DNA from: Dongia rigui
Lineage (GTDB): Bacteria > Pseudomonadota > Alphaproteobacteria > Dongiales > Dongiaceae
Reading direction: 5' to 3'
Assembly: GCF_034044635.1 (NCBI RefSeq)
Contig: NZ_JAXCLX010000002.1
Location: 372,001-436,000, forward strand
Length of the DNA stretch: 64,000 bases
Made by a program: the position numbers and the translations under genes
Notes under the pieces: generated by a model
Seen by the model: the letters and a program-made list of their open reading frames with translations, nothing else
Databases searched by the model: none
What the model was told of the DNA's origin: nothing
In this document: piece by piece, positions 1-64,000 of the stretch
How positions within the stretch are numbered: position 1 is the stretch's first letter
Layout of the letters: the number at the start of each line of letters is the position of its first letter

Positions 1-337
1 GGAACGACATGTTGACCTGCAGGTTGACCGGCTTCAGCAGCATGTAGTCCATGTTGCCGAGTTCGATAAATTCCGCGACCTTGCGCAGGCTGGGGCGGAT
101 GACCAGGCCCACCATGGCGTCGGCACAGGTGAAGACGCCGAGGAGGACGATGATCGCATGGGTGTCCCAGCCGCCGATCGTGCCGCCGTGCCGCAGCAAA
201 GCGAGCAGCACGGCTGCGCCGGCACCGAGGCTCAGCAGGGTATTGATCATATTGATCAGGAACCCCGTGCGGTATTCGAGATCCAACTGAATGGAGTTGG
301 CGAGGAACCGGGCGAGGAGTCGGCGGGTCCGCGTCAT
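1..337 (-). CDS. ABC-2 type permease (DUF990/COG3694-like), C-terminus cut by window edge
   Basis: Membrane subunit of an ABC exporter, the last gene of a three-gene unit. The frame starts at an ATG at 337 and runs leftward off the window, so only about 112 N-terminal residues are visible. They begin MTRTRRLLARFLANSIQL and show a basic N-terminus followed by hydrophobic segments (LINMINTLLSLGAGAAVLL; IIVLLGVFTCADAMVGLVI) and the segment GNMDYMLLKPVN, which is typical of this permease family. The start codon overlaps the stop of the preceding permease by 4 bases (ATGA, 334-337), so the two are translationally coupled. Family assignment rests on these segments and on the standard order ATPase, permease, permease. 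The exported substrate is unknown. Confidence 0.85.
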   Translation of the reverse strand, partial: MTRTRRLLARFLANSIQLDLEYRTGFLINMINTLLSLGAGAAVLLALLRHGGTIGGWDTHAIIVLLGVFTCADAMVGLVIRPSLRKVAEFIELGNMDYMLLKPVNLQVNMSF

Positions 338-1131
338 GCGCCGGCCCCGGTGAAACGGCGCAGGCCCCGCCGCCACAGCGCCCAGGCGCAAGCGCCCGAG
401 AGGCTTGCCCAGGCGACTTGCCCGCCCAGCAGCCAATAGAGGTCGGTGCCCCGATGCAAGCCGACCAGGATTTCGGCCGGCGCGCCGAACATGTAGCGCC
501 AGGGAACCCAGGCGATGACGGCCTGGGCCGATGGGGGAAACAGGGCCAGCGGCACCGTGAAGCCGGTGAGGAGATAGAGGGCGGCGGTGTAGAAATCCTC
601 GAACGCCCAGGATTGGTCGGTCCAGAAGGCGGTGAGGCCGATTGCCATCTCGGTATGGAAGTGAACCAGCACGCCGAGCAGCAGCGACAGCATGAAGAGC
701 GGCAGCCGGTTCGCCTCGATGACGGGCCAGGCATCGAAGAGCCACAGGCCCAGCGGCACCACCCCGAGGATGATGGGGAGGCGGATCGCATTGTCGGCAA
801 GATGATGACCGACCAGATGCCAATAAAGCGGCGCCGGGCGCAGCAGATGCTGCGAGAGCTGGCCCAGCCGTACCTGGCGGTCCATCTCGCGGATGAGCCA
901 AATCGGGCTCAGCTGGCGCGTGGCAAAGATGACGAAGAAATAGGCGGCGAACCAGGTGCCGCTGACATCGCCGATCTGCCCGGCATCGGCCAGGGACCGC
1001 CAGGCGAACATGACGATGATCGGCACGGCGCCCGCCAGCATGTAAAGCAGGAATTCGGCGCGGTACTGGACATGGCTGGCATAGGAGGTGGCCAACGATC
1101 GGCCGATGATATGGAGTGGCCGGCTTCTCAT
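334..1131 (-). CDS. ABC-2 type transporter permease (COG4587-like)
   Basis: Integral membrane subunit of an ABC exporter, 265 residues. It has several hydrophobic segments: around residues 28-46 (FLLYMLAGAVPIIVMFAW), 63-75, 110-135 and 150-170. It also has the family-typical stretch REMDRQVRLGQLSQHLLRP. It lies between the ATPase gene and a second permease with ATGA overlaps on both sides (1128-1131 and 334-337), which points to one polycistronic mRNA and a complex of two different permeases with an ATPase homodimer. Such triplets (COG4586/4587/3694) are widespread and poorly characterised. The substrate cannot be inferred. Confidence 0.9.
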   Translation of the reverse strand: MRSRPLHIIGRSLATSYASHVQYRAEFLLYMLAGAVPIIVMFAWRSLADAGQIGDVSGTWFAAYFFVIFATRQLSPIWLIREMDRQVRLGQLSQHLLRPAPLYWHLVGHHLADNAIRLPIILGVVPLGLWLFDAWPVIEANRLPLFMLSLLLGVLVHFHTEMAIGLTAFWTDQSWAFEDFYTAALYLLTGFTVPLALFPPSAQAVIAWVPWRYMFGAPAEILVGLHRGTDLYWLLGGQVAWASLSGACAWALWRRGLRRFTGAGA

Positions 1132-2117
1132 CGTGCCGCCCCGGCCGGCGGGTTGCCGGCAAAGAGGGAACTGACGACATCCTCGATGGGGATGTCTTCG
1201 ATGGCGATGTCCTCGACCGGGAATTCGGCAAGGATCGCGCCGGCGATCTGCGGCACCGAACCGCGTTCGACGCGCAGGGTCGCCGCGTGGCCGTCGAGCC
1301 GCTCGACGATGCCGAAGCGTTCGAGGGCGGTGCGGCCGACAAGGGTCCCGAAATGCAGCTTCAGGATCTTGCGGTCGGCAACGCGCTGGGTGAGCTCGCG
1401 CAAGGTGCCGTCGAAGGCGAGCTCGCCGTTGTCAATGACGATGACGCGCGAGACGAGTGCCGCGATGTCGCCCATGTAATGCGAGGTGAGGACCACGGTC
1501 GCGTTATGGAGGCGGTTATAATCGCGGATGAAGTCGCGCACATTCTGCTGCATGGTGATGTCGAGGCCGATGGTCGGCTCGTCGAGGAACAATATCTTGG
1601 GCTGGTGCAGCAATGCCGCTGCCAGTTCGCATTTCATCCGCTCGCCCAGCGACAGGGTGCGCATGGGCTTGTCGATGACCCGCTGCAACGCCAGCAACTC
1701 GACCAATTCACCGAGGCGCTTCCGATAGTTGGCGTCGGGAATGTCGTAATAGGCCTGGTTGACGAGGAAGGAATCGCTGGCCGGCAAATCCCACAGCAAT
1801 TGCTGCTTCTGCCCCATGACCAGCGTGATGCTGTGCAGGAACGCGGCGTCGCGCCGATGCGGCGTGTGGCCGTCCACCGTGACCGTCCCCGATGTCGGGT
1901 GCAGCAGGCCGGACATCATCTTCAGCGTCGTGGTCTTGCCGGCGCCGTTCGGTCCCAGGAAGCCGACGATCTCGCCGGTTGGAATGTCGAAGCTGATGTC
2001 GTCGACGGCGACGACGCGACGGTATTGGCGACGAAACAGCGAATGCAGGCTGCCGACGAATCCAGCCTCTTTCACATGAACCTTGAAATGCATGGAAAGC
2101 TGGCGAAGCGAGATCAA
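1128..2117 (-). CDS. ABC transporter ATP-binding protein (COG4586-like)
   Basis: Nucleotide-binding subunit of the exporter, 329 residues, first gene of the unit. Walker A is GPNGAGKTT near residue 56. The signature motif appears as LSLGERMKCELAAALL, and Walker B with its catalytic glutamate as ILFLDEPTIGLD. The H-loop is seen in LTSHYMGD. An N-terminal extension (MISLRQLSMHFKVHVKEAG) precedes the nucleotide-binding core, as is usual in the COG4586 group. The C-terminal 80 or so residues after the H-loop form the accessory domain of these exporters. All catalytic motifs are intact. It is followed by two permease genes with ATGA overlaps. Confidence 0.93.
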   Translation of the reverse strand: MISLRQLSMHFKVHVKEAGFVGSLHSLFRRQYRRVVAVDDISFDIPTGEIVGFLGPNGAGKTTTLKMMSGLLHPTSGTVTVDGHTPHRRDAAFLHSITLVMGQKQQLLWDLPASDSFLVNQAYYDIPDANYRKRLGELVELLALQRVIDKPMRTLSLGERMKCELAAALLHQPKILFLDEPTIGLDITMQQNVRDFIRDYNRLHNATVVLTSHYMGDIAALVSRVIVIDNGELAFDGTLRELTQRVADRKILKLHFGTLVGRTALERFGIVERLDGHAATLRVERGSVPQIAGAILAEFPVEDIAIEDIPIEDVVSSLFAGNPPAGAAR

Positions 2118-2199
2118 AAGTCACCCCTGCATCCGGCGCGTCGCACCACTATCGCATGATGGGCGATTCGCCAACAGGGCAGAGGCAGGAAAGGGTGGA

Positions 2200-3240
2200 T
2201 CAGCCCCTGGTCAGGCCCGGCAGGACATGTTCCAGCATGATCGCCGCCGGCGTCTTCCATTGGTCGGGGTGATTGTACTGCCCGCAGAGGATGGCGATGG
2301 CAAGCTTGCGCTCCGGAATGAGGATCAGGCGCTGGCCGCCATTCCCCATGGCGAAGCGGCGCGGGCCGTTGCCGTCGGTGGAGGCGCGCAAGTACCATTG
2401 ATAGCCGTAGCCGATATCGTCGAAGCAGATGATGCGCTGGGTGAAGGCTTCCGCGAGCCAATCTGCAGGAATGACTTCGCCGCCGTCCCACATGCCGCCT
2501 TTAATGACGCAGTGGCCGATCTTGGCGAGATCGCGCGGCCGCAAGCGCAGGCCGGAGGCGGCGGAATAGGTGCCGTCCGCACCGGCGATCCACTCCACCG
2601 CATCGATGCCGAGCGGGACGAAGAGATGCTGTCGAGCAAAGTCGACGAGCGAGAGGCCGCTGCCTTTCTCGATGAACCGGCCGAGCAGCGCCGAGGCGCC
2701 GCCGCTATAGGTCCAGCCGGTGCCGGGTTCGGCGAGGACCGGGCGCTCCAGAATGAAGCGGTAGCGGTCGGGCGCCATCTCCATCGCGATCTCGCTGTTC
2801 CTGGGATCGGTATAGGGAAGGTCTTCGTTCCATTCCTGGCCCAGGGTCATGGTGAGGACGTGGAAGATCTTGCGCTTGGCGAGCTGCGGATCTTGTGCGA
2901 GATCGGGATAGTCGGGAAACTGAGCGATCAGCGATGCGTCGGCGGCCGGCACCTGGCCCAGTTTCAACGCGATGCCATAGAGCAGGGCGACGATGGATTT
3001 GCTGACCGAGCGCAGGTCGTGGATCGTGTCGGCGGTGAAGTCGACCTTGCCCAGCGGCCGGCCCCAGCTTTCATCGACACCAGCAACATAACGCTCGAGC
3101 ACCAGCTTGCCATCCGCCAGGATGACGAGGCCATGGAGGTTGGGAAGGGTGCCGTCGGCAATCGCCTTGTCGAGCTTGGCGACGAAGCTGCCGCTGAAAC
3201 CATGCGCCGCCGGGTCTGCGGGACTGAAGTCGAACGCCAT
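2200..3240 (-). CDS. serine hydrolase, beta-lactamase/esterase family (COG1680)
   Basis: Penicillin-binding-protein-fold hydrolase of 346 residues. The catalytic SxxK motif is SVSK (in LRSVSKSIVALLYG) and the second motif is YSG (in GWTYSGGASALL), where a classical enzyme has YxN. Near the C-terminus GNGGQ stands in place of the usual H/K-x-G box. Enzymes of this group hydrolyse small esters or amides; the substrate is not predictable. I place the start at the ATG at 3240 because AAGGGG lies 8 bases upstream. A GTG at 3249 would overlap the AraC stop but has no spaced ribosome site. No signal peptide is seen, so the protein is probably cytoplasmic. It is the distal gene of a pair with the AraC regulator. 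Confidence 0.88.
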   Translation of the reverse strand: MAFDFSPADPAAHGFSGSFVAKLDKAIADGTLPNLHGLVILADGKLVLERYVAGVDESWGRPLGKVDFTADTIHDLRSVSKSIVALLYGIALKLGQVPAADASLIAQFPDYPDLAQDPQLAKRKIFHVLTMTLGQEWNEDLPYTDPRNSEIAMEMAPDRYRFILERPVLAEPGTGWTYSGGASALLGRFIEKGSGLSLVDFARQHLFVPLGIDAVEWIAGADGTYSAASGLRLRPRDLAKIGHCVIKGGMWDGGEVIPADWLAEAFTQRIICFDDIGYGYQWYLRASTDGNGPRRFAMGNGGQRLILIPERKLAIAILCGQYNHPDQWKTPAAIMLEHVLPGLTRG

Positions 3241-3245
3241 CTCTC

Positions 3246-4082
3246 TCACCCCTTGATCGGCAACCAGATTTCAAAGCCGCCATGACCCGTCTGTGGATCG
3301 AAGCGCGCATGATAGCGTTCCTGTGCCGGGGTGTCGGCGACCTGGAAGCCGGAGTCGGGCAGCCACTTGTTCCAGATGGTATGGCAGACGCTGCGGATGT
3401 CGGAGACATGGCCATCGTGACTGAACACGGCATAACGCTGTGCCGGCACGCGCAGGCGAAAGAGCTCGGCCGGGAGATCGGAGAACTCGGTCACCTCGAC
3501 ACCGGCGATGTAGTCGAAATTGCCGGTGTCGTCATAGGTATGGCAGATGCCATAGGCCGCCCCCGGCACCATATGCGGGATCGCCTCCCAATAGGTGTTG
3601 AAGCGCTGCCACAAGGCCGGGATGCCGGCCGGGTTCTTGCTGCTGAATTTGTCGTTGAGGCCGGCGAAGAGGCGGGCCGGCTTCGCCTCGAAACGCGGTG
3701 CGTTGAGGGTGATGGTCCTGATCTCGTCCATGCGGATGGGCTCCACGCTTAAGAGGGCATCGAGGGAACCGCGCGCCCGCACCTGTTCCGGCGTCACACC
3801 GAAGAGGTCGCGAAACGCGCGCGTGAAGGCCTCATGCGAGTTGTAGCCGGCTTCCAAGGCGACATCGAGGATATCGGGCGCCCCTTGCGCCAGGCGTCGC
3901 CCCGCTTCCGTCAGCCGCCTGCCGCGCACATAGCCGATCACCGAATGATCCGTTGCCGCTGCGAAGGCGCGCGACAGGTGGAAGCGCGAGACGCCGCCAT
4001 GCCGCGCGATATCCTCGAGCGAGATGTCGTCGCGGAAATGGCTTTCGATATACCAGAGGGCCCTGTCGACCGGCTTCATCAT
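3246..4082 (-). CDS. AraC family regulator with C-terminal GyrI-like effector domain
   Basis: Transcription factor of 278 residues. The N-terminal 100 residues hold the two helix-turn-helix units of the AraC family (EDIARHGGVSRFHLSRAF and DVALEAGYNSHEAFTRAF). The rest is a GyrI-like small-molecule-binding domain ending FEIWLPIKG. This AraC-N/GyrI-C layout is typical of SoxS/Rob-like regulators that sense hydrophobic compounds. The start is one of two adjacent ATG codons (4082 or 4079); the longer frame would use a TTG. The stop lies 5 bases before the hydrolase ATG, so both are probably co-transcribed. The divergent DUF1203 gene begins at 4230. Confidence 0.92.
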   Translation of the reverse strand: MMKPVDRALWYIESHFRDDISLEDIARHGGVSRFHLSRAFAAATDHSVIGYVRGRRLTEAGRRLAQGAPDILDVALEAGYNSHEAFTRAFRDLFGVTPEQVRARGSLDALLSVEPIRMDEIRTITLNAPRFEAKPARLFAGLNDKFSSKNPAGIPALWQRFNTYWEAIPHMVPGAAYGICHTYDDTGNFDYIAGVEVTEFSDLPAELFRLRVPAQRYAVFSHDGHVSDIRSVCHTIWNKWLPDSGFQVADTPAQERYHARFDPQTGHGGFEIWLPIKG

Positions 4083-4229
4083 CAACTCTCATTTTGGCCT
4101 GTAGCCCTTATGCCAAGGCGCCGGCCTTTCCGTTTGATCGATCTTGCTGTCGGCACCGCAAGCGCCGGATAGCGGGGGCATCCCACCCCCGAGGATAATC
4201 CAGGAAACCTTGCCATCGGGAGTTCCATT

Positions 4230-4709
4230 ATGAAGACCGCCAGCATCAAATTCGTGTCACTGCCGACCGCAATCGTGCGTGCCCTGCAATCGGGGGCGCC
4301 CGATGCCAATGGCCAGGCCCCCGAACGCCATATCTCGGACGGCGACGGCATTCCCTGCCGGCACTGCCAGCAGGATGTGGCGGCGGGCGACGCCTATCTC
4401 ATCCTCAACTACCGACCGTTCCCGGCGCCGCAGCCTTATGCCGAAACCGGCCCCATCTTTCTCCACGCCGATGCCTGTCCGCGTTATCCGGAAGTGGCCG
4501 ATTTGCCGCCGGTCTTTGCCGTGCGCAAGTTGTTCCTGCTGAAGGGCTATAACGCCCACGACCGCATCGTCTATGGCACCGGCACGCTGGTGCCGCCGGC
4601 CGAGCTCAACGAGGCGGCGGTGAAGATTCTGGCGCGTGACGACATCGCCTATGTCCACGCCCGCTCCGCCTACAACAACTGCTTCCAGTGCCGCATCGAG
4701 CGGGCGTGA
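4230..4709 (+). CDS. DUF1203 family protein
   Basis: Small protein of 159 residues matching the DUF1203 pattern. An N-terminal beta segment (IKFVSLPT) precedes a CRHCQ pair of cysteines near residue 43, the stretch LILNYRPFP, and FLHADACPRY. The C-terminal half holds the conserved RIVYGTGT and SAYNNCFQCRIER. The cysteine-rich ends and conserved acidic and aromatic positions suggest a metal-binding or enzymatic fold, but the family has no established function. It is monocistronic, divergent from the AraC gene, and convergent with the C13 peptidase, whose stop is 4 bases away. Confidence 0.88.
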   Translation: MKTASIKFVSLPTAIVRALQSGAPDANGQAPERHISDGDGIPCRHCQQDVAAGDAYLILNYRPFPAPQPYAETGPIFLHADACPRYPEVADLPPVFAVRKLFLLKGYNAHDRIVYGTGTLVPPAELNEAAVKILARDDIAYVHARSAYNNCFQCRIERA

Positions 4710-4713
4710 GCTT

Positions 4714-5565
4714 TCACGGCATTTCGAGACCCGCGACCTCGGCGCCGAAATAGGCCTGCGGTTCAGAGGGCTGCGCGCCAAGCGCCGCTTCCTTCTCGGC
4801 GACGCAGGCCTTGGTGCGGTCGTAGAGCTCGGCCCAGGTATAGACCCAGGTCCAGGAATCGAGCAGGCATTTGTCGTAATAGGTATAGACCTCGCCCGCA
4901 CCGCAGCCGAAGGAGGGGCGGTCGGCGCGCGCGGCGGTGAGGATGATGCGGTTGGGCCGTTCCATCCCGTCTTGGAGGAAGATGCCGCTGTAGCAGGCCG
5001 AGACGATGACGACGGTCGGCCGCGCCCCGCAATGATTGCCCAGCCACTGATCGAGCACGCGCGGGGGCAACAGGCCGCCGGTGCCATTGGCCTGGGCGAG
5101 GTAGAAGCCGTCCTTGGTGCCGTGCGAGGTCATGAAGACCAGGCATTTTTCACGTTCGTTCTTGGTGACATAGCTGAGGGCGGAATCGATCGTATCGACA
5201 TCGGCGACATCCTCATGCGACGGCGCGATGGCAAGATCCGAGGTGAGGCGGCGCAGCGTGATGCCGGGCTTCCTTTCGATGATCGCATAGAAGCGGCGCG
5301 TGGCGTTGTCGAACGCCTTGATCGAATGGTCGCCGGCGATGAAGAGCGCCCCCCAATCGGCGGGCTTCGCGGGCGTCATCGCAATGGTCTTCTGGGCGGG
5401 TGCCGGGGCGGGCGGCGCCGGCTCGGCGACGGGTTCTGGCGCGGGTGCCGCTGCCGGCACGGCGGCTTCTACCGGTTGTGGTGCTGCCGTCGGTTCACCG
5501 GAACCGAAACAGCCCGCCAGGGGAAGCAGGAGCGCCAAGCAGAGAGCCAGTCTTTTCACGCACAT
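4714..5565 (-). CDS. C13 (legumain-like) cysteine peptidase, predicted lipoprotein
   Basis: Caspase-fold cysteine peptidase of 283 residues. The N-terminus is a lipoprotein signal (MCVKRLALCLALLLPLAGC, lipobox LAGC, acylated Cys19). A proline/alanine-rich linker of about 40 residues follows, as in exported proteins tethered to a membrane. The catalytic domain starts at WGALFIAGD with FDNATRRFYA. The catalytic histidine is in FMTSHGTKDG and the cysteine in VIVSACYSG, the spacing expected for peptidase family C13. It is therefore probably periplasmic or inner-leaflet outer membrane. It lies alone between convergent and co-directional genes. The substrate is unknown; legumain-fold enzymes prefer Asn or Asp but that cannot be read here. 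Confidence 0.88.
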   Translation of the reverse strand: MCVKRLALCLALLLPLAGCFGSGEPTAAPQPVEAAVPAAAPAPEPVAEPAPPAPAPAQKTIAMTPAKPADWGALFIAGDHSIKAFDNATRRFYAIIERKPGITLRRLTSDLAIAPSHEDVADVDTIDSALSYVTKNEREKCLVFMTSHGTKDGFYLAQANGTGGLLPPRVLDQWLGNHCGARPTVVIVSACYSGIFLQDGMERPNRIILTAARADRPSFGCGAGEVYTYYDKCLLDSWTWVYTWAELYDRTKACVAEKEAALGAQPSEPQAYFGAEVAGLEMP

Positions 5566-5580
5566 TCCATCGTCACCCTT

Positions 5581-7089
5581 CTAGAGCTTCAAGGCCGCAG
5601 CGATGGCGCGGGCCCCTGGCTGAAATTTTGCCTCCGGCACAGCGGCATAGCCGAACATCAAGCCCTGCCGCACCCGCCGCCCGCCATCTTCACCCGCATC
5701 ATAGGCGGAGAGGGGCGATACCGTCACGCCCGCCGCGGCGATTTTTTCGGCGACCCGGGTGTCACCGAGGCGGGCGAGCGCGGGATCGGCCAATTGACCG
5801 ACAAGGTGCAGGCCGGCATCGTCGGGCTGCAATGCGATCTTGTCTCCGAAATGCCGGTCTGCCGCCGCCAACAGCAATTGCTGGCGCCGCGCGTAAAGCT
5901 TGCGCATGCGCCGGACATGGGCCGCGAGATGGCCGCTGGTGAAAAACGCCGCCAAAGCCGGCTGCGTCGCCATCGCCGGCTGGTCATCGACCACCGCCCG
6001 CGCACTCCGGAAGGCGGCGGCGAGAGAAGGCGGCGCCACCAAATAGCCGACACGCAAGGACGGAAAGAGCAGCTTGGAGAGCGTGCCCACATAGATGACG
6101 CGGCCGTCCTCGTCGAGGCTGCGCAAGGCAGCCAGCGGCCGGCCGGCATAGCGGAACTCGCTGTCGTAATCGTCCTCCAATACCCAGGCCTTGGCTGCGC
6201 GTGCCCAGGCGAGCAGGCTAAGGCGGCGTTGCAGCGACATCACCACGCCCAGCGGATATTGATGCGAGGGAGCGACGCAAGCGAGCCGCGCCTTGGGTGC
6301 CTGGCGCAGGCCTTCGGCGACATCTAGGCCCTCGTTATCGACGGTGACATGAACCAGCTTACCACCCGAGGCGGCAATGGCGGCGCCGATACCCGGAAAG
6401 CCCGGCCGCTCCACCCAGACCTTGTCCCCCGGATCGAGCAGCAGGCGGCAGGTGAGATCGACCGCCTGGCGGATGCCGCTGACGATCAGCACATCGTCAC
6501 CTGAGCATTCGATGCCGCGCGCCTGCCGGAGGTAATCGGCGATGGCGGCGCGCAAGGGCGGATAGCCGCCGGGATCGCCGCCATCGACGATCTGGCGGGG
6601 TGGCTGGCGCCAGCTCTTGGCAAGAAGGCGCGACCAGAGCGGAAAGGGAAAGGATGAGCTGTCGATGAAGCCCGGCGCGAAGCAGGGGGCGAGCGCATGT
6701 GAGGCCGCCATTCCCCGCCTGCGCGGTGCAAACAGGATCGCGCTGCGTGCGGCAAGCTCCGGCGCGGCGGCGGCGCTCCCCCGGGGTGCCGCCCGTTCCG
6801 GCGTCAGGTCGGGGAGATTGCCCGCCACATAGGTGCCGGAACCGCCGCGCATCTCGAGATAACCCTCGCTCAGCAACTGCTCGAAGGCGCCGAGCACGGT
6901 GTTCCTTGAAATGCCGAGTTCCTGGGCCAGCGACCGGCTGGCGGGCAGGCGGTCGCCCGGGTGCAGCCGGCCAGTCAGGATGGCCTGGCGCAACTCGTTG
7001 TAAAGCTGGCGGAAAAGCGGTTCCGGCAGGGTGTCGTCGAGGGCGACATCAAGCAACGAACCGAGGCCAGCTGGGCGTGGCATGGGCAT
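5581..7089 (-). CDS. MocR-type regulator: GntR helix-turn-helix fused to PLP aminotransferase fold
   Basis: Regulator of 502 residues. Residues about 20-90 form a GntR winged helix (LRQAILTGRLHPGDRLPASRSLA, ELGISRNTVLGAFEQL). After a linker, the remainder is a fold-type I aminotransferase domain that should bind pyridoxal phosphate. The PLP lysine is in YVGTLSKLLFPSLRVGY and the conserved aspartate/tyrosine region in LEDDYDSEFRY. MocR proteins use PLP or a PLP adduct as effector. The gene is divergent from a PPOX-family flavoprotein, with an 107-bp intergenic region that carries inverted motifs. By analogy with PdxR and GabR it probably controls that neighbour; the effector is not known. Confidence 0.93.
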   Translation of the reverse strand: MPMPRPAGLGSLLDVALDDTLPEPLFRQLYNELRQAILTGRLHPGDRLPASRSLAQELGISRNTVLGAFEQLLSEGYLEMRGGSGTYVAGNLPDLTPERAAPRGSAAAAPELAARSAILFAPRRRGMAASHALAPCFAPGFIDSSSFPFPLWSRLLAKSWRQPPRQIVDGGDPGGYPPLRAAIADYLRQARGIECSGDDVLIVSGIRQAVDLTCRLLLDPGDKVWVERPGFPGIGAAIAASGGKLVHVTVDNEGLDVAEGLRQAPKARLACVAPSHQYPLGVVMSLQRRLSLLAWARAAKAWVLEDDYDSEFRYAGRPLAALRSLDEDGRVIYVGTLSKLLFPSLRVGYLVAPPSLAAAFRSARAVVDDQPAMATQPALAAFFTSGHLAAHVRRMRKLYARRQQLLLAAADRHFGDKIALQPDDAGLHLVGQLADPALARLGDTRVAEKIAAAGVTVSPLSAYDAGEDGGRRVRQGLMFGYAAVPEAKFQPGARAIAAALKL

Positions 7090-7094
7090 TCTCC

Positions 7095-7160
7095 AAAAGT
7101 GGACCCAAAGATTATGCCATTTCGGATCTTTTGATAGAACCGCTTATCCGAGCATAATCC
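7095..7160. promoter_or_regulatory. candidate MocR operator region between divergent genes
   Basis: The spacer between the MocR gene and the PPOX gene holds two facing motifs. AAAAGTGGACC at 7095-7105 resembles the AAAGTGG half-site described for actinobacterial PdxR. TAGAACCGCTTA, at about 7134-7145, is the reverse complement of a similar element (AAGCGGTTCTA). In addition GATTATGC (7110-7117) and GCATAATC (7152-7159) form a perfect 8-bp inverted repeat whose centres are 42 bp apart, about four helical turns. MocR proteins usually bind two spaced sites. The match is by eye and the assignment is inference. Confidence 0.45.
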
Positions 7161-7196
7161 GGCAACCGACAAACTGTGAGAGCCGAGCCATCCGCC

Positions 7197-7934
7197 ATGC
7201 CCAATTCAACCGACACCCCATCCAACGACACCCCATCCAACGACACCGGTAGCTTCAACCCCACCGCCCGCAGCCGTGTCAAACGCCTGCATGAGCGTGG
7301 GAAGTATGACGAGGCCAGCGTCTTTGCCATCTTGGACGCCGCCTTCATCGCTCATATCGGTTATGTCATCGACGGCCAGCCCTTCGTCACGCCAACCGCC
7401 TATTGGCGCCAGGGGCAGACGCTTTATTGGCATGGCTCGGCCGCATCACGCATGCTGCGATTCCAGGAGGCGGGTGTGCCGGCCTGTGTCACGGTCACCC
7501 ATCTCGACGGGCTGGTGATGGCGCGGTCCGGCTTTCACCATTCGATCAACTACCGCTCGGTCATGGCGTTCGGCATGGCAAAGCTCGTCGCCGATCCGCA
7601 GGAAGAAGCGGCGCAGCTTGATCTCTTCGTCGACCGGCTCTATCCAGGCCGCCGCGCCACCTTGCGCCCCAATGAGCCCCAAGAACTGAAAGGCACCACG
7701 GTCATCGCCATGGAGATCGAGGAGGCATCGGCCAAGACCCGCTCCGGTCACCCCAAGGATGACGAAGCAGATTATGCGCTGGATTGCTGGGCCGGCGTCA
7801 TTCCCATTCATCAGGTCGTGGGTAGGCCGATCGCTGATCCCTTGCTGAAGGCCGGTGTCGCCTTTCCAAAAGGACTTGCCGGTTATCGGGACGGCGCGCG
7901 GTTCGATGAATTGCTGACAACAAATATGGTTTGA
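7197..7934 (+). CDS. pyridoxamine 5'-phosphate oxidase family (FMN split-barrel) protein
   Basis: Flavin-binding protein of 245 residues with an FMN split-barrel core: FIAHIGYVIDGQPFVTPTAY, LYWHGSAASRMLR, then HHSINYRSVMAFG and a C-terminal dimerisation part. The sequence is closer to the COG3467/NimA-like branch than to biosynthetic PdxH, so a true PNP oxidase role is not supported. I prefer the ATG at 7197; a GTG at 7176 would add seven residues. The first codons contain a 15-bp direct repeat (7211-7240) giving TPSNDTPSND, likely a disordered tail. It is divergent from the MocR regulator and followed 6 bp later by a GNAT gene, probably one transcript. Confidence 0.88.
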   Translation: MPNSTDTPSNDTPSNDTGSFNPTARSRVKRLHERGKYDEASVFAILDAAFIAHIGYVIDGQPFVTPTAYWRQGQTLYWHGSAASRMLRFQEAGVPACVTVTHLDGLVMARSGFHHSINYRSVMAFGMAKLVADPQEEAAQLDLFVDRLYPGRRATLRPNEPQELKGTTVIAMEIEEASAKTRSGHPKDDEADYALDCWAGVIPIHQVVGRPIADPLLKAGVAFPKGLAGYRDGARFDELLTTNMV

Positions 7935-7940
7935 GAATTT

Positions 7941-8402
7941 ATGAATGCGACAATGACGGTGCGACCGCTCGCACGGGCGGATCACGACCAATGGCTGCCG
8001 CTCTGGGCGGGCTATAATGAATTCTACGGGCGCGTTGGGCCGACAGCTTTGGCGCCGGAGATCACCGCCGCGACCTGGGGCCGTTTCTTTGATGCCTATG
8101 AGCCGCTGCACGCGCTGGTGGCCGAGCATCAGGGGCGCCTGGTCGGCCTCACGCACTATCTGTTTCATCGCAGCACCACGATGATCGGGCCGGTCTGCTA
8201 TCTGCAGGATCTCTTCACCGACGCGACCCTGCGTGGCAAAGGCATCGGCCGGGCGCTTATCGAGGCCGTCTATGCCGATGCGCGCCGACTGGGCGTCACG
8301 CGTGTCTACTGGCAGACTCATGAAACCAATGCGACGGCGATGCGCCTCTATAATGAGGTCGCCCAGCGATCCGGCTTCCTCGTCTATCGCAAAGAGGTCT
8401 GA
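7941..8402 (+). CDS. GNAT family N-acetyltransferase
   Basis: Acetyl-CoA-dependent acetyltransferase of 153 residues. The acetyl-CoA pyrophosphate loop is DATLRGKGIGRALI (R/Q-x-x-G-x-G/A pattern), preceded by the beta strand VCYLQDLFT and followed by RVYWQTHETNATAMRLYNEVA, which holds the conserved Asn and Tyr of motif B. The acceptor is unknown. It begins 6 bp after the PPOX gene and is probably in the same MocR-controlled unit. Its stop abuts the stop of the EAL-like gene on the other strand with no spacer. Confidence 0.9.
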   Translation: MNATMTVRPLARADHDQWLPLWAGYNEFYGRVGPTALAPEITAATWGRFFDAYEPLHALVAEHQGRLVGLTHYLFHRSTTMIGPVCYLQDLFTDATLRGKGIGRALIEAVYADARRLGVTRVYWQTHETNATAMRLYNEVAQRSGFLVYRKEV

Positions 8403-9602
8403 CTAGCGCCCGACGCCACGATATTCCGAGAGCGGCACGGGTGTTGGCGTGCTCAGCATCTTGTCGATGTGATAACCCTGGAACATGCCAAAGCCGAGGT
8501 CGCGGCCGGTGAGGTAGCCGTCCTCGTCATCGACCCGGGCCAGCGCCAGGACCACGCCGGATTGGCGCAGCTTGTCGAAATAGGCGCGCCGGCGCAGCAG
8601 TTCCGGGCCGATGCCGGGCTGCCAGAAGACCTTCACCATATTGGGGTTGAGCTGCGCCAGATCGATCACGTTGATCAGCGACGGAATGATGCCGTCGATG
8701 GCAACCGTGCCGCCGCGCCCCTGGATGAGGTCGCGGGCGGCCATGAACTCGTTGAAGTTCTGCATGATGTCGCCCATGCGGAACTCGAAATTGAAGCGCC
8801 GCAGCGAGTTCAGCGAGCGCTTCTCGAACACCTCGAAATCGTTCGAGAACACGCTTTCGATATTGATGTTGAGCGAGGCGCGCTGTTCGGGCCGCTTGAT
8901 GCCTTCGATGGCTTTGAGGATGATGCGGTCGAGCGTCACCGTCATCTGGTTGAAGACGTTCTTGTTGTGACGCATGTCGACGCCGACCAGCAGATGCTGG
9001 CGCAGGGCTGCCATGCTGGCAAAGAACTCGCTCATGACCGGATGGAGCGGTTTGCCTTCCTCATAGATCGCGATCTGCTGGCTGCGCAGGAACAGATCGG
9101 CAAAGCGCGCATCGCCCAATTGCCGATAGGCACTCTCGATCTTGGCGATATGCTCCAGGAGGAGCATATCCATCATGTTCGAAACCTGGTCGACATTGGC
9201 GGCCTGGGCAGCGAGGCGCCGCACGGTCTCGAGCGCCCGCGGCCGGTCGCGCCGCAGATCGATGATCTGGGTGATGCGGTTGACGTCGACGGCGCCGAAA
9301 TAATCGGGCAGCTGCCGGCCGATCATGCGCAGCAGCTGCAATTTGGTGTCGGAGAGGATGCCGGAAACCAGGACCTCCTGGTCGGCCACCGTCATCACCA
9401 GGCTGGCAAGGCTCAGGCGATAGAGCCGGCAGCCGCGCCCGGAGAAATACTCATCCAGCCGGTCGGCGAAGGCCTTCAGGAACTCGATGCCTTCCTTGGT
9501 CCGGGTGAATTCCTCGAGGTTGAGAACCAGGACATAGGGCACCATGCCGCGATTGATCGGCGGATTGCTGATCCAGTCCACCAGTTCATCTATTTCGCTC
9601 AT
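8403..9602 (-). CDS. degenerate EAL-domain-like protein, probably catalytically inactive
   Basis: Protein of 399 residues without signal peptide or membrane segments. The C-terminal half (about residues 225-395) follows the order of an EAL phosphodiesterase: a NINIESVFS strand where EAL proteins have NxS, FEFRMGDI where they have ExTE, IDGIIPS at the DDFG position, VKVFW at the KID position, and GFGMFQGYHIDK matching the closing QGY motif. The metal-binding acidic residues are not kept, and no EAL tripeptide heads the domain, so c-di-GMP hydrolysis is unlikely. The N-terminal half (MVPYVLVLNLEEF, then a helical linker) may be a decayed GGDEF-like or sensory part. A scaffold or ligand-sensing role is an inference. 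Confidence 0.65.
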   Translation of the reverse strand: MSEIDELVDWISNPPINRGMVPYVLVLNLEEFTRTKEGIEFLKAFADRLDEYFSGRGCRLYRLSLASLVMTVADQEVLVSGILSDTKLQLLRMIGRQLPDYFGAVDVNRITQIIDLRRDRPRALETVRRLAAQAANVDQVSNMMDMLLLEHIAKIESAYRQLGDARFADLFLRSQQIAIYEEGKPLHPVMSEFFASMAALRQHLLVGVDMRHNKNVFNQMTVTLDRIILKAIEGIKRPEQRASLNINIESVFSNDFEVFEKRSLNSLRRFNFEFRMGDIMQNFNEFMAARDLIQGRGGTVAIDGIIPSLINVIDLAQLNPNMVKVFWQPGIGPELLRRRAYFDKLRQSGVVLALARVDDEDGYLTGRDLGFGMFQGYHIDKMLSTPTPVPLSEYRGVGR

Positions 9603-9676
9603 GGCACCAGTATCCGTGTGTTGGAGGCGGCCAGTATGCGGCCGAACCTCGAATCGTCAAGCAGGCAACGTGCCAG

Positions 9677-10483
9677 TCAAGGCATCGGGGGCACCAGCAG
9701 GGCAGGGTCCAGCCGCGTTTCGTTCCAGTTGAGACCCCAATGGAGATGCGGCCCCGTCGCCCGGCCGGTCTTGCCGACCGCACCAATTGTCTCTCCCTGG
9801 AGGACCATTTGACCCGGTTTCACATCGACGCGGCTCATATGCAGATAGCTCGAATAGATGCCAAAGCCATGGTCGATGATGACCGTGCCACCGGTCAGAT
9901 ATAGGTCCGTCTCGGCAAATCGCACCTGGCCCGCCGCCGGTGCCACGATCGGGCTGCCCTCGGGGGCGGCGATGTCGGTCCCGAAATGGGGGGCCTTGGG
10001 CGTACCGTTCAAGATGCGCTGGCTGCCATAGACCCCGCTGATTGGTCCCTTGGCCGGCCAGATGAACTGGCTCAGGAAATCGCGCCGGTCGGAGGGCGTG
10101 GCGCGCGCGGCCTTGACCTTCGCCTGGTCGGATTTGATACGCGCCTCGGTCGCCGGGTCCGGCGTCACCATGTTCTGATCGAGCTTGTCGATGCGCTGGA
10201 TCTCATAAGCGCGAGGGGCAATGGCGATGACCTGTTGTTCCGGCTTCCCATCGGCGTGAATGACGGTGAGTTGCACGTCGCTGCCCTGATCGCGGCCGAA
10301 GCCGATGACGAAGGTGCCATCGGCGCCGACCATCACCGGATCGTCGCCCAGCAGCACGGTGGCCCCGGGTTCGACCTGGCCCACCGCAAAGCCGCCCGGT
10401 TCGAGATGGCCCTTGAGATCGAGGGCTAGAGCCGGGGTCGTGCAGACAGCCAAAACCAGCGCCAGGAGAGCGCGCCAATTCAC
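9677..10483 (-). CDS. M23 family (LytM-type) metallopeptidase, exported
   Basis: Peptidoglycan peptidase or its regulator, 268 residues. A signal peptide (WRALLALVLAVCTTPALA) sends it to the periplasm. An N-terminal beta-rich region carries GHLEPGGFAVGQVEPGA. The C-terminal LytM domain has the zinc ligands in HFGTDIAAPEG (H and D) and in GPHLHWGLNW (HxH), plus the third conserved histidine in YSSYLHMSRV, so it looks catalytically competent. The start is a GTG at 10483 that overlaps the xseA stop by four bases (GTGA), so it is translated from the xseA mRNA. Confidence 0.92.
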   Translation of the reverse strand: MNWRALLALVLAVCTTPALALDLKGHLEPGGFAVGQVEPGATVLLGDDPVMVGADGTFVIGFGRDQGSDVQLTVIHADGKPEQQVIAIAPRAYEIQRIDKLDQNMVTPDPATEARIKSDQAKVKAARATPSDRRDFLSQFIWPAKGPISGVYGSQRILNGTPKAPHFGTDIAAPEGSPIVAPAAGQVRFAETDLYLTGGTVIIDHGFGIYSSYLHMSRVDVKPGQMVLQGETIGAVGKTGRATGPHLHWGLNWNETRLDPALLVPPMP

Positions 10484-11985
10484 AGCAACGACCCCTGAGG
10501 TCCGGTCCCTGATGCTGCCTTGGCCCGCTTTGGCTTATCACTCGGCTTGCCGCCGGCGACGGCCTCGACCGTGCCATCGCGGAATTGCAGCGTCAGCGTG
10601 TCGCCGCCGCCGACCGAAGCGGCGGTGAGGACCGGCTTGCCCTCGCCATCGCGCACCAGGGCAAAGCCGCGCTCCAGCACCTTCTCATAGGAATAGCTGT
10701 CGAGCATTTGGCCGAGGTGATCGAGGGCAGTGCGCTTCCTTGTCACCATCTCGGCCAAAAGGCGCGGGTTGAGGCCGTTGCCGACCCGCTCGAGGCCCCG
10801 ATGCTGGCGTTCCAATGCCAGATTGAACGCGGCACCCAGACGGTTGGCCGCAAGGTCGATGGCGTTGCGCGCCTCTGCCAGTTGCTGGTGCGGCGTTTTC
10901 AGTTCGGCCCGCAGCTGCGCCAGCCGATCGGTGCGGCGGCGGAAATAGGGCAGGCGTGCATTGGCCCAGCGCTCCAGCCAGCCATCGAGCGATTGCGCCT
11001 TTTCCTGGATGAGCCGCATCGGCTCCGGCAACCCCCGCGCCAGGCCTTCAACGGAAAGCCGCGCTTCGCCCAGGCGCCGGTTCATCGTGCTCATCAAGCG
11101 ATGGCCGATCTCGCCCAGCATGCTCACCAGTTCGGCCCGGACCGGCACGGCCATTTCGGCAGCAGCCGTCGGTGTCGGCGCGCGGCGGTCTGAGGCGAAA
11201 TCGATGAGGGTGGTGTCGGTCTCGTGGCCCACGGCGGAGATGAGCGGGATGGCGCTTTCCGCCGCCGCGCGCACGACGATTTCCTCATTGAAGGCCATCA
11301 AGTCTTCGATGCTGCCGCCACCGCGGGCGACGATGAGCAGGTCCGGCCGCGGCACGGCGCCCCCCACTTCCAGGGCATTGAAGCCGCGAATGGCGGCGGC
11401 GACTTGGGCTGCGGCCCCTTCGCCCTGCACGAGGACCGGCCACAGCAGCACGTGGCGCGGGAAGCGGTCGGTGAGGCGATGGAGGATATCGCGGATGACG
11501 GCACCGGTGGGCGAGGTGACGATGCCGATGATGTTGGGCAGGGTGGGCAGGCGGCGCTTGCGTTCCGGGTCGAACAGGCCCTCAGCCGCCAGCTTCTTCT
11601 TGCGCTCCTCGATCATCTTGAGGAGGGCGCCGACACCCGCGAGTTCCAGCCGCTCGATGACCAACTGGTATTCCGAGCGGTCGCCATAGGTGGTGATACG
11701 ACCGGTGGCGATAACCTCCATGCCGTCTTCCGGAATGATGCCGAGGCGCGCCGCATTCCCTTTCCAGCAGACCGATTTCAGGGCCGCGTTCTCGTCTTTG
11801 AGCATCAAATAGAGATGGCCGGAGGCGGCGCGCTTGAAACCGGAAATCTCGCCCTTCACCCGGACGCGGTCGAAGCGGCCTTCCAGGGTCCGCTTGATGG
11901 CCTGTGAAAGCTCGGAAACCGTCAATTCCCCAGCATTATGGCCGGGTTGCGGGGGGTTGGGCGGGAGAGAATCGAAATCTGTCAT
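10480..11985 (-). CDS. xseA: exodeoxyribonuclease VII large subunit
   Basis: Large subunit of exonuclease VII, which degrades single-stranded DNA into oligonucleotides, 501 residues (family about 400-530). The N-terminal OB-fold reads [29 protein letters not shown]. The catalytic core has the family motifs [30 protein letters not shown] and [28 protein letters not shown], and a long coiled-coil region follows. The C-terminal piece returns to RGFALVRD. The small subunit xseB is not in the window. The gene is divergent from purD with about 60 bp between the starts and is coupled to the M23 gene downstream. Confidence 0.97.
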
Positions 11986-12045
11986 GGCGCGTCATTCTAT
12001 GGTATCGCAGGCACTCCTGTGAAAGTGATTTTGGGTCGAAAACGC

Positions 12046-13323
12046 ATGCGGATTCTGGTGGTTGGTTCGGGTGGGCGCGAACACGCCTTGTGCTGGAAAA
12101 TCGCGGCCTCGCCGCTCTGCGACAAGCTTTTCTGCGCGCCGGGAAATGCCGGCATCGCCGCTGTTGCCGAATGTGTCCCTGTGGGGGCTGAGGATATTCC
12201 GGGCCTCGTCGCGCTCGCCAAGGAACAGGGCGTGGATTTCGTCGTCGTCGGGCCGGAGGCGCCGCTGGTGGCGGGGCTCGCCGATGCGCTGGAAGCGGCC
12301 GGAATCGCCACCTTCGGCCCCAGCCGGGCGGCAGCCGAGTTAGAAGGCTCGAAGGGCTTCATGAAGGACATCGCCGCCAAATATAACGTGCCGACCGCAC
12401 GCTACCAGCGCTTCACGGCACCGGAACCGGCCAAGGCCTTTGCGCGGTCGCTGCCGCTCCCCGTCGTGGTGAAGGCGGACGGCCTCGCGGCGGGGAAGGG
12501 CGTCATCATCGCCGAAAGCCATGCCGAGGCAGAGGCCGCCATCGATGCCATGATGCGCGACAAGCAGTTCGGTGCCGCCGGCCTTGAACTCGTGGTCGAG
12601 GAATTCCTGCATGGCGAGGAGCTGTCCTTCTTCGCGCTCTGTGACGGGGCGCACGCCTTGCCGCTGGCCTCCGCCCAGGATCACAAACGCGTCGGCGATG
12701 GCGATACCGGGCTCAACACCGGCGGCATGGGCGCCTATTCGCCGGCACCCGTGGCGACGGCGCAAGTCGAGCGGCGCATCATGGACGAGATCATCCGCCC
12801 GACGGTCGACGGGATGGCCGCGGAAGGGAAGCCGTTCAAAGGCGTGCTCTTTGCCGGCATCATGGTGACCAAGGACGGGCCGAAGCTCATCGAGTTCAAC
12901 GTGCGCTTCGGCGATCCGGAATGCGAGGTGCTGATGCTGCGCCTCAAATCCGATCTGCTGCCGGCACTGATGGCCGCGCGCGACGGCGGCCTCAAGAATT
13001 TCGACCTGCGCTGGCACGACAAGGCCGCCGTCACGGTCATCATGGCCGCCAAGGGCTATCCCGGAAAACCGGAAGCCGGCACCGTGATCAAGGGCCTCGA
13101 GGCTGCCGCCAAGGTGACGGACGCGGCGGTGTTCCATGCCGGCACCAAGCGCAACGCGGCGGATGAGGTCGTGGCGGCCGGGGGCCGCGTGCTCGCCGTG
13201 TCCGCCGTGGCAGCAGATGTGAAGACGGCGCGGGCCCGCGCCTATGAGGCGGTCGACAAAATCGATTGGCCGGGCGGGTTCTGCCGCCGTGACATTGCCC
13301 ATCGCGCCATCGCGCGCCTCTAA
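12046..13323 (+). CDS. purD: phosphoribosylamine--glycine ligase
   Basis: GAR synthetase, second step of de novo purine synthesis: phosphoribosylamine + glycine + ATP gives GAR. It has 425 residues, the usual length. The N-domain starts [15 protein letters not shown]. The ATP-grasp domain shows [40 protein letters not shown] and [12 protein letters not shown] use the ATG at 12046 because the conserved family start begins exactly there; the open frame extends 36 codons upstream without family similarity. It is followed 12 bp later by a GST gene with a strong AAGGAG site overlapping the purD stop. Confidence 0.97.
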
Positions 13324-13335
13324 GGAGCTCTCCGC

Positions 13336-13941
13336 ATGTTCAAGCTGCGCTATTCCTCGACCAGCCCCTTCGTGCGCAAGGTCCGCGTCGTCTCCATCGA
13401 GACGGGCCAGGAAAAAGATATCGAGCTCATCAAGACGGTGACCGCCGATCCCACTTGCGATATCGGCAAGGACAATCCCTTGAACAAGGTGCCGGCGCTG
13501 GTGCTGGAAGATGGCTCAGCACTCTATGACTCGCATGTCATCTGCGAGTTCCTGGATGCGCGACCGGGCGGCGGCAAGTTCTTCCCAGCCAATGGCCCTG
13601 CGCGCTGGACGGCCTTGCGGCAGGAAGCGCTGGCCAACGGCATGGCGGATGCCGGCGTCCTGCGCATGATGGAGACGCGCCGCCCGGCTGGCGAACAATC
13701 GCCGGCCTGGATTGCGCGCCAGAAGCTGAAGATGGAGCAGGGCCTCGATCAACTGGAGAAAGAAGCGCCGCATTTCGCCGCGGGCTTCGACATCGGCCTC
13801 ATGACGATTGCCATCGTGCTCGACTATTTCGACTTCCGCTTCAAGGCGGAAGGGTGGCGCAATGGCCGGCCCAACTTGACGAAATGGCATGAAGCCATCT
13901 CGGCCCGACCCGCGCTCAAGAGCACGCTGCCTTTCGAATAG
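13336..13941 (+). CDS. glutathione S-transferase family protein
   Basis: Cytosolic GST-like protein of 201 residues. The thioredoxin-fold N-domain reads KLRYSSTSPFVRKVRVVS with the serine expected near the glutathione thiol, then NKVPALVLEDGSALYDSHVI, where VPAL and the acidic-serine pair bind the glutathione backbone. The helical C-domain ends in YFDFRF...LTKWHEAISARPALKSTLP, typical of the YfcG/GstB-like group. The start is fixed by AAGGAG at 13322-13327. It is probably co-transcribed with purD, although the functional link is unclear. Its stop is 3 bp from the stop of the convergent oxidase. Confidence 0.92.
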   Translation: MFKLRYSSTSPFVRKVRVVSIETGQEKDIELIKTVTADPTCDIGKDNPLNKVPALVLEDGSALYDSHVICEFLDARPGGGKFFPANGPARWTALRQEALANGMADAGVLRMMETRRPAGEQSPAWIARQKLKMEQGLDQLEKEAPHFAAGFDIGLMTIAIVLDYFDFRFKAEGWRNGRPNLTKWHEAISARPALKSTLPFE

Positions 13942-13944
13942 GCT

Positions 13945-15165
13945 TTAACGCCGAAAGGCGAAGAGCTTGGCATCCGGGTCTTGGTGGCCAGCGAGTTCGC
14001 GCTGGATGATCTGGGCGGCGATGGCACTGAAGGTGATGCCGTTGCCGCCATAACCCAGCACGGCGTAGCAATGCGGCCGGCCAGGCAGGGCGCCGATGAG
14101 CGGCAGACCGGTATCCGACTGGCCGAAGCAGCCGGTCCAGGCGTAATCGGCGGTCACATCTACATGCGGGAACAGGCGCTTTAGTTTGCGGCCGATTGCT
14201 TCCACTTTCTGCGGCAGCAACGCGTCACGCTTCGCCTCATCGCTGAAATCTTCGTCCTCGCCGCCGACGATGATGCGACCGTCGGCGCTGGCGCGGAGAT
14301 AGAGATAAGGATCGGATGCTTCCCAGATCAGCCGCCGCTCGGGCCACAGGGCGCGGGTCTGCGGCTTCGTCGCATAGGCCCAGCTGGAAACGATCTTGAG
14401 ATCGCTGCGCTTGAGAAATTTCGGTGTCTCGTAACCGGTGGCGATGACGAGGTTGCGCGCGGCGATTTCATGGCCGGCGCTGGTCAGGATATCGACGCCG
14501 CCCCGCCGGCTGGCGATGTCGGTCACTTCGACGGGTGATAGAATGCGGGCACCGCGCAGGGACGCCGATCGCCACAGCGCCGTCACCAGCTTCACGGGGT
14601 CGAGTTCGCCCGACCCGCGTGAGAGGCTGGCGCCGCTGCGCTCGATGCCGCTGATCCGGCGCAGCTCGCCGCGGTCGAGATAGATCGAGCGCAGGCCCGC
14701 CTTCTGCCGCGCGGCGACTTCGCGTTTCAGCGCCGTGGCATTCAACTGATCGCCGCTGAGATAGAGGGTCTCGCGTTCGGCGAAATCACAGGCGATGCCC
14801 AGTTCCATGATGCGGTGGCGCAGATAGTCGACGCCCGTCGTCGAGCGCCAATACGCGCGGATGGCATTGTCCTTGCCGATCTTGCGGCCAAGTTGGATGA
14901 GCGGCGTGTCGATTTCGAACTGCAGCAGCGCGGTGCTGGCGGCGGTCGAACCGCGCACGGGACCCCGCCGGTCAAGCACGGTGACATCATGGCCGGCAAG
15001 CAGAAGCGCATCGGTGACCAAGGCGCCGCTGACGCCAGCGCCGATGACGACGATCTCAGCCTTTATCGAGCGGGTGAGGGGCCGGTGTGGCGTTGCTGGC
15101 TGGCGGGTGGCAAGCCACAGCGGCCGGCCGCTGCGGAGATCGCGTTTCCTGGTAAGGCCGGACAT
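13945..15165 (-). CDS. FAD-dependent oxidoreductase (DAO/glycine oxidase superfamily)
   Basis: Flavoprotein of 406 residues that probably oxidises an amine or amino acid. The Rossmann dinucleotide motif is VVIGAGVSGALVTDALLLAG near residue 38. GSTAASTALLQFEIDTPL is the following flavin-contact loop, and the C-terminal FAD contact is GYGGNGITFSAIAAQII. An N-terminal extension of about 35 basic residues precedes the FAD site. It resembles the PuuB-like oxidase at 29598 in fold but is not a close copy. It is followed (68 bp) upstream by the YddG-like exporter on the same strand. The substrate is not predictable. Confidence 0.85.
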   Translation of the reverse strand: MSGLTRKRDLRSGRPLWLATRQPATPHRPLTRSIKAEIVVIGAGVSGALVTDALLLAGHDVTVLDRRGPVRGSTAASTALLQFEIDTPLIQLGRKIGKDNAIRAYWRSTTGVDYLRHRIMELGIACDFAERETLYLSGDQLNATALKREVAARQKAGLRSIYLDRGELRRISGIERSGASLSRGSGELDPVKLVTALWRSASLRGARILSPVEVTDIASRRGGVDILTSAGHEIAARNLVIATGYETPKFLKRSDLKIVSSWAYATKPQTRALWPERRLIWEASDPYLYLRASADGRIIVGGEDEDFSDEAKRDALLPQKVEAIGRKLKRLFPHVDVTADYAWTGCFGQSDTGLPLIGALPGRPHCYAVLGYGGNGITFSAIAAQIIQRELAGHQDPDAKLFAFRR

Positions 15166-15232
15166 GTGGGAGGTTCCGTTGGGTGGGGGTGCGCGGGGAG
15201 AAACACGGCGCAGGCCCCAACGGTTCCGGCGG

Positions 15233-16156
15233 CTATTTCTTCAGATAGAGGTCGCGCGCCGCCAGCACGGCGCCGCCGACGATGGCAAGGCAGCCGAGAA
15301 GGACGGCCATGCTGGCCTCCGCCTTGCCGGTGGCGATGAGGAGCAGGGTCGAGATCAGCGGCGAGGCGTAGGAGATGGCGCCCAGCGCCTTGATGTCGCC
15401 TTTCTTGACGCCGTAATCCCAAACAAAGAACGCGGCCCCCACGGGGCCGATGCCCAGGGCGACGATGGCAAGCCATTGCCAAGCATCCGCCGGCCAGACC
15501 GTTTCTTCGACCAAGCCATGGCTGATGAAGCCGAGCAAGGCGGTCACACCGCAGAAGGCGCCGACCAGATCGGTGGGGGCGGAACCGAAGCGGCGCGAGA
15601 GCACGGAATAGATCGACCAGGTGAAGGCGCAGGCAAAGGCCGCACCATAGCCGAGGAGATCGCCAACCGGTTGATCGGCAGCGGGCGCCCCACGCGCCAG
15701 CAGCAGGATGACGGCCCCGCCCATGCCGATGGCGGCACCCGCCACATGCTGCCAATAGAGCTTCTCACCGGGGAGGAGGGCCGAGAACAGCACGATGAGG
15801 AGCGGCCACAGATAGGCGATGAGGCTCGCTTCCACCGCCGGGGCATGGTCGAGCGCCACGAAATAGAAGAGGTGATAGAGGAACAGCCCGCCGATGCCGA
15901 TGGCATAGACCGGCCAGGGCTGGCGGAAGAAGGCGAAGGCACCGCGCCCAACGGCTACTGCATCCTTGGCCCATTTCAGGCAGCAGAACAGGAAGGCGAT
16001 GCCGAAGGTCATGGCCATCAGCTGAAAGGGCGGCACCGCGCCGGTCGATGACGTAAAGAGGGCCAACGTCGCCCACAGCAGGACGGCGATGGCGCCGATC
16101 ATGGTAGCGCGGCGGGTGGCGGAGTGGCGGTCGGCGGGGAGGGCTGTGTCGGTCAT
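15233..16156 (-). CDS. EamA/DMT family transporter, YddG-like
   Basis: Ten-helix drug/metabolite transporter of 307 residues with two EamA repeats. Helix 1 is IGAIAVLLWATLALF. The segment VEASLIAYLWPLLIVLFSALL closely follows the E. coli YddG segment around its YLWP motif, which suggests an amino acid exporter of that type. The second repeat includes GAAFACAFTWSIYSVLSRR. The location is the inner membrane. It lies upstream of the FAD oxidoreductase on the same strand. The YddG relationship is a by-eye judgement. Confidence 0.88.
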   Translation of the reverse strand: MTDTALPADRHSATRRATMIGAIAVLLWATLALFTSSTGAVPPFQLMAMTFGIAFLFCCLKWAKDAVAVGRGAFAFFRQPWPVYAIGIGGLFLYHLFYFVALDHAPAVEASLIAYLWPLLIVLFSALLPGEKLYWQHVAGAAIGMGGAVILLLARGAPAADQPVGDLLGYGAAFACAFTWSIYSVLSRRFGSAPTDLVGAFCGVTALLGFISHGLVEETVWPADAWQWLAIVALGIGPVGAAFFVWDYGVKKGDIKALGAISYASPLISTLLLIATGKAEASMAVLLGCLAIVGGAVLAARDLYLKK

Positions 16157-16198
16157 GGCCCGCCTGCTATGGCAAGCCGCGGGCGACCCGTCAAGTTG

Positions 16199-16295
16199 AA
16201 GGACCCCTCTCCCCGCAAGCGGGGCGAGGGAGTGGAGACCGAATTTGCCTTGGAGCCCCTCGCCCTTCTGGGGAGAGGGGTTGGGGTGAGGGGGA
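16199..16295. repeat. GC-rich palindromic repeat, family F copy 1
   Basis: Intergenic element of two inverted arms, CCCCTCTCCCCGCAAGCGGGG and, 60 bp on, GGGGAGAGGGGTTGGGGTGAG, joined by a spacer that is also shared with the copy at 38703-38813 (GACCGA, then GAGCCCCTCGCC). It sits just after the stop of one gene and before the start of another on the minus strand. Such REP-like elements can form strong RNA hairpins. Confidence 0.75.
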
Positions 16296-16787
16296 TTACG
16301 TCCGTGGTGCCAGGAAGACGATGAGCAGCCAGTTGGCCAGCACGATCGAGGTGATCATGAAAAAGAGCAGGACATAGCGGTGGAAGTTGCGCTCGCGCTC
16401 GGTCACCAGGCCGCGGATCATGCGGGTGAGGTTCGAGAAACGCTCGGCGATGAGGTTCATCTTCTCGCGCTCGGCATTCTGCCAGAACTGGTAGATCACC
16501 AGCGAATAGATGGCACCCACCGACAGCACCAGGCTGATGATCATGCACAGCTTGAAGAGGAAACCGGCCTTGGAGGCGTAATCGCCGGTCAAGCCCAGCA
16601 GCACGAAGAGGCCGAGCGACCCCAGCAGCGTGCCCCATTGCTGGTGCTTGGCAAAGCGGATGGTGTCGGCGGAGGCGCGATAGAGCTCCAGCATTTCGGC
16701 ATGGGTCAATTCGTCGAGATCCGACGGTTCGACCGTCAGCGGCTCGGCGACTTCTTCCGCTGCTTCGTTCTTGGGGGCCTTGGCCAT
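16296..16787 (-). CDS. small membrane protein of unknown function
   Basis: I do not recognise this 163-residue protein. Residues 1-25 are charged and rich in Glu and Ala. A helical stretch leads into three likely membrane segments: LLGSLGLFVLLGLTG, LCMIISLVLSVGAIYSLVIY and, after a charged amphipathic region (REKMNLIAERFSNLTRMIRG, RERNFHRY), LLFFMITSIVLANWLLIVFL. This resembles small inner-membrane proteins with a cytoplasmic four-helix loop. Upstream is a hairpin (16800-16832) and then the phbB stop 105 bp away, so read-through from the PHB genes is possible. Confidence 0.7.
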   Translation of the reverse strand: MAKAPKNEAAEEVAEPLTVEPSDLDELTHAEMLELYRASADTIRFAKHQQWGTLLGSLGLFVLLGLTGDYASKAGFLFKLCMIISLVLSVGAIYSLVIYQFWQNAEREKMNLIAERFSNLTRMIRGLVTERERNFHRYVLLFFMITSIVLANWLLIVFLAPRT

Positions 16788-16799
16788 GTTCCACCGCTT

Positions 16800-16832
16800 C
16801 CATTACCTGCCCGGATTATGGACAGGTAATGG
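16800..16832. promoter_or_regulatory. 10-bp inverted repeat in front of the small membrane protein gene
   Basis: CCATTACCTG (16800-16809) and CAGGTAATGG (16823-16832) are perfect inverted arms with a 13-base loop, ending 12 bases before the ATG at 16787. There is no U-run after it, so it is not a classical terminator. It could be a regulator-binding site or an RNA hairpin near the ribosome site. A consensus DnaA box (TGTGGATAA, 16842-16850) lies next to it in an A/T-rich patch. Confidence 0.5.
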
Positions 16833-16892
16833 TTAAGAAGCTGTGGATAACTTATTTTTGATTTTAGATCAGCAGTTTACGGAGAAAATCCG

Positions 16893-17615
16893 TCAATACA
16901 TATGCTGGCCGCCATTGATGGAGAGGGTTGAGCCGGTGATGAAGCCGGCCTCGTCGGCGACCAGGAAGAGGACGCCGCGGGCGATTTCCGAGGCCTGGCC
17001 AAGGCGCCCCACGGGGATCTTGGCGACGATCTTCTCCAGCACCTGCGGCGGCACCGCGCGCACCATGTCGGTGTCGATATAGCCGGGGGCGATGGCATTG
17101 ACCGTGATGTTCTTGGCCGCCCCTTCCTGGGCCAGCGCTTTCGTGAAGCCGTGGATGCCGGATTTGGCGGCCGCGTAATTGACCTGGCCGTATTGGCCGG
17201 CCTGGCCGTTGATCGAACCGATATTGACGATGCGGCCGAAGTTGCGCTCGCGCATGCTGTCGATGACCGCGCGGCAGGTGTTGAAGCAGGAGGAGAGGTT
17301 GGTGTGGATCACCGCCTCCCATTGTTCCGGCGTCATCTTGTGCATGGTGCCGTCGCGGGTGATGCCGGCATTGTTGACGACGATGTCGACCGGCCCCAGT
17401 TCGGCGGTGATCTTGGCGATGCCGTCCTTCACCTGTTTGAAATCCGAGACGTCGATCTTGTAGGCCGGAATGCCCGTCTGATGGGTGAAGGCCTTGGCCT
17501 TCGCCTCGTCGCCGCCATAGACCGCGGCCACCTTATAGCCCGCATCCTTCAGCGCCAGGCTGATCGCCTCGCCGATCCCGCGGGTTCCCCCGGTCACCAC
17601 CGCCACTCGTTGCAT
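16893..17615 (-). CDS. phbB: acetoacetyl-CoA reductase
   Basis: NADPH-dependent short-chain dehydrogenase of 240 residues that reduces acetoacetyl-CoA to (R)-3-hydroxybutyryl-CoA, the PHB monomer. The cofactor site is VTGGTRGIGEAISLALKDAG. NNAG is in VVNNAGITRDGTMHKM, the catalytic Ser in NIGSINGQAGQYGQVNYAAAK together with the YxxxK pair, and IAPGYIDTDMVRAV follows. These PhbB-specific segments separate it from FabG. It is transcribed after phbA on the same strand with 142 bp between them, a spacer holding two palindromic repeats. Confidence 0.96.
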   Translation of the reverse strand: MQRVAVVTGGTRGIGEAISLALKDAGYKVAAVYGGDEAKAKAFTHQTGIPAYKIDVSDFKQVKDGIAKITAELGPVDIVVNNAGITRDGTMHKMTPEQWEAVIHTNLSSCFNTCRAVIDSMRERNFGRIVNIGSINGQAGQYGQVNYAAAKSGIHGFTKALAQEGAAKNITVNAIAPGYIDTDMVRAVPPQVLEKIVAKIPVGRLGQASEIARGVLFLVADEAGFITGSTLSINGGQHMY

Positions 17616-17663
17616 GCGTCTCTCCCTGGTCTGTTTTTTGTTTATGCGTCTTCAGTTTCGTGC

Positions 17664-17746
17664 AGTGGATCCCCGGGTCAAGCCCGGGGATGACGGGCCT
17701 TAGCGAAATGAGTCGTCATGCCCGGGCGAAGACCCGGGCATCCACT
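17664..17746. repeat. palindromic repeat pair, family E copies (phbA-phbB spacer)
   Basis: Two copies of an approximately 31-bp palindrome: one spans 17664-17694 with core CCCCGGGTCAAGCCCGGGG, and one spans 17714-17746 with core GCCCGGGCGAAGACCCGGGC. They face each other in inverted orientation. Related pairs occur near 32891, 46275 and 56746. They are intergenic in each case. Confidence 0.85.
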
Positions 17747-17757
17747 GGCGGCCGTTG

Positions 17758-18945
17758 TTATCTCTCCACGCACATGGCGATGCCCATGCCGCCGCCGATG
17801 CAGAGCGTCGCAAGGCCCTTCTTGGCATCGCGCTTCTGCATTTCATGGAGCAGCGTCACCAGCACGCGCGCACCCGAGGCGCCGATGGGGTGGCCCAGCG
17901 CAATGGCGCCGCCATTGACGTTGACCTTCGACGTGTCCCAGCCGAGCTCCTTGTTGACCGCACAGGCCTGCGCCGCAAAGGCCTCATTGGCCTCGATGAG
18001 GTCGAGGTCGGAGGCCTTCCAGCCGGCCTTGGCAAGCGCTGCCTGGCTCGCTGGAATGGGACCCGACCCCATGATCGCCGGATCGACGCCGACGGTTGCC
18101 CAGGAAACGATGCGTGCGAGCGGTGTCAGGCCGCGCTTGGCGGCTTCGGCGGCACTCATCAGCACCGTGCCGGCAGCGCCGTCATTGATGCCCGACGCGT
18201 TGCCAGCCGTCACCGTGCCATTGTCGCCGCGCACGAAGGCCGGGCGGAGCTTGGCCAGCGTCTCAACGGTCGTGCCGTGCTTGGGGTACTCGTCTTCGGT
18301 CACAATGGTGTCGCCCTTGCGCCCGGCGATGGTGACGGGCGTGATCTCGTCCTTGAACTTGCCGGCCTTCATCGCGGCTTCGGCCTTCTGCTGGCTGGCG
18401 GCTGCAAAGGCGTCCTGCTGGTCGCGGGTGATCTGCCATTTCTGCGCCACGTTCTCGGCCGTGTTGCCCATGTGATAGCCGTTGAAGGCATCCCACAGCC
18501 CGTCCTTGATCATGGTGTCGATCATCTCGGCATTGCCCATCTTGGTGCCGTTGCGCAAATGCATCGTGTGCGGCGCCTGGCTCATGCTCTCCTGGCCGCC
18601 GGCGATGACGATGTTGGAATCGCCGTTGCGGATAGCCTGAAAGCCCAGCGCCACGGCGCGCAGACCCGAGCCGCACAGCTGGTTGATGTTATAGGCCGTC
18701 TTTTCCTTGGGGATGCCGGCATGGATGGCGGCTTGGCGCGCCGGGTTCTGCCCGGCGGCGGCGGCCAGCACCTGGCCTAGGATCACCTCGTCGATCTCGC
18801 CGGCCTCCACCTTCGAGCGGGCGAGCAGGTCCTTGATCACCGCCTGGCCCAGCACATGGGCGGGAACGGATGAGAGCGCGCCGTTGAAGGCGCCGATCGC
18901 GGTACGCGCGGCGGCGGTGATGACGACGTCGGTGGCATTGGCCAT
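17758..18945 (-). CDS. phbA: acetyl-CoA C-acetyltransferase (beta-ketothiolase)
   Basis: Biosynthetic thiolase of 395 residues condensing two acetyl-CoA to acetoacetyl-CoA. The acylated cysteine is in [16 protein letters not shown] near residue 89. The second conserved histidine is in [17 protein letters not shown] and the proton-abstracting cysteine in [25 protein letters not shown] is also intact. The gene is first in the phbA-phbB unit. A TTGC-N3-GCAG element, a candidate PhaR site, lies about 35 bp upstream of the start. AcAc-CoA from this enzyme feeds both PHB and the ethylmalonyl-CoA genes at 49-59 kb. Confidence 0.97.
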
Positions 18946-18980
18946 GGGATTATCCTCCAGCGGCAGAATTTTTACGTTTG

Positions 18981-18991
18981 TTGCATTGCAG
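18981..18991. promoter_or_regulatory. candidate PhaR-binding site upstream of phbA
   Basis: TTGC-ATT-GCAG differs by one base from the CTGC-N3-GCAG pattern reported for PhaR of Rhodobacter sphaeroides. It lies 36 bp before the phbA ATG, a suitable place for repression. A phaR gene and other TGC/GCA-rich sequence occur at 26330-26504. Assignment by pattern only. Confidence 0.4.
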
Positions 18992-19180
18992 CGAGAACCC
19001 TAAGGGATGGGACGGTTGTCCCGCAAGCCTCCTTTGGTCCTGCGACAGATCTGCCAAGCATCGGACGCGGTTCCCGACCATCCGGTCAAGCGACAAGTTG
19101 GGGACGCCCAAAGTCGCCATGGTACGCGAAGGCGTATCATCCACGAGTTCCTTGTCGGCACCGTTCGGTTATCCAGCTAA

Positions 19181-19215
19181 ACTCGTGGATGGTCGGCCTA
19201 CGCCGACCATGACGG
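19181..19215 (+). repeat. family D palindromic repeat, copy 1
   Basis: Copy of an approximately 34-bp element beginning ACTCGTGGATGGTCGGCC and ending CGCCGACCATGACG, itself a stem-loop (GGTCGGC/GCCGACC). Together with copy 2 (19841-19874, opposite orientation) it brackets the secreted protein gene 19262-19819. Confidence 0.85.
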
Positions 19216-19261
19216 TGAAGATAGATCGAACTTTTATAGTGCCCCGGACGACCAACGGATC

Positions 19262-19819
19262 ATGACCCGCCGCCAACTCCTCAAGCACCTCCTCAGCCTC
19301 GCCCTGCTGCCGCTCGGTGCGCGGAGGGCTGCGGCCGACGACACGCCGCCCATCCCCTTCGTCGCCTGGGTCGAGCGCTTCTACCGCACCCAGATCGCCG
19401 CCCGGGCGCTCCGCGAAGGATGGGCGACGCCAGAGAACCAGCAGGGCGCCGAACCGACGGCGAGCTTTCCCTTGCCCAACTATCTGACACCGGAGCTGCG
19501 CGCCCTCTTCGAGGCGGCGCAAGGGAAACCCCTCCCCGCCGACACGCCTGAAGGCCCGATCCTCGATTATGTCTTCGGCTGGGGCGCCCTGCCGAACCGC
19601 GAGATCAAGCTGCTCAGCGTCACCGAGGCGCCCTGGTGGCAAAGCCTCATCACCAAGCATCTCGCGCTGGTCACCATCACCATCAACGGCAACGAACGCG
19701 ACCTCACCCTCAAAGGCCAATACGACGCCGACACCTTCAACTGGCGCATCGCCGACATCGATTACGGCGATGGAGCGGGGGAGAGTTTGAGGGAGAGGTT
19801 GGAGCGACTGGCCCATTAG
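19262..19819 (+). CDS. secreted protein of unknown function
   Basis: Protein of 185 residues with an N-terminal export signal (TRRQLLKHLLSLALLPLGARRAAA). The TRRQLL start resembles a Tat signal, although only one arginine pair is present. The mature part has FVAWVERFYRTQ, a central PNREIKLLSVTE, and an antiparallel-like ending (LVTITINGNERDLTLKG, NWRIADIDYGDG). It is reminiscent of small DUF3828-type periplasmic proteins, a weak impression only. The gene stands alone, with family D repeats on both sides in inverted orientation. No function is claimed. Confidence 0.75.
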   Translation: MTRRQLLKHLLSLALLPLGARRAAADDTPPIPFVAWVERFYRTQIAARALREGWATPENQQGAEPTASFPLPNYLTPELRALFEAAQGKPLPADTPEGPILDYVFGWGALPNREIKLLSVTEAPWWQSLITKHLALVTITINGNERDLTLKGQYDADTFNWRIADIDYGDGAGESLRERLERLAH

Positions 19820-19840
19820 GCTCGCCTGTGGATCCCCACA

Positions 19841-19874
19841 CGTCATGGTCGGCGCAGGCCGACCATCCACGAGT
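19841..19874 (-). repeat. family D palindromic repeat, copy 2
   Basis: CGTCATGGTCGGCGCAGGCC followed by GACCATCCACGAGT, the reverse orientation of copy 1. It lies 22 bp after the stop of the secreted protein gene. Confidence 0.85.
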
Positions 19875-19918
19875 CCCTTAAATGAGGGATCACCGACACG
19901 TTACGACTTAGCGTCGCC

Positions 19919-20332
19919 TCACTTCATCAAATTCGCAAACTGCGGGCAGATGGCCTTCGCGCGGGTGGCGACCTGGTCGTGCCTTGCCGGGTTCTCGGTC
20001 TTTTCGAGCTGGAACCACTTGGCGAGCTTCGGGTCCGATGGGGCGCGGCCTTCGATCATGTCGACGAGGCGTTGCACCTCCGTCTCCGGGATATCGGCCA
20101 GCACTGATTTCATGCCGCATTCGAACACGGCCTGGCGGTTGGCGGCCGGCACACGCGAGGTGTTGAACATCGCGTCGGGGTCCTTGTTGAACTTCTCCTG
20201 CGCCAGCACCATGAAGCGGGCCTTGGCGGGGTTCTTCACCGGGTCGATGACGGAGGCGTCCTGGGCGAAGGCGGCGCCAGTGCCGAGGCTGGCTGCGACG
20301 ATGAAAGTGGCGAGCCAGAATTTGAGCGTCAT
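19919..20332 (-). CDS. small exported protein of unknown function
   Basis: Protein of 137 residues. I start it at the ATG at 20332 because it opens a clear signal peptide (MTLKFWLATFIVAASLGTG, cleavage after AFA); the frame is open for 22 more codons upstream. The mature domain is helical with two cysteines (VFECGMKSVLADI and AKAICPQFANLM), possibly forming a disulfide in the periplasm. It has no close family I recognise. It is monocistronic, upstream of the aldo/keto reductase terminator. Confidence 0.75.
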   Translation of the reverse strand: MTLKFWLATFIVAASLGTGAAFAQDASVIDPVKNPAKARFMVLAQEKFNKDPDAMFNTSRVPAANRQAVFECGMKSVLADIPETEVQRLVDMIEGRAPSDPKLAKWFQLEKTENPARHDQVATRAKAICPQFANLMK

Positions 20333-20410
20333 CTGCCGTTCCGATCTGAAATGCTGCGCTGATTGCGCGGTGATATTATAAGCAAACGATAGTTGCATTC
20401 AACGCGACAT

Positions 20411-20453
20411 AAAAAGCGCGCGCGCCCTGTCACGGGCCGCGCGCGCTCTTTGG
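20411..20453 (-). terminator. intrinsic terminator after the aldo/keto reductase
   Basis: On the minus strand, a long GC stem (AGAGCGCGCGCGGCCC against GGGCGCGCGCGCTT, small bulge, loop about 6 bases) is followed by TTTTTATG. It lies 24 bp past the stop at 20477. Confidence 0.75.
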
Positions 20454-20476
20454 CGTTGTCGTCGCACGTCTCGACG

Positions 20477-21508
20477 TTACTTCCCCACGGGGCGCGGGTT
20501 GCGTTCCTGGAAGTCGCGCTGGTGCCAATAGGGGTAAGCCGGCACCTTGTCGCTCACCTTGTCGAGGCGCGCGATCTGGTCCGCTGTGAGGCTCCAGCCG
20601 ATGGCGCCCAGATTCTGCTCCAGCTGTTCCTCGTTCCGGGCACCCAGCACCAGATTGCAGACAGTGGGGCGCGAGAGCAGCCAGTTGAGCGCCACCTGCG
20701 CCACGGTTTTGCCGGTTTCCTTGGCGACGGCATCCAAGGCATCGACCACGTCATAGAGGAAATTGTCATCGACCGGCGGGCCGCCTTCGGCGCCGCCGCT
20801 GGCGATGCGGCCGGATTTGTCGGCCGATCCGCGCCGGATCTTGCCGGTGAGTCGACCCCAGCCCAGGGGGCTCCACACCATGGTGCCGACCCCCTGGTCG
20901 ATGCAGAGCGGCATGATCTCTTCCTCGTAATCGCGCCCGATCAGCGAGTAATAGCCCTGATAAACGACATAGCGCGCGAGGCCGTATTTCTCGGAGGTGG
21001 CCAGCGCCTTCATCACATGCCAGCCGCTGAAATTCGAGCAGCCGATATAGCGTACCTTGCCGCTGGCAACGAGGTTGTCGAGGGCGGAGAGCGTCTCCTC
21101 GACGGGTGTGAGCGCATCGAAGCCGTGCATGAAATAGACGTCGATGTAATCGGTGCCGAGGCGCTTCAGGCTCGCTTCCGCCGCCTGGATGAGGTGGAAG
21201 CGGGACGAGCCCTTTTCATTGGGGCCGTCGCCCATGGCAAAGGTCGCCTTGGTCGAAATGAGCGCCTTGTCGCGCTTGCCGTGCAAGGCGGTCCCCAGGA
21301 TCGTTTCGGCAAGCCCTCCCGAATAGACATCCGCCGTGTCGAAGAAATTGAGCCCGTGGTCCAGGCACATGTCGACCTGGCGGTTGCCGACTTTCTGGTC
21401 GACGCCGCCCCATTTGTCGAAGAACTCATTGCCGCCGCCGAAGGTGCCCGTGCCGAAGCTCAAGACCGGGACTTTGAGGCCGGAACGGCCAAGCTGACGA
21501 AATTCCAT
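20477..21508 (-). CDS. aldo/keto reductase
   Basis: NADPH-dependent TIM-barrel oxidoreductase of 343 residues. The catalytic tetrad is recognisable: Asp and Tyr in FFDTADVYSGG, Lys in LISTKATFAM, and His in DYIDVYFMHGFDALT. The cofactor end has LNWLLSRPTVCNLVLGARN. It belongs to the YajO/Tas-like branch rather than the aldose reductases. The start is the ATG at 21508 with AAGGA 9 bases upstream; an earlier in-frame ATG (21580) lacks family similarity. A strong terminator follows. The carbonyl substrate is unknown. Confidence 0.92.
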   Translation of the reverse strand: MEFRQLGRSGLKVPVLSFGTGTFGGGNEFFDKWGGVDQKVGNRQVDMCLDHGLNFFDTADVYSGGLAETILGTALHGKRDKALISTKATFAMGDGPNEKGSSRFHLIQAAEASLKRLGTDYIDVYFMHGFDALTPVEETLSALDNLVASGKVRYIGCSNFSGWHVMKALATSEKYGLARYVVYQGYYSLIGRDYEEEIMPLCIDQGVGTMVWSPLGWGRLTGKIRRGSADKSGRIASGGAEGGPPVDDNFLYDVVDALDAVAKETGKTVAQVALNWLLSRPTVCNLVLGARNEEQLEQNLGAIGWSLTADQIARLDKVSDKVPAYPYWHQRDFQERNPRPVGK

Positions 21509-21604
21509 GGGTGGGCATCCTTCTCTGTCACGCGGTTGCTGCGGCAAGCTTAGACCGGCTTCGTGACACTCTTCCACCACAAGCTGAAGAGGGGTTTGCC
21601 GCGC

Positions 21605-22873
21605 TCAGCCCTTGCCGGCGCTGTTCTTGGCCGGGGTGTCCTTGTCGATGGCGGCCTGGATCGCGTCCATGAAATCCATGTCGGCGATGATGCCGGTCAT
21701 CTTGAAGTTCTGCACCACGATGCCGTCGGCCTTGGCATTGGTGAAATCGGTTTTCGAAAAGCGGCAATCGGCGATGATGGTCGGATAGACCGCGTCCTTG
21801 TGGCCCTTGATCTTGATGATCTCGGGGCCAAGATCGGCCTCGCGGAAGAAGGTCCCTTCCAGCACGCTTTCGGTAAACTTGGCACCACGCAGCTCGGCGC
21901 CGGTGAGGTCCGCGCGGCTCATATCGGTATTGGTGAAATTGGCGAGGTTGGCGTTGGCGCCTTTGAGGATGGTGCCGCGCAGCTTGGCATTGGTGAAATT
22001 GGCGCCGGTGAGCTTGCTGCCGGAAAGATCGAGGCCGGAAAAATCGGCGCCGGTGAAATCCGCGCGCTCGCCTTTCTCGCCGCCCGTTGCCACCCATTCG
22101 CCATGGGCGGCGATGAGCGCTTTGAGGCGCACGATCGCGTCCGGGGAATCGTCGACCTGCAGGGCGTGCGAGGTGTCGATATAACCCGCCATGGCGGTCG
22201 ACATGTCGACGCCGAACAAATTGGTGTCTTTGAGCGTCACATGGTCGAGCTTGGCGCCCGCCACCTTGGCGCGGTCGAGCCTGGCGCCGGTCAAGTCGGC
22301 ATTGGAGAGATTGGCGCCGGAGAGGTCGCAACCCTTCAACTGCGTGCCGGTGAGGTCCGCCCCCACCAATTCCGCATGGCGCAGATTGGCGCCCGAAAGA
22401 TTGGCGTTGCGGATGACGGCGCCATTGATCTTGGCGCGTTCCAGATTGGCGCCGGAAAGGGTCAACTGGTTCATCTCCGACTTGTCGCGCAGGGCGGTGG
22501 CGCCGCCATCGACCAGCAGGTTGCCGCTCCTGAGATCGGCACCCGAAAGCTGCGCCTTGGTGAAATTGGCACCCTTCAACTGCGCGCCGCGCAGATTGGC
22601 ATCCTCGCAATCGGCACCGGTGAGATCCGTGCCGGAAAGGTCGGCGCCGAAGAGGTCGGCACCGTTGAGATTGGCGCCGGCCAGATCGCAATTGACGAGC
22701 TTGGCGCCGACCATCTTGGCCTTGGCGAGGTTGACACCGCGCAACGATGCGCCCTCGAGTGCGAATTTGCTGAGATCGACGCGCCGGCCGCCCTTTTCCT
22801 TGTTGAGCCAAAGGCGGTGCGCGGCGAGGGCGCCCCACAATTCATCGACATCCATCAGGGCTTGCTCGGACAT
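21605..22873 (-). CDS. pentapeptide repeat protein
   Basis: Protein of 422 residues made largely of A(D/N)LxG-type pentapeptides, which fold as a right-handed quadrilateral beta-helix. There are two blocks, about residues 38-215 and 265-375, separated by a non-repeat insert (SPDAIVRLKALIAAHGEWVATG). The first 35 residues (DVDELWGALAAHRLWLN) and the last 45 are non-repeat caps. No DNA-gyrase-protection role can be assumed, since most family members have none known. It is preceded by an 8-bp gap from the 107-residue gene on the same strand, an operon of two. Confidence 0.93.
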   Translation of the reverse strand: MSEQALMDVDELWGALAAHRLWLNKEKGGRRVDLSKFALEGASLRGVNLAKAKMVGAKLVNCDLAGANLNGADLFGADLSGTDLTGADCEDANLRGAQLKGANFTKAQLSGADLRSGNLLVDGGATALRDKSEMNQLTLSGANLERAKINGAVIRNANLSGANLRHAELVGADLTGTQLKGCDLSGANLSNADLTGARLDRAKVAGAKLDHVTLKDTNLFGVDMSTAMAGYIDTSHALQVDDSPDAIVRLKALIAAHGEWVATGGEKGERADFTGADFSGLDLSGSKLTGANFTNAKLRGTILKGANANLANFTNTDMSRADLTGAELRGAKFTESVLEGTFFREADLGPEIIKIKGHKDAVYPTIIADCRFSKTDFTNAKADGIVVQNFKMTGIIADMDFMDAIQAAIDKDTPAKNSAGKG

Positions 22874-22881
22874 CGGATGCG

Positions 22882-23205
22882 TCAGTCGATGGAGAGGATG
22901 AGGGCCAGCTTGTCCTCATGCTTCATGATGGATTTCTTGGCCCGCTTGGCGACCGGAATCTTCGAGCGGATGCAATGGGTGAGGAGCAGGGCGCCCAGCG
23001 TCTCGCTCTTCAATTCGATGATCCGCCCCTCGGGCTTGTCGCCGCCCTTGACTGTGGCGTTCACCTGCAGGCTGTCATCGCCGACAATGAGGATCTTCCC
23101 GAGGCTTTCCTTCTCGGTGATCTTATTTGTCTGCAACAGGTATTGAAGGATCGCGGTCGCCAGTTCATCCATGGTGAAGGTCAGGCGACGCCATTCGGAA
23201 ATCAT
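22882..23205 (-). CDS. conserved-looking 107-residue protein, partner of the pentapeptide gene
   Basis: I do not recognise this protein. It starts MISEWRRLTFTMDELATAI and contains a helix (LATAILQYLLQ), then a beta-rich region (KILIVGDDSLQVNATVKG, GRIIELKSETLGALLLTHC) and a lysine-rich turn (PVAKRAKKSIMK). It ends KLALILSID. Soluble, no signal peptide. The start could also be the ATG at codon 12. Its stop is 8 bp before the pentapeptide ATG, so both are likely translated from one mRNA and may act together. Confidence 0.75.
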   Translation of the reverse strand: MISEWRRLTFTMDELATAILQYLLQTNKITEKESLGKILIVGDDSLQVNATVKGGDKPEGRIIELKSETLGALLLTHCIRSKIPVAKRAKKSIMKHEDKLALILSID

Positions 23206-23367
23206 CGTTTAACGCATCCCCGCAAACGATTGGTCAATCTGGTGCTCGGTGCCGCCCCCCGGCAGCCACGCGTGGGGCGCAAGGTACCCTGTGCCGGGGC
23301 CAAAGTGAAGCACCCGTTGCAATGATACCCGCGCCGGCAACGTCCCGTTACGACGTTAACACCTGGT

Positions 23368-24168
23368 TTAGTAGAGCAGCAGTCCCAGCATGACGATGCC
23401 CAGAACGATGCGGTAGACGGCAAAGGGCGCAAAGCCGTGCCTGCTGACGAAGCCGATCGCCGTCCGCACCACGATCAGGGCGGTTAAGAAGGCGCACAGG
23501 AAACCGATGCCGATAACGGCGGCGCCGTCGGCACTGAGATCGTGCCAATTCTTATAAAGATCATAGGCCGTGGCGGCGACCATGGTCGGGATGGCGAGGA
23601 AGAAGGAGAACTCGGTCGCGGTCTTGCGGTCGATCCCCATCAGCATGCCGCCCATGATGGTGGCCCCGGCGCGGCTCACCCCCGGGATCATGGCGATGCA
23701 TTGGAAAAGGCCCACCGCCAGGGCCCGTTTCACGGTGACGTCATCGGTGGAATGGAATTGCGGCTTGGGGCGGAAGCGTTCGATCAACAACATGGCGATG
23801 CCGCCGACGATCAGCATCACCGAGACGACGAGGGGCGAGAACAGCACCGTCTTGATCGTCTTATAGGCCAGCACGCCGATGACCATGGAGGGGAGGAAGG
23901 CCGCCAGGATGACGGCGGTGAAATGCCGCGCCGGCACGCTGTCGTGGAGATGCATCGCCGTCCCCAGCAGCTTCTCCCGATAGACCCAGCACACCGCCAG
24001 GATGGCGCCAAGCTGGATGACGATCTCGAACAGCTTGCCGCTGGGGCCGGCAAAGCCGAGGAGGTCGATGACCAGAATAAGATGGCCGGTCGACGAGACG
24101 GGCAGGAATTCGGTGAGGCCTTCGACGATACCCAGAAGGGCGGCCTGAAGCGCTGTGATGAGATCCAT
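23368..24168 (-). CDS. uppP: undecaprenyl-diphosphatase
   Basis: Inner-membrane phosphatase recycling undecaprenyl pyrophosphate for cell-wall synthesis and conferring bacitracin tolerance; 266 residues, the family length. Motif 1 is EGLTEFLPVSSTGHLIL near residue 16 and motif 2 PGVSRAGATIMGGML near residue 160; both glutamates, the serines and the arginine are present. About eight hydrophobic helices are visible. It is monocistronic and followed by a 160-bp spacer with no recognisable feature. Confidence 0.97.
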   Translation of the reverse strand: MDLITALQAALLGIVEGLTEFLPVSSTGHLILVIDLLGFAGPSGKLFEIVIQLGAILAVCWVYREKLLGTAMHLHDSVPARHFTAVILAAFLPSMVIGVLAYKTIKTVLFSPLVVSVMLIVGGIAMLLIERFRPKPQFHSTDDVTVKRALAVGLFQCIAMIPGVSRAGATIMGGMLMGIDRKTATEFSFFLAIPTMVAATAYDLYKNWHDLSADGAAVIGIGFLCAFLTALIVVRTAIGFVSRHGFAPFAVYRIVLGIVMLGLLLY

Positions 24169-24339
24169 GGGAAGGGCTTTGCTGCAGCTGCGAAATGGAC
24201 CCCAGGATTAGCCGCCCCAGGGCGGATTGTCACGGGTTTCCCGGCCCTTATCGGAGAAACATTTCTGTGGCGGCGGCGTTTATTTGGGGCAGCCGGTGAC
24301 CCGCCGGCCGTCAAGTTCCCGCAAGGAAAGGATGACGTC

Positions 24340-24633
24340 ATGGCCAATCAACAGAACCCCGAAAATCCGCGTCAGGCTCAGCAGAACCAGCAGAACCCGA
24401 GCGACAAAACCGGTGAGCAGAACCGGCAGAACCAGCAGCAGCAGGGCAACCCGCAGCGCCAGCCTGGTCAGAACCCCGACGCCGACCGCCAGCGCCAGCA
24501 GTCCCAGCAGGGCGCCGACAAGGACCGCGACATGGTCGGCAAGGACACCGATGGCGACGGCAAGGTCGTGCAGCCGGGTCAGAAGCCGGGTCAGTCTCAC
24601 GGCACCGGCATCAAATCGGACCAGAAGCGCTAA
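24340..24633 (+). CDS. small Gln/Asn-rich hydrophilic protein
   Basis: Protein of 97 residues, very poor in hydrophobic residues. It begins MANQQNPENPRQAQQNQQNP and continues with Gln, Asn, Pro, Arg and Asp. Residues 68-76 carry KDTDGDGKV, similar to a single EF-hand calcium loop. It is predicted to be fully disordered. The ATG at 24340 has AAGGAAAGG 9 bases upstream, and a terminator follows at 24662, which supports a real gene. Function unknown; similar low-complexity small proteins are often stress or starvation products. Confidence 0.7.
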   Translation: MANQQNPENPRQAQQNQQNPSDKTGEQNRQNQQQQGNPQRQPGQNPDADRQRQQSQQGADKDRDMVGKDTDGDGKVVQPGQKPGQSHGTGIKSDQKR

Positions 24634-24661
24634 CGCGCGCTGATTCTGCGATAAGAGGGAT

Positions 24662-24690
24662 GGCCCGTGCCCGTTTGGCGCGGGCCGTTT
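24662..24690 (+). terminator. intrinsic terminator after the Gln-rich gene
   Basis: GGCCCGTGCC and GGCGCGGGCC pair over 10 bp (one wobble) around a CGTTT loop and are followed by GTTTCCTTT on the plus strand. It lies 28 bp after the stop. Confidence 0.65.
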
Positions 24691-24693
24691 CCT

Positions 24694-25974
24694 TTATCGC
24701 TGCCGCATCCAGGCGGCGATGGGCGCCCAGACGTCGGGAGCGGCGGACCGCCCCACCATCATGCCGATATGCCCGGCCGTGGGGACCATTTCATCGATCT
24801 GGCGAAAGCGCCGGGTGAGGGCGCGGGCGCTCTCCGGCGGCACGATGCGGTCGGTGCCGGGAATGACATTGAGCGCCGGGCGGTCGAAGCCCGCCGGATT
24901 GACGACCTTGTCGGCTACTTTCCAGCTCAGTTTCTGCGGCGTGTTCTCGCCATACCAGCCAGTAAGGCATTCGCGCGCCACGGGGGCAGCAAGGCTGATG
25001 CCGTCATTGAGCCAGTCTTCCAGCGCCACGAAGCGCCTGGCGCCATTGCTCGCGGGGTCGAGTGTCCCGAAATGCTGGAATTTCCGAAGCACCTGGAAAG
25101 GATCGAGGCCAGAGAAGAACGCCTGCAGCATGTCGACCGGCAGCTCGCCCAGGATCTGCAGGAGGGGTTCGAGCTGGCGCCCGATCTGGCCCATCATCTG
25201 CGCGTGGCCGGGGTTTTCAGCGTGGAAATCCCAGGGTGTGGCGAGGAGAACCAGGCCCGCGATATCCGCCTGCCGCCGCAGGGCCAGCGCCAGCGCCAGA
25301 TTGCCCCCCATGCAATAGCCGATGATGTGGATCGGCCCGCCCGGTTCGCGCTTTACCGCATCGAGGGCCCCTTCCAAACGCCCGGCGATGTAATCGGTGA
25401 GGTCGAAGCTGCGCTCGATATAGCCGGGCGCATCCCAATCGACGACGAAGGGGTCGAAGCCGTTGGCGCCGAGCCAGCGCAGGAACGAGGCCTCGCGCTC
25501 CAGATCCAGGACGTAATAGCGGTTGACCAGCGACGGGATGACCAGCACGCGGGGCCGCGGCGTCTTGGCGTCCCGCGTGCCGCGGTAATCGCGCAGCTTG
25601 GTGGTCCCTTGATCCCAGAGGACCGGCGCCGGCGCCAAATCGCGCTGGTGGGGATGTTTCCGATAAGCCTCGATCCCGGTGAGCAGCTGGCCGAAGCGCC
25701 GCCGCCCTTCAGCCTGCAGCGCCGCCATCAGGGCCGCCGGATCCGCTTTTTGCAGCTGCGGCGCGAGATCGGCGAGGCTTTGCTGCAGCTGTGCGAGGTT
25801 TGGCGGCAGGGCTGCGTTTGGGCTTGCCGTCCGCCAGTTCTGCAAGGCGTTGTTCAATGCCGGCAAGGCGGCGGCCGAGTTCGTCCAGGTCGCTGCCGCG
25901 AGGCTGAGATGCTGCGGCAGCGGGCGCGGCCCCAGCCGGTGAACTTGGCGCTGTGTCTCCATTTGCGCTGCCAT
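24694..25974 (-). CDS. phaC: poly(3-hydroxyalkanoate) polymerase, short alphaproteobacterial type
   Basis: PHA synthase polymerising (R)-3-hydroxyacyl-CoA on the granule surface. It has 426 residues, shorter than class I enzymes (about 580) and nearer class III PhaC. The lipase-like box with the catalytic cysteine is IIGYCMGGNLALA near residue 225. The catalytic Asp is in IPGTDRIVPPES and the His in TAGHIGMMVG. PSLVNRYYVLDL and VDWDAPG are also typical. The first 88 codons overlap, in another frame, the 3' end of the PhaE-like gene. An in-frame ATG at 25962 is an alternative start. It runs with the PhaE-like gene and away from phaR. Confidence 0.93.
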   Translation of the reverse strand: MAAQMETQRQVHRLGPRPLPQHLSLAAATWTNSAAALPALNNALQNWRTASPNAALPPNLAQLQQSLADLAPQLQKADPAALMAALQAEGRRRFGQLLTGIEAYRKHPHQRDLAPAPVLWDQGTTKLRDYRGTRDAKTPRPRVLVIPSLVNRYYVLDLEREASFLRWLGANGFDPFVVDWDAPGYIERSFDLTDYIAGRLEGALDAVKREPGGPIHIIGYCMGGNLALALALRRQADIAGLVLLATPWDFHAENPGHAQMMGQIGRQLEPLLQILGELPVDMLQAFFSGLDPFQVLRKFQHFGTLDPASNGARRFVALEDWLNDGISLAAPVARECLTGWYGENTPQKLSWKVADKVVNPAGFDRPALNVIPGTDRIVPPESARALTRRFRQIDEMVPTAGHIGMMVGRSAAPDVWAPIAAWMRQR

Positions 25975-26275
25975 GGGCGGTCCCCTTCCACCAATCCTGT
26001 GCCATCCAGTCCTTGGTCATCCGGGTCCAGGCCTTGGTGAGATCGTCGCCCGAACCGCCGGCCTGGCCCATCTGCCCCAGCTGGCTCAGCCACATGCCGG
26101 GGAGCGGCATCGCCGCCATCAGCCGCGCCGCTTGCGCTGCAAGATCGGGGTTGGCGGCGACCGCCGACAGCTGGTCCTGCCACAGATCCAGCAGGCGCCG
26201 CGCCAGTTCATCAAGTTCCGGCACGCTGTCGGGTTTTTCCCCGGCCGTGCCCTGCTTTCCCGCCGAGTCAGTCAT
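25709..26275 (-). CDS. PhaE-like / PHA-associated protein overlapping phaC
   Basis: Protein of 188 residues. The N-terminal half is amphipathic helix with Trp and Gln (LLDLWQDQLSAVA, MWLSQLGQMGQ, WTRMTKDWMAQDWW). A Pro/Ala linker follows, then a heptad-like segment (LDELGRRLAGIEQRLAEL) and a Lys/Ala tail (PKRSPAAKPRTAAAKP). This matches the plan of PhaE subunits and phasin-like proteins next to short PhaC enzymes; the name is inference. It shares 266 bp with phaC in a different frame, and both frames look coding there. It is the first gene of the phaC transcript, 229 bp from the divergent phaR. Confidence 0.65.
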   Translation of the reverse strand: MTDSAGKQGTAGEKPDSVPELDELARRLLDLWQDQLSAVAANPDLAAQAARLMAAMPLPGMWLSQLGQMGQAGGSGDDLTKAWTRMTKDWMAQDWWKGTAHGSANGDTAPSSPAGAAPAAAASQPRGSDLDELGRRLAGIEQRLAELADGKPKRSPAAKPRTAAAKPRRSRAAAAKSGSGGPDGGAAG

Positions 26276-26329
26276 TTAGCGACTATAGCGGCTCCGGCCA
26301 GGGCTGGAAACCCGGCCATGCTGCTGATG

Positions 26330-26470
26330 CTAACACCTGCGTGGGCAGCTGTTTCGCGTTGCAGCGACCGCATTGCCATATGCCCCTCAACTAATGCTAT
26401 GCTGCACCTGCCATGCTGCAGCACGCTGCGGAATCAATTCCGCAATAATGCTGCTGCAGCGCGCCAAAAA
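26330..26470. promoter_or_regulatory. candidate PhaR operator cluster in the phaC/phaR spacer
   Basis: The divergent spacer is unusually rich in TGC/GCA words. CTGC-GTGG-GCAG spans 26337-26348, GTTGCAGC lies near 26359, TGCTGCAGCA (perfect palindrome) spans 26414-26423, GCGGAATCAATTCCGC (7-bp arms) spans 26428-26443, and CTGCTGCAGC spans 26451-26460. PhaR proteins bind TGC-rich and CTGC-N3-GCAG sequence and regulate themselves, so this is a plausible shared operator for phaR and the phaC unit. Confidence 0.5.
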
Positions 26471-26504
26471 GCCAGGTCCATAAGGTTTTACCGCAGGGGA
26501 GTAG

Positions 26505-27152
26505 ATGATGGCTGTGCCAGGTGACCAGAACAAGGGCGACCAAGCCAAAGCCGGCGACAAGCAGGCGCCGGTCCGCATCAAGAAATACGCCAACCGCCGT
26601 CTCTACAACACGGCCACCAGTTCCTACGTGACGCTCGATTACCTGGCGCAGATGGTGCGCGAGGGGCTCGACTTCACGGTCGAGGATGCCAAGTCGGGCG
26701 AGGACATCACCCGCTCGGTGCTGACCCAGATCATCGTCGAAGAGGAATCGAAGGGGCAGAACATGCTGCCCATCAATTTCCTGCGCCAGCTGATCAGCCT
26801 TTACGGCGACAATCTCCAGTTCCTGGTTCCCGGTTATCTGGAAAAGAGCATGGAGAGCTTCGGCGCCAATCAGGAGCAGATTCGCCAGTACATGAAGGAG
26901 AACTTCGCCAACGTCCTGCCGCTCGACCGTCTCGAGGAGATGTCGAAGCAGAACATGGCCTTCTTCCAGCAGGCGATGAGCATGTGGAACCCCTTCAAGG
27001 TCGGCTCGACCGGTCCCGCTTCACCTAGCGGCGACGCGCGGCCGGAAAGTGCCCCGCGCGGCGGCGAGGAACTCTCCGATCTGAAGACCCAGATGCAGGC
27101 CCTGCAGCGGCAGCTGGAACAGCTGACCAAGGCGGGACAGAAGGCGGATTGA
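26505..27152 (+). CDS. phaR: polyhydroxyalkanoate synthesis repressor
   Basis: DNA- and granule-binding repressor of PHB genes, 215 residues. The N-terminal DNA-binding domain is nearly diagnostic: PVRIKKYANRRLYNTATSSY, VTLDYLAQMVREG, GEDITRSVLTQIIVEEE. The PHB-accumulation regulatory domains follow (MLPINFLRQLISLYGDNLQF, VPGYLEKSMESFG), and the protein ends with a heptad helix (DLKTQMQALQRQLEQLTK). Two adjacent ATGs (26505, 26508) are possible starts behind CAGGGGAG. It is divergent from the phaC unit. PhaR leaves DNA when PHB granules form and titrate it. Confidence 0.96.
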   Translation: MMAVPGDQNKGDQAKAGDKQAPVRIKKYANRRLYNTATSSYVTLDYLAQMVREGLDFTVEDAKSGEDITRSVLTQIIVEEESKGQNMLPINFLRQLISLYGDNLQFLVPGYLEKSMESFGANQEQIRQYMKENFANVLPLDRLEEMSKQNMAFFQQAMSMWNPFKVGSTGPASPSGDARPESAPRGGEELSDLKTQMQALQRQLEQLTKAGQKAD

Positions 27153-27171
27153 GCCGCTGGCATGTCCTTAC

Positions 27172-27262
27172 CGTCATGGTCGGCGCAGGCCGACCATCCA
27201 CGAGTTTGCTGGTGAGTGAAGAAGGTAAGTCGTGGATGGTCGGCCTGCGCCGACCATGACGA
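27172..27262. repeat. family D palindromic repeat, inverted pair (copies 3 and 4)
   Basis: Copy 3 (27172-27206, reverse) and copy 4 (27229-27262, forward) share the core GGTCGGC/GCCGACC and the CGTGGATGG flank. Only 22 bp separate them, so the pair could form a long stem. It fills the spacer between phaR and the hydrolase gene. Confidence 0.85.
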
Positions 27263-27282
27263 GCTAGGAACAAGGCGAAAGA

Positions 27283-28086
27283 ATGCGCGCGCAGATCAAC
27301 GGCACCGAGCTGTTCATCACGGTGTCGGGACAGGAAGATAGACCGGCCCTCATTCTCGGCCACTCGCTGGCCACCAGCCATGAAATGTGGGGCCTGCAGG
27401 CGACGCTCTTCGCGCGCCATTTCCGTGTCGTCAACTTCGATATGCGCGGCCACGGCGCCAGTGCGGTGCCGGGTGGTGCCTACACCATCGACCAGTTGGC
27501 CGACGACGTGATCGGGGTTGCCGATCATCTGCGGCTGAAGCGCTTCCACTTTGCCGGGCTTTCCATCGGCGGCCTGATCGGCCAGTCGCTGGGCTACCGG
27601 CATGGCGACCGGCTGGAGAAACTCATCCTCTCCAGCACCTTCACCGGCATCAACGGGCCGGACGCGGTCAAGCTGTGGACCGATCGTGCGGCTGCCGTGC
27701 GCGCCAGCGGGCCGGAAGGCCAGGCCGACGGCACGATGTCGCGCTGGCTGTCGGCCGAGTTCCAGAAAGCCAACCCGCAGACCGCGCAATGGATTCGCGA
27801 CCTCATTACCTCGACGCCGGCCAATGGCTATGCCGGCTGCGCCGATGCGATCCGGGATATGAATCTCTCTGCTGAGAAGCTTGCCGCGATCAAGGTGCCG
27901 ACCTTGGTGATCGCCGGCGAAAAGGATCCCGGTGCCACACCGGCCGAGGCAGCCAAGATCGCCGCCGCCATTCCGAACGCCAAAGCCTTCGTCATGCCGG
28001 GCGGCTATCACCTGTGCAACGTCGAAACGCCGCACCTCTTCAACGAGACGGTGCTGGCCTTCCTCCTCGGCGGAAAGAATGGCTGA
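27283..28086 (+). CDS. alpha/beta hydrolase, PcaD-like
   Basis: Hydrolase of 267 residues. The nucleophile elbow is FAGLSIGGLIGQ (Ser in GLSIGG). The oxyanion HG motif appears as LILGHSLATSHEMW and the conserved RGHG as DMRGHGASAVP. The acid is in IAGEKDPGATP and the histidine in GGYHLCNVETP. These segments match 3-oxoadipate enol-lactonase and related lactonases, but no other beta-ketoadipate gene is nearby, so the substrate is open. The EamA gene starts 16 bp downstream on the same strand. Confidence 0.88.
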   Translation: MRAQINGTELFITVSGQEDRPALILGHSLATSHEMWGLQATLFARHFRVVNFDMRGHGASAVPGGAYTIDQLADDVIGVADHLRLKRFHFAGLSIGGLIGQSLGYRHGDRLEKLILSSTFTGINGPDAVKLWTDRAAAVRASGPEGQADGTMSRWLSAEFQKANPQTAQWIRDLITSTPANGYAGCADAIRDMNLSAEKLAAIKVPTLVIAGEKDPGATPAEAAKIAAAIPNAKAFVMPGGYHLCNVETPHLFNETVLAFLLGGKNG

Positions 28087-28101
28087 CGGGGTCGGTACCC
28101 C

Positions 28102-28989
28102 ATGATCGGCACCGACGCGGCATCACCCAACACCATCCTGATGCGCGGCGTGCCGGTGCTCTTCGTCCTCCTGTGGGCGACGGGCTTTCTCGTCGCGCGT
28201 TACGCCATTCCCTACGCGCCGCCCTTTACTTTGCTGGTGATCCGCTTTGCCTGCGCCTCGGCGATGATGGCGGGGATCGGCTTCGTCTTCGGCGCGCGCT
28301 GGCCACGGACCTGGCGCGAATGCACGCATATCGTCGTCACCGGGATCCTGTTGCAGGCTGTCTATCTTGGCGGCTGTTATGGCGCGATCTACGCGGGATT
28401 GCCGGCCGGCATGGTAGCCCTCATCGCCGGCCTGCAGCCGATTGTCACGGCCGCATTGGCAGGTCCATTGCTGGGCGAAAGGCTGAAGCCATTGCAATGG
28501 CTGGGCGCCGCGTTGGGCTTCATCGGCCTCACCATGGTGATCTGGCACAAGCTGGCCTTCGACAGCGGCCATCTCTGGGCACTGTTCTTTGCCTTCGTGC
28601 AGCTCTTTGGCATCACCGCGGCAACGCTCTATCAAAAGCGCTTCAGCCCCAACGCCGATCTCAAGGCCGGTGCTGCGATCCAATACGCGGCGGCGACACT
28701 TGTGCTGTTGCCGGTCATGTTCTGGGTCGGCGTGGGTCACGTCGACTGGCAGCCGCAATTCATCGCCGCCATGGCCTGGATCATCATCGTGCTGTCCGGC
28801 ATCTCGATCGCGCTCCTCACCTGGATGATCCAGCGCGGTGCCGCATCGAAAGTGGCGAGCCTCTTTTACCTGACGCCGCCGGGCGCGGCCCTTGGCGCGT
28901 TCTTGTGGTTCGACGAGCGCCTGGACGCCCTGGCTCTCTCCGGCATGGGTGTCGTGGCACTCGGCGTCTTCCTGGTGAACAGGAAATGA
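28102..28989 (+). CDS. EamA family (DMT) transporter
   Basis: Ten-helix inner-membrane transporter of 295 residues. The first EamA repeat shows VLFVLLWATGFLVARYAIPYAPP and IYAGLPAGMVALIAGLQP; the second shows GITAATLYQKRF, SGISIALLTWMIQRGAAS and the closing FDERLDALALSGMGVVALGV. It probably exports a metabolite. The stop codon overlaps the chaC ATG (ATGA, 28986-28989), so both are coupled, and the upstream hydrolase is likely in the same transcript. Confidence 0.92.
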   Translation: MIGTDAASPNTILMRGVPVLFVLLWATGFLVARYAIPYAPPFTLLVIRFACASAMMAGIGFVFGARWPRTWRECTHIVVTGILLQAVYLGGCYGAIYAGLPAGMVALIAGLQPIVTAALAGPLLGERLKPLQWLGAALGFIGLTMVIWHKLAFDSGHLWALFFAFVQLFGITAATLYQKRFSPNADLKAGAAIQYAAATLVLLPVMFWVGVGHVDWQPQFIAAMAWIIIVLSGISIALLTWMIQRGAASKVASLFYLTPPGAALGAFLWFDERLDALALSGMGVVALGVFLVNRK

Positions 28990-29567
28990 CCGAAGAGGAG
29001 ATGATCGAGAAACGCCGCTATCGCCCCAATCCGGGCGAAGAGCTGCGCGTCTTCGCCTATGGCTCGCTGATGTGGCGGCCGGATTTCCCGTTTATCGATA
29101 TCCAGCCCGCAACACTTTACGGCTATCACCGCGCCTTCTGCATCACCTCGACGCATTATCGCGGTTCGGAGGCGCATCCGGGTCTCGTTCTGGGCCTTGA
29201 TCGTGGCGGACAATGTCTGGGGCGCCTCTACCGCGTTTCCTCGCTCGATGCCGAAAAGGCTGCCGATTATCTGCACCGGCGCGAGATGGTGACTGGCGTC
29301 TATATCCCGCGGCTGGTGAATGTCCGCATTGCCGACGGGCAGGATTTGACAGCGCTAACTTTCATCGCCGACCGCACGCATCCGCAATATGCCGGCAAGC
29401 TGTCGGTGGAAGAGGCGGTCGAGAAAATCCGCGATGCCGTGGGCATTGCCGGACCGAACATCGATTACCTGCGCAACACCGTGCAGCATCTCGATGAGAT
29501 GGGCATCAGCGATTGTGCATTGCATCGCATTTTACGCATGATCGACGGCGATAAAGCGGCTAAATAG
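28986..29567 (+). CDS. chaC: gamma-glutamylcyclotransferase, ChaC family
   Basis: Cytoplasmic enzyme of 193 residues that cleaves glutathione to 5-oxoproline and Cys-Gly. The substrate loop YGSLMWRP is in LRVFAYGSLMWRPDFP. The strand GYHRAFCITSTHYRG and the stretch GLVLGLDRGGQCLGRLYRV are family-typical, and the catalytic Glu lies in LHRREMVTGVY. GPNIDYLRNTVQHL forms the C-terminal helix. The ATG at 28986 sits inside the EamA stop; the open frame reaches further upstream only as an out-of-frame reading of EamA. Confidence 0.93.
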   Translation: MTEEEMIEKRRYRPNPGEELRVFAYGSLMWRPDFPFIDIQPATLYGYHRAFCITSTHYRGSEAHPGLVLGLDRGGQCLGRLYRVSSLDAEKAADYLHRREMVTGVYIPRLVNVRIADGQDLTALTFIADRTHPQYAGKLSVEEAVEKIRDAVGIAGPNIDYLRNTVQHLDEMGISDCALHRILRMIDGDKAAK

Positions 29568-29597
29568 ACCCCCATCCGTCACAAGGCTGGGCACATC

Positions 29598-30878
29598 ATG
29601 GGGCCGTTCGAACATCCGAAGAATTCCTATTACGCCGCCACCGCCAATGCGTTCCAGCGTCTGGAACCGCTTTCCGGCAGTGTCGCGGCGGATGTCTGCG
29701 TGATCGGCGGCGGCTTCACCGGGCTATCCGCGGCCCTGCATCTCGCCGAGCGCGGCTACAAGGTCGTGTTGCTGGAACAGGCGCGCATCGGCTGGGGTGC
29801 TTCGGGCCGCAATGGCGGGCAGATCAACATGGGCCTGCGCAAAGGTCCGGAAGATCTCGTTGCCGCTTTCGGTGAGGCGCGCGCCAAGCTGCTCTTCGAC
29901 ATGAGCGAAGAAGCGCGGCAGTTGATTGCGGACCGCGTCGCCAAGCACAACATCGCCTGCGATTTGAAACCCGGCACGCTGCATGTCGCCAGCAAGGCGC
30001 GCGACCAGGCCTGGATGGAAGACGAGGTCGCCTGCCTCGAGCGTGTCTATGGCTACAAAGGCATCAAGTTCCTCGACAAGCAGCAGACCCGCGCCGAGCT
30101 CGGCTCCGACATCTTCCATGCCGGTGTCAAGGATTCGGGCGGTGGCCATCTGCATCCGCTGAACTATGCGCTGGGTCTTGCCAAGGCCGCGATCGACGCC
30201 GGCGCCGTGCTGCATGAGCAAAGCCATGTGGTGCGGATCGAGAAGGGCGAGATCAACCGTGTCGTGACCACGCAGGGCGAGGTCCAGGCGAAATACGTTG
30301 TCCTTGCCTGCAACGCCTATCTTGGCGATCTCGAACCACGCATTGCCGGCAAGATCATGCCGATCGCCAATTTCATCGTCGGCACCGAGCCGTTGAACGA
30401 GAATGAAGCCCGGGACGCCATCACCCACGACGTCTGCGTCTGCGACACCAAATTCGTGGTGAGCTATTGGCGCCTCTCCGCCGACCGGCGCATCCTGTTC
30501 GGCGGCGGCGAGCGCTACAACACGCAACCGCCCGCCGATATCGGCGCCTTCGTGCAGCCCTATCTTGCCCGGGTCTATCCGCAATATGCCCATAAGCGCA
30601 TCGATTTCGGCTGGGGCGGGATGCTCGCCATCACCGCCTCGCGCCTGCCGCAATTCGGGCGCATGGGAAATGTCTTCTTCGCCCATGGCTATTCCGGGCA
30701 AGGGGTGGCGCTCACCGGGCTTGCCGGCAAGCTCATCGCCGAGGCGATCGCCGGGACGGCGGAGCGGTTTGACGTGTTCTCGTCGATCCGCCACCAGACT
30801 TTCCCCGGCGGCACGCTGCTGCGCCACCCACTGCTGGTCGCCGCCATGCTGTGGTACGCGCTGCGCGATCGGATCTGA
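29598..30878 (+). CDS. puuB: FAD-dependent amine oxidase, gamma-glutamylputrescine oxidase-like
   Basis: Flavoenzyme of 426 residues. The N-terminal FAD motif is VCVIGGGFTGLSAALHLAERG, then EQARIGWGASGRNGGQI, the fingerprint of the PuuB-like group. HLHPLNYALGLAKAAI and the C-terminal GYSGQGVALTGLAGKLIAE complete the flavin site. PuuB oxidises gamma-glutamylputrescine to the aldehyde, which an aldehyde dehydrogenase then oxidises. Two ALDH genes follow downstream, but no gamma-glutamylputrescine synthetase is in the window, so the physiological substrate is inferred. It follows chaC by 30 bp. Confidence 0.85.
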   Translation: MGPFEHPKNSYYAATANAFQRLEPLSGSVAADVCVIGGGFTGLSAALHLAERGYKVVLLEQARIGWGASGRNGGQINMGLRKGPEDLVAAFGEARAKLLFDMSEEARQLIADRVAKHNIACDLKPGTLHVASKARDQAWMEDEVACLERVYGYKGIKFLDKQQTRAELGSDIFHAGVKDSGGGHLHPLNYALGLAKAAIDAGAVLHEQSHVVRIEKGEINRVVTTQGEVQAKYVVLACNAYLGDLEPRIAGKIMPIANFIVGTEPLNENEARDAITHDVCVCDTKFVVSYWRLSADRRILFGGGERYNTQPPADIGAFVQPYLARVYPQYAHKRIDFGWGGMLAITASRLPQFGRMGNVFFAHGYSGQGVALTGLAGKLIAEAIAGTAERFDVFSSIRHQTFPGGTLLRHPLLVAAMLWYALRDRI

Positions 30879-30884
30879 TCTAAC

Positions 30885-30930
30885 ACCCCCTTACCCCGCG
30901 ATAGCGGGGAGAGGGTCGGGGTGAGGGGCG
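30885..30930. repeat. GC-rich palindromic repeat, family F copy 2
   Basis: CCCCCTTACCCCGCGATAGC then GGGGAGAGGGTCGGGGTGAG. It shares the CCCCGC-GATAGCGGGG hairpin with copies near 38725 and 54010. Confidence 0.75.
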
Positions 30931-30993
30931 TGTGCACCGTCTTCCTCAATAATTCCAAATCCTTGCCCCACCTTGTCATCGGCCTTTGACCTA

Positions 30994-31017
30994 CGTTATA
31001 TTCCAAAAGATATAACG
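30994..31017. promoter_or_regulatory. Mo-box-like palindrome (candidate ModE site)
   Basis: CGTTATAT and ATATAACG are perfect 8-bp arms separated by 8 bases. This equals the arm sequence and spacing of ModE sites at modA promoters, which control molybdate uptake. It is followed after 15 bases by an ATG with AGAGG at 31025. No molybdate gene lies nearby. The identification is by pattern. Confidence 0.5.
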
Positions 31018-31046
31018 AACCCAACAGAGGCCATGACCTTGCAGAT

Positions 31047-31370
31047 CTACGGCGATCCGCTTCGCGACCAGTTGTCGGAACCAACATGAACCGCCTTGAT
31101 TACCTTGCCACCGGCTCGCCCTTCCACAGCAGCCGAGGGGCAGAACTGTTGCATCACGATGCTGGGCTGGATGTGCGAGCCGGCCTTGTGCTTTTCTCTG
31201 TTGATTGCATCAGCCATGATGCTATGCATGCCTTGAAGCGCCTCTGTCGCCAGGCCGGCAAACGATATCTGCCACTCCGCAGCGCTGGCCTTACAACCCT
31301 CCTCGCTGCCTTGCGCACTGCGCGTCCAGTCGAAGTCGGTGCCGCTTTCTGACGATTTCGCGGCGGCCAT
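31047..31370 (-). CDS. doubtful 107-residue frame
   Basis: A minus-strand frame starting MAAAKSSESGTDFDWTRSAQ, with GGAG 10 bases upstream of the ATG at 31370. It contains an amphipathic stretch (EWQISFAGLATEALQGMH) that faintly recalls a phasin helix, then a tail without recognisable order. Codon use is mixed. It could be a small gene or a remnant; I recognise no family. It is divergent from the ALDH gene. Confidence 0.3.
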   Translation of the reverse strand: MAAAKSSESGTDFDWTRSAQGSEEGCKASAAEWQISFAGLATEALQGMHSIMADAINREKHKAGSHIQPSIVMQQFCPSAAVEGRAGGKVIKAVHVGSDNWSRSGSP

Positions 31371-31437
31371 CCTCCCTAAGCTCCCATCACTTCCTGCAAA
31401 GACGCCAATCCCTTTCATTGAGAACAAGAGAGTCGCC

Positions 31438-32868
31438 ATGTCTAACGAACTCAAATTCTATATCAACGGTCAGTGGGTCGATCCGGTGAAGCCGGCGACG
31501 CTCGACGTCATCAATCCGGCGACGGAAGAAGCCTATGTGAAGATCTCGGTCGGCAGCGCCGCCGATGTCGACAAGGCCGTGGCCGCCGCCAAGGCCGCCT
31601 TCCCGAAATTCACCAAGACAACCAAAGCCGAGCGCCTGGCGCTGCTCAGAAAGATCCTCGAGGTCTACAACAAACGTGGCGAAGACATTGCCAAGGCCGT
31701 TTCAGACGAAATGGGTGCGCCCATGTCCTGGGCGCGCGATGCGCAGGTATGGGCCGGCCGTGTCCACCTCGAAGCCACCATCAAGGCGCTTGAAGCGTTC
31801 GAATTCGAACATCAGCGCGGCACCAGCCGCATCGTGAAGGAGGGGATCGGTGTGGCCGCGCTCATCACGCCGTGGAATTGGCCCTTGAACCAGATCGTCT
31901 GCAAGGTGGCGCCGGCCATCGCCGCCGGCTGCACCATGGTGCTGAAGCCCTCCGAGATCGCGCCGATCAGCGGCGTCATCTTTTCGGAAGTGATGCATGA
32001 GGCCGGGACGCCGGCCGGCGTCTACAACATGGTCAATGGCGACGGGCCGAATGTCGGCCAGGTCATGGCCGGCCATAAGGATGTCGACATGGTCTCCTTC
32101 ACCGGTTCGACCCGCGCCGGCATCATCGTCGCGAAGACCGCGGCCGATACCGTGAAGCGCGTCGCGCAGGAACTGGGCGGCAAGTCACCGAACATCCTCC
32201 TCGACGACGCTGACTTCGCCGTTGCGGTGAAGAAGGGTGTCGAAGGTTGCTTCGGCAATACCGGCCAGTCCTGCGACGCACCGACCCGCATGCTGGTCCC
32301 GCGCGATCGCCATGAAGAAGTGTTGAAGATCGCCAAGGCGGCGGCCGAAGCGCACAAGGTCGGCGACCCCAAGGCCGAGGACACCGTGCTGGGACCGGTG
32401 GTGAGCGAGCTGCAGTTCAACAAGGTGCAGCGCCTCATCGAGACCGGCATCAAGGAAGGGGCAACGCTGGTGACTGGTGGCACGGGGCGTCCCGAAGGTC
32501 TTAACCGCGGCTACTATGTGCGCCCGACCATCTTCGGCAACGTGACCCGCGATATGACGATCGCGCGCGAGGAAATCTTTGGCCCGGTCCTCGCCATCAT
32601 GCCCTATGACAGCGAAGACCAGGCGATCGAGATCGCCAACGATACGGTCTATGGCCTGGCCGCCTATATCGCGTCCAAGGACATCGACCACGCCCGCGCC
32701 GTCGCGCGCGAGCTGCGTGCCGGCACGGTCAATATCAACTATCCGGACTGGGACACCTCCGCCCCCTTCGGCGGCTACAAGCAGTCCGGCAACGGGCGGG
32801 AATATGCCGATTGGGCCATTCACGACTTCCTCGAAACCAAGGGTGTCGTCGGCTACGGAAAGCCCTGA
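31438..32868 (+). CDS. aldehyde dehydrogenase, first of a tandem pair
   Basis: NAD(P)-dependent aldehyde dehydrogenase of 476 residues. The catalytic cysteine lies in NTGQSCDAPTRM and the general-base glutamate in VAQELGGKSPNI. The cofactor region has VSFTGSTRAGIIVA, the fold landmark is ITPWNWPLNQI, and the C-terminus is FGGYKQSGNGREY. The ATG at 31438 matches the start of the second copy residue for residue; the frame is open further upstream without similarity. The aldehyde is unknown; the puuB-like oxidase upstream makes an amino-aldehyde possible. Confidence 0.93.
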   Translation: MSNELKFYINGQWVDPVKPATLDVINPATEEAYVKISVGSAADVDKAVAAAKAAFPKFTKTTKAERLALLRKILEVYNKRGEDIAKAVSDEMGAPMSWARDAQVWAGRVHLEATIKALEAFEFEHQRGTSRIVKEGIGVAALITPWNWPLNQIVCKVAPAIAAGCTMVLKPSEIAPISGVIFSEVMHEAGTPAGVYNMVNGDGPNVGQVMAGHKDVDMVSFTGSTRAGIIVAKTAADTVKRVAQELGGKSPNILLDDADFAVAVKKGVEGCFGNTGQSCDAPTRMLVPRDRHEEVLKIAKAAAEAHKVGDPKAEDTVLGPVVSELQFNKVQRLIETGIKEGATLVTGGTGRPEGLNRGYYVRPTIFGNVTRDMTIAREEIFGPVLAIMPYDSEDQAIEIANDTVYGLAAYIASKDIDHARAVARELRAGTVNINYPDWDTSAPFGGYKQSGNGREYADWAIHDFLETKGVVGYGKP

Positions 32869-32890
32869 GCGATCTCTATCCGGTTCTGTC

Positions 32891-32966
32891 GTCATCCCCG
32901 GGCTTGACCCGGGGATCCACTGCCTGCAGGTGAGCGTGGATGCCGGGGTCAAGCCCGGGCATGACG
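32891..32966. repeat. palindromic repeat pair, family E
   Basis: Two facing copies, 32891-32921 (core CCCCGGGCTTGACCCGGGG) and 32935-32966 (core CCGGGGTCAAGCCCGGG), in the spacer between the two aldehyde dehydrogenase genes. Confidence 0.85.
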
Positions 32967-33112
32967 ATGATAAATGGAGCAGGTAGGCACCCAACGTCCC
33001 GTCACATAGCCGTCATGATATTTCGGGACTTTGGCCATGGCGGCGAATGCTGTATGCCACTGCCATCTCCCACCCTCATTGGGTCAGGGCCTTTTTCAAG
33101 GAAAGCGCTATC

Positions 33113-34543
33113 ATGTCGAACAATCTCAAATTCTATATCGGCGGTCAGTGGGTCGATCCGGTGAAGCCGGCGACCATCGACGTCATCAATCCGGCAACCG
33201 AGGAAGCCTTTACCCAGATTTCCATGGGCTCCGCTGCCGATGTGAACAAGGCCGTCGCTGCCGCCAAGGCCGCTTTCCCGAAATTCAGCCAGACCAGCAA
33301 GGCCGAACGCGTCGCCCTGCTGAAGCGCATTCTCGCGGAATACAACAAGCGCTTCGACGACATCGCCAAGGCGGTCTCGGATGAAATGGGTGCGCCGATG
33401 TCGCTGGCGACCGATTCCCAGGCCTGGATCGGCCGCGCACATCTTGAAGCCACCATCAAATCGCTCGAGGAATTCACCTTCGAGGAACAGCGCGGCGAAA
33501 CCCGCATCGTCCGGGAAGGGATCGGCGTCGTCGGCCTCATCACGCCGTGGAACTGGCCGCTCAATCAGATCGTCTGCAAGGTGGCGCCGGCCATCGCCGC
33601 CGGCTGCACAATGGTGTTGAAGCCCTCCGAAGTGGCGCCGATCAACGCCATCATCTTTGCCGAAGTGATGCATGAAGCGGGCGTGCCGGCCGGCGTCTTC
33701 AATCTGGTGAATGGCGATGGGCCGAATGTCGGCCAGGTCATCGCCGGCCATCCGGATGTCGACATGGTCTCCTTCACGGGTTCGACCCGCGCCGGCATCA
33801 TCGTCGCCAAGACCGCGGCTGATACCGTGAAGCGTGTCAGTCAGGAGTTGGGCGGCAAGTCGCCCAACATCATCCTGCCCGACGCCGATCTCGAAACCGC
33901 GGTCGCCAAGGGCATCCAGAACTGCTTCAGCAATAGCGGCCAGTCCTGCAACGCGCCCACGCGCATGCTGGTGCCGGCCGGCCGTCACGACGAGGCGCTG
34001 AAGATCGCCAAGAAGACCGCCGAAGCCCATAAGGTCGGCGATCCGAAATCGGCCGACACGGTGCTGGGCCCGGTGGTGAGCGAGATCCAGTTCAACAAGA
34101 TCCAGGACCTCATTGAAAAGGGCATCGCCGAAGGGGCGACGCTGGTCACCGGCGGCACGGGCCGTCCGGACGGCCTCAACCGCGGCTACTATGTGCGCCC
34201 GACGGTCTTTGGCAATGTGAAGAACGACATGACCATCGCCCGGGAGGAAATCTTCGGGCCGGTCATCGCCATCATGCCGTATGAGACCGAAGAGCAGGCC
34301 ATCGCCATCGCCAACGACACGGTCTATGGCCTCGCCGCCTACGTGCAGGCCAAGGACGTCAACAAGGCGCGCGACGTGGCGCGGCGTCTCCGTGCCGGCC
34401 AGGTCAAGATCAACTACCCCGCCTGGAACGCCTTCACGCCCTTTGGCGGCTACAAGCAGTCGGGCAATGGCCGTGAATATGCCGATTTCGGCATCCACGA
34501 CTTCCTGGAAACCAAGGGCATCGGCGGCTACGGCGAGGTGTAA
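33113..34543 (+). CDS. aldehyde dehydrogenase, second of a tandem pair
   Basis: Paralog of the gene at 31438 with the same 476-residue length and, by eye, identical residues at most positions. Catalytic cysteine in NSGQSCNAPTRM, glutamate in VSQELGGKSPNI, and the same ITPWNWPLNQI and FGGYKQSGNGREY. Differences cluster in residues 95-135 and around the active-site flank (CNAP against CDAP; LPDADLETAVAKG against LDDADFAVAVKKG), suggesting substrate divergence after duplication. The ATG at 33113 aligns with the first copy. The PaiB gene follows 8 bp after its stop. Confidence 0.93.
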   Translation: MSNNLKFYIGGQWVDPVKPATIDVINPATEEAFTQISMGSAADVNKAVAAAKAAFPKFSQTSKAERVALLKRILAEYNKRFDDIAKAVSDEMGAPMSLATDSQAWIGRAHLEATIKSLEEFTFEEQRGETRIVREGIGVVGLITPWNWPLNQIVCKVAPAIAAGCTMVLKPSEVAPINAIIFAEVMHEAGVPAGVFNLVNGDGPNVGQVIAGHPDVDMVSFTGSTRAGIIVAKTAADTVKRVSQELGGKSPNIILPDADLETAVAKGIQNCFSNSGQSCNAPTRMLVPAGRHDEALKIAKKTAEAHKVGDPKSADTVLGPVVSEIQFNKIQDLIEKGIAEGATLVTGGTGRPDGLNRGYYVRPTVFGNVKNDMTIAREEIFGPVIAIMPYETEEQAIAIANDTVYGLAAYVQAKDVNKARDVARRLRAGQVKINYPAWNAFTPFGGYKQSGNGREYADFGIHDFLETKGIGGYGEV

Positions 34544-34551
34544 TCGCCACC

Positions 34552-35184
34552 ATGTACAACCCGTCGCATTTCCGCGAAGAGCGCTTGGACGTCCTTCATC
34601 AGACGATCATCCAGGCGCGGCTTTGCTCGCTCGTGACACTGGGCAGCGACGGGTTGGATGCCAGTCACATTCCGGTTCTGCTGGAAGCGGGGGAGGGGCC
34701 GAACGGCACGCTTTATGGCCACCTCGCCCGCGGCAATTCGCAATGGAAACAGACCGACAAGGACGTCGAAGCGCTGGCCATTTTCCTCGGCGCCGACGCC
34801 TATGTCTCGCCCTCCTGGTATCCGGCCAAGGCCGAACACGGCAAGGTCGTCCCGACCTGGAACTTCGTCACCGTGCATGCCCGCGGCTCGATCGAGTTCT
34901 TCGACGACCGAGATCGTTTGCTGCCGCTGGTGACCAAGCTCACCAATAAGCACGAAGGCAAGCGCACCGCCCCCTGGGCGGTGAGCGATGCCCCGGCCGA
35001 TTTCATCGACGGCCATCTCAAGGCCCTCATCGGCTTCCGCCTGCCGATCGCCAGGATCGAAGGGAAGTGGAAGCTCAGCCAGAACCGCTCCGAGGCCGAC
35101 CAGCGCGGTGTCGTCGCCGGCCTACGCGCAAGCACGGACCCGGCCGACCGCACCATCGCCGATCTGATGGATAAGCGCAGCTAA
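34552..35184 (+). CDS. FMN-binding negative transcriptional regulator, PaiB family
   Basis: Split-barrel flavin-binding protein of 210 residues in the PaiB family (Bacillus PaiB represses sporulation and protease genes). It begins MYNPSHFREERLDVLHQTI, the family signature, then SHIPVLLE, LYGHLARGNSQWKQ, YVSPSWYPAKAEHGKVVPTW and KLTNKHEGKRTAPWAVSDAP. No separate helix-turn-helix is apparent, as usual in this family, so a regulatory role here is inherited from the name. It starts 8 bp after ALDH 2, probably co-transcribed. Its stop overlaps the stop of the DUF2167 gene on the other strand by 4 bases. Confidence 0.92.
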   Translation: MYNPSHFREERLDVLHQTIIQARLCSLVTLGSDGLDASHIPVLLEAGEGPNGTLYGHLARGNSQWKQTDKDVEALAIFLGADAYVSPSWYPAKAEHGKVVPTWNFVTVHARGSIEFFDDRDRLLPLVTKLTNKHEGKRTAPWAVSDAPADFIDGHLKALIGFRLPIARIEGKWKLSQNRSEADQRGVVAGLRASTDPADRTIADLMDKRS

Positions 35185-36065
35185 GAGCGACGGAAGAACC
35201 GCTTTACCCCGGCCCACACTCCCGCCGCCAGCGGTATGACCAGAATGGCGAGCTTCTTGCCGGCGATGGCGAGAAAGGCAAAGGCTCCCGCCAGCAATCC
35301 CTTGCCGAGCTTGACGCCGGCAACAGCTGCGACCAGCCCCGCAATGCCATAGGCCGCGACCTTGTCGCCTTCCTTGACGTCGATATAGCGATAGCCGGCG
35401 TCGTAGCTGTGGCCATCGAGGACCGAGGCCAGCACCTGCGGGCCGTCCATCTTGTATTGCTCCATATCCCCGACCCAGATGAATTTGTGATAGCCCTCGC
35501 GCCCCAGCTTCACTGCCACGGCATTGGGCCAGTGCTGCTGAGCGTCACCAAGTTCCAGCACGTAATGAGCCACATGCGTTGCCTTGTCATAAGTGGGTTT
35601 CTCAATCCAGCCGATGACGTCAAACGGCTCCTGGCCATTTGCGGCGCGCTCTTTGTTGGCCTCCTTCTGCCCCTCGATGAGTTGTCTGAGAAAATCGTCG
35701 GGGTCGATGTCCGACCAGTCGTCATCTTTGACGAAGCCTTCGGGGCGAAACTCGATGGCGACCTCGACCTGACGGTCAGGGTCATAGACAACGAATTCAG
35801 TCTGAGGGAATTCGATGCCGTTGATCAGATACTCGTAGCGCTGCGCGTCTTTGCCCAACAGGGTCGAAAAACCCGCGGGCGGCTTGACCGTGCTGTGCGA
35901 GGCCTCTACCTGAAAGCCGTCCGGGCCAATCAGCCAGTTCATCTCCCTCAGTTCCTGGCGCAGCGCCGCCTCGTCCTTGGGATAGGGCGCTTGGTCGGGG
36001 AAAGCCGGGAAGGCCGCAAGGCATAGGAAAACGGCCAGCGCCGCACGCAAAGCTGCGCGTTTCAT
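35181..36065 (-). CDS. DUF2167 family membrane-anchored exported protein
   Basis: Protein of 294 residues. A signal peptide (MKRAALRAALAVFLCLAAFP) leads into the DUF2167 domain, with WLIGPDGFQVEASHSTVKPP early, VVYDPDRQVEVAIEFRPEGFVKDDDW centrally (split by family-conserved acidic residues), and HVAHYVLELGD. The last 60 residues are hydrophobic (GIAGLVAAVAGVKLGKGLL, LAILVIPLAAGVWAGVKRFF), forming two or three membrane segments with a basic tail. I use the ATG at 36065 because GAGG lies 8 bases upstream; the ATG at 36077 has no ribosome site. The function of the family is unknown. Confidence 0.9.
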   Translation of the reverse strand: MKRAALRAALAVFLCLAAFPAFPDQAPYPKDEAALRQELREMNWLIGPDGFQVEASHSTVKPPAGFSTLLGKDAQRYEYLINGIEFPQTEFVVYDPDRQVEVAIEFRPEGFVKDDDWSDIDPDDFLRQLIEGQKEANKERAANGQEPFDVIGWIEKPTYDKATHVAHYVLELGDAQQHWPNAVAVKLGREGYHKFIWVGDMEQYKMDGPQVLASVLDGHSYDAGYRYIDVKEGDKVAAYGIAGLVAAVAGVKLGKGLLAGAFAFLAIAGKKLAILVIPLAAGVWAGVKRFFRRS

Positions 36066-36178
36066 GTCTATCCTCATAAGTGGAAAGTCTGGCTAATCAA
36101 TACAACAAATCGGGAACATTGCCAAGCCTTGGCGTGGGCGCGCCGCAACAGGTAAGATTCCTAAAAAGGGGAGAGCAA

Positions 36179-37123
36179 ATGAAGGTTCTGATTCTCGGTG
36201 CCGGCGGTGTGGGCGGCTATTTCGGTGGGCGGCTGATCGAGGCGGGGGCCGACATCACCTTCCAGGTGCGCCCCAATCGCGCGCGGCAGTTGGCCGAAAC
36301 GGGCCTTGTCATCAAAAGCAGCCAGGGCGACGCGCATCTACAGGTGAAAACCATCGAGACGGCGCATGGCACGGGTCCGTTCGACCTCGTCATTCTCGGC
36401 TGCAAGGCCTATGACCTCGACCTCGCCATCGAGGCGGTGGCGCCACATGTGGCGAACGGCGCCATCGTGCTGCCGCTCCTCAACGGCATGCGGCACCACG
36501 ACGACCTCCGGGCGCGCTTCGGCCCTGATCAGCTCATCGCCGGCATCGCCCAGATCGAGACCACGCTCTCTCCCACCGGCGAGATTCTGCACAAGAGCGA
36601 TTTTGCCCGCATCGTCTTCGGTTCGCTCGGTGACTATCCAGCGACGACGCGCGCGCAAGCGGTGATCAGCGACTTTGCAGCGATCTGCGCCAGCGCCAAT
36701 TTCTCCTCCAAGCTGCTCGATCCCGTCGATCAGGCCCTCTGGGACAAATGGGTCATGATCGGCACCTTGGCCGGCATCACCTGCCTGATGCGCGGGGCGA
36801 CCGGCGACGTGATGGCAGCGCGCGAGGGCCGCGAACTCATCGAGGAACTGCTGCAGGAAGCGATCTCGGTCGCAACCGAAGCCGGCTATCCGCCGAGCCC
36901 CGATTACCTCGTCAATGCGCGTAAGCTGCTGATGGCGCCGGGGTCAACCTTCATGGCCTCCATGCTGCGCGATATCGAAAAGGGGAATGCGATCGAGGCC
37001 GACCACATCGTCGGCGACATGTATCGCCGTGCCCATGAGGCTGGCCACGACGCCAATGTGCTGCGCATGGTCTATTGCCATCTCCAGGCCTATCAGGCCC
37101 GCCGCGCCCGGAACGGGCTTTGA
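36179..37123 (+). CDS. panE: 2-dehydropantoate 2-reductase family protein
   Basis: NADPH-dependent ketopantoate reductase-like enzyme of 314 residues; PanE makes pantoate for coenzyme A. The Rossmann motif is VLILGAGGVGGYFGGRLIEAG. The conserved lysine-containing helix is LGCKAYDLDLAIEAV, then LPLLNGMRHHDDL and the C-domain DQALWDKWVMIGTLAGITCL. The terminal SMLRDIEKGNAIEADHIVGDM carries the conserved E/D of the active site. Start at the ATG at 36179 with AGGGGAG. Several paralogs with other 2-oxo acid substrates exist, so the symbol is provisional. Confidence 0.88.
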   Translation: MKVLILGAGGVGGYFGGRLIEAGADITFQVRPNRARQLAETGLVIKSSQGDAHLQVKTIETAHGTGPFDLVILGCKAYDLDLAIEAVAPHVANGAIVLPLLNGMRHHDDLRARFGPDQLIAGIAQIETTLSPTGEILHKSDFARIVFGSLGDYPATTRAQAVISDFAAICASANFSSKLLDPVDQALWDKWVMIGTLAGITCLMRGATGDVMAAREGRELIEELLQEAISVATEAGYPPSPDYLVNARKLLMAPGSTFMASMLRDIEKGNAIEADHIVGDMYRRAHEAGHDANVLRMVYCHLQAYQARRARNGL

Positions 37124-37189
37124 CGGCCGCCTTGCGCTTGGCCGGCACCCATCCCATATCGCTGGCATAGGGACGGCCGGAGACAGCAC

Positions 37190-37726
37190 GTGGGCCTCTT
37201 CAGGTCAGCACAGCGTCAACGAATTGCCGCCGCGGCACAGGCATTGTGTGCGGCGCCAGCGGATGTTCTGACGCGCGATGCGGTGGAAATTGCGGCCGTC
37301 GCCAAGCAGCACGGTCTTGACCCTACCTCGCCGGCTCTCCTCTGGCACCTTCTCGAACATGCCATCGAATGTGACGTCCATCGCTTGATCGAGATTTTCC
37401 AGGCGAGCCGTTGGACGTCCGTTCCGCCCGCGCGTCTGTTGGGTGACTGGGCGACCGGCCTCGGCCTCGCGGCACAAGACGTGGCGCGGGTCGCGGCTAG
37501 CAGTCCGGCACCCGTGGCGCTGGCGCGGGCATATCTTCAAATCGGCCGCATCGATGAGCCACAGCGCCAGGTGCTGGTGGATATCGCCGCTGCCTATGGC
37601 GCACCGCCCGCCGCTGCGCTGCGCTGGATCGAAACCGCGGTCAGTGACGAGATCGACCGCCAAGTCGAGACGGCCCGCCAGCAGAGTTCCTGGTGGCGTC
37701 GCCGCGCCGGATCACAGCCTCGCTGA
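37190..37726 (+). CDS. uncharacterised helical protein
   Basis: I recognise no family. The 178-residue protein starts at a GTG (37190) with GGAGA 5 bases upstream. It is mainly helical and Ala-rich (RIAAAAQALCAAPADVL, LLWHLLEHAIECDVHRLIEIF, PVALARAYLQIGR, AALRWIETAVSDEIDRQ) and ends in a basic WWRRRAG. It has no signal peptide or membrane segment. It stands 66 bp after panE on the same strand and could share its transcript. Confidence 0.6.
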   Translation: MGLFRSAQRQRIAAAAQALCAAPADVLTRDAVEIAAVAKQHGLDPTSPALLWHLLEHAIECDVHRLIEIFQASRWTSVPPARLLGDWATGLGLAAQDVARVAASSPAPVALARAYLQIGRIDEPQRQVLVDIAAAYGAPPAAALRWIETAVSDEIDRQVETARQQSSWWRRRAGSQPR

Positions 37727-37944
37727 CAGTTCGCTAACGAAAACGGCGGCTCGGGGAACTATTTGCAACCCCAGCAGATTTAGCCTTGCCGCCGCGCCAA
37801 CGTCAGTTCGGCGAAAGCTTGCCCGGGTTATTTCAACTCCCGCACGTTCTGAAAATTCAACATCGACCGCAATGCGACGTCTCGCCCGGAGAGGGCGACG
37901 GGCGTGACCGATGACTTGTGTCAAAACGCAAAAGAGGGGTCTTC

Positions 37945-38700
37945 ATGACTGAGCTCGACAAACACACCTTGAGCAAGGTTCCGGCGGTGACGCTGGGATT
38001 CTGGTTCATCAAGATTCTCGCCACGACCTTGGGCGAGACCGGCGGCGACACGCTGAGCATGACCTACGACCTGGGTTATCTTGCCAGCACAGCCGTCTTC
38101 GCCACCATCCTGGTGGTGCTGGTCTGGTTGCAGATCCGCGCCAAGGGCTTCCGCCCGCTGCTCTATTGGGCGACCATCATCGCCTCCACCACGGCCGGCA
38201 CGACCATGGCTGATTTTGCCGACCGATCGCTCGGCATCGGCTATACCGGCGGTTCCACGCTGCTGCTGGCCTGCGTGCTCATTTCACTTTTCATCTGGCA
38301 CCGCACGCTCGGCACCATCAATGTCGACACCGTGCGCACGCCGGCGGCCGAGACGTTCTACTGGATCACCATCACCTTCTCACAGACGCTGGGCACGGCG
38401 CTGGGCGATTGGGCGGCGGATACCGGCGATCTCGGTTATATGGGCGCAGCGGTCATTTTCGCTGGCCTCCTCATCGGCGTCGTGGCGCTCTATTACGGCA
38501 CGAAGATCAGCCGTGTGGGCCTGTTCTGGGCGGCCTTCATCCTGACGCGGCCGCTGGGTGCTGCCGTCGGCGACTTCCTCGACAAGCCGCTCGACCATGG
38601 CGGACTCGATTTCAGCCGGCCGATTGCTTCCGCCGTACTTGGTGCCGTCATCCTCGGCAGCATCTTCTTCCTGCCGCAGCGTGCGGGCAAGCATCCATAG
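37945..38700 (+). CDS. multi-pass membrane protein with DUF347 repeats (COG4705)
   Basis: Inner-membrane protein of 251 residues built of four internal repeats. Each repeat carries a K/T-rich pattern such as FWFIKILATTLGETGGD, IASTTAGTTMADFADR, WITITFSQTLGTALGDWAAD and AFILTRPLGAAVGDFLDK, followed by a hydrophobic helix pair. The small polar residues and the T-x-G-x-x-x-x-D pattern in each repeat suggest an ion or small-solute path, but no transport function is proven for the family. The ATG at 37945 follows AGAGGGG. A family F repeat lies after the stop. Confidence 0.88.
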   Translation: MTELDKHTLSKVPAVTLGFWFIKILATTLGETGGDTLSMTYDLGYLASTAVFATILVVLVWLQIRAKGFRPLLYWATIIASTTAGTTMADFADRSLGIGYTGGSTLLLACVLISLFIWHRTLGTINVDTVRTPAAETFYWITITFSQTLGTALGDWAADTGDLGYMGAAVIFAGLLIGVVALYYGTKISRVGLFWAAFILTRPLGAAVGDFLDKPLDHGGLDFSRPIASAVLGAVILGSIFFLPQRAGKHP

Positions 38701-38702
38701 TA

Positions 38703-38813
38703 TTCCCCTCACCCCGACCCTCTCCCCGCTATCGCGGGGCGAGGGAGTTTCGACCGAGTTCCGCTTAGAGCCCCTCGCCCCGCTTGCGGGGAGAGGGGTT
38801 GGGGTGAGGGGGC
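38703..38813. repeat. GC-rich palindromic repeat, family F copy 3 (full length)
   Basis: The most complete copy: CCCCTCACCCCGACCCTC, hairpin CCCCGCTATCGCGGGG, spacer with GACCGAGTTCCGCTTAGAG, hairpin CCCCGCTTGCGGGG, then GGGTTGGGGTGAGGGG. It sits between convergent genes. Confidence 0.85.
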
Positions 38814-38828
38814 GTCGGCCAGAACAAA

Positions 38829-38855
38829 AAAGGCCGGGCAGTGTGCCCGGCCTTT
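38829..38855 (-). terminator. intrinsic terminator for the iron alcohol dehydrogenase
   Basis: A 12-bp stem (AAAGGCCGGGCA with TGCCCGGCCTTT, loop of three) followed on the minus strand by TTTTTTG. It lies 24 bp after the stop at 38880. Confidence 0.85.
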
Positions 38856-38879
38856 CTGCATTCCAGCAGTTGGTCGATA

Positions 38880-40061
38880 TTACGCCGCCAGCGTGCCGTT
38901 GAGGCCCGCGACGAAGATGGCACCCAATTCCTTGGCGCCGACCTTGATCGGGTTGCCGCCGGCCGACGGATCCGCCTCGGCCATTTTCGCCACTTCGTCG
39001 ATGCGCTTGTCGTCGACGCCGATCTCTTTCAGCGTGTGCGGAATCTTGATCTCGGTGCGGAGATCGAGAATCCACTTCTGCACGGCCGCGAAGCCCGGGT
39101 TCGGCAGACCGAGGAAGCGGGCGAGGCGCGTCATGCGCTCGTCGATGGCCTTGCGGTTGAAGTCCAGCACATAGGGCATGATCACGGCGTTGGTGAGGCC
39201 ATGATGCGTGTTGTAAAGGGCACCCAGCGGATGCGCGATCGCATGCATGCCGCCCAGGCCCTTCTGGAACGCCGTGGCGCCCATCGTGGCGGCGATCATC
39301 ATATTGGCGCGTGCCACCAGATCCTTGCCGTCCTTCACGGCCTTGGGCAGGTTCTCCTGCACCAGGCGCATGCCTTCCAGCGCGATGCCATCCGCCATCG
39401 GGTGGAAGCCCGGCGCGCAATAGGCTTCCAAGCAATGCGACAGCGCGTCCATGCCCGTCGCCGCCGTCACATGGGCGGGGAGGCCGACGGTCAGTTCCGG
39501 ATCGTCGATGACGATGCTGGGCAGCATCTTCGGGTGGAAGATGATCTTCTTGGTATGCGTGCTCTCATCGGTGATGACCGAGGCGCGGCCCACTTCCGAA
39601 CCGGTGCCAGACGTCGTCGGCACGGCGATGATCGGGGCGATGCCCTTGGGGTCGACGCGGGTCCACCAATCGCCGATATCCTCGAAATCCCAGATCGGCC
39701 GGGTCTGCCCGGTCATCAGCGCAATGGCCTTCGCGGCATCGAGCGCCGAGCCGCCGCCGAAGGCGATGACGCCGTCATGGCCGCCGTCGCGATAGACCTT
39801 CAGCCCGTCCTCGACATTCTTGCCGACCGGGTTGCCCTGCACTTCCGAGAAGAGGCCGGTCGGGATTCCGGCCGCGGCATTGGCGGCGATGGCGTCCTTG
39901 ATCATCGGCAGGCCGGCCAGGCCCGGATCGGTCACCAGCAACGGCCGCTTCAGCCCCAGCGCCTTGCAATGGTCCGGCAATTCCTTGATGCGGCCGCAGC
40001 CGAATTTGACCGAAGTGGGATAGTTCCAATTGCCCTTCAGGGCGGCAGCATCCTGGCTCAT
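38880..40061 (-). CDS. iron-containing alcohol dehydrogenase (group III)
   Basis: Fe-dependent NAD(P)-linked alcohol dehydrogenase of 393 residues. The nucleotide site is VIAFGGGSALDAAKAIALM. The metal ligands are in the expected order: Asp in DAAKAI...GIAPIIAVPTTSGTGSE, then His in TGMDALSHCLEAY, GFHPMADG, GGMHAIAHPLGALYNTHHGL. The start is the ATG at 40061 (MSQDAAALKGNWNYPT), since the upstream 75 codons run through a low-complexity palindromic repeat and carry no similarity. A terminator follows. The alcohol cannot be specified. Confidence 0.94.
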   Translation of the reverse strand: MSQDAAALKGNWNYPTSVKFGCGRIKELPDHCKALGLKRPLLVTDPGLAGLPMIKDAIAANAAAGIPTGLFSEVQGNPVGKNVEDGLKVYRDGGHDGVIAFGGGSALDAAKAIALMTGQTRPIWDFEDIGDWWTRVDPKGIAPIIAVPTTSGTGSEVGRASVITDESTHTKKIIFHPKMLPSIVIDDPELTVGLPAHVTAATGMDALSHCLEAYCAPGFHPMADGIALEGMRLVQENLPKAVKDGKDLVARANMMIAATMGATAFQKGLGGMHAIAHPLGALYNTHHGLTNAVIMPYVLDFNRKAIDERMTRLARFLGLPNPGFAAVQKWILDLRTEIKIPHTLKEIGVDDKRIDEVAKMAEADPSAGGNPIKVGAKELGAIFVAGLNGTLAA

Positions 40062-40184
40062 GGCCTGCGTGATCCTTGGCTGAGTTGGGTGACGAAATCG
40101 GCGGCATTCTAGCCGCGTTTCACGGCGGGGAAAGGGGGAATTGGGGGCGGGGAAGGGTGTTGATAAGTCTGATGAATCGCGCCT

Positions 40185-40317
40185 GCCGCCCCCTCTCCCT
40201 AACCCTCCCCCACGTTGGGGGGAGGGAACTTGACCCAGTTTGAACGCGATCGTCATCGCGAACTTGGTGGAACTCCCTCCCCCCAACGTGGGGGAGGGGC
40301 GGGGAGAGGGGGAGGCG
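40185..40317. repeat. inverted repeat of the AACGTGGGG type
   Basis: Two arms (CCCTCCCCCACGTTGGGGGG near 40204-40226 and its inverse near 40275-40298) form a long potential stem around 50 bp of unrelated sequence. It differs in sequence from family F but has the same design. It lies upstream of the alcohol dehydrogenase and past the DUF6434 stop. Confidence 0.75.
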
Positions 40318-40322
40318 AAGCC

Positions 40323-40541
40323 TCATTTCGGATTGCGCCGCCGCTTCCACTCATCGGCCACGTCGCCCATGGTCTTTGGCCGGCCGTCCTTGATCCAGGC
40401 CATGAACGGGCGGTCGAATTTGAAATCAGCGCCGCATTGCGCGACCAGAAAGCGGCGCACATTCTGCGTGTTGCGATAGCTGGGCGTGACCGGCGTCGCC
40501 CGCGTGATCTTGGCGCTATGCCAGTCGAAATCACCCGTCAT
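40323..40541 (-). CDS. DUF6434 domain protein
   Basis: Small protein of 72 residues consisting of a single DUF6434-like domain: DFDWHSAKITRATPVTPSYR, TQNVRRFLVAQCG, FDRPFMAWIKDG and GDVADEWKRR at the end. The NTQNVRRF stretch and the charged C-terminal helix match SAP-associated proteins of this family, with a possible nucleic-acid-binding role, inferred only. Its ATG overlaps the EamA stop (ATGA, 40538-40541), so it is co-translated with EamA. Confidence 0.85.
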   Translation of the reverse strand: MTGDFDWHSAKITRATPVTPSYRNTQNVRRFLVAQCGADFKFDRPFMAWIKDGRPKTMGDVADEWKRRRNPK

Positions 40542-41428
40542 CCCGCCCCCTTCTTCCGCTCGCCCAACATGACGATGAGGCTCGATGCCACGATCATCGC
40601 CGCACCGATGATGCCGGTATGCGTGGGCAAGTCCTGCCAGACCAGATAGCCAAGGATCACCGACCAGACGAGCGCGGTATATTCGGTGGGGGCGATGACC
40701 GAGGCCGGGGCGTGGCGAAAGCTCTCATAGAGCAGATACTGCCCGGTCCCGGAGATAAGCCCCAGGCCAATCATCAGGCTGAACTCCAGCAGACCCGGCT
40801 GATGCCACCACCACGGCATGGTGACGCCGCACAGCAGCACGAAACCGCCATTGGTGAAGATCATCTGGTTGATGGTGGGCTCGGCATGCATGATCTTCCG
40901 GACCAGCATGGTGGCGAAGGCCCAGAGTGTCGCGGCCACCAGCACCAGCAGCGCCCATTGCAGTTCCGCGCGGCCCCCCGGATTGGCTGCGACGACGACG
41001 CCGATGAAGCCGACGATGACGGATGCCCAGCGCCACGCGTTCACCTTCTCGCGCAGCACGACGATGGAAAGGATCGTCACGATCACCGGTGCGGCATAAT
41101 AAAGCGTCACCAGATCAGGCAGGGTCAGGTGCTTGGCCGCATTGAAATAGCACAGCCACGCACTCAGCAGCAGCCCGGCCCGCAAGGCCAGCCCGCCCTT
41201 GTTCCGGCTGCGCATCACATTCATCACACCCGTCTTGCCACCGATGAACAGCGTGATGATCGAGATGGTGAGACTGCGCACGAACAGGATCTGAAAGATC
41301 GCGTAATCATGCATCACCAGCCATTTGACGATGGCATCCTGGCCCGAAAAGACGGCATACCCGGCAATCGCCAGAATAACGCCCCATTGCGTGTTGTCAG
41401 TCAGCTTGGTGTTGGTGGCGAGGCTCAA
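40538..41428 (-). CDS. EamA family (DMT) transporter with TTG start
   Basis: Ten-helix inner-membrane transporter of 296 residues. Helix 1 is GVILAIAGYAVFSGQDAIVK, typical of this subfamily; RSLTISIITLFIG, YYAAPVIVTILSIVVL, GFIGVVVAANPGG and PTEYTALVWSVILGYLVW follow. The start is a TTG at 41428 that overlaps the stop of the upstream gene (TTGA, 41425-41428). The first 14 residues (MSLATNTKLTDNTQ) are the same as those of the unrelated upstream gene because of a 52-bp direct repeat (see repeat entry). The substrate is unknown. Confidence 0.9.
   Translation of the reverse strand: MSLATNTKLTDNTQWGVILAIAGYAVFSGQDAIVKWLVMHDYAIFQILFVRSLTISIITLFIGGKTGVMNVMRSRNKGGLALRAGLLLSAWLCYFNAAKHLTLPDLVTLYYAAPVIVTILSIVVLREKVNAWRWASVIVGFIGVVVAANPGGRAELQWALLVLVAATLWAFATMLVRKIMHAEPTINQMIFTNGGFVLLCGVTMPWWWHQPGLLEFSLMIGLGLISGTGQYLLYESFRHAPASVIAPTEYTALVWSVILGYLVWQDLPTHTGIIGAAMIVASSLIVMLGERKKGAG
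41372..41423 (-). repeat. 52-bp direct repeat, copy A (inside the EamA 5' end)
   Basis: Copy A covers codons 2-19 of the EamA gene. Copy B lies 1517 bp away at 42889-42940. The two differ at only 2 of 52 positions and have the same orientation and reading frame. Confidence 0.95.
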
Positions 41429-42945
41429 TTTGCGCTGCCTTCGATTGCATAGCCCGGCGGCGGAACGAGTGCCATCGTTCTTTCGCAAACAGCCGTCAGT
41501 CCGTTGTCATGGATGCGGTAATAGGTGGTCGTCACCGGCCGGCCATCTTCTTCGCCCGCCGGTATCCAACTTGTGCTGGAAATGTATGGGCCGCTGTCGG
41601 TCAAGATCAGGCTGACGGCGTCGCCACCGTCATGGGTAAGGTCGCTGATGGGTTCCCATGCATTCTCTTCGGGTGGGTGCGTCGCGTCGACGGCGCTGAT
41701 GTCGAGCCACTGATAGGTATACCTCCCGGGTGCGCTCGATCGTTCGGCAACCCACCGTCGGCCACCCCATTCCGGGACGTCGATTGCCGCACGGCGATTC
41801 CCATAAACGTCCCGTTCCCAGGCGATCGGATGCTGTGCCAGGCCGAACGCACAGGCAAAGCGGTCGTTGAGAATGCCGGTCGTCGGTTTCTCGGCGCTGG
41901 GTATTGCGTCATGAAAGCAAGCCGGTTTGAGCAGTCCGCCTTCGGCCGGACGGAAGAGTGTCACGGATGGTTCTCGGTTGTTGACTGAAGAGGCGAGAAG
42001 AAAGGCGTGGCCTTCAAACATGGCGACCCGGCTGTCCGTATACCAACCCTTGTAGATCTCCGTATTGGACGCGTCATAGAGGCTCGATTTCAGGACCGCT
42101 TCCGTCTTGCCCTTCCGCTCGTAAACCAGCCGGTTCCAAGCGGAACCTTGCTGCGACCCGGCCGGGTATTGCAGGCTAGCCACGAGGTCGCGCAGGGCTT
42201 CGTCATCGATGCGACGTGCGGCGCGCAGCTGCTGTTCGATCGATGCCGCTTCGTCGGGAACGGCGGCAATGTACCAAGCATAGATGAAGCCAGGAACCTT
42301 GGCGCGCACCTCGAAGACGTCTTCCGGTGCCTCGTCATTGACGAAATTGAACCGCGCCTTTCGCAAAGTGTAGATGTCGGTGGCCGAGATTGTTGTCCAG
42401 GCCGGTTCCTGCGGAAAAGCGTCCGCGATGACCGTGTAATTGTCTTGATCCCGCGATTGCCGTTGCCAGGCGATCCGGTCTCGCCGCAATGCGGCCGCAC
42501 AGACCTTGTCGTTCAGCGGCGACGGGGCGACGATCACCGTCTTTCCGCGTGCCAGCCATTTCTCGATCTCTTGAAGGCGGGATGTGGTGAAGCCGGCGAT
42601 GCATTGGCTGCGGGTCTGCGTCTGCCCCAGCAACGGTCCTTCGCATATGGCGGCCATCCGTCGCTCCCAGCTTTCCTGCTGCAGTTCGAATATCTCACGA
42701 CCTCGCGGTTCGATCCGGTCAAGCGTCCGGGCAAGTGCAGCATCGACTGTGACGAACGCTTTCCCGGCATCGACATCCGTGCAAACCCAAGGATATTCAG
42801 CCGCGACCGGGCGTGCGCAGGCAGGCGTTTCCGCTCTGGCGTCGCCCATCACGGATGATAATCCAAAGGCAACACAAAAGAGCATCAGCAGAATAACGCC
42901 CCTTTGCGTGTTGTCGGTCAGCTTGGTGTTGGTGGCGAGGGACAA
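41425..42945 (-). CDS. exported LprI-like (DUF1311) domain protein with a copied N-terminus
   Basis: Protein of up to 506 residues. After the first 14 residues shared with EamA comes a signal peptide (VILLMLFCVAFGLSSVMGDA). A DUF1311/LprI-like segment follows: ACARPVAAEYPWVCTDVDAG, then DAALARTLDRIEPRGREIF, LQQESWERRMAAIC and CIAGFTTSRLQEIEKWL, a cysteine-paired helical fold known in periplasmic lysozyme inhibitors. The remaining 350 residues are unrecognised and beta-rich. The frame starts at TTG 42945; the ATG at 42885, just before the signal peptide core, is an alternative, in which case the repeat is only a leader. The stop overlaps the EamA TTG. Confidence 0.75.
   Translation of the reverse strand: MSLATNTKLTDNTQRGVILLMLFCVAFGLSSVMGDARAETPACARPVAAEYPWVCTDVDAGKAFVTVDAALARTLDRIEPRGREIFELQQESWERRMAAICEGPLLGQTQTRSQCIAGFTTSRLQEIEKWLARGKTVIVAPSPLNDKVCAAALRRDRIAWQRQSRDQDNYTVIADAFPQEPAWTTISATDIYTLRKARFNFVNDEAPEDVFEVRAKVPGFIYAWYIAAVPDEAASIEQQLRAARRIDDEALRDLVASLQYPAGSQQGSAWNRLVYERKGKTEAVLKSSLYDASNTEIYKGWYTDSRVAMFEGHAFLLASSVNNREPSVTLFRPAEGGLLKPACFHDAIPSAEKPTTGILNDRFACAFGLAQHPIAWERDVYGNRRAAIDVPEWGGRRWVAERSSAPGRYTYQWLDISAVDATHPPEENAWEPISDLTHDGGDAVSLILTDSGPYISSTSWIPAGEEDGRPVTTTYYRIHDNGLTAVCERTMALVPPPGYAIEGSAN
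42889..42940 (-). repeat. 52-bp direct repeat, copy B (5' end of the LprI-like gene)
   Basis: Copy B supplies codons 2-19 of the LprI-like frame. One of its two differences from copy A turns TGGGG into AGGGG, giving AAAGGGG upstream of the ATG at 42885. Confidence 0.95.
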
Positions 42946-42959
42946 GGTGATGCTCTGAT

Positions 42960-43076
42960 GTCTTCTCCTCCCACCTTTAGGGGGAGGTTGGGAGGGGGGC
43001 GGTTCAGTCCAACTCTTGAAAAGCTATCACTTGCGCCCCCACCTAACCTCCCCCTGAAGGGGGAGGGATCAAGGCG
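42960..43076. repeat. inverted repeat of the CCACCTTTAGGGGGAGG type
   Basis: An arm near 42966-42993 (TCCTCCCACCTTTAGGGGGA) and its partner near 43041-43071 (CCTAACCTCCCCCTGAAGGG) enclose about 45 bp. It fills the spacer between the dioxygenase stop and the LprI-like start. Confidence 0.7.
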
Positions 43077-43083
43077 TCAATCG

Positions 43084-44091
43084 TCACGCCACCTGCTCCG
43101 CATGCATGCCGTCGACGCCGTAATAGCGGCGCAGATTGGCGTGGATCGGGCGGGGCTCATGGGCCTGCAGCCACAGGCGCAGCAGCAGGCGGCGGCGGTT
43201 CTCGTCGGGCCAGTCCTCGAAGGACGTGCGCGAGTGGAGGGTGGTGTAGTTGTTGATGAAGGAGCATTCGCCCGGTTCCAGCTGGAACTCATAGACGAGG
43301 TCGTCGCGGCTCGCAGTCTCGTCGAGATAAGCGAGCGCCTCCTTCTCCAGCGCGTTCGGCTCAAGGCCCAGGGCCGCAAAGGCATCCTCGATATACTTGT
43401 AACCGAAGCAGATGCTCAACAGCCCCTGCGTCTCGCTGAAGACCGGCACGCGATAAGCGGTGACCGGCGGCTCGCCCGGCGCTTCCTCGCCGTTCCAGTG
43501 AATGCGGAAGCCCTCGAATAGCGGATCGAGGAGGTGCGGCTTGGTGGCCAGGATCTCGTTATAGACGGTGATGGCGCTGACGATGCGGCTCAGGCCCCCT
43601 GTTTGCGCCTTGCGCATGCACAGCAGGCCGACGATGTCGTCGGAATCGGTATGCATCCTGAGTTCGGCATTGGAGCGGTAGCCGCGATTGATCTTGCCGG
43701 GTTGTGGCACGTCGGCGACATAGCCGAGGCGGTCGCCCTTGCCGCTCTGGATCACCGGCTTGCCGAAATGGCTCCCCAGCCAGCCATAGAGCAGGCCGAT
43801 TTCATCAAGGCTGTATTTCTCGACCGGCCAGCCGCGCAGGATGACCATGCCGCGGCCTTGCATCAACTCACGCTTCAGCGCTGCGATGTCGTCGGCGATG
43901 GTCGGAAAGTCGTGGTGCGACTTGCCGATGGCCGGAATGCCCAGGCCTTGGCGCCGTGCTTCCACGATCGCCGCATCGAAGGCCGCGAGATGACGCGGGC
44001 CCAGATCGAAGGCGACGTCGTCCTTGCTTCTGAAATCGCTGCCCTTCCACCCCGCCGTACCAGCAATCGGCCGGCGTATCGCGGCACCCAT
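43084..44091 (-). CDS. TauD/TfdA family Fe(II)/2-oxoglutarate dioxygenase
   Basis: Non-haem iron dioxygenase of 335 residues with a jelly-roll fold. The iron facial triad is HTD in ELRMHTDSDDIVGL and the distal His in NNYTTLHSRTSF. The 2-oxoglutarate-binding Arg is in ENRRRLLLRLWLQ. LMQGRGMVILRGWPVE is the conserved N-terminal strand. Members hydroxylate taurine, phenoxy acids, amino acids or betaines; this one resembles the broad group of about 330 residues and its substrate cannot be named. It is divergent from a GFA gene, with 135 bp between the starts. Confidence 0.92.
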   Translation of the reverse strand: MGAAIRRPIAGTAGWKGSDFRSKDDVAFDLGPRHLAAFDAAIVEARRQGLGIPAIGKSHHDFPTIADDIAALKRELMQGRGMVILRGWPVEKYSLDEIGLLYGWLGSHFGKPVIQSGKGDRLGYVADVPQPGKINRGYRSNAELRMHTDSDDIVGLLCMRKAQTGGLSRIVSAITVYNEILATKPHLLDPLFEGFRIHWNGEEAPGEPPVTAYRVPVFSETQGLLSICFGYKYIEDAFAALGLEPNALEKEALAYLDETASRDDLVYEFQLEPGECSFINNYTTLHSRTSFEDWPDENRRRLLLRLWLQAHEPRPIHANLRRYYGVDGMHAEQVA

Positions 44092-44226
44092 TGTATGCTC
44101 CCGTTTTGTCCCGTTTTGCGGCTAGGATGGACCGCCGGCCCGGCGCTTGTCGAGGCCGCGCACAGGAGACCGCACGCATTCCAGACCTGCGGCAGCGGCA
44201 TGCGATAGCGCGACGGAGAATTGGAC

Positions 44227-44616
44227 ATGCCAGATAGTCATGAGGGCGGGTGCGATTGCGGCGCCTTGCGCTACCGTGTGACGGGCGAGCCTTACGATAC
44301 CGGCTATTGCCATTGCCGCATCTGCCAGCGCACCAGCGGCGCGCCGTTGCAGGCGTTTGCCCGCATCAAGGCCGATCAGTTTGCCTATATTAAAGGCACG
44401 CCGGTGGTCTATTTCTCCAGCGAACATGGCCAGCGCGAGTTCTGCGCCGCCTGTGGCAGCCAGTTGCTCTATCGCGGGCGGCAGGCACCCTTCGACGTTG
44501 CCTTCAACACGCCGACGCTCGACGACGCTTCAGCCTTTCCGCCGCGCCAGCATGTCTGGTGCCGCAGCCGGCTGGACTGGTTCCAGACCGCCGACACATT
44601 GCCGCGCCAGGACTAG
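44227..44616 (+). CDS. GFA family protein (zinc-binding)
   Basis: Protein of 129 residues with the GFA (glutathione-dependent formaldehyde-activating enzyme-like) fold. The zinc cysteines are in GGCDCGALRYRVTG, GYCHCRICQRTSG and FCAACGSQLLYRG. The C-terminal W-region is QHVWCRSRLDWFQ. The ATG at 44227 has GGAG 9 bases upstream; a TTG at 44221 is less likely. Its last 87 bp overlap the 3' end of the LysR gene on the opposite strand. The true function of most members is unknown despite the family name. Confidence 0.9.
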   Translation: MPDSHEGGCDCGALRYRVTGEPYDTGYCHCRICQRTSGAPLQAFARIKADQFAYIKGTPVVYFSSEHGQREFCAACGSQLLYRGRQAPFDVAFNTPTLDDASAFPPRQHVWCRSRLDWFQTADTLPRQD

Positions 44617-45507
44617 GATCTCCGCGTCGAGGAAATCGAGGAAGGCCCGCACGGCTGGCAATTGGCCCCGCCGCGAGGAGAAGACGGCGTGGAAATCCCC
44701 GATCGGCGGGGCGTGATCCGGGAGGACGATCTCCAGCAGGCCGGAATTGATCTCCGCCCGGCAGAAATATTCCGGAATGAGGGAGATGCCGATGCCGGCG
44801 AGTGCTGCCGATTTCAGCGCATCGAAATCATCGATCATCAGCCGGGGATGCACCTCGATCTGTTCGGGGCGGCCGTCGGGCGTCACCAATTCCCAATACT
44901 GGCGTCCTTCCTCCGGCGCATGGGTCAATGTGTCGAAACGCGCGAGGTCCTCGACCGATGTCGGGCGTCCCAGCCGGTCGAGCAAAGCGGGTGCTGCCAC
45001 CATCACCGCCGATTTCGCGCCGAAGCGGTGCACGACAAGGTTGGAATCCTCCAGCGGCGGCCGGCGCACGCGCAAGGCAATGTCGACGCCTTCGCGAATG
45101 ACGTCGACCCGGCGGTTGGTCGACATGATCGAGAGGCGCACCTTTGGATAGCGCGCCAGGAAAGCGGGCATCACAGGCGTGAGCACGGCCTTGGTCATCG
45201 CCGTGGGGCAGCTGATCCGCACGACGCCCTGCGGCTCGGCATGCGCCCGCTCGATCGCCTCCTGGGCCGCCTTGGCCTCCTCGATCATCGCCTGGCAGTG
45301 GCGCAGATAGACCTCGCCCATCTGGGTGAGGGCGAGTTTGCGCGTCGAACGCTGCAGCAGGCGTGTATCGAGGGATTTTTCCAGCTCGGCAATCCGGCGC
45401 GAGAGCTTGGATTTCGGCATGCCCAGCGCCCGTCCGGCGGCGGCAAATCCGCCCTGTTCAACGACTTGGGCGAAATAGAACAGGTCATTGAGGTTCTGCA
45501 TGGCCAT
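44530..45507 (-). CDS. LysR family transcriptional regulator
   Basis: Regulator of 325 residues. The winged helix is in the first 65 residues: LNDLFYFAQVVEQGGFAAAG, RALGMPKSKLSRRIAELEKS, LDTRLLQRSTRKLALTQMG. The effector domain has VRISCPTAMTKAVLTPVMP and GIGISLIPEYFC. Start candidates are ATG 45507 and ATG 45501. It is divergent from azoR with 120 bp between them, the usual position for its regulator, so control of azoR by a quinone or azo-type signal is likely. The C-terminal tail overlaps the GFA gene antisense. Confidence 0.93.
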   Translation of the reverse strand: MAMQNLNDLFYFAQVVEQGGFAAAGRALGMPKSKLSRRIAELEKSLDTRLLQRSTRKLALTQMGEVYLRHCQAMIEEAKAAQEAIERAHAEPQGVVRISCPTAMTKAVLTPVMPAFLARYPKVRLSIMSTNRRVDVIREGVDIALRVRRPPLEDSNLVVHRFGAKSAVMVAAPALLDRLGRPTSVEDLARFDTLTHAPEEGRQYWELVTPDGRPEQIEVHPRLMIDDFDALKSAALAGIGISLIPEYFCRAEINSGLLEIVLPDHAPPIGDFHAVFSSRRGQLPAVRAFLDFLDAEILVLARQCVGGLEPVQPAAAPDMLARRKG

Positions 45508-45627
45508 CGACTGTCCTAAGATTGGAACGATGAAATCCGAAAATGGCACCTAATCGGATGAACGTTCCTATTTTACATGCAATGGGACAGATCGCAACGC
45601 GCGGTCCCTTAGCTTGGAGGCATTGCC

Positions 45628-46266
45628 ATGAAAGTCCTGCAGATCGATTCCAGCCCGTTGGGCGAGGCCTCGGCCTCTCGCCAGCTCACCGCCGCGGCTG
45701 CCGCCGGGCTGCTGCGGGCCAATCCCGCGGCATCATTGACCCATCGCGACCTCAGCGTCACCACGCCGGCCCATCTCTCCGGTGAGATCCTCGCGGCCCT
45801 CGGCGGCGCCGATACCTCGGGCAATCCCGAGCTGCAAAAGCAAGTGGCGCTCGGCGAAGAACTGATCACCGAATTTCTCGCGGCCGACGTCATCATCATC
45901 GGCGCGCCGATGTACAATTTCTCGATCCCCAGCCAGTTGAAGGCCTGGATCGACCGTATCGCCCGCGCTGGCCGCACTTTCCGCTATACTGAAACGGGTC
46001 CGGTCGGTCTCGTCACGGGCAAGCGTGTCATCATCGCCTCGTCACGTGGCAGCGTCTTTGCCGGCGATGCGGCGCATGAGGATGGCTGGCGCCATGCGAT
46101 GGACTTCCAAGAAGACTATCTGAAGCGTGTGCTGGGCTTCCTCGGCGTCACCGATGTCGAGATCGTCCGCGCTGAAGGCCTCGGCATTTCCCCGGCCTCG
46201 CGCGAACAATCGATCGCCAAGGCCCGCCAGCAGATCGCGGAACGTTTCGACGCGGTGGCGGCATAA
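45628..46266 (+). CDS. azoR: FMN-dependent NADH:quinone/azo reductase
   Basis: Flavodoxin-fold reductase of 212 residues that reduces quinones and azo compounds by two-electron transfer. The FMN phosphate loop is LQIDSSPLGEASASRQLT. The flavin-contact region is IIIGAPMYNFSIPSQLKAWI, with the family-typical FRYTETGPVGLVTGKRVIIA and SSRGSVF. The ATG at 45628 follows TTGGAGG. It is divergent from the LysR gene, its probable regulator. Quinone detoxification is the likely role. Confidence 0.94.
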   Translation: MKVLQIDSSPLGEASASRQLTAAAAAGLLRANPAASLTHRDLSVTTPAHLSGEILAALGGADTSGNPELQKQVALGEELITEFLAADVIIIGAPMYNFSIPSQLKAWIDRIARAGRTFRYTETGPVGLVTGKRVIIASSRGSVFAGDAAHEDGWRHAMDFQEDYLKRVLGFLGVTDVEIVRAEGLGISPASREQSIAKARQQIAERFDAVAA

Positions 46267-46274
46267 TCTTATCC

Positions 46275-46349
46275 GTCATGCCCGGGCTTGACCCGGGCAT
46301 CCACTCTCTCAACGGCACCAGTGGATCCTCTGCCTTCGCGGAGGATGAC
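46275..46349. repeat. palindromic repeat pair, family E
   Basis: 46275-46305 (core GCCCGGGCTTGACCCGGGC) and a diverged facing copy, 46320-46349 (GTGGATCCTCTGCCTTCGCG then GAGGATGACG). It separates convergent stops of azoR and the flavin oxidoreductase. Confidence 0.8.
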
Positions 46350-46364
46350 GATGATGGATTGATT

Positions 46365-48407
46365 TCACTCCGCCGCCAGCGGCAATGTCCCGGCACCGCG
46401 ATCCCGCAAGGGCGCGGTGCTTTTTGCCGTCACGCCGAGCAGCCGCCCGGCGCGATGACCGGCATAGACGGCATGGGCGATGAGGCCCGGCGCCTCGGCG
46501 TCACCGATGCGCGTGAGGCTCTTGAGGCCGTGGTCGCGTGCCACGAGTGTTTCATAGAGATCGTCGTCCGGCTGGCGCGACGTGACCGGCACCAGTGTCG
46601 CCACATCGAGCGTCAGGCCGGCGCCGCCATAGACGCAGCCGAGTTCCAACTTGCCCGGCACGAAGGCGGAGAGTGATTTGTTGAAGTGGCAGTGAATGCC
46701 GAGTGCCACGATATGCGCATGGGTCTCCGCCTGGTCGCCGGTGAATTCCGCCCAGGGTGCCACCACGCCGGCACTGCTGATGAAATGCACCTCGCAGCCG
46801 GCCTGCCGCAATTTATCGGCCAAGGCCGGTGCCAGATAGAATCCGTCATCGTCATAGACCGCGACCGGCCCCTTGGGCACGACACCCCGCATGACATCTT
46901 CGGGCGAGAGAATATCGGCGTGCGGTGCGAGCACGGGCAGATGTGACGTTCGCCCACGGCCATCCAGCCGCCAATGGCTGCCCGTGGCGCAGATCACGTG
47001 CTGTGCGCCGAAATCCAACACATCATCGACACCCATCTCGCTTTCCAGGAACAGCTCGATATTGGGCATCTTGTTGATCTGGGTAAGGCGCCAATCGCGC
47101 ACGCGGGCCCATTCGGTAAGGCCCGGCAGCTTGCTCTCCCAATTGACGCGCCCGCCGGCCGCGCGGGACTTTTCCGCCACGGCCACGTCATAGCCGCGGG
47201 CGCCCAGCACGCGGGCTGCTTCCAATCCGGCAGGACCGGCGCCGATCACCAGCACGCGCTGCTTTAGCGCATCGCGCGTGATGATCTCGGGGTGCCAGCC
47301 GGCACGCCATTCCTCGCCCATCGTCGCATTCTGCGTGCAACGGATCGGCGCCCCGCGCGAGTTATGCGCATAACAAATGTTGCAGCCGATGCATTCGCGG
47401 ATGTCGTCGAGGCGGTTCTCCCGGATCTTGTTGGGCAGGAACGGATCGGCGATCGAGGGCCTTGCCGCGCCGATGAAATCCGCAACACCTGATTTGACCA
47501 GCCGCAACATCGATTCCGGTGAGGTGTAGCGGCCCACCGTGACGACACCGCCGGTCACGATCTTGCGAATGGCACCGACCTGTTCCTCGAGCGCTCCTTC
47601 CTTGACGAAGCGCGATGGGCCCATCTCCAGGCTGTAATCATTGACAGTCAGATCCCAGAGATCCGGCAGGCCGCTGAGGCTCTGCGTCATTTCCAGCCAG
47701 TCATCCTGCTCCTGCGGATGCGCGGCATTCGACGCCCAGCGCAAGGCGACGGCGCATTTGTGGCCAACCGCCTCCTTCACCGCCTCCAGCAGTTCGCGCA
47801 CGATACGCACCCGGTTGAGCGGCGAGCCGCCATATGCATCACGCCGCGCATTCTCATGCCCGCTCAGGAACGAGTGCAGCAGGTAATGATGGCAGGCATA
47901 GATATAGACCAGGTCGAAACCCGCCGTGACCGCGCGCTTGGCAGCGTCGACATGCCATTTGCGAATGTCGGCGATATCCTGTTTATCCAGCGCCTTGGTC
48001 TGCAGCGGATCGCCCCCGAGGACCGGCATGCTCTCGATGCTCATCGGTGCCAGGCGCGAGTTCAAATTCGCCATGCGCTGGCCGCCCAGGAACAGTTCGA
48101 CCCCTGCCAGCGACCCATGCTTGTGCACGGCCTCGGTCATCATCGCGTGCTGGCGGATGTCGGCATCGTCCCACAGCGTCTGGATGGGGAAGGGCGTGTC
48201 ATCCGAGCTTGGATGGATCGTGCAGTATTCCGTGTTGACGATGCCCCAGCCGCCCTCGGCCTTCATACCCCGCATCGCCGCCAGGACATGCGGCCGCTCA
48301 TGTCCCATGCCTGAGCAATGCGGCACCTGGTAGAAGCGATTGGGGGCGGTGACGGGGCCGAGCTTGAAGGGGGTGAAGAGGAGATCGAAGCGGGCGTCGC
48401 TGGACAT
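46365..48407 (-). CDS. TMADH-like NADH:flavin oxidoreductase (FMN, 4Fe-4S, FAD-fold domains)
   Basis: Multidomain enzyme of 680 residues. Residues 1-360 are an old-yellow-enzyme TIM barrel; the substrate-site motif YIYACHHYLLHSF resembles the Y-x-x-H pair of trimethylamine dehydrogenase. The 4Fe-4S cysteines are in ECIGCNICYAHNSRGAPIRC. An FAD/NAD-type domain follows (RVLVIGAGPAGLEAARVLG; ICATGSHWRLDG). This plan is shared with trimethylamine, dimethylamine, dimethylglycine and N-methylproline demethylases, and also 2,4-dienoyl-CoA reductase; the barrel motif favours an N-methylated amine substrate. It is downstream of an Lrp-type gene, with a palindromic operator candidate between. Confidence 0.85.
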   Translation of the reverse strand: MSSDARFDLLFTPFKLGPVTAPNRFYQVPHCSGMGHERPHVLAAMRGMKAEGGWGIVNTEYCTIHPSSDDTPFPIQTLWDDADIRQHAMMTEAVHKHGSLAGVELFLGGQRMANLNSRLAPMSIESMPVLGGDPLQTKALDKQDIADIRKWHVDAAKRAVTAGFDLVYIYACHHYLLHSFLSGHENARRDAYGGSPLNRVRIVRELLEAVKEAVGHKCAVALRWASNAAHPQEQDDWLEMTQSLSGLPDLWDLTVNDYSLEMGPSRFVKEGALEEQVGAIRKIVTGGVVTVGRYTSPESMLRLVKSGVADFIGAARPSIADPFLPNKIRENRLDDIRECIGCNICYAHNSRGAPIRCTQNATMGEEWRAGWHPEIITRDALKQRVLVIGAGPAGLEAARVLGARGYDVAVAEKSRAAGGRVNWESKLPGLTEWARVRDWRLTQINKMPNIELFLESEMGVDDVLDFGAQHVICATGSHWRLDGRGRTSHLPVLAPHADILSPEDVMRGVVPKGPVAVYDDDGFYLAPALADKLRQAGCEVHFISSAGVVAPWAEFTGDQAETHAHIVALGIHCHFNKSLSAFVPGKLELGCVYGGAGLTLDVATLVPVTSRQPDDDLYETLVARDHGLKSLTRIGDAEAPGLIAHAVYAGHRAGRLLGVTAKSTAPLRDRGAGTLPLAAE

Positions 48408-48436
48408 GGCATCTGGCTCGCTGGGCTGAACATCTA

Positions 48437-48459
48437 TTCAAGAATTGAATGATCGTTCA
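48437..48459. promoter_or_regulatory. overlapping palindromes upstream of the flavin oxidoreductase
   Basis: TTCAA-GAA-TTGAA (48437-48449) and TGAATGATCGTTCA (48446-48459, one mismatched pair) overlap, 30-50 bp before the ATG at 48407. The second matches the usual look of a TetR-family operator. No TetR gene is in the neighbourhood. Confidence 0.45.
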
Positions 48460-48505
48460 GTTTGAGCCGCCCTGTCAATGAGGGCCCCCGGGACCCGGTG
48501 GGGGA

Positions 48506-48988
48506 TCAGCTCGCGTGCACCGGCAGCGCGGTCGTGTATTTCATCTGCTCCATGGCGAAGGTCGAACTGACATCGGTGAGCTTCACCAGTTTGATGAGCC
48601 GCTTATAGACCTGGTCGTAATGGGCGATGCTGGCGACCACGACCTTCATCAGATAGTCGACATCGCCGCTCATGCGATAGAGCTCGACGATCTCCGGGAT
48701 CTTTTCGACGGCGTCGTTGAATTTCTGCAGCCAGGCATCGTTATGCTCATTGGTGCGGATGGCGACGAAGACGGTGACGCCGAGATCGATCTTGGCCGGA
48801 TCCAGCAAGGCGACCCGCGCGCGGATGATGCCCAACTCCTCCAGCCGCTTGATCCGCCGCCAGCAGGCATTGGCCGAGAGGCCGACGGCTTCCGCGAGAT
48901 CAGCGATGGCCTGATTCGCATCCGCCTGCAGGGCGGTGAGGATGCGGGCGTCGATGCGATCCAGCTCGATGGCGGTGCTATTTTCCAT
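48506..48988 (-). CDS. Lrp/AsnC family transcriptional regulator
   Basis: Regulator of 160 residues. An N-terminal helix-turn-helix (IADLAEAVGLSANACWRRI, KRLEELGIIRARVALLD) is followed by a RAM ligand-binding domain (DLGVTVFVAIRTNEHND, IVELYRMSGDVDYLMKVVV). I start at the ATG at 48988 because MENSTAIELDRIDARILT is the family-typical beginning; the frame is open 34 codons upstream. Such regulators sense amino acids. It is upstream of the TMADH-like gene on the same strand (98 bp gap), so it may control that gene or share its transcript. Confidence 0.93.
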   Translation of the reverse strand: MENSTAIELDRIDARILTALQADANQAIADLAEAVGLSANACWRRIKRLEELGIIRARVALLDPAKIDLGVTVFVAIRTNEHNDAWLQKFNDAVEKIPEIVELYRMSGDVDYLMKVVVASIAHYDQVYKRLIKLVKLTDVSSTFAMEQMKYTTALPVHAS

Positions 48989-49113
48989 ATTTTGGTCTTT
49001 GTGTGGGATAATTTTGCGAGATACTAGCATATTGGCGCAAAGTTTGGGAAAAATATCTAGGCATCCGCGCTTATCATGACTCCATTGCAAACCGCGCCCT
49101 CGGAGCCCGCGCC

Positions 49114-49389
49114 ATGATCGACAAGATGTTTCTGGACCACCCGAAATCGGTCGGCGAGAGCTACCTTGAGCATCTCTATATGGCGAGCTGCTTCAGCGGC
49201 CGGATGCTGGTGGGGGCCGTCGCTTGCTTCATCCATGCGCTGATCCCCGGCCTTTGCGTGAAGACCGGCAGCAAGACGATCACCGAGTTGCATGACCGCA
49301 TGGTCGTGAACCGCATGCGCCATGGCCGGGCGCCTGAGACCGTCGGCGCTGAGATGCCGGCGGATAAACGCCTCGATTTCGCCATTTGA
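49114..49389 (+). CDS. DUF6356 family protein
   Basis: Small protein of 91 residues. The pattern FLDHPKSVGESYLEHLYMA, SGRMLVGAVACFIHALIPGL and GSKTITELHDRMVVNRM fits DUF6356, a short alphaproteobacterial family with one predicted membrane-associated helix and no known function. The ATG at 49114 is preceded by CGGAG. It is divergent from the Lrp gene with 125 bp between the starts. Confidence 0.88.
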   Translation: MIDKMFLDHPKSVGESYLEHLYMASCFSGRMLVGAVACFIHALIPGLCVKTGSKTITELHDRMVVNRMRHGRAPETVGAEMPADKRLDFAI

Positions 49390-49390
49390 A

Positions 49391-49424
49391 ACGCGTGGAT
49401 GGTCAGTCTGCGCCGACCATGACG
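49391..49424 (+). repeat. family D palindromic repeat, copy 5 (diverged)
   Basis: ACGCGTGGATGGTCAGTCTG then CGCCGACCATGACG; two changes in the core break the perfect stem. It lies right after the DUF6356 stop. Confidence 0.8.
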
Positions 49425-49443
49425 ATATAAGCGTTGGGCTGGT

Positions 49444-51111
49444 TCAGTTCCGTCCGCTGAGCAATCCGCGCGCGACGACCTGGGCCTGAATCTCTGCGGC
49501 ACCTTCGAAGATGTTCAAGATGCGCGCATCGCATAGCACGCGGCTGATCTTGTATTCCTGGGCATAGCCGTTGCCGCCATGGATCTGCAACGCGTTATCG
49601 GCATTCGACCAGGCGACGCGGGCGCCCAGCAGTTTTGCCATGCCGGCGGGAATGTCGCAGCGGCGGTCGCTGTCCTTTTCGCGCGCGGCAAAGTAAGTGA
49701 GCTGGCGGGCGATCATGGTTTCGACCGCCATCCAGGCGAGCTTGCCGTGAATGCGCGGGAAGCTGTAGATCGGCGCCCCGAACTGCACGCGTTCCTTCGC
49801 ATATTTGAGGCCGAGCTCCATGGCGCATTGCGCGACACCGACGGCACGCGCCGCGGTCTGGATGCGGGCGGATTCGAAGGTCGCCATCAATTGCTTGAAG
49901 CCCTGGCCCTCGACACCGCCCAGCAGATTCTCGGCCTTCACCTCGAAGCCGTCGAAGCCCAGTTCATATTCCTTCATGCCGCGATAGCCGAGCACGCCGA
50001 TCTCGCCGCCGCTCATGCCCTTGGCTGGGAAGGGATCTCTGGCGGTGCCGCGCGGCTTTTCCGCGAGGAACATCGAGAGGCCGCGATAGTCATTCGTGCT
50101 GGCATCGGTGCGGGCCAGCAGGGTCATCACATCGGTGCGGCTGGCATGGGTGATCCAGGTCTTGTTGCCGGTGACGCGGTAGACATCCCCGTCCTTGACC
50201 GCGCGCGTGCGCAGGCTGCCGAGATCTGAGCCGGTATTCGGTTCGGTGAAGACGGCGGTCGGCAAGATTTCGCCGCTGGCGATCTTGGGCAGCCATTTCT
50301 GCTTCTGCGCCTCTGTGCCACCCAGACGAATGAGTTCGGCTGCGATTTCCGAGCGCGTGCCGAGCGAGCCTAAGCCGATATAACCGCGCGAGAGTTCTTC
50401 GGTGACCACGCACATGGCGAGCTTGCCCATGCCGGAACCACCGAATTCCTCCGGCACCGTCAAGCCGAAGACACCCATCTCAGCCAGCTGCTGGATGATC
50501 TCGAGCGGGATGAGCTCGTCTTTGAGATGCCACTGATGCGCGTCTTCCACATGGTCGCTGGCAAAGGCATGGAACTGGTCGCGGACGATGGTGAGCGATT
50601 CATCATCAAGCGCCGCTTCGCCGAATTCGCCGTCGGCAATGAGATCGGCGAGGCGCGAGCGCGCGGCGGGGGAGTTGCCGCCAGCAAGTAGGGCGTCGTC
50701 GAACTTCGCGGCCGCGGCGTCGAGGCCGAAATCGGCGAGACGCACGATCTCGCCTTGGCTCATCGGCCAGCCGCCCTTGATCTGCGAGAGATACTCGCCA
50801 TAGGCGATCTGCAGGATGAGTTGTTCCCGTTCGCCGAAGCGACCGGAGCTCTCGAGGCGTTCGGCCCAATGCAGCATCTGCTCGAGGCCCGTCACATAGG
50901 TGGCGAGCCAGGAATAGCCGTGCGCAATGAATTGCTGGGTATCGAGTGCCTTCGCATCGACCTTGCCGCCGGCGGTGACGCGCCCGATCAGGCGGCCGCG
51001 CACTTCCTCGAGGATGACCTGGGCGCCGGTGAGGCTTTTCCGGGCGCGCGCAAGCAGATCCGACAGGAGCGGCGAGGCCGCCGCTCCCTCTTCACGCAAC
51101 ATGGCGGACAT
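49444..51111 (-). CDS. mcd: (2S)-methylsuccinyl-CoA dehydrogenase
   Basis: FAD enzyme of the ethylmalonyl-CoA pathway, oxidising methylsuccinyl-CoA to mesaconyl-CoA; 555 residues, the Mcd length, longer than ordinary acyl-CoA dehydrogenases (about 380). The extra N-terminal 150 residues are helical (SLTGAQVILEEVRGRLIG, FIAHGYSWLATYVTGLEQML). The dehydrogenase core has PTAVFTEPNTGSDLGSLRTR, GNKTWITHASRTDVMTLLAR, DADNALQIHGGNGYAQEYKI and RDARILNIFEGAAEIQ. Starts at GTG 51114, ATG 51111 and ATG 51102 are possible behind GGAGGAG. The 3' end of ccr supplies that ribosome site. Confidence 0.92.
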   Translation of the reverse strand: MSAMLREEGAAASPLLSDLLARARKSLTGAQVILEEVRGRLIGRVTAGGKVDAKALDTQQFIAHGYSWLATYVTGLEQMLHWAERLESSGRFGEREQLILQIAYGEYLSQIKGGWPMSQGEIVRLADFGLDAAAAKFDDALLAGGNSPAARSRLADLIADGEFGEAALDDESLTIVRDQFHAFASDHVEDAHQWHLKDELIPLEIIQQLAEMGVFGLTVPEEFGGSGMGKLAMCVVTEELSRGYIGLGSLGTRSEIAAELIRLGGTEAQKQKWLPKIASGEILPTAVFTEPNTGSDLGSLRTRAVKDGDVYRVTGNKTWITHASRTDVMTLLARTDASTNDYRGLSMFLAEKPRGTARDPFPAKGMSGGEIGVLGYRGMKEYELGFDGFEVKAENLLGGVEGQGFKQLMATFESARIQTAARAVGVAQCAMELGLKYAKERVQFGAPIYSFPRIHGKLAWMAVETMIARQLTYFAAREKDSDRRCDIPAGMAKLLGARVAWSNADNALQIHGGNGYAQEYKISRVLCDARILNIFEGAAEIQAQVVARGLLSGRN

Positions 51112-52433
51112 CACTCCTCCATGCAGTCTTCGAGCGTGCGGCGACCCGGCCGCTTAGCTTGCACGAGGACGGCCATGTTGCCGGGCTTGTGCTGGTTCTT
51201 CCACATCTTGGTATGGGCGGCGGGGATGTCGTCCCAGCCGAACACTTCGGACATGCAAGGGTCGATGCGGCGCTCGACCACGAGGTTGTTGGCCTGGCTC
51301 GCCTGCAGCAGGTTGGCGAAATGGCTGCCCTGGATGCGCTTCTGGCGCATCCAGACAAAGCGCGCGTCGAAGGTGAGGTTGTAGCCGGTCGTGCCGGCGC
51401 AGAAGACCACCATGCCGCCGCGCTTCACCACGAAGCAGGAGACCGGGAAGGTCTGCTCGCCCGGATGTTCAAAGACGAAATCGACATCATTGCCCTTGCC
51501 GGTGATGTCCCAGATCGCCTTGCCGAAGGCGCGGCATTTCTTCATGTACTCGTTATAGCCGGCGGTGTCGTCGACATCGGGGAGTTGGCCCCAGCAATCG
51601 AAATCATTGCGGTTGATGACGCCCTTGGCGCCCAGCGACATGACGAATTCGCGCTTCGATTCATCGGAGATGATGCCGATCGGGTTGGCACCGGCGGTGG
51701 CACAAAGCTGCACGGCCATGGAGCCGAGGCCGCCCGAGGCACCCCAGATGAGGACGTTATGGCCAGGCCGCAGGATGTGCGGGCGATGGCCGAACAGCAT
51801 GCGATAGGCGGTGGCGAGGGTCAGCGTGTAGCAGGCGCTTTCTTCCCAGGTGAGATGCTTGGGGCGCTGCATCAACTGGCGGCCCTGGACCTTGCAGAAC
51901 TGGGCGAAGGATCCGTCCGGCGTCTCATAGCCCCAGATGCGCTGGCTGGGCGAGAACATCGGATCGCCGCCATTGCATTCCTCGTCGTCGCCGTCGTCCT
52001 GGTTGCAATGAACCACGACTTCGTCGCCAACTTTCCAGCGCTTCACCTTGGAGCCGACGGCCCAGACGATGCCAGCGGCATCGGAGCCGGCGATGTGATA
52101 TTCGGCCTTGTGGACGTCGAAGGGGGAGATCGGCTTGCCTAGGCCCGCCCAGACGCCGTTGTAATTGACACCCGCCGCCATCACCATGACGACGACTTCG
52201 TCCTGATCGGGCTGCGGTGTTTCGACGGCTTCGACCTGCATCGCGGTTTCCGGCGGACCATGACGGTCGCGGCGGATCGCCCAGGCATACATCTGCGGCG
52301 GCAGGTAGCCGAGCGGCGGGATCTCGCCGATTTCGTAGAGGGTCTTGCCGGTCACGGGGGCCGTTTTCGGCACGTCGGCCTTGCCGTCGCCCGCTTTCGG
52401 TTCAATCGCCACGATCTTCGCCGTCTCACTCAT
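51111..52433 (-). CDS. ccr: crotonyl-CoA carboxylase/reductase
   Basis: Key enzyme of the ethylmalonyl-CoA pathway, reducing crotonyl-CoA with NADPH and fixing CO2 to give ethylmalonyl-CoA; 440 residues. It is a zinc-less medium-chain dehydrogenase: VLIWGASGGLGSMAVQLC is the NADPH site. The asparagine in GVNYNGVWAGLG and the histidine in FEHPGEQTFPV lie at the positions known from CO2-binding CCR enzymes. ESACYTLTLATAYRMLFGHR is typical of CCR as well. The ATG at 52433 follows GGGAAG. It overlaps mcd by a few bases, one operon. Confidence 0.94.
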   Translation of the reverse strand: MSETAKIVAIEPKAGDGKADVPKTAPVTGKTLYEIGEIPPLGYLPPQMYAWAIRRDRHGPPETAMQVEAVETPQPDQDEVVVMVMAAGVNYNGVWAGLGKPISPFDVHKAEYHIAGSDAAGIVWAVGSKVKRWKVGDEVVVHCNQDDGDDEECNGGDPMFSPSQRIWGYETPDGSFAQFCKVQGRQLMQRPKHLTWEESACYTLTLATAYRMLFGHRPHILRPGHNVLIWGASGGLGSMAVQLCATAGANPIGIISDESKREFVMSLGAKGVINRNDFDCWGQLPDVDDTAGYNEYMKKCRAFGKAIWDITGKGNDVDFVFEHPGEQTFPVSCFVVKRGGMVVFCAGTTGYNLTFDARFVWMRQKRIQGSHFANLLQASQANNLVVERRIDPCMSEVFGWDDIPAAHTKMWKNQHKPGNMAVLVQAKRPGRRTLEDCMEE

Positions 52434-52817
52434 GATTCGTCTTCCCATCCTTTGCTGGCGCCGCCTGGTTCGCCTCTTATGGGCGATTTAGCCAATGCAG
52501 CATTAACACCAGTCTGCCTTCGCGGTTGCAGCACAGTCAAGAGTCGGATGATAGAAAAAGTCGTTAATGGCACAAAATCGGCACGAATATGCTCAGTTCA
52601 CCGAAATATCATGGAATTATATTACAAATTGCGAAGGTGCGTTGCGGGAGGGAAGGGATTGGAAAGGCTGGGTTTTTGGCGGCATTGAGCCGACGCAGAC
52701 AAACTCGTGGATGGTCGGCCTACGCCGAACATGACGCCTAGGGAATGGGCCGGAGGTTCAGGCTGAGTGCCGCACTTAAATTCCCGTCATGGTCGGCGTA
52801 GGCCGACCATCCACGAG
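52434..52817. other. 384-bp intergenic region upstream of ccr
   Basis: The first 250 bp are clearly richer in A/T than the surroundings (around 52560-52640) and probably hold the ccr promoter, although no clean -35/-10 pair can be chosen. The distal part carries two family D repeats in inverted orientation (52703-52736 and 52785-52819). No gene is seen. Confidence 0.55.
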
Positions 52818-52819
52818 TT
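52703..52819. repeat. family D palindromic repeat, inverted pair (copies 6 and 7)
   Basis: Copy 6 (52703-52736, forward, one base change in the second arm) and copy 7 (52785-52819, reverse) face each other across 48 bp. Copy 7 abuts the stop of the M48 gene (52818). Confidence 0.85.
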
Positions 52820-53897
52820 ACTTCACCTTGCAGACATCCTTTAGCGCCTGCCAGTCGGTGTCGGTCATGGCGGTGGCGCCGGCCGCGTCGGCTTTGGTGT
52901 AGTCGGCGCGTTCTGAGAGGCCCGGATGGCTGGCGAGCCAGTCGGGGATGAGGCTGTCGCCGTCCTTCTCGAACTTGTCCTTCATCACCTTGAAGAACTC
53001 CGCCATGCCATCGGCGCGGAGGCCCGCATTCTTGAGGAGTTCGAGGCCGCGGATATCGGCTTCATGTTCCATCTTCCTGGAATAGGACATGACGGTGAGG
53101 AGGGTCGCGATATCGCCCACCGACGAGCCGCCGAGGATGATGCTGACCGTGGCACTGATGCCGAGATTGCTGATGGCGCTTTGCGTCGGGTGGCGGAGAT
53201 CGAGATGGCCAATTTCATGCGCTACCACGCCGGAGACCATGTCGGGTGAGGTGGCGAGGTCGATGAGGCCGCTGGTCACCATGACATGATCGCCGGGAAG
53301 GGCGAAGGCATTGGGCAGCTTGATGTCGACCACGTCGATGGTGATGCCGTCCTGCTGCTTTCCTGCATCCCGCTGCAATTGGGGTGGTGCGAGGCGATCG
53401 ACCAGCTTGCGCAAGGCGGCATTGCCGGCCGGCGCCTTGCAGATGGTGAGGTTCTTGTTAAGCGCCGTGTAGATATGGGCGCCGAGTTTCTTCTCCCAGG
53501 CTTTCGGCACATAGCGCGCGAGATAGGCACTGCCGTCGCGCCAGGCGAAATAGCAGCCGGTGGCGATGACGAGGCCGGCCAGCGTCCAGGCCAAGCCAAC
53601 GGTCCAACCGCGCTTGATGGCCTGGGCGCGCCATTGCTTGAGATGCGGATTCTCATCGAGGAGTTGCTGACGTGCGGGTGAGTCATGGAGCATCAGGCGC
53701 GGTGCAGGATCGCTCAGCCGTCCGAAATTGATGGCGCCCGTGACCTTGTTGCTGTCAATCACGCGCATATCAGCCACGGGCCAGCGCGCGAGATCAGGCC
53801 GTTCCGACGTCGCGATGACGAGCATGTCGCCCATGGAGCTGACGGTCACGCGATGGGCCGCGGCGGTGAGGCCGTCGTAATAGCGGTCTTCGGGCAA
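52818..53897 (-). CDS. M48 family zinc metallopeptidase
   Basis: Membrane-anchored protease of 359 residues. The zinc motif HExxH is HEIGHLDLRHP (residues near 220) and the third ligand Glu is in RKMEHEADIRGLELL. A single membrane helix (TVGLAWTLAGLVIATGCYFA) near residue 98 divides a cytoplasmic N-domain from the catalytic domain, which has the preceding LPNAFALPGDHVMVTSGLI. This resembles the BepA/LoiP-like branch of M48. The start is TTG 53897 with GAGGA 6-7 bases upstream. It probably acts in envelope quality control. Confidence 0.9.
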   Translation of the reverse strand: MPEDRYYDGLTAAAHRVTVSSMGDMLVIATSERPDLARWPVADMRVIDSNKVTGAINFGRLSDPAPRLMLHDSPARQQLLDENPHLKQWRAQAIKRGWTVGLAWTLAGLVIATGCYFAWRDGSAYLARYVPKAWEKKLGAHIYTALNKNLTICKAPAGNAALRKLVDRLAPPQLQRDAGKQQDGITIDVVDIKLPNAFALPGDHVMVTSGLIDLATSPDMVSGVVAHEIGHLDLRHPTQSAISNLGISATVSIILGGSSVGDIATLLTVMSYSRKMEHEADIRGLELLKNAGLRADGMAEFFKVMKDKFEKDGDSLIPDWLASHPGLSERADYTKADAAGATAMTDTDWQALKDVCKVK

Positions 53898-53925
53898 GGT
53901 GGTCCTCGTGTTTTGCCTAACCCTA

Positions 53926-54030
53926 TCCTCGCCCCCGTCGGGGGAGAGGGTCGGGTGAGGGGATGGTCGGTCAGGCCCGGTCTAGCGCCCCCCACCCCAA
54001 CCCTCTCCCCGCTATCGCGGGGCGAGGGGG
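53926..54030. repeat. GC-rich palindromic repeat, family F copy 4 (split)
   Basis: A diverged arm (53926-53961) and a better one (53988-54030 with CCCCGCTATCGCGGGG) lie between the DUF898 stop and the M48 start. Confidence 0.75.
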
Positions 54031-54051
54031 TGCTGCGCCATTCCGGTTCAA

Positions 54052-55236
54052 CTACAGAATGCCCGGGTCGAATGCCTCCAGCAGGCCTTCGCCGAATTTG
54101 GGCCGCGGCAGTTCAGCGCGGGTTATTTCCGAGCCGTCGATTTCGCCGATAATCTCGACATTCCGGCAGATGAACAACATGGTGCGGTGAATGGCAATCG
54201 GCAAGCCCAGGCCCAAGGTGAGGACGATGATGAGCAGATTGACCAGATAGCGCCCGATGAAGCGACCAATGGTGATGGAGGTCGAGAATTGCAGCCCGCC
54301 GAGTGTCAATTTGTTGGCGACTTCCCGCAGCAGCGCGACGTAATAAGCAGCGTAGGCAATGATCGCGATGACGATAACCGCCAAATAACCTCCTAAGACA
54401 ATGGCATAGAGCGCCCCCATTGCCGCCGCGTATTCGCCGGTGTGTACGCGGTCTTGCGGATTCTCGATTGGCGTGAAGATTTCTTGTAGCGCGTCACCGT
54501 AGTGATCCATCAGAAAACGGTACCCCAAATAGCCAATCAACCCCATAACGGCATAGCTGACGACGGCACCCAGCAGGTACGGGACATAAAGTGCGCGCGA
54601 CGAACTCTGAATGCTGGCCTTGGCGTCGCCGAAGTAGGAGTTGTTGAGGCGATCATCCAGCAGGCGCATCTGCGCCCAGGGCCAGGCCAAGGTCAGGGAC
54701 AAAAGCGAGAGGATCGAAAACCACATTGCCTTGAATCCCCAGGCCCAGGCCGACCCAGTCATGCCGCCGCTAATACCCCGCCACAAGGTCCGCGTCAGGC
54801 GATAGCGCTGCGCCGCATATTGCGCGACGAAGGTGAGGTAAACGATGAAGACGCCAAAGATCCATTGCGCGGCAAAATGAAACATCGATCCCGGCTCAAG
54901 GACGATGTGCAAGGCGGTGATGCCTATATTGGCGATGACAAATGCCACCATGACGATAATGAAGCCGACGAAGAGCTCGCCGCCGGTGCCGGTATATTCA
55001 AACCGGTCGCCGGCAAGGCTGGTATGGGACCAGAGATAGCGGCGGATGCGCGTCTTGCCCCAGAAGCGCCAGATGCTGAGGGTCAGGATCGTGAGCAGGA
55101 TGTTCTTGATGAAGATCCAATAGAGTTCGCCGAGGCGTCCGTCATAGACGAAATGGGTGCGTTGCTGCTCCGCCGGGCGGCGGCCAAAGCCGGTTTCCGG
55201 TGCCGGTTGGCCGGCACCCGCTGCGATGTCGCTCAT
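54052..55236 (-). CDS. DUF898 (YjgN) family multi-pass membrane protein
   Basis: Inner-membrane protein of 394 residues with about eight hydrophobic helices. It begins with a short disordered stretch and then the family signature FVYDGRLGELYWIFIKNILL, LTILTLSIWRFWGKTRIRRY, SHTSLAGDRFEYTGTGGELF. The repeat RYRLTRTLWRGISGG corresponds to the second half. YjgN-type proteins have no proven function. The ATG at 55236 has GGGGGA 6 bases upstream; a TTG directly before it is less likely. Convergent with nothing; it stands between M48 and the metZ leader. Confidence 0.9.
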   Translation of the reverse strand: MSDIAAGAGQPAPETGFGRRPAEQQRTHFVYDGRLGELYWIFIKNILLTILTLSIWRFWGKTRIRRYLWSHTSLAGDRFEYTGTGGELFVGFIIVMVAFVIANIGITALHIVLEPGSMFHFAAQWIFGVFIVYLTFVAQYAAQRYRLTRTLWRGISGGMTGSAWAWGFKAMWFSILSLLSLTLAWPWAQMRLLDDRLNNSYFGDAKASIQSSSRALYVPYLLGAVVSYAVMGLIGYLGYRFLMDHYGDALQEIFTPIENPQDRVHTGEYAAAMGALYAIVLGGYLAVIVIAIIAYAAYYVALLREVANKLTLGGLQFSTSITIGRFIGRYLVNLLIIVLTLGLGLPIAIHRTMLFICRNVEIIGEIDGSEITRAELPRPKFGEGLLEAFDPGIL

Positions 55237-55396
55237 CAATTTCCCCCATCAATCAAAGCCATTCAGTACGCTTATTGATAGTGGAGCCGCCATGCCCGGA
55301 CAAGGGTTTGCGCCGTCAGGAACGCGTGACGCGCCGCTTGACAGGCCGGGGCTTCCATGGCTTAAAAGGCGCCGACGCGCTGGCGATTGCTGGTGC

Positions 55397-55450
55397 TCCG
55401 TGGTGATTTGTGCCGGATTGCGGCCACGTTAAATCAAACGCTAAAAGGTC
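55397..55450 (+). ncRNA. SAM-II riboswitch
   Basis: The leader of metZ shows the SAM-II pattern: CGTGGTGATTTG at 55399-55410, the central CGG-TTGC-G-CCACGTTAAA with CCACG (55424-55428) pairing with CGTGG (55399-55403), and the pseudoknot strand with GCTAAA at 55440-55445. SAM-II aptamers bind S-adenosylmethionine in this H-type pseudoknot and occur upstream of metA/metZ genes in Alphaproteobacteria. High SAM should favour shut-off. The match was made by eye. Confidence 0.85.
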
Positions 55451-55471
55451 CAGGAAAGCGATCATTCGCCC

Positions 55472-55504
55472 AACCTCGGCCTTCTTCGGTCGAGGTTTTT
55501 TTGT
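55472..55504 (+). terminator. terminator/attenuator of the metZ leader
   Basis: AACCTCGGCC and GGTCGAGGTT form a 10-bp stem (one wobble) with a TTCTTC loop, followed by a run of T (55496-55502). It lies 22 bp after the SAM-II aptamer and 30 bp before the metZ start, the layout of transcription control by premature termination. Confidence 0.8.
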
Positions 55505-55534
55505 GCCTAAATGGTAGGCATCTGCGAGGCGATG

Positions 55535-56731
55535 ATGACGGTGAAGCGGGAAATCAAGAAGAGCTGGCGGCCGGCGACGACGCTGGTCCATGCCGGCCAG
55601 CTCCGGAGCCAGTTCAAGGAAACGGCCGAGACGATCTACATGTCGTCCGGCTATGTCTATGAAAGTGCGGAAGAGGCCGAGGCGGCGTTCGACAACAGCC
55701 AGCCGCGCTTCGTCTATTCGCGCTTCGGCAACCCCACCGTCTCGATGTTTGAAGGCCGCATGGCAGCCCTTGAGGGCGCCGAAGCTGCGCGCGCCACGTC
55801 GTCCGGCATGGCCGCCGTGTTTGCGGCGCTTGCCAGCCTGGTGAAGGCCGGCGACCGCATCGTTGCCTCCGACGCGCTCTTTGGTTCGTGCCAGTTCATC
55901 CTGGCCGAGATCCTGCCGAAATGGGGCGTCGAGACCGTCTTTGTCGATGGGCGCGAGATTGCGCAGTGGCAACAGGCGCTCTCCAAGCCGACCAAGGCCG
56001 TGTTCCTGGAAAGCCCCAGCAATCCCGGCCTGCGCCTAGTCGACCTCAAGGCGGTGGCCGACCTTGCCCATAAGGCAGGTGCTACTGTGGTGGTCGACAA
56101 TGTGTTTGCAACCCCACTGCTGCAGCAGCCGCTGACGCTGGGCGCCGACGTCGTCGTCTATTCGGCGACCAAGCATATCGACGGGCAGGGGCGGTGCCTG
56201 GGTGGTGTGATCCTAGGCAGCGAGAAATACATCAACGAGACGCTGCAGCCCTTCATCCGGCATACCGGCCCCAGCCTCAGCCCGATGAATGCGTGGATCC
56301 TGCTGAAAGGTCTGGAGACGCTGGATCTGCGCGTCACCAAGCAATGCGATAGCGCGCTTAAAATCGCGCAGGCTTTGAAGGGGCACAACAAGCTTGCCGA
56401 TGTCAGCTATCCGACGCTGGAGGGCTTTGCCCAGGCCGAGCTCGCGCGGCGGCAGATGAGCGCCGGCGGCACCATGCTGTCGCTGACCCTTGCCGGCGGC
56501 AAGAAGGAGGCGTTCAAGTTCCTCAATGCCTTGGAGCTGGTGCTGATCTCCAACAATCTCGGCGATTCAAAATCGCTCGCCACCCATCCGGCGACGACCA
56601 CGCATCAACGGCTGACGCCGGAGCTGAAGGAGATCCAGGGTATCACGCCAGGCCTCATCCGCCTCTCGGTCGGGCTGGAGCACCCGGACGATCTCATCGA
56701 CGACGTGCTCTCGGCGTTGAAGGCGATTTGA
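55535..56731 (+). CDS. metZ: O-succinylhomoserine sulfhydrylase
   Basis: PLP-dependent enzyme of 398 residues making homocysteine from O-succinylhomoserine and sulfide (methionine pathway). Segments: LRSQFKETAETIYMSSGYVY, RFGNPTVSMFEGRMAALEG, DNVFATPLLQQPLTLGAD. The PLP lysine is in VYSATKHIDGQGR, and the C-terminal LISNNLGDSKSLATHPATTT is typical. The ATG at 55535 has GAGG 6 bases upstream; ATG 55511 and 55532 are alternatives. The SAM-II riboswitch and terminator upstream make methionine/SAM feedback control clear. It differs from MetB/MetC in the conserved C-terminus. Confidence 0.95.
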   Translation: MTVKREIKKSWRPATTLVHAGQLRSQFKETAETIYMSSGYVYESAEEAEAAFDNSQPRFVYSRFGNPTVSMFEGRMAALEGAEAARATSSGMAAVFAALASLVKAGDRIVASDALFGSCQFILAEILPKWGVETVFVDGREIAQWQQALSKPTKAVFLESPSNPGLRLVDLKAVADLAHKAGATVVVDNVFATPLLQQPLTLGADVVVYSATKHIDGQGRCLGGVILGSEKYINETLQPFIRHTGPSLSPMNAWILLKGLETLDLRVTKQCDSALKIAQALKGHNKLADVSYPTLEGFAQAELARRQMSAGGTMLSLTLAGGKKEAFKFLNALELVLISNNLGDSKSLATHPATTTHQRLTPELKEIQGITPGLIRLSVGLEHPDDLIDDVLSALKAI

Positions 56732-56745
56732 GCGCTCTCTGATAG

Positions 56746-56836
56746 AGTGGATGCCCGGCCAGGCGGGCCAACGCTGGGCCCGGGCATGGCGCGTCTATAT
56801 AATGCCGTCATCCCCGGGCTTGACCCGGGGATCCAC
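56746..56836. repeat. palindromic repeats, family E
   Basis: A diverged copy (56746-56788) and a good copy (56806-56836, core CCCCGGGCTTGACCCGGGG). The good copy ends directly before the GFA gene start, so it may lie in that gene's leader. Confidence 0.8.
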
Positions 56837-56844
56837 CATTGCCG

Positions 56845-57261
56845 ATGGTTCGCACGATGCGTCATTTGACCGGTCAATGCCTCTGCGGCACGTTGCGCTA
56901 TCGCTTCGACCCCACGGGCGCCGTCACCGATTACTGTCATTGCAAGATGTGCCAGCGCTGGAGCGGGGCGCCGGTCACGGCCTGGGCCCAGGTGCCGGCC
57001 GACCAGTTCGAGATCACGCTGGGCCAATCCAAGGCCTTCCGCTCATCGCCGCGCGGCGTTCGCCATTTCTGCCCGGATTGCGGCGCGGCGGTGTTCATGA
57101 GCGATCCGGAAGGCAACAGCATCGGCATCATGCTGGGGACGGTCGATGACCCCTCAAGCCTTGCGCCCACAGGTCACGGCTGGACCACGGATCAGATATC
57201 CTGGCTCAAGATCGACGACCACCTGCCGCGCTGGGAGCGGGACGCGCCCTACGACCGCTAA
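56845..57261 (+). CDS. GFA family protein (zinc-binding), second in the window
   Basis: Protein of 138 residues with the GFA fold. Cysteines in GQCLCGTLRYRF, DYCHCKMCQRWSGAPV and FCPDCGAAVF match the two zinc sites; VTAWAQVPADQFEITLG is the intermediate strand. It shares the fold but not close identity with the gene at 44227. The start is uncertain: ATG 56845, ATG 56857 or an upstream TTG, with no clear ribosome site because a palindromic repeat lies just in front. Function not known. Confidence 0.88.
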   Translation: MVRTMRHLTGQCLCGTLRYRFDPTGAVTDYCHCKMCQRWSGAPVTAWAQVPADQFEITLGQSKAFRSSPRGVRHFCPDCGAAVFMSDPEGNSIGIMLGTVDDPSSLAPTGHGWTTDQISWLKIDDHLPRWERDAPYDR

Positions 57262-57297
57262 TAATATTACAAATCTGTGGCCTCTTTGGGCCTGATC

Positions 57298-57335
57298 TTG
57301 CGTGACGTGGCAGAACCCTTCTATATTGCAACGCA
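57298..57335 (+). promoter_or_regulatory. candidate promoter of ecm
   Basis: TTGCGT (57298-57303) and TATATT (57322-57327) are spaced by 18 bases. The predicted start near 57335 is about 28 bp before the ATG. Promoter elements in high-GC Alphaproteobacteria are often weak, so this is a guess supported only by spacing. Confidence 0.4.
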
Positions 57336-57362
57336 CAAAAACAAGTTCGGGTGGGAGTGACC

Positions 57363-59348
57363 ATGAGTGCGGCGCCGAAGAAAGAGCAGCCCTGGCTTTT
57401 CAGGACCTATTCCGGGCATAGCTCGGCCAAGGCCTCGAACGAGCTTTACCGCACCAATCTGACGCGCGGGCAGACGGGGCTCAGCGTCGCATTCGATCTG
57501 CCGACACAGACCGGCTACGATTCCGACCATCCGCTGGCCAAGGGCGAGGTGGGGAAGGTCGGCGTGCCGATCAGCCATCTCGGTGACATGACGGCGCTGT
57601 TCGACGGCCTGCCTTTGGCCGAGATGAACACCTCGATGACGATCAATGCGACGGCGCCCTGGCTGCTGGCGCTCTATATCGCCGCGGCCGAACGCCAAGG
57701 CGCGCCGCGGGCAGCCCTCCAGGGCACGGTGCAGAACGACATCATCAAGGAATACCTGTCGCGCGGGACCTATATCTTTCCGCCCGAGCCGTCCTTGCGG
57801 CTGATTACCGATGTCATCAGCTTCACCTATCGCGAGGTTCCGAAATGGAACCCGACCAATGTCTGCTCCTATCACCTGCAGGAAGCGGGGGCGACGCCGG
57901 TGCAGGAACTGGCCTATGCGCTGGCCACGGCCATCGCCGTGCTCGATCATGTGAAGGCATCGGGCCAAGTGCCGGCGGCGGATTTCCCGCAGGTCGTGGG
58001 GCGCATCAGCTTCTTCGTGAATGCGGGCCTGCGCTTCATTACCGAAATCTGCAAGATGCGCGCCTTCACCGAGTTGTGGGACGAGATCGCGCGCGATCGT
58101 TACGGCGTCGAAGACGCGAAGCTCCGGCGCTTTCGCTATGGCGTGCAGGTGAATTCCCTGGGCCTCACCGAGCAGCAACCGGAGAACAATGTCTATCGCA
58201 TCCTCCTCGAGATGCTGGCGGTGACCCTCTCCAAGAACGCCCGCGCCCGCGCCGTGCAATTGCCGGCCTGGAACGAGGCCTTGGGCCTGCCGCGCCCCTG
58301 GGATCAGCAATGGTCGCTGCGCTTGCAGCAGATTGTGGCGTTCGAGACGGATTTGCTGGAGTTCGGCGACATCTTCGACGGCTCGACCGAGATCACGAAG
58401 AAGGTCGAGGCGTTGAAAGCGGAAGCGCGCGAGGAACTGGCGCGCATCGAGCAGATGGGCGGTGCGGTGGCGGCCGTTGAATCGAGCTATATGAAACAGC
58501 GCCTAGTGGAATCCAACGCACGCCGCCTCAGCGCCATCGAAAGCGGCGATCAGGTGGTGGTCGGCGTCAACAAATATACCGAGAGCGCTCCGTCGCCGCT
58601 GCTCTCCGGCAGCGACGGCGGGTTCATGTCGGTCGATGACAAGGCGGAGGCCGAACAGGTGGCGGCCCTGAAAGCCTGGCGTGCGGCGCGCGATAACGCG
58701 GCCACTGCCAAGGCTCTGGCAGCGTTGGAGGCCGATGCGCGGTCGGGCAAGAACATCATGGAGGCCTCGATCGCCTGCGCCCATGCCGGCGTCACCACCG
58801 GCGAATGGGGCGAGGTGCTGCGCAAGGTCTTCGGCGAGTTCCGGGCACCGACCGGTGTCGCCCGCGCCGCCATCGACCAGGGCAGTGTTGCCATCGAGGA
58901 GGTGCGCCGGCAGGTCGCCGCCGCGAGCCAGCGCCTCGGCCGGCGGATCAAGATCCTGGTCGGCAAACCCGGCCTCGACGGCCATTCCAACGGCGCCGAG
59001 CAGATCGCCGTGCGGGCCCGGGATGCCGGGATGGAAGTGGTCTATGAGGGCATTCGCCTCACCCCCGCCCAGATCGTCAATGCCGCGGTCGAGGAAAGCG
59101 TGCATGTGGTGGGGCTTTCCATCCTCTCCGGCTCGCATATCGCCCTGGTGGGGGATGTCATGGCCCGGATGCGGGCGGCGGGCCTCTCGGACGTGCCGGT
59201 CGTGGTGGGTGGCATCATTCCGGCCGAGGATGAAAAAAGGTTATTGGAATTCGGCGTGGCGCGGGTCTATACGCCCAAGGATTACGACCTCAACGCCATC
59301 ATGGCGGGGATCGTGACCCTGGTGGACCAACGCTCGCAGGCGGCATGA
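57363..59348 (+). CDS. ecm: ethylmalonyl-CoA mutase (coenzyme B12-dependent)
   Basis: Adenosylcobalamin enzyme of 661 residues converting ethylmalonyl-CoA to methylsuccinyl-CoA. The substrate barrel has WLFRTYSGHSSAKASNELYR, GLSVAFDLPTQTGYDSDHPL, LAEMNTSMTINATAPWLLAL and QGTVQNDIIKEYLSRGTYIF. The C-terminal cobalamin domain has GLDGHSNGAEQIA, with the histidine of the DxHxxG motif, then GLSILSGSHIALVGDVM and VVGGIIPAEDEKRLLEFG. The GHSSAKASNE start and 660-residue length favour Ecm over methylmalonyl-CoA mutase (about 720). The genes ccr and mcd nearby complete the pathway core. Confidence 0.92.
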   Translation: MSAAPKKEQPWLFRTYSGHSSAKASNELYRTNLTRGQTGLSVAFDLPTQTGYDSDHPLAKGEVGKVGVPISHLGDMTALFDGLPLAEMNTSMTINATAPWLLALYIAAAERQGAPRAALQGTVQNDIIKEYLSRGTYIFPPEPSLRLITDVISFTYREVPKWNPTNVCSYHLQEAGATPVQELAYALATAIAVLDHVKASGQVPAADFPQVVGRISFFVNAGLRFITEICKMRAFTELWDEIARDRYGVEDAKLRRFRYGVQVNSLGLTEQQPENNVYRILLEMLAVTLSKNARARAVQLPAWNEALGLPRPWDQQWSLRLQQIVAFETDLLEFGDIFDGSTEITKKVEALKAEAREELARIEQMGGAVAAVESSYMKQRLVESNARRLSAIESGDQVVVGVNKYTESAPSPLLSGSDGGFMSVDDKAEAEQVAALKAWRAARDNAATAKALAALEADARSGKNIMEASIACAHAGVTTGEWGEVLRKVFGEFRAPTGVARAAIDQGSVAIEEVRRQVAAASQRLGRRIKILVGKPGLDGHSNGAEQIAVRARDAGMEVVYEGIRLTPAQIVNAAVEESVHVVGLSILSGSHIALVGDVMARMRAAGLSDVPVVVGGIIPAEDEKRLLEFGVARVYTPKDYDLNAIMAGIVTLVDQRSQAA

Positions 59349-59983
59349 CGCAACGCAACTTCGGCCCGGATTTCTGCCAAGAATTCGAGGAATTGCTGGC
59401 CTGGCGCCGTGACGTGCGCCATTTCCGGACCGATCCGATTCCAGCGGAGGTGATCGAGCATCTGCTCGATCTGACCTCGCTGTCGCCATCGGTCGGCAAT
59501 GCCCAGCCCTGGCGTTTCGTCAGTGTCGACGATCCGGCGCGGCGGTCGGCGATCATCCTCAACTTCCAGGGCGCCAATGAGGCGGCACTCTCCTGCTATG
59601 AGGGTGAGAAGGCCGAGCTTTACGCCAAGCTGAAACTCGCGGGCCTCAGAGAGGCGCCGCGGCATCTCGCGGTCTTTTGCGACGAGACGACGCCGCAAGG
59701 GGCGGGCCTTGGCCGCCAGACCATGCCGGAGACCTTGCGCTATTCGACGGTGCTCGCCATCCACACGCTGTGGCTCGCCGCGCGCGCGCAGGGGCTGGGT
59801 CTCGGCTGGGTCTCGATCATCGATCCCGACGCTGCGACGGTGGCCCTCGATGTGCCGCAGGGCTGGCGCTTCGTCGCCTATCTGTGCCTGGGTTTCCCGG
59901 CCGAAGACCATGTCGAGCCGGAACTGCAGCGCAAGGGCTGGCAGGCGCGCGAGAAGGCCTGCCGGCAGGTCCTGCCGCGCTGA
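59345..59983 (+). CDS. bluB: 5,6-dimethylbenzimidazole synthase
   Basis: Flavin-destructase-type enzyme of 212 residues that fragments FMN with oxygen to give dimethylbenzimidazole, the lower ligand of cobalamin. It begins with the conserved AWRRDVRHFRTDPIP, then SPSVGNAQPWRFV, a nitroreductase-fold FMN site, and the C-terminal GWVSIIDPDAATVALDVPQG, FVAYLCLGFP. Its ATG overlaps the ecm stop (ATGA, 59345-59348), an arrangement that links cofactor and enzyme supply. The convergent aspartic protease gene begins its stop at the next base. Confidence 0.93.
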   Translation: MTQRNFGPDFCQEFEELLAWRRDVRHFRTDPIPAEVIEHLLDLTSLSPSVGNAQPWRFVSVDDPARRSAIILNFQGANEAALSCYEGEKAELYAKLKLAGLREAPRHLAVFCDETTPQGAGLGRQTMPETLRYSTVLAIHTLWLAARAQGLGLGWVSIIDPDAATVALDVPQGWRFVAYLCLGFPAEDHVEPELQRKGWQAREKACRQVLPR

Positions 59984-60676
59984 TCACTGTTCAAGCGTGA
60001 TGCGCTCGCCTTCGACGCGCCAGGATTTCAGGCGCTTCAGGAAATCCATCCCCAGCAATGAACTGGACATGTCGACGGAGTTCACTGTGGCTGGCAGATC
60101 GTGCATGACGATATTGCCGACCTTGAACTCGCCGATCATGATCGTTGCCCCGCGCACATAGCCGTTCGCCGTTTGCGCCATTTTGTCGAACTGCAACGCG
60201 TCGAGGTCGTAGCCAAGGCGCCTCGCTGCCGCGGGGGTGAGAACAACATTCGTGGCGCCGGAATCGATCATGAAGTCGAGTGGTGTTCCGTCGGCTTCGG
60301 CATGCACCTGGAAATGCCCGTTCTCGGCCAATGGGTAGCTCATCATCTGATCGCCCTCAGCACGGCCATCGCGGGGCATGAGTTCGCCGCTGAGGCGCGT
60401 GCCCAACGCGCCGAAATCGTTGCGGAAGGAATAGAGCAGGATCAAGCCGCAGAAGATCGCGACCCAGATGCCGAACTGTGCGACCGTGCGGCTGGTATCG
60501 ACGCGCAGCCGCAGCCACAGTCCGCCGCCACCCGCCGCGAGCAGACAGGCGAGGTAGATGACGCGCAGCCTGTTATCCGCGTCGGCAAGGGCGTCCGGGC
60601 TGGTGCGGTAAAGCAGGAAGGCACCGATGGCCAAGGCGACAACGCCGAACAGACCAATATATCGCCCACCGCGCAT
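59984..60676 (-). CDS. retropepsin-like aspartic protease (clan AA, TIGR02281-type)
   Basis: Membrane-anchored protein of 230 residues. Three hydrophobic helices occupy the first 100 residues (IGLFGVVALAIGAFLLY, VIYLACLLAAGGGGLWL, FGIWVAIFCGLILLYS). The protease domain then has the catalytic DSG in LDFMIDSGATNVVLT, an NGYVRGATIMIGEFKVGN flap-like region, and the closing SLLGMDFLKRLKSWRVEG. Homologues in this family are soluble periplasmic or membrane-bound single-domain aspartic proteases. It is transcribed toward bluB and probably acts at the envelope. Confidence 0.9.
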   Translation of the reverse strand: MRGGRYIGLFGVVALAIGAFLLYRTSPDALADADNRLRVIYLACLLAAGGGGLWLRLRVDTSRTVAQFGIWVAIFCGLILLYSFRNDFGALGTRLSGELMPRDGRAEGDQMMSYPLAENGHFQVHAEADGTPLDFMIDSGATNVVLTPAAARRLGYDLDALQFDKMAQTANGYVRGATIMIGEFKVGNIVMHDLPATVNSVDMSSSLLGMDFLKRLKSWRVEGERITLEQ

Positions 60677-60739
60677 GCCGTACCTTTTGCCAGCCCTGTC
60701 TTGCCCTTGCCTAGATGAGCGTATCGCGGGTTCGTCTGT

Positions 60740-62464
60740 CTACCTGTTTTGTGTCGGTGCCAAGGCCTCGGTCAGTTCCACCAGATTGATGAACTCGGCG
60801 CGTTCGCCGCTGGCGTCTTCACCGCGTCCCGAACGGGCGAGGCTGGCGATCTGGCCGAGATCAAATTGCCCGAGCCGGTCGCCGCCTTTGAGGTATTGCC
60901 CGAAGGCGGCGACAGCTGCGGCGAAATTGTCATCGGGCGTCGTTTCCTTGTCCCGGCTCAGCCAGGCGGTCGGGAGCGGTGTTTCGATGAGCTTGGAGGC
61001 GTCGCCACCCGGTGCCTTGTAGCGGATGCGCAGGAAGGCGAATTCCTCGGCCTTCCCGGCAACGCCCTTGGCGGTGCCCTCATCCTGGTAGCGCAGCGGA
61101 TCGACGCTGAGGCCCTTCGAGCCGATCAGGGCGATCTCGTAGAGTGCTGTCACGCTGTGACCGGCGCCGATCTCGCCGGCATCCTTCTGGTCGTTGTTGA
61201 AATCCTCGCGCTTCAGCGCGCGGTTCTCATAGCCAATCAGGCGATACTCGGCGACGATTGCGGGGTTGAACTCGATCTGGACCTTTACGTCCTTGGCGAT
61301 GGTTTCGATATTGGCCTGCAAGCCGTCGACCAGTTGCCGCTTGGCTTCGTTGAGGGAGTCGATATGGCCGTAGCTGCCATTGCCGACATCGGCGATCTGC
61401 TCCATCAGCGCATCGTTGTAATTGCCCTCACCGAAGCCGAGCGTCGAAAGGGCGATGCCGGATTTGCGGTTTTCTTCGATCATGTCTTTGAGCGCATCGA
61501 TATCGGTGACGCCGACATTGAAGTCGCCATCGGTGGCGAGGAGAATGCGGTTGATGCCGCCATCGACTTTGGCCTCGCGCGCCTTGGCATAGGCCAGCGC
61601 AATACCTTCGCCACCCGCCGTGCTGCCGCCGGCTTCGAGCCCGTCGATCGCGGCGCGGATCGTTTCCTTTTCATTGCCGGAAGTGGGTGCCAGCGCGAGG
61701 CCGGCCGAACCGGCATAGGTGACGATGGTCACCTTGTCATCAGCCCCCAATTGGTCGACCAGCATCTTCATGCCGGCTTTCAGCAGCGGCAGCTTGTCCT
61801 GGTCCTGCATCGAGCCGGAAACATCGATCAGGAAGACCAGATTGGCAGCCGGGCGATGGTCGAGCGGCGGCTGATAGCCCTTGATGGCGAGGCGCAGTAA
61901 CTTGGTATTAGGGTTCCAGGGCGTCGTCATGACATCGGCGTCGGCACGGAAGGGGATGCTGGCGTCACGCGGCCCTTTGTAGGCGTAGCTGAAGTAATTG
62001 AGCATCTCCTCGACACGCACGGCATCGGCCGGCGGCTTCTGCCCGTTCATCAGGAAGCGGCGGAGATTGGCGTAGGAGCCGGTATCGACGTCGATCGAGA
62101 AGGTCGAAACCGCGTCTTCCGCCGTGCGCTTGATCGGGTTGTCGTCGTTATGCGCGTAGTTCTCGGTGTTCGCAGGCTGCGTTGGATAGATGTTCGACGT
62201 GAAGTTCTCTGACTGGCCTGGAACGGCCTCGGCGGCTATGCCAAGGGTCGTGGCGGGTTCTACCTTGCGCGTTTCCGCCGGTGCGCTCGGCACGGTCACT
62301 CCTGTCGCGGCTATTGTTGCCGCATCGCTGGAGCTCGATTCCGTGGTGACTTTCACCTTGGGTGCCGCCTGCAAATCGGCTGTCTGACTGTTCTCTGCAC
62401 CACAGGCATTCAAGATCAATGCCGATGACAGCAGAATATGCGTGATGAGAATTTGCCTGCGCAT
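60740..62464 (-). CDS. von Willebrand factor A domain lipoprotein (YfbK-like)
   Basis: Predicted lipoprotein of 574 residues. The signal peptide MRRQILITHILLSSALILNA ends at the lipobox LNAC. Residues 75-170 form the von Willebrand-associated N-terminal domain (DNDNPIKRTAEDAVSTF-like, STFSIDVDTGSYANLRRFL). The VWA domain has the metal-ion-dependent adhesion motif DVSGSMQ (LVFLIDVSGSMQDQDK) and ATDGDFNVG. The C-terminal part matches DUF3520 (LRIRYKAPGGDASKLIETPL). The ATG at 62464 directly opens the signal; the longer frame is not needed. It resembles E. coli YfbK, unknown function. Confidence 0.92.
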   Translation of the reverse strand: MRRQILITHILLSSALILNACGAENSQTADLQAAPKVKVTTESSSSDAATIAATGVTVPSAPAETRKVEPATTLGIAAEAVPGQSENFTSNIYPTQPANTENYAHNDDNPIKRTAEDAVSTFSIDVDTGSYANLRRFLMNGQKPPADAVRVEEMLNYFSYAYKGPRDASIPFRADADVMTTPWNPNTKLLRLAIKGYQPPLDHRPAANLVFLIDVSGSMQDQDKLPLLKAGMKMLVDQLGADDKVTIVTYAGSAGLALAPTSGNEKETIRAAIDGLEAGGSTAGGEGIALAYAKAREAKVDGGINRILLATDGDFNVGVTDIDALKDMIEENRKSGIALSTLGFGEGNYNDALMEQIADVGNGSYGHIDSLNEAKRQLVDGLQANIETIAKDVKVQIEFNPAIVAEYRLIGYENRALKREDFNNDQKDAGEIGAGHSVTALYEIALIGSKGLSVDPLRYQDEGTAKGVAGKAEEFAFLRIRYKAPGGDASKLIETPLPTAWLSRDKETTPDDNFAAAVAAFGQYLKGGDRLGQFDLGQIASLARSGRGEDASGERAEFINLVELTEALAPTQNR

Positions 62465-62575
62465 GACGACGCCCCTGTGGCTGATTGTCCCCTGGGCCAA
62501 GAGGATCAATGCCCAGATGGGCGAAAGCGGGACCGGATTGTGGCGAAGTTGGGGTCGTGCCGGGGCAGATTGCGG

Positions 62576-64000
62576 TCAGCGCCAGTTGCGACTGCGGCTG
62601 ACGGCGGTATGGAACTTCATCCGATGCTCGTCAGCGAGTTTTCCGGCGGCAAGCCGTGCCTTGGCGGCGGGCGGGGGTGGGAGGGTGTCGATGGTGGCAA
62701 GTCCGGCGCCGATAAGCGCCAATTGGGCGGTGCCGAGGCCGGTGAGTTCGGTGCTGGCCGGGATGATGGTTTCGCGGCCCAGAACGTCGGCGACGAAGCG
62801 GCCGAAATAGGCGTTTTTGGCAAGGCCACCATCAATGGAGATGCGCGCGCCGATCGGCGCCAGGCGCGACATGGCGGCGATGACTTCGCCGGCGCGCAAC
62901 GCGATGCCTTCGAGCAAGGCCTGCATCATGTCGGCCTTGCTGGTGTCGAGGCCGAGGCCCAGCCACATGCCGGCAGCTGAGCGGTCCCAATAGGGGCAGC
63001 CCAAGCCACTCAAGGCAGGAACAAAGGCCAAGCCGCGGGAGATCGCGCTGGCCGAAGCGAAACTGTCGATCTCGGCATAATCGGCAAAGAGGCCAAGGTT
63101 CCTCGCCCAGTTCACGGCAGAGGCCGCATTGTAGACACCGCCTTCGAGGGCGTAGGCGGGGGCCGCGTCACGCAGGCGCCAGGCGATGGTGGGGAGGAGG
63201 CCGCTCGCCACGTCGCGCAAGGGTTTGTCACCAGCGATGCAGAGGGCAAAGGCGCCCGTGCCAAAAGTGATCTTGGCATCGCCGGTCTTGCGGCAACCAT
63301 GACCGAAGAGGGCCGCCTGCTGGTCGACGACGCTGGCTGTCACGGGCATCTTCCCGATCGTACCGAAATCATCCGCCGTCGCGCGAATCTGCGGCAGGCA
63401 TTCCATGGGCACGCCGAAGAGATCGCACAGGACGGGATCCCAGGCGAGGGTTTCCAAATTCATCAGGCTGGTGCGCGATGCGGTGGTGACGTCCGTTGCG
63501 AAGATACCCGCCAGGCGATCGAGAAAGAAGGCGTCGCTGGTGCCGAGCCGCAGGCGACCCTGCCGCCGCAATGACGTTGCTTCGTCGACATTGTCGAGTA
63601 GCCAGCGCAGCTTGCTGGCGGAAAAATAGGGATCGAGCGGGAGGCCTGCCCGTGCCAGCGTCGTCTCTTCGTGCCCCGCTTCTTTCAGTGCCCCGATCGC
63701 GTCATTGGTGCGGGCATCCTGCCAGACGATGGCATGGTAGATCGCGCGCTTGGTCTGCGCGTCCCAGGCGACCACCGTCTCGCCCTGGTTGGCGATGCCG
63801 ATGGCCCGCGCCGGACCCGCCTTCGCCAGGCAGCCTTCGAGGTGAGTGATCAGTTCTTCCGGATCGTGTTCGACCCAGCCGGGCTGCGGCAGGATCTGCT
63901 TGTGTTCGAAGCCGGGCAGCGTTTCGAAACGGCCGTCGATGTGGAGAAGATGCGGCTTGGTGCCGGTGGTGCCTTGATCGATCGCAAGAACGAAATCGGA
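62576..64000 (-). CDS. FGGY carbohydrate kinase, glycerol kinase-like, N-terminus cut by window edge
   Basis: Actin-fold sugar/polyol kinase; 474 codons are visible and only the first few residues are missing to the right of the window. The phosphate-1 loop is AIDQGTTGTKP at the window edge, followed by PQPGWVEHDPEEL and GIANQGETVVAWD, HAIVWQDARTND. The second FGGY segment has ISIDGGLAKNAYFGRFVADV. These resemble glycerol kinase, except that the arginine usual in NQRET is glycine here, so the substrate is uncertain. A GlpK-like name is provisional. Confidence 0.88.
   Translation of the reverse strand, partial: SDFVLAIDQGTTGTKPHLLHIDGRFETLPGFEHKQILPQPGWVEHDPEELITHLEGCLAKAGPARAIGIANQGETVVAWDAQTKRAIYHAIVWQDARTNDAIGALKEAGHEETTLARAGLPLDPYFSASKLRWLLDNVDEATSLRRQGRLRLGTSDAFFLDRLAGIFATDVTTASRTSLMNLETLAWDPVLCDLFGVPMECLPQIRATADDFGTIGKMPVTASVVDQQAALFGHGCRKTGDAKITFGTGAFALCIAGDKPLRDVASGLLPTIAWRLRDAAPAYALEGGVYNAASAVNWARNLGLFADYAEIDSFASASAISRGLAFVPALSGLGCPYWDRSAAGMWLGLGLDTSKADMMQALLEGIALRAGEVIAAMSRLAPIGARISIDGGLAKNAYFGRFVADVLGRETIIPASTELTGLGTAQLALIGAGLATIDTLPPPPAAKARLAAGKLADEHRMKFHTAVSRSRNWR

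Follow-up and report, generated by a model that had tools for sequence, protein, structure and literature searches.

Evidence for a dual-coding overlap in the class III-like phaE-phaC operon of Dongia rigui and other Alphaproteobacteria

Do both reading frames of a 266-nucleotide stretch in a PHB locus of Dongia rigui encode protein, or has one of the two genes been given a wrong end? The stretch lies in a window of 64,000 nucleotides (contig NZ_JAXCLX010000002.1, positions 372,001 to 436,000; coordinates below are those of the window). In it, a phaE-like gene for a protein of 188 amino acids (26275..25709) is followed on the same, minus strand by phaC (25974..24694), which encodes a short class III-like PHA synthase of 426 amino acids. 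The two genes overlap from 25974 to 25709, a distance that includes the phaE stop codon, and with phaC as reference the PhaE frame is +2. The initial annotation had described this overlap, and an open reading frame check reproduced its coordinates, strand and frames. Use of an alternative phaC ATG four codons further downstream would leave an overlap of 254 nt. The PHA synthesis repressor gene phaR is divergent, at 26505..27152 on the plus strand (TIGR01848, 147.7 bits, cut-off 109.45). Elsewhere in the window, a minus-strand frame at 21605-22873 encodes 422 amino acids rich in pentapeptide-like A(N/D)LxGA repeats, and a plus-strand frame reaching 24633, adjoining the end of phaC, has a very Gln/Asn-rich terminus (QQNPENPRQAQQNQQNP...).

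The accessible portion of a 2008 survey of 338 genomes reports that none of 715 candidate co-directional overlaps of at least 60 bp was real, that these were deemed annotation errors, and that the longest real one was 56 bp, in holD-rimI (PMC2478687). We propose that the D. rigui locus encodes a class III-type, two-subunit PHA synthase from co-directional phaE-like and phaC genes that overlap by 266 nt, and that both frames of the overlap would be translated and under selection. The 3' end of phaE would supply a coil followed by a basic tail, elements that class III PhaE proteins also carry C-terminally, and the same bases would supply an N-terminal extension of PhaC made up of the motif RLGPRPLPxHL and a helix. 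This extension most likely arose by overprinting early in the class Alphaproteobacteria, when phaC gained an upstream start inside phaE. We regard the proposal as a whole, a dual-coding overlap in a class III-like phaE-phaC operon, as very probable, with no peptide, ribosome-profiling or mutant data to draw on.

The two subunits and their distribution

The PhaE-like protein consists of a DLW helix upstream of the overlap (residues 21-41, 26153..26215), a variable linker, a coiled coil within the overlap (residues 127-149, 25829..25897) and a Lys/Ala-rich tail (residues 150-188, 25712..25828), all encoded on the minus strand. AlphaFold predicts the two helices with confidence, at about 90 pLDDT for the coil block, and gives low confidence to the linker and tail. 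Four positions of the DLW helix (L24, A25, L31 and W32) are nearly invariant among 50 sequences. A Pfam scan of the D. rigui protein gave no match, scans with Pfam and NCBIfam provided no usable name and no PhaE model matched. For 50 PhaE-like proteins searched at E values up to 1, PF09712 was absent among the best 25 of 60 Pfam families. Weak matches to XopR, DUF7310 and pspB were taken as noise from low-complexity or coiled-coil sequence.

The part of class III PhaE that the protein resembles is its C-terminal third. The hhalign comparison with class III PhaE aligned this C-terminal part (E 2.6e-5, probability 74.9), and a coil profile built from class III PhaE proteins also recognizes the coil. 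The heptad helix and Lys/Ala tail had been read in the initial annotation as features expected of a PhaE/phasin C-terminus, and both match the C-termini of class III PhaE proteins. For membership in class III, homology to the C-terminal coil of PhaE is therefore met by hhalign and the coil profile, and a PhaE subunit that matches PF09712 is not. Outside the Alphaproteobacteria, the four of nine class III PhaE proteins that were scanned matched PF09712, and these subunits have a DLW-type helix and a coil, with a Lys/Ala tail in several. A separate protein from a genome of the same class (G577 C13:133111-133800) does match PF09712 (E 1.5e-17), which shows that the class contains a longer PhaE as well.

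PhaC matches PHA synthases by sequence (PDB) and by fold. Cys221, Asp375 and His402, which we take to be the Cys-Asp-His triad, and the GYCMGG box are invariant in 16 aligned sequences, which satisfies the expectation of a PhaC-fold catalytic subunit with this triad and a GxCxGG box. The score against TIGR01836 (160.7 bits) is under the 365.3 cut-off, and class III membership by that cut-off is not met. It is met by the PhaC tree (61 rows), in which this PhaC family is monophyletic (SH-aLRT 99) and lies with class III on one side of a split from class I (SH-aLRT 100). The N-terminal motif RLGPRPLPQHL (residues 13-23, 25906..25938, minus strand) lies within the overlap. R13, G15-P20, H22 and L23 are invariant and L14 is kept in at least 90% of the 16 family sequences; residues 11-30 are predicted at a pLDDT of about 80. 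The class III PhaC proteins of nine loci outside the class begin at profile position 89-126, and the N-terminal extension is thus missing there.

The locus shares several features with class III operons: phaE is upstream of phaC on one strand, the C-terminal part of PhaE has a DLW helix, a coil and a Lys/Ala tail, and PhaC is on the same side of the tree. It differs in the PhaE-like protein, which is at most about half as long and was not seen to match PF09712, and in PhaC, which falls below the TIGR01836 cut-off and carries about 85 extra N-terminal residues. The overlaps differ as well. Measured from the chosen phaC start in 174 loci, the overlap has a median of 215 nt (range 113-374), whereas in seven of nine class III pairs outside the class the PhaE stop and the phaC ATG overlap by 4 nt, in frame +1.

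The arrangement is not confined to D. rigui. The short PhaC is present in all 17 genomes of the family, and in all of them the helix, the coil and an overlap of at least 100 nt in frame +2 are found. The PhaE frame runs through RLGPRPLPxHL in every one, with RRGPRPLPxHL at one locus. In an even sample of the class, 160 of 385 genomes have the short PhaC. Class counts rest on 148 loci from these genomes, two places at contig ends having been left out and the others not being among those listed. The full signature, meaning both helix and coil together with an overlap of no less than 100 nt, occurs at 114 of the 148 loci, in frame +2 each time, and spans 53 of the 69 families sampled. The 34 loci without it comprise 13 with neither helix nor coil, ten with an open frame that has the helix and lacks a recognized coil, four with a helix and only 1-99 nt of overlap, three with the helix in frame +1, two in which the frame is open and the matches to helix and coil do not pass, and two with both elements and a shorter measured overlap, from a truncated alignment start. 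Among named loci, which include Azospirillum, Magnetospirillum, Pelagibius, Terasakiella and Telmatospirillum, 76 of 80 have the full signature. Both frames are thus open and conserved in divergent relatives, as a dual-coding pair should be, and judged from this distribution the dual coding looks ancient and class-wide.

Selection on both frames

One alternative considered is that only phaC is coding, that chance alone keeps the PhaE frame open in GC-rich DNA, and that the PhaE ends follow from the PhaC motif. High GC does favor open frames, about 72% of codon-shuffled blocks are free of stops, and the Ala-rich PhaE stretch opposite GPRPLPxHL is partly forced by PhaC. Tests for selection started from 258 loci. 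Removal of 59 (class I paralogues, truncated N-termini, loci with no PRPL motif and duplicates) left 199, and removal of 25 more (11 outside the overlap set and 14 over 90% identical) left 174 representatives that are less than 90% identical over 126 nt. In each test the synonymous codons of one gene were redrawn and the other frame was scored; redraws of phaC used its own codon usage.

In D. rigui, none of 400 redraws of the phaC codons reached the real PhaE score (z 4.3), and 74.5% of them placed a stop within the first 30 PhaE codons past the motif. Redrawing the PhaE codons gave no draw in 400 that reached the real PhaC score (z 6.6). Across the 174 loci, the PhaE score had a median z of 3.78 when phaC codons were shuffled; z was above 2 at 157 loci and did not reach 2 at 17, and at 144 loci none of 400 draws matched the real score. 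Shuffling of PhaE codons gave a median z of 5.55 for the PhaC score, with z above 2 at 172 of 174 loci. Three control blocks farther down phaC, in the same frame, had median z values of 1.74, 0.72 and 0.62, against a comparable value of 3.76 for the overlap. The third frame of the overlap also scored a median z of 3.04. Because fixed synonymous sites raise any frame, this test, in which each frame is scored with its own profile, is not frame-specific, and the frames are separated only by an independent coil ruler and by counts of stops.

Both of these point to the PhaE frame. Before any choice of loci by open frame, a stop was present in the 30-codon +2 block at only 3 of 199 loci, compared with about 28% expected from shuffles of the 174-locus subset. 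The third frame had 155 stops, more than the 131.6 predicted by shuffling. The ruler was a profile of the coil in 24 class III PhaE proteins, none of them from this class. It gave the real +2 frame a mean of 8.80 bits and shuffled sequences -1.97, and the real +2 frame exceeded all 100 shuffles at 140 of 174 loci, compared with one of 174 for the +1 frame. The gap in D. rigui itself is modest (5.3 bits, compared with a shuffle mean of -1.3 and a maximum of 3.7). The coil is also kept where GC is only 40-49% (loci L231, L237, L241, L246, L250 and L254), and where the coil has been lost the +2 frame reads as nonsense. Given the rarity of stops, the independent ruler and these low-GC loci, we attach very little credence to chance opening of the PhaE frame.

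The pattern of substitutions agrees with two coding frames. Among 48 independent pairs, third-position changes per phaC codon fall from 0.369 downstream to 0.265 in the overlap, and the third-position share of changes is 0.45 in the overlap versus 0.59 downstream (lower in 43 of 48 pairs). Changes at the second position of phaC, which is the wobble position of PhaE, rise in the same pairs from 0.109 to 0.174. Ahead of the overlap, where phaE encodes the helix, its frame has more changes at the third position (0.298) than at the first (0.125) or second (0.083; 45 pairs), which is the ordinary coding pattern. Each frame of the overlap is therefore under frame-specific selection, the second property expected of a dual-coding pair. 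The initial annotation had argued for a real dual-coding region and had suggested a comparison of synonymous-site conservation in both frames; made here through the shuffles and the substitution pattern, that comparison was positive, and with the coil ruler it upholds the argument.

Start of phaC and origin of the overlap

Translation of both frames in the cell is an inference, as is initiation of phaC within phaE. In D. rigui the Shine-Dalgarno-like sequence GGAAGGGGA (25981..25989, minus strand) lies ahead of the phaC ATG at 25974 and sits inside phaE. In the phaC frame, 170 of 174 loci have a start codon at most 40 codons before the motif, compared with 51 and 120 in the other two frames, and a Shine-Dalgarno run of at least five bases precedes it at 45 of 174, compared with 1 of 51 and 11 of 120. 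Start codons for phaC are thus maintained. We infer that translation of phaC probably begins inside phaE, at a Shine-Dalgarno sequence and start codon that belong to phaC itself. Internal initiation is the likelier route because a ribosome that finishes phaE is about 250 nt beyond the phaC start, and because termination-reinitiation is reported, in the part of PMC10666635 available, to fade within a spacing of about 20 nt.

Ribosomal frameshifting that produces PhaC as a PhaE-PhaC fusion, without internal initiation, would remove the need for such a start. It could find support in the four loci of 174 that have no ATG, GTG or TTG upstream of the motif (L010, L144, L148 and L210). These four have CTG, ATT or ATC codons, at least one per locus after a Shine-Dalgarno-like run of four or five bases, and rare start codons for phaC are possible there. 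Together with the phaC-frame start at 170 loci and the enrichment of Shine-Dalgarno runs, this leaves frameshifting, judged from start sites alone, only a slim prospect.

The second doubt about the start is the one raised by genome surveys. If the true phaC start were downstream of the phaE stop, the upstream part of the phaC frame would be an annotation artefact. The available part of PMC2478687 puts most long co-directional overlaps down to mispredicted 5' ends, and class III PhaC outside the class does start near profile position 89-126. The motif in the disputed segment is, however, all but invariant in 16 family sequences and is kept without PhaE overlap, also in f13 genomes that have no PhaE-like gene; shuffles of PhaE codons abolish it at 172 of 174 loci, and starts and Shine-Dalgarno runs are maintained upstream of it. 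A downstream start is, on this evidence, scarcely credible. The initial annotation had held that relatives in which phaC starts downstream of the position corresponding to 25709 would refute dual coding. None was seen, and RLGPRPLPxHL lies inside the overlap.

An RNA element or a low synonymous rate at the 5' end, with no second protein, is hardly tenable either: conservation is also raised in the third frame, and the passages available of PMC12725619 report low synonymous rates in the first 10 or so codons of E. coli genes, but the block tested begins at the motif, about 15 codons past the D. rigui start, and spans 30-40 codons, the PhaE ruler is frame-specific and stops are avoided only in +2.

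If both frames are coding, which is the older? The PhaE coil was probably there first, with the PhaC extension overprinted on it, although the direction is inferred. Class III operons use frame +1 and the frame here is +2, which would make overprinting more than a shift of start codon; either a junction indel or some independent rearrangement would be needed as well. Overprinted viral gene pairs, as described in the accessible passages of PMC8227390, are similar in that a frame was extended or born over an older one. They differ from the present case, which is a cellular operon with both products in one pathway. The holD-rimI pair of enterobacteria is also a co-directional, out-of-frame and conserved overlap, but in the portion of PMC2478687 available it is up to 56 bp (4-5 times shorter), is limited to enterobacteria and joins functionally unrelated genes.

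Disruption of the PhaE frame in relatives had been named as a further refutation of dual coding. It does occur, as disruption or truncation, in a minority of lineages (20 of 199 loci, those without the coil). On a tree built from PhaC columns beyond the overlap, whose deepest nodes are weak, these 20 loci correspond to 11 changes in 11 tip clades; classification was partly by hand and two loci were left open. The PhaC motif is retained in these lineages. The absence of the coil from them, in about 11 independent cases, reads as later loss. In seven loci (L225, L233, L234, L238, L274, L275 and L278) the PhaE-like protein is reduced to the N-terminal DLW helix, with a stop before or near the retained PhaC motif. 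In the six loci of family f13 (L259-L264) no PhaE-like gene was found and the PhaC stretch past GPxPL is shortened, which suggests, from this one family, that the overlapped segment shrinks after loss of the partner.

Implications for alphaproteobacterial PHA synthases

The small subunit is easily passed over. In four of four Azospirillum plasmid tables (four of seven matching records; the tables are incomplete), the interval between phaR and phaC has no gene entry, and the PhaE-like gene is missing. The phaC gene is named there 'alpha/beta fold hydrolase', and the genes after it are one for an acetyl-CoA acetyltransferase and phbB. At L279 the annotated phaC shares 230 nt with the PhaE-like frame, which the table leaves out. 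The Azospirillum plasmid p4 records fit a phbCAB operon that a review assigns to plasmid 4 of A. baldaniorum Sp245 (PMC10383645, accessible in part), and phaC1 of R. rubrum lies within a phaC1-phaA-phaB operon, according to the passages available of PMC4026134. We found no description of the overlap in titles and abstracts on PhaE and PHA synthase, R. rubrum phaC and Azospirillum PHB, or in the available passages of PMC10383645, PMC9676036, PMC4026134, PMC11268599 and PMC13038957; most subscription journals and all preprints were outside the scope of this search.

The overlap is about four times longer than 56 bp and class-wide, and rules that reject long co-directional overlaps would hide such cases. 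Overprinting can be studied in this system, where the roughly 11 natural losses serve as controls. For the PHA field, the finding suggests that PHA synthases here have a second subunit that has gone unnoticed, and that these enzymes may have been expressed or deleted without their partner. We suspect that the two proteins form a complex in which the DLW helix and coil act on PhaC, and that the tail contacts the granule or DNA; these roles are inferred without an enzyme assay. The broadest reading, toward which we lean only slightly, is that the N-terminal domain of PhaC was created by overprinting the 3' end of the gene for its partner, one stretch of DNA thereby encoding parts of both subunits, which would be inherited and expressed together, and that this small subunit has been overlooked in Alphaproteobacteria.

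Follow-up and report, generated by a model that had tools for sequence, protein, structure and literature searches.

How two unrelated genes come to open with the same stretch of DNA is the question raised by a locus in the window studied here, a continuous stretch of 64,000 nucleotides from a Dongia rigui genome (G000; 4.66 Mb in 10 contigs). Read along the minus strand, the locus consists of a TauD dioxygenase gene, a 135-bp palindrome stretch, an open reading frame of 506 codons (hereafter, the newcomer), the transporter gene eamA, and further conserved genes (Table 1). The product of eamA carries the EamA domain (PF00892) above the gathering score, in two stretches (E 3.9e-24, 85.9 bits). 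The palindrome at 42946-43080 returns 27 BLAST hits, itself included, in the 2.46 Mb scanned, and is one of several families of dispersed palindromes that are present in the window (40185-40316, 19174-19214, and others) and reach tens of copies in the genus. Elsewhere in the window, at 31437-33411, two adjoining copies of a gene region, approximately 80% alike over at least 300 bp and 1675 bp apart, are apparently tandem paralogues.

Table 1. Features of the eamA locus (positions within the window) and of similar gene-end duplications elsewhere in the genome (positions on contigs C1 and C2).
Feature	Position	Strand	Description
TauD-family dioxygenase	43084..44091	-	Conserved upstream flank
Dispersed palindromic repeat stretch	42946..43080		Arms 42966-42998 and 43036-43068; site of a small membrane-protein gene in G001 and G003
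Outer copy of eamA 5' end	42889..42945	-	52-bp core 42889-42940, extended through the TCC codon and TTG to 42945; forms the present 5' end of newcomer ORF; matches sister G001 at TTGTCC and GACCGAC
Chimeric newcomer ORF	41425..42945	-	506 aa if started at TTG 42945, 486 aa if at ATG 42885; near-orphan, putatively exported
Putative signal peptide	42832..42945	-	n-region MSLATNTKLTDNTQR from eamA copy; h-region GVILLMLFCVAFGLSSVMG from eamA copy into insert; then DARA; hydrophobicity and function predicted
Putative illegitimate joint	42886..42891		eamA-derived GTTATTCTG meets newcomer CTGATGCTC
Unique insert, 1460 bp, between copies	41429..42888		No DNA relative (2.46 Mb searched), no protein relative in related genomes
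Inner copy of eamA 5' end	41372..41428	-	52-bp core 41372-41423, plus TTGAG; working 5' end of eamA
eamA, EamA-family transporter	40538..41428	-	Intact; TTG overlaps newcomer TGA stop (TTGA)
nrdJ 3' end duplication	C2:370051-370161 and 371111-371221 (0.8-1.9 kb before window)		111 bp, stop codon included, 98%, around DUF2927 protein gene
marC 3' end duplication	C1:1223758-1224170 and 1225958-1226370		413 bp, 98%, around 478-aa gene, no family match, GC3 0.56
Propeller-like gene 3' end duplication	C1:1446862-1446986 and 1448966-1449090 (approximate)		125 bp, 84%, around AraC-type and short-chain dehydrogenase-type genes, named from translations only

A preliminary description of this DNA had reported a 52-bp direct repeat at the 5' ends of the two genes, identical at 50 of 52 positions, in the same orientation and frame and with starts 1517 bp apart. 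These values are reproduced upon re-measurement, with both copies on the minus strand, and a genome-wide BLAST search with the inner copy locates it in two places only, the second with an E value of 4.9e-18, which excludes a chance origin. The shared residues and the TTG with which both frames were said to open are also present, since the newcomer ORF and eamA both begin MSLATNTKLTDNTQ and share GVIL further on, with W (eamA) or R (newcomer) in between; the same is true of the overlap between the newcomer's stop and the eamA start as TTGA, found at 41428-41425. The homology probably extends five bases past the core, as far as the TTG; within this extended block 53 of 57 positions are identical, and codon 2 is TCC in the outer copy and AGC in the inner, both encoding Ser.

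A relative that lacks the newcomer and has a single eamA 5' end, which the preliminary description had proposed to look for, exists in the sister genome G001, where TauD, a small gene, eamA, a next small gene (DUF), and alcohol dehydrogenase stand in the same order; the EamA proteins of the two genomes are 94.6% identical. The newcomer is missing from all 60 relatives searched, and samples of 385 genomes of the class and 398 of the phylum give one weak match, of approximately 100 residues. The empty site in G001, together with the absence of the newcomer from the other relatives searched, indicates that the newcomer was gained in this lineage, with eamA as the source of the duplicated 5' end. 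The target was preserved, as first described, eamA being intact here and single-ended at the empty site. G001 and G003, the two relatives that keep TauD at this location, have between TauD and eamA a small membrane-protein gene, alike in the two at E 7.3e-12, of which no copy was found in G000, where the palindrome occupies its place. Thus, of the original proposal of an insertion near codon 19 of eamA with duplication of its 5' end, the gain and the duplication stand, but the insertion was not a clean one, the small gene being missing here. In three further relatives (G002, G004, and G006) eamA adjoins a GFA-family gene, with no TauD in the stretches examined, and this differing gene content points to the TauD-eamA spot as a variable site between conserved genes.

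The opposite history, in which the common ancestor of G000 and G001 already carried the newcomer together with both 5' ends and the insert was later removed from G001 by recombination across the 52-bp repeats, is improbable. It draws on the divergence of the copies, which differ from each other at 4 of 57 positions and from G001 at 3 (outer) and 5 (inner); the copy-to-copy distance is thus about equal to the distance from G001, so that the duplication may be old or recent. However, deletion between repeats could not have restored the small gene common to G001 and G003, unless this gene was separately lost in G000, and none of the other relatives searched carries the newcomer.

The newcomer is a near-orphan with low GC3. 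Its GC content by codon position (0.63/0.51/0.68) follows a coding-like pattern, with a GC3 of 0.68 as compared to 0.83 in the neighbouring genes. Searches of Pfam, NCBIfam, PADLOC, and solved structures yielded nothing reliable, and no relative was encountered on scanning genome and viral contigs or plasmids; weak matches in G004 and G003 were dismissed, as they lie in a ribosomal-protein gene region and contain stops. The name 'LprI-like', by which the gene had been introduced, loses its support in Pfam and NCBIfam, there being no match to LprI (PF07007) even at an E limit of 10. The sole hint in its favour is that residues 23-128 weakly resemble (30%) an LprI-type protein encoded by G066, whose own score is 16.5 against the PF07007 cut-off of 22.

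Where the second 5' end came from can be approached through the few differences between the copies. The outer copy retains the G001 states TTGTCC and GACCGAC, while the inner copy reads TTGAGC and GACTGAC. Within the core, the difference private to the outer copy is non-synonymous, changing W to R, and that private to the inner copy is synonymous, a pattern that suits the use of both copies, though it consists of a single change in each. An SD-like GAAGG lies at working distance upstream of the inner TTG, with a pairing energy of -4.2 kcal/mol, as compared to -2.4 before the eamA TTG of G001. With the start codon, the Ser codon, and the SD-like GAAGG all in place, the inner 5' end may be a donor's own eamA allele rather than a copy made locally from the target. 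To view the inner copy as an eamA allele through the start codon, preceded by the donor's native DNA, seems a better reading than to view it as the random end of an insert, which by our estimate would offer a correctly placed TTG followed by a Ser codon approximately once in 512 times (1/64 x 2/16); the donor-allele reading also explains the SD-like motif and the TTGA overlap. Two later changes following a local duplication are a possible alternative source of the TTG/Ser differences.

The history that we favour, with a probability of about 0.58, is the capture of a donor fragment through one homologous exchange and one illegitimate joint, after which the newcomer could be read from the eamA TTG of the recipient. 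In this lineage, a close relative would have supplied the captured DNA fragment, which carried the newcomer gene followed by an eamA 5' end with which that gene overlapped by TTGA, on the gene order that we infer for the donor. On one side, homologous exchange within eamA would have left no scar; on the other, the start of the newcomer would have been joined illegitimately to the recipient's eamA 5' end, at approximately codon 19, either directly, by homology-facilitated illegitimate recombination (HFIR), or, once the fragment had circularised, through a single crossover. The product would read recipient 5' end, newcomer, donor 5' end, and eamA body, leaving eamA intact behind the newcomer, while the latter, severed from its own upstream region, would become readable from the recipient's eamA TTG and would take its start codon and signal-peptide n-region from eamA. 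The left joint, at 42888/42889, is non-homologous, and the right side, with its TTG, Ser codon, and SD-like motif, is compatible with a scarless homologous joint, although no donor has been found. Ku is present in G000, G001, and G003, so that ends could be joined.

Several observations count against this capture. The newcomer was seen directly upstream of eamA in no other genome searched, and eamA contains no divergent donor tract, the identity between G000 and G001 being 0.82-0.92 throughout. Moreover, the lost small gene lay beyond the outer copy, and its loss needs a further event. The variant that involves a circular intermediate faces the additional difficulty that 52-57 bp is short for RecA. 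Gene transfer agents were considered as a carrier, and their marker PF13547 has no match in 7 genomes of the genus.

The main rival, which puts the original description in mechanistic form, is a staggered break whose overhangs of 52-57 nt in the eamA 5' end were filled in and sealed by Ku/LigD around unrelated DNA, so that the target site would be duplicated over a long stretch and both joints would be illegitimate. This reading, which we consider unlikely, shares with donor capture the presence of Ku in the three genomes, and would account for the closeness of both copies to each other and to G001. It demands, however, that TTG and a Ser codon happened to stand at the end of the insert, or that two adjacent changes followed, and leaves both the SD-like motif and the TTGA overlap to luck.

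The two histories can also be compared at other loci. A scan of 2.46 Mb of the genome for isolated direct repeats (C1 1-1.6 Mb and C2 1-856 kb, about half of the total) detected three further gene-end duplications around inserts of one or two genes, at nrdJ, marC, and a propeller gene, so that an event initially described as rarely seen so clearly has three more counterparts in this half alone. The insert genes at nrdJ and marC have low GC3. In the sister G001 the nrdJ end is doubled as well, around a different gene, which encodes a membrane protein; measured against G000, its far copy has 1 difference in 99 positions and its near copy has 8, and the two G001 copies are 9/99 apart. They look like two alleles, one imported and one resident. 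Over its final 200-300 bp, the G001 nrdJ gene diverges more strongly from that of G000 (p 0.005-0.02 with three window sizes, and 0.35 with a fourth, of 150 bp); the test is weak, its windows having been chosen afterwards and its p values being uncorrected for that choice. That repeat lengths differ between events (52, 111, 125, and 413 bp) is what one would expect of break ends; nevertheless, overhangs of 111-413 nt are implausible, and the distance between the G001 nrdJ copies is unlike that of fresh copies of one sequence.

A fourth reading would make the 52 bp the attachment core, within eamA, of a small site-specific integrative element, or of a cassette, whose insertion leaves the target restored. 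Such an element would produce direct repeats on either side, a restored target gene, and different nrdJ inserts in two sisters, but the insert of 1460 bp is one gene with no recombinase match and has no match in plasmids or viral contigs. In addition, the repeats, from 52 to 413 bp, have no evident common sequence or core, those at eamA, nrdJ, and marC being different gene ends, and the ends of the nrdJ repeat differ between the sisters; we regard this reading, in the form of an integrative element as in that of an integron cassette, as very improbable indeed. A transposon or insertion sequence with target-site duplication was rejected on similar observations, namely a single ORF, no transposase match, a repeat as long as 52 bp, and other lengths elsewhere. 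Two other kinds of repetition were encountered on C1: beside the marC scar, a 144-bp piece is 85% alike to a nearby chemotaxis-type gene, and at approximately 86-93 kb, 375-385 kb, and 686-691 kb there are large RTX-like repeat genes, whose internal duplications are long and in one case span 653 bp at 99%.

Under donor capture, the outer copy would have given the newcomer more than a flanking sequence. Translated from the TTG, the protein has an n-region MSLATNTKLTDNTQR, a 19-residue hydrophobic stretch (peak of the 12-residue mean hydrophobicity, 2.98), and DARA before the mature part. In its single-sequence structure model, which is poor (mean pLDDT 35.8), the best-scored segment is a helix at residues 11-28. 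The change from W to R in the outer copy places a positive charge directly before the hydrophobic stretch, and would add the charge that is usual in signal-peptide n-regions. The chimeric ORF thus plausibly takes its start and its signal-peptide n-region from eamA, export and the use of this start being predicted from the sequence. On the question of the start only, and without competing with any of the readings of origin, it is possible, if somewhat doubtful, that the outer-copy TTG frame is a relic and that translation of the newcomer begins at an ATG of its own, at 42885, aided by the new AAAGGGG. The creation of this motif by one mismatch, which had been pointed out earlier, is confirmed as a T-to-A change that strengthens anti-SD pairing from -5.3 to -7.2 kcal/mol, the strongest among the candidate starts, while pairing at TTG 42945 is weak (-2.7). 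However, the SD-like run stops approximately 13 nt short of the ATG, a wider spacing than is usual, and the ATG form, MLFCVAFGLSSVMGDARA, is without a basic n-region, whereas the longer form has K8, R15, and the 19-residue h-region; furthermore, pairing is likewise weak (-2.4) at G001's own eamA TTG, which presumably works. The W to R change also improves a possible ribosome site ahead of ATG 42885, so that either this codon or TTG 42945 may be the start used.

Arrangements of this kind have precedents. In Escherichia coli, incoming DNA with one end homologous to lacZ yielded 60 Lac- clones, 56 of which had part of the target gene end duplicated around the insert, over 109-950 bp in 14 sequenced clones; the explanation given was a single crossover by a trimmed, recircularised molecule, classical HFIR, whose products couple insertion with deletion, being rare (Amarir-Bouhram et al. 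2011, PMC3240628). The present locus resembles those clones in that foreign DNA lies between two copies of a gene end with one apparently illegitimate joint, and it displays both an insertion coupled to a deletion and a duplicated homologous end, the small gene being absent and the eamA end doubled. It differs in that the lacZ captures were selected in the laboratory, using a plasmid that shared 1 kb of homology with the 3' end of the gene, whereas this case is natural, involves 52-57 bp, and fuses a 5' end in frame. Genome alignments have led to the inference of short-segment exchange between conserved genes with one homologous side, at dimorphic loci of which 10-18% are flanked by direct repeats, 66-94% of these repeats being shorter than 30 bp (Genome Biol 2010, PMC2884548). 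Here too a short accessory segment appears to have been swapped between conserved genes, with insertion coupled to loss and no mobile element, although the repeats are of 52-413 bp and made of gene ends. Displaced gene ends are also known from T6SS loci, where, as with Rhs orphan tips, a newcomer joined through homology displaces the earlier gene end to a downstream position, where it persists as a remnant (PMC5361080); those are 3' ends of effectors under conflict, unlike the transporter 5' end and near-orphan described above. Overall, the forms found in this genome appear to fit the class of single-crossover or homology-facilitated captures.

The eamA locus is thus a real, lineage-specific gene capture with 5'-end duplication, and a tidy, instructive example of an already known kind. 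A bolder view, that gene-end duplication is a habitual capture route in the genus, that the doubled 5' end gives a near-orphan an immediate start codon and export signal, and that W to R was a first adaptive step, is speculative and in our judgement rather unlikely as a whole. The borrowed start and signal, plausible and testable, are the most interesting part. As a natural case accompanied by the sister's empty site, the locus illustrates how a single foreign gene can enter beside a working gene without harm, and how, in one step, it may acquire both a start and an export signal. Multiple scars in one genome, in turn, offer a way to count and date gene uptake of a type so far studied mostly under laboratory selection.
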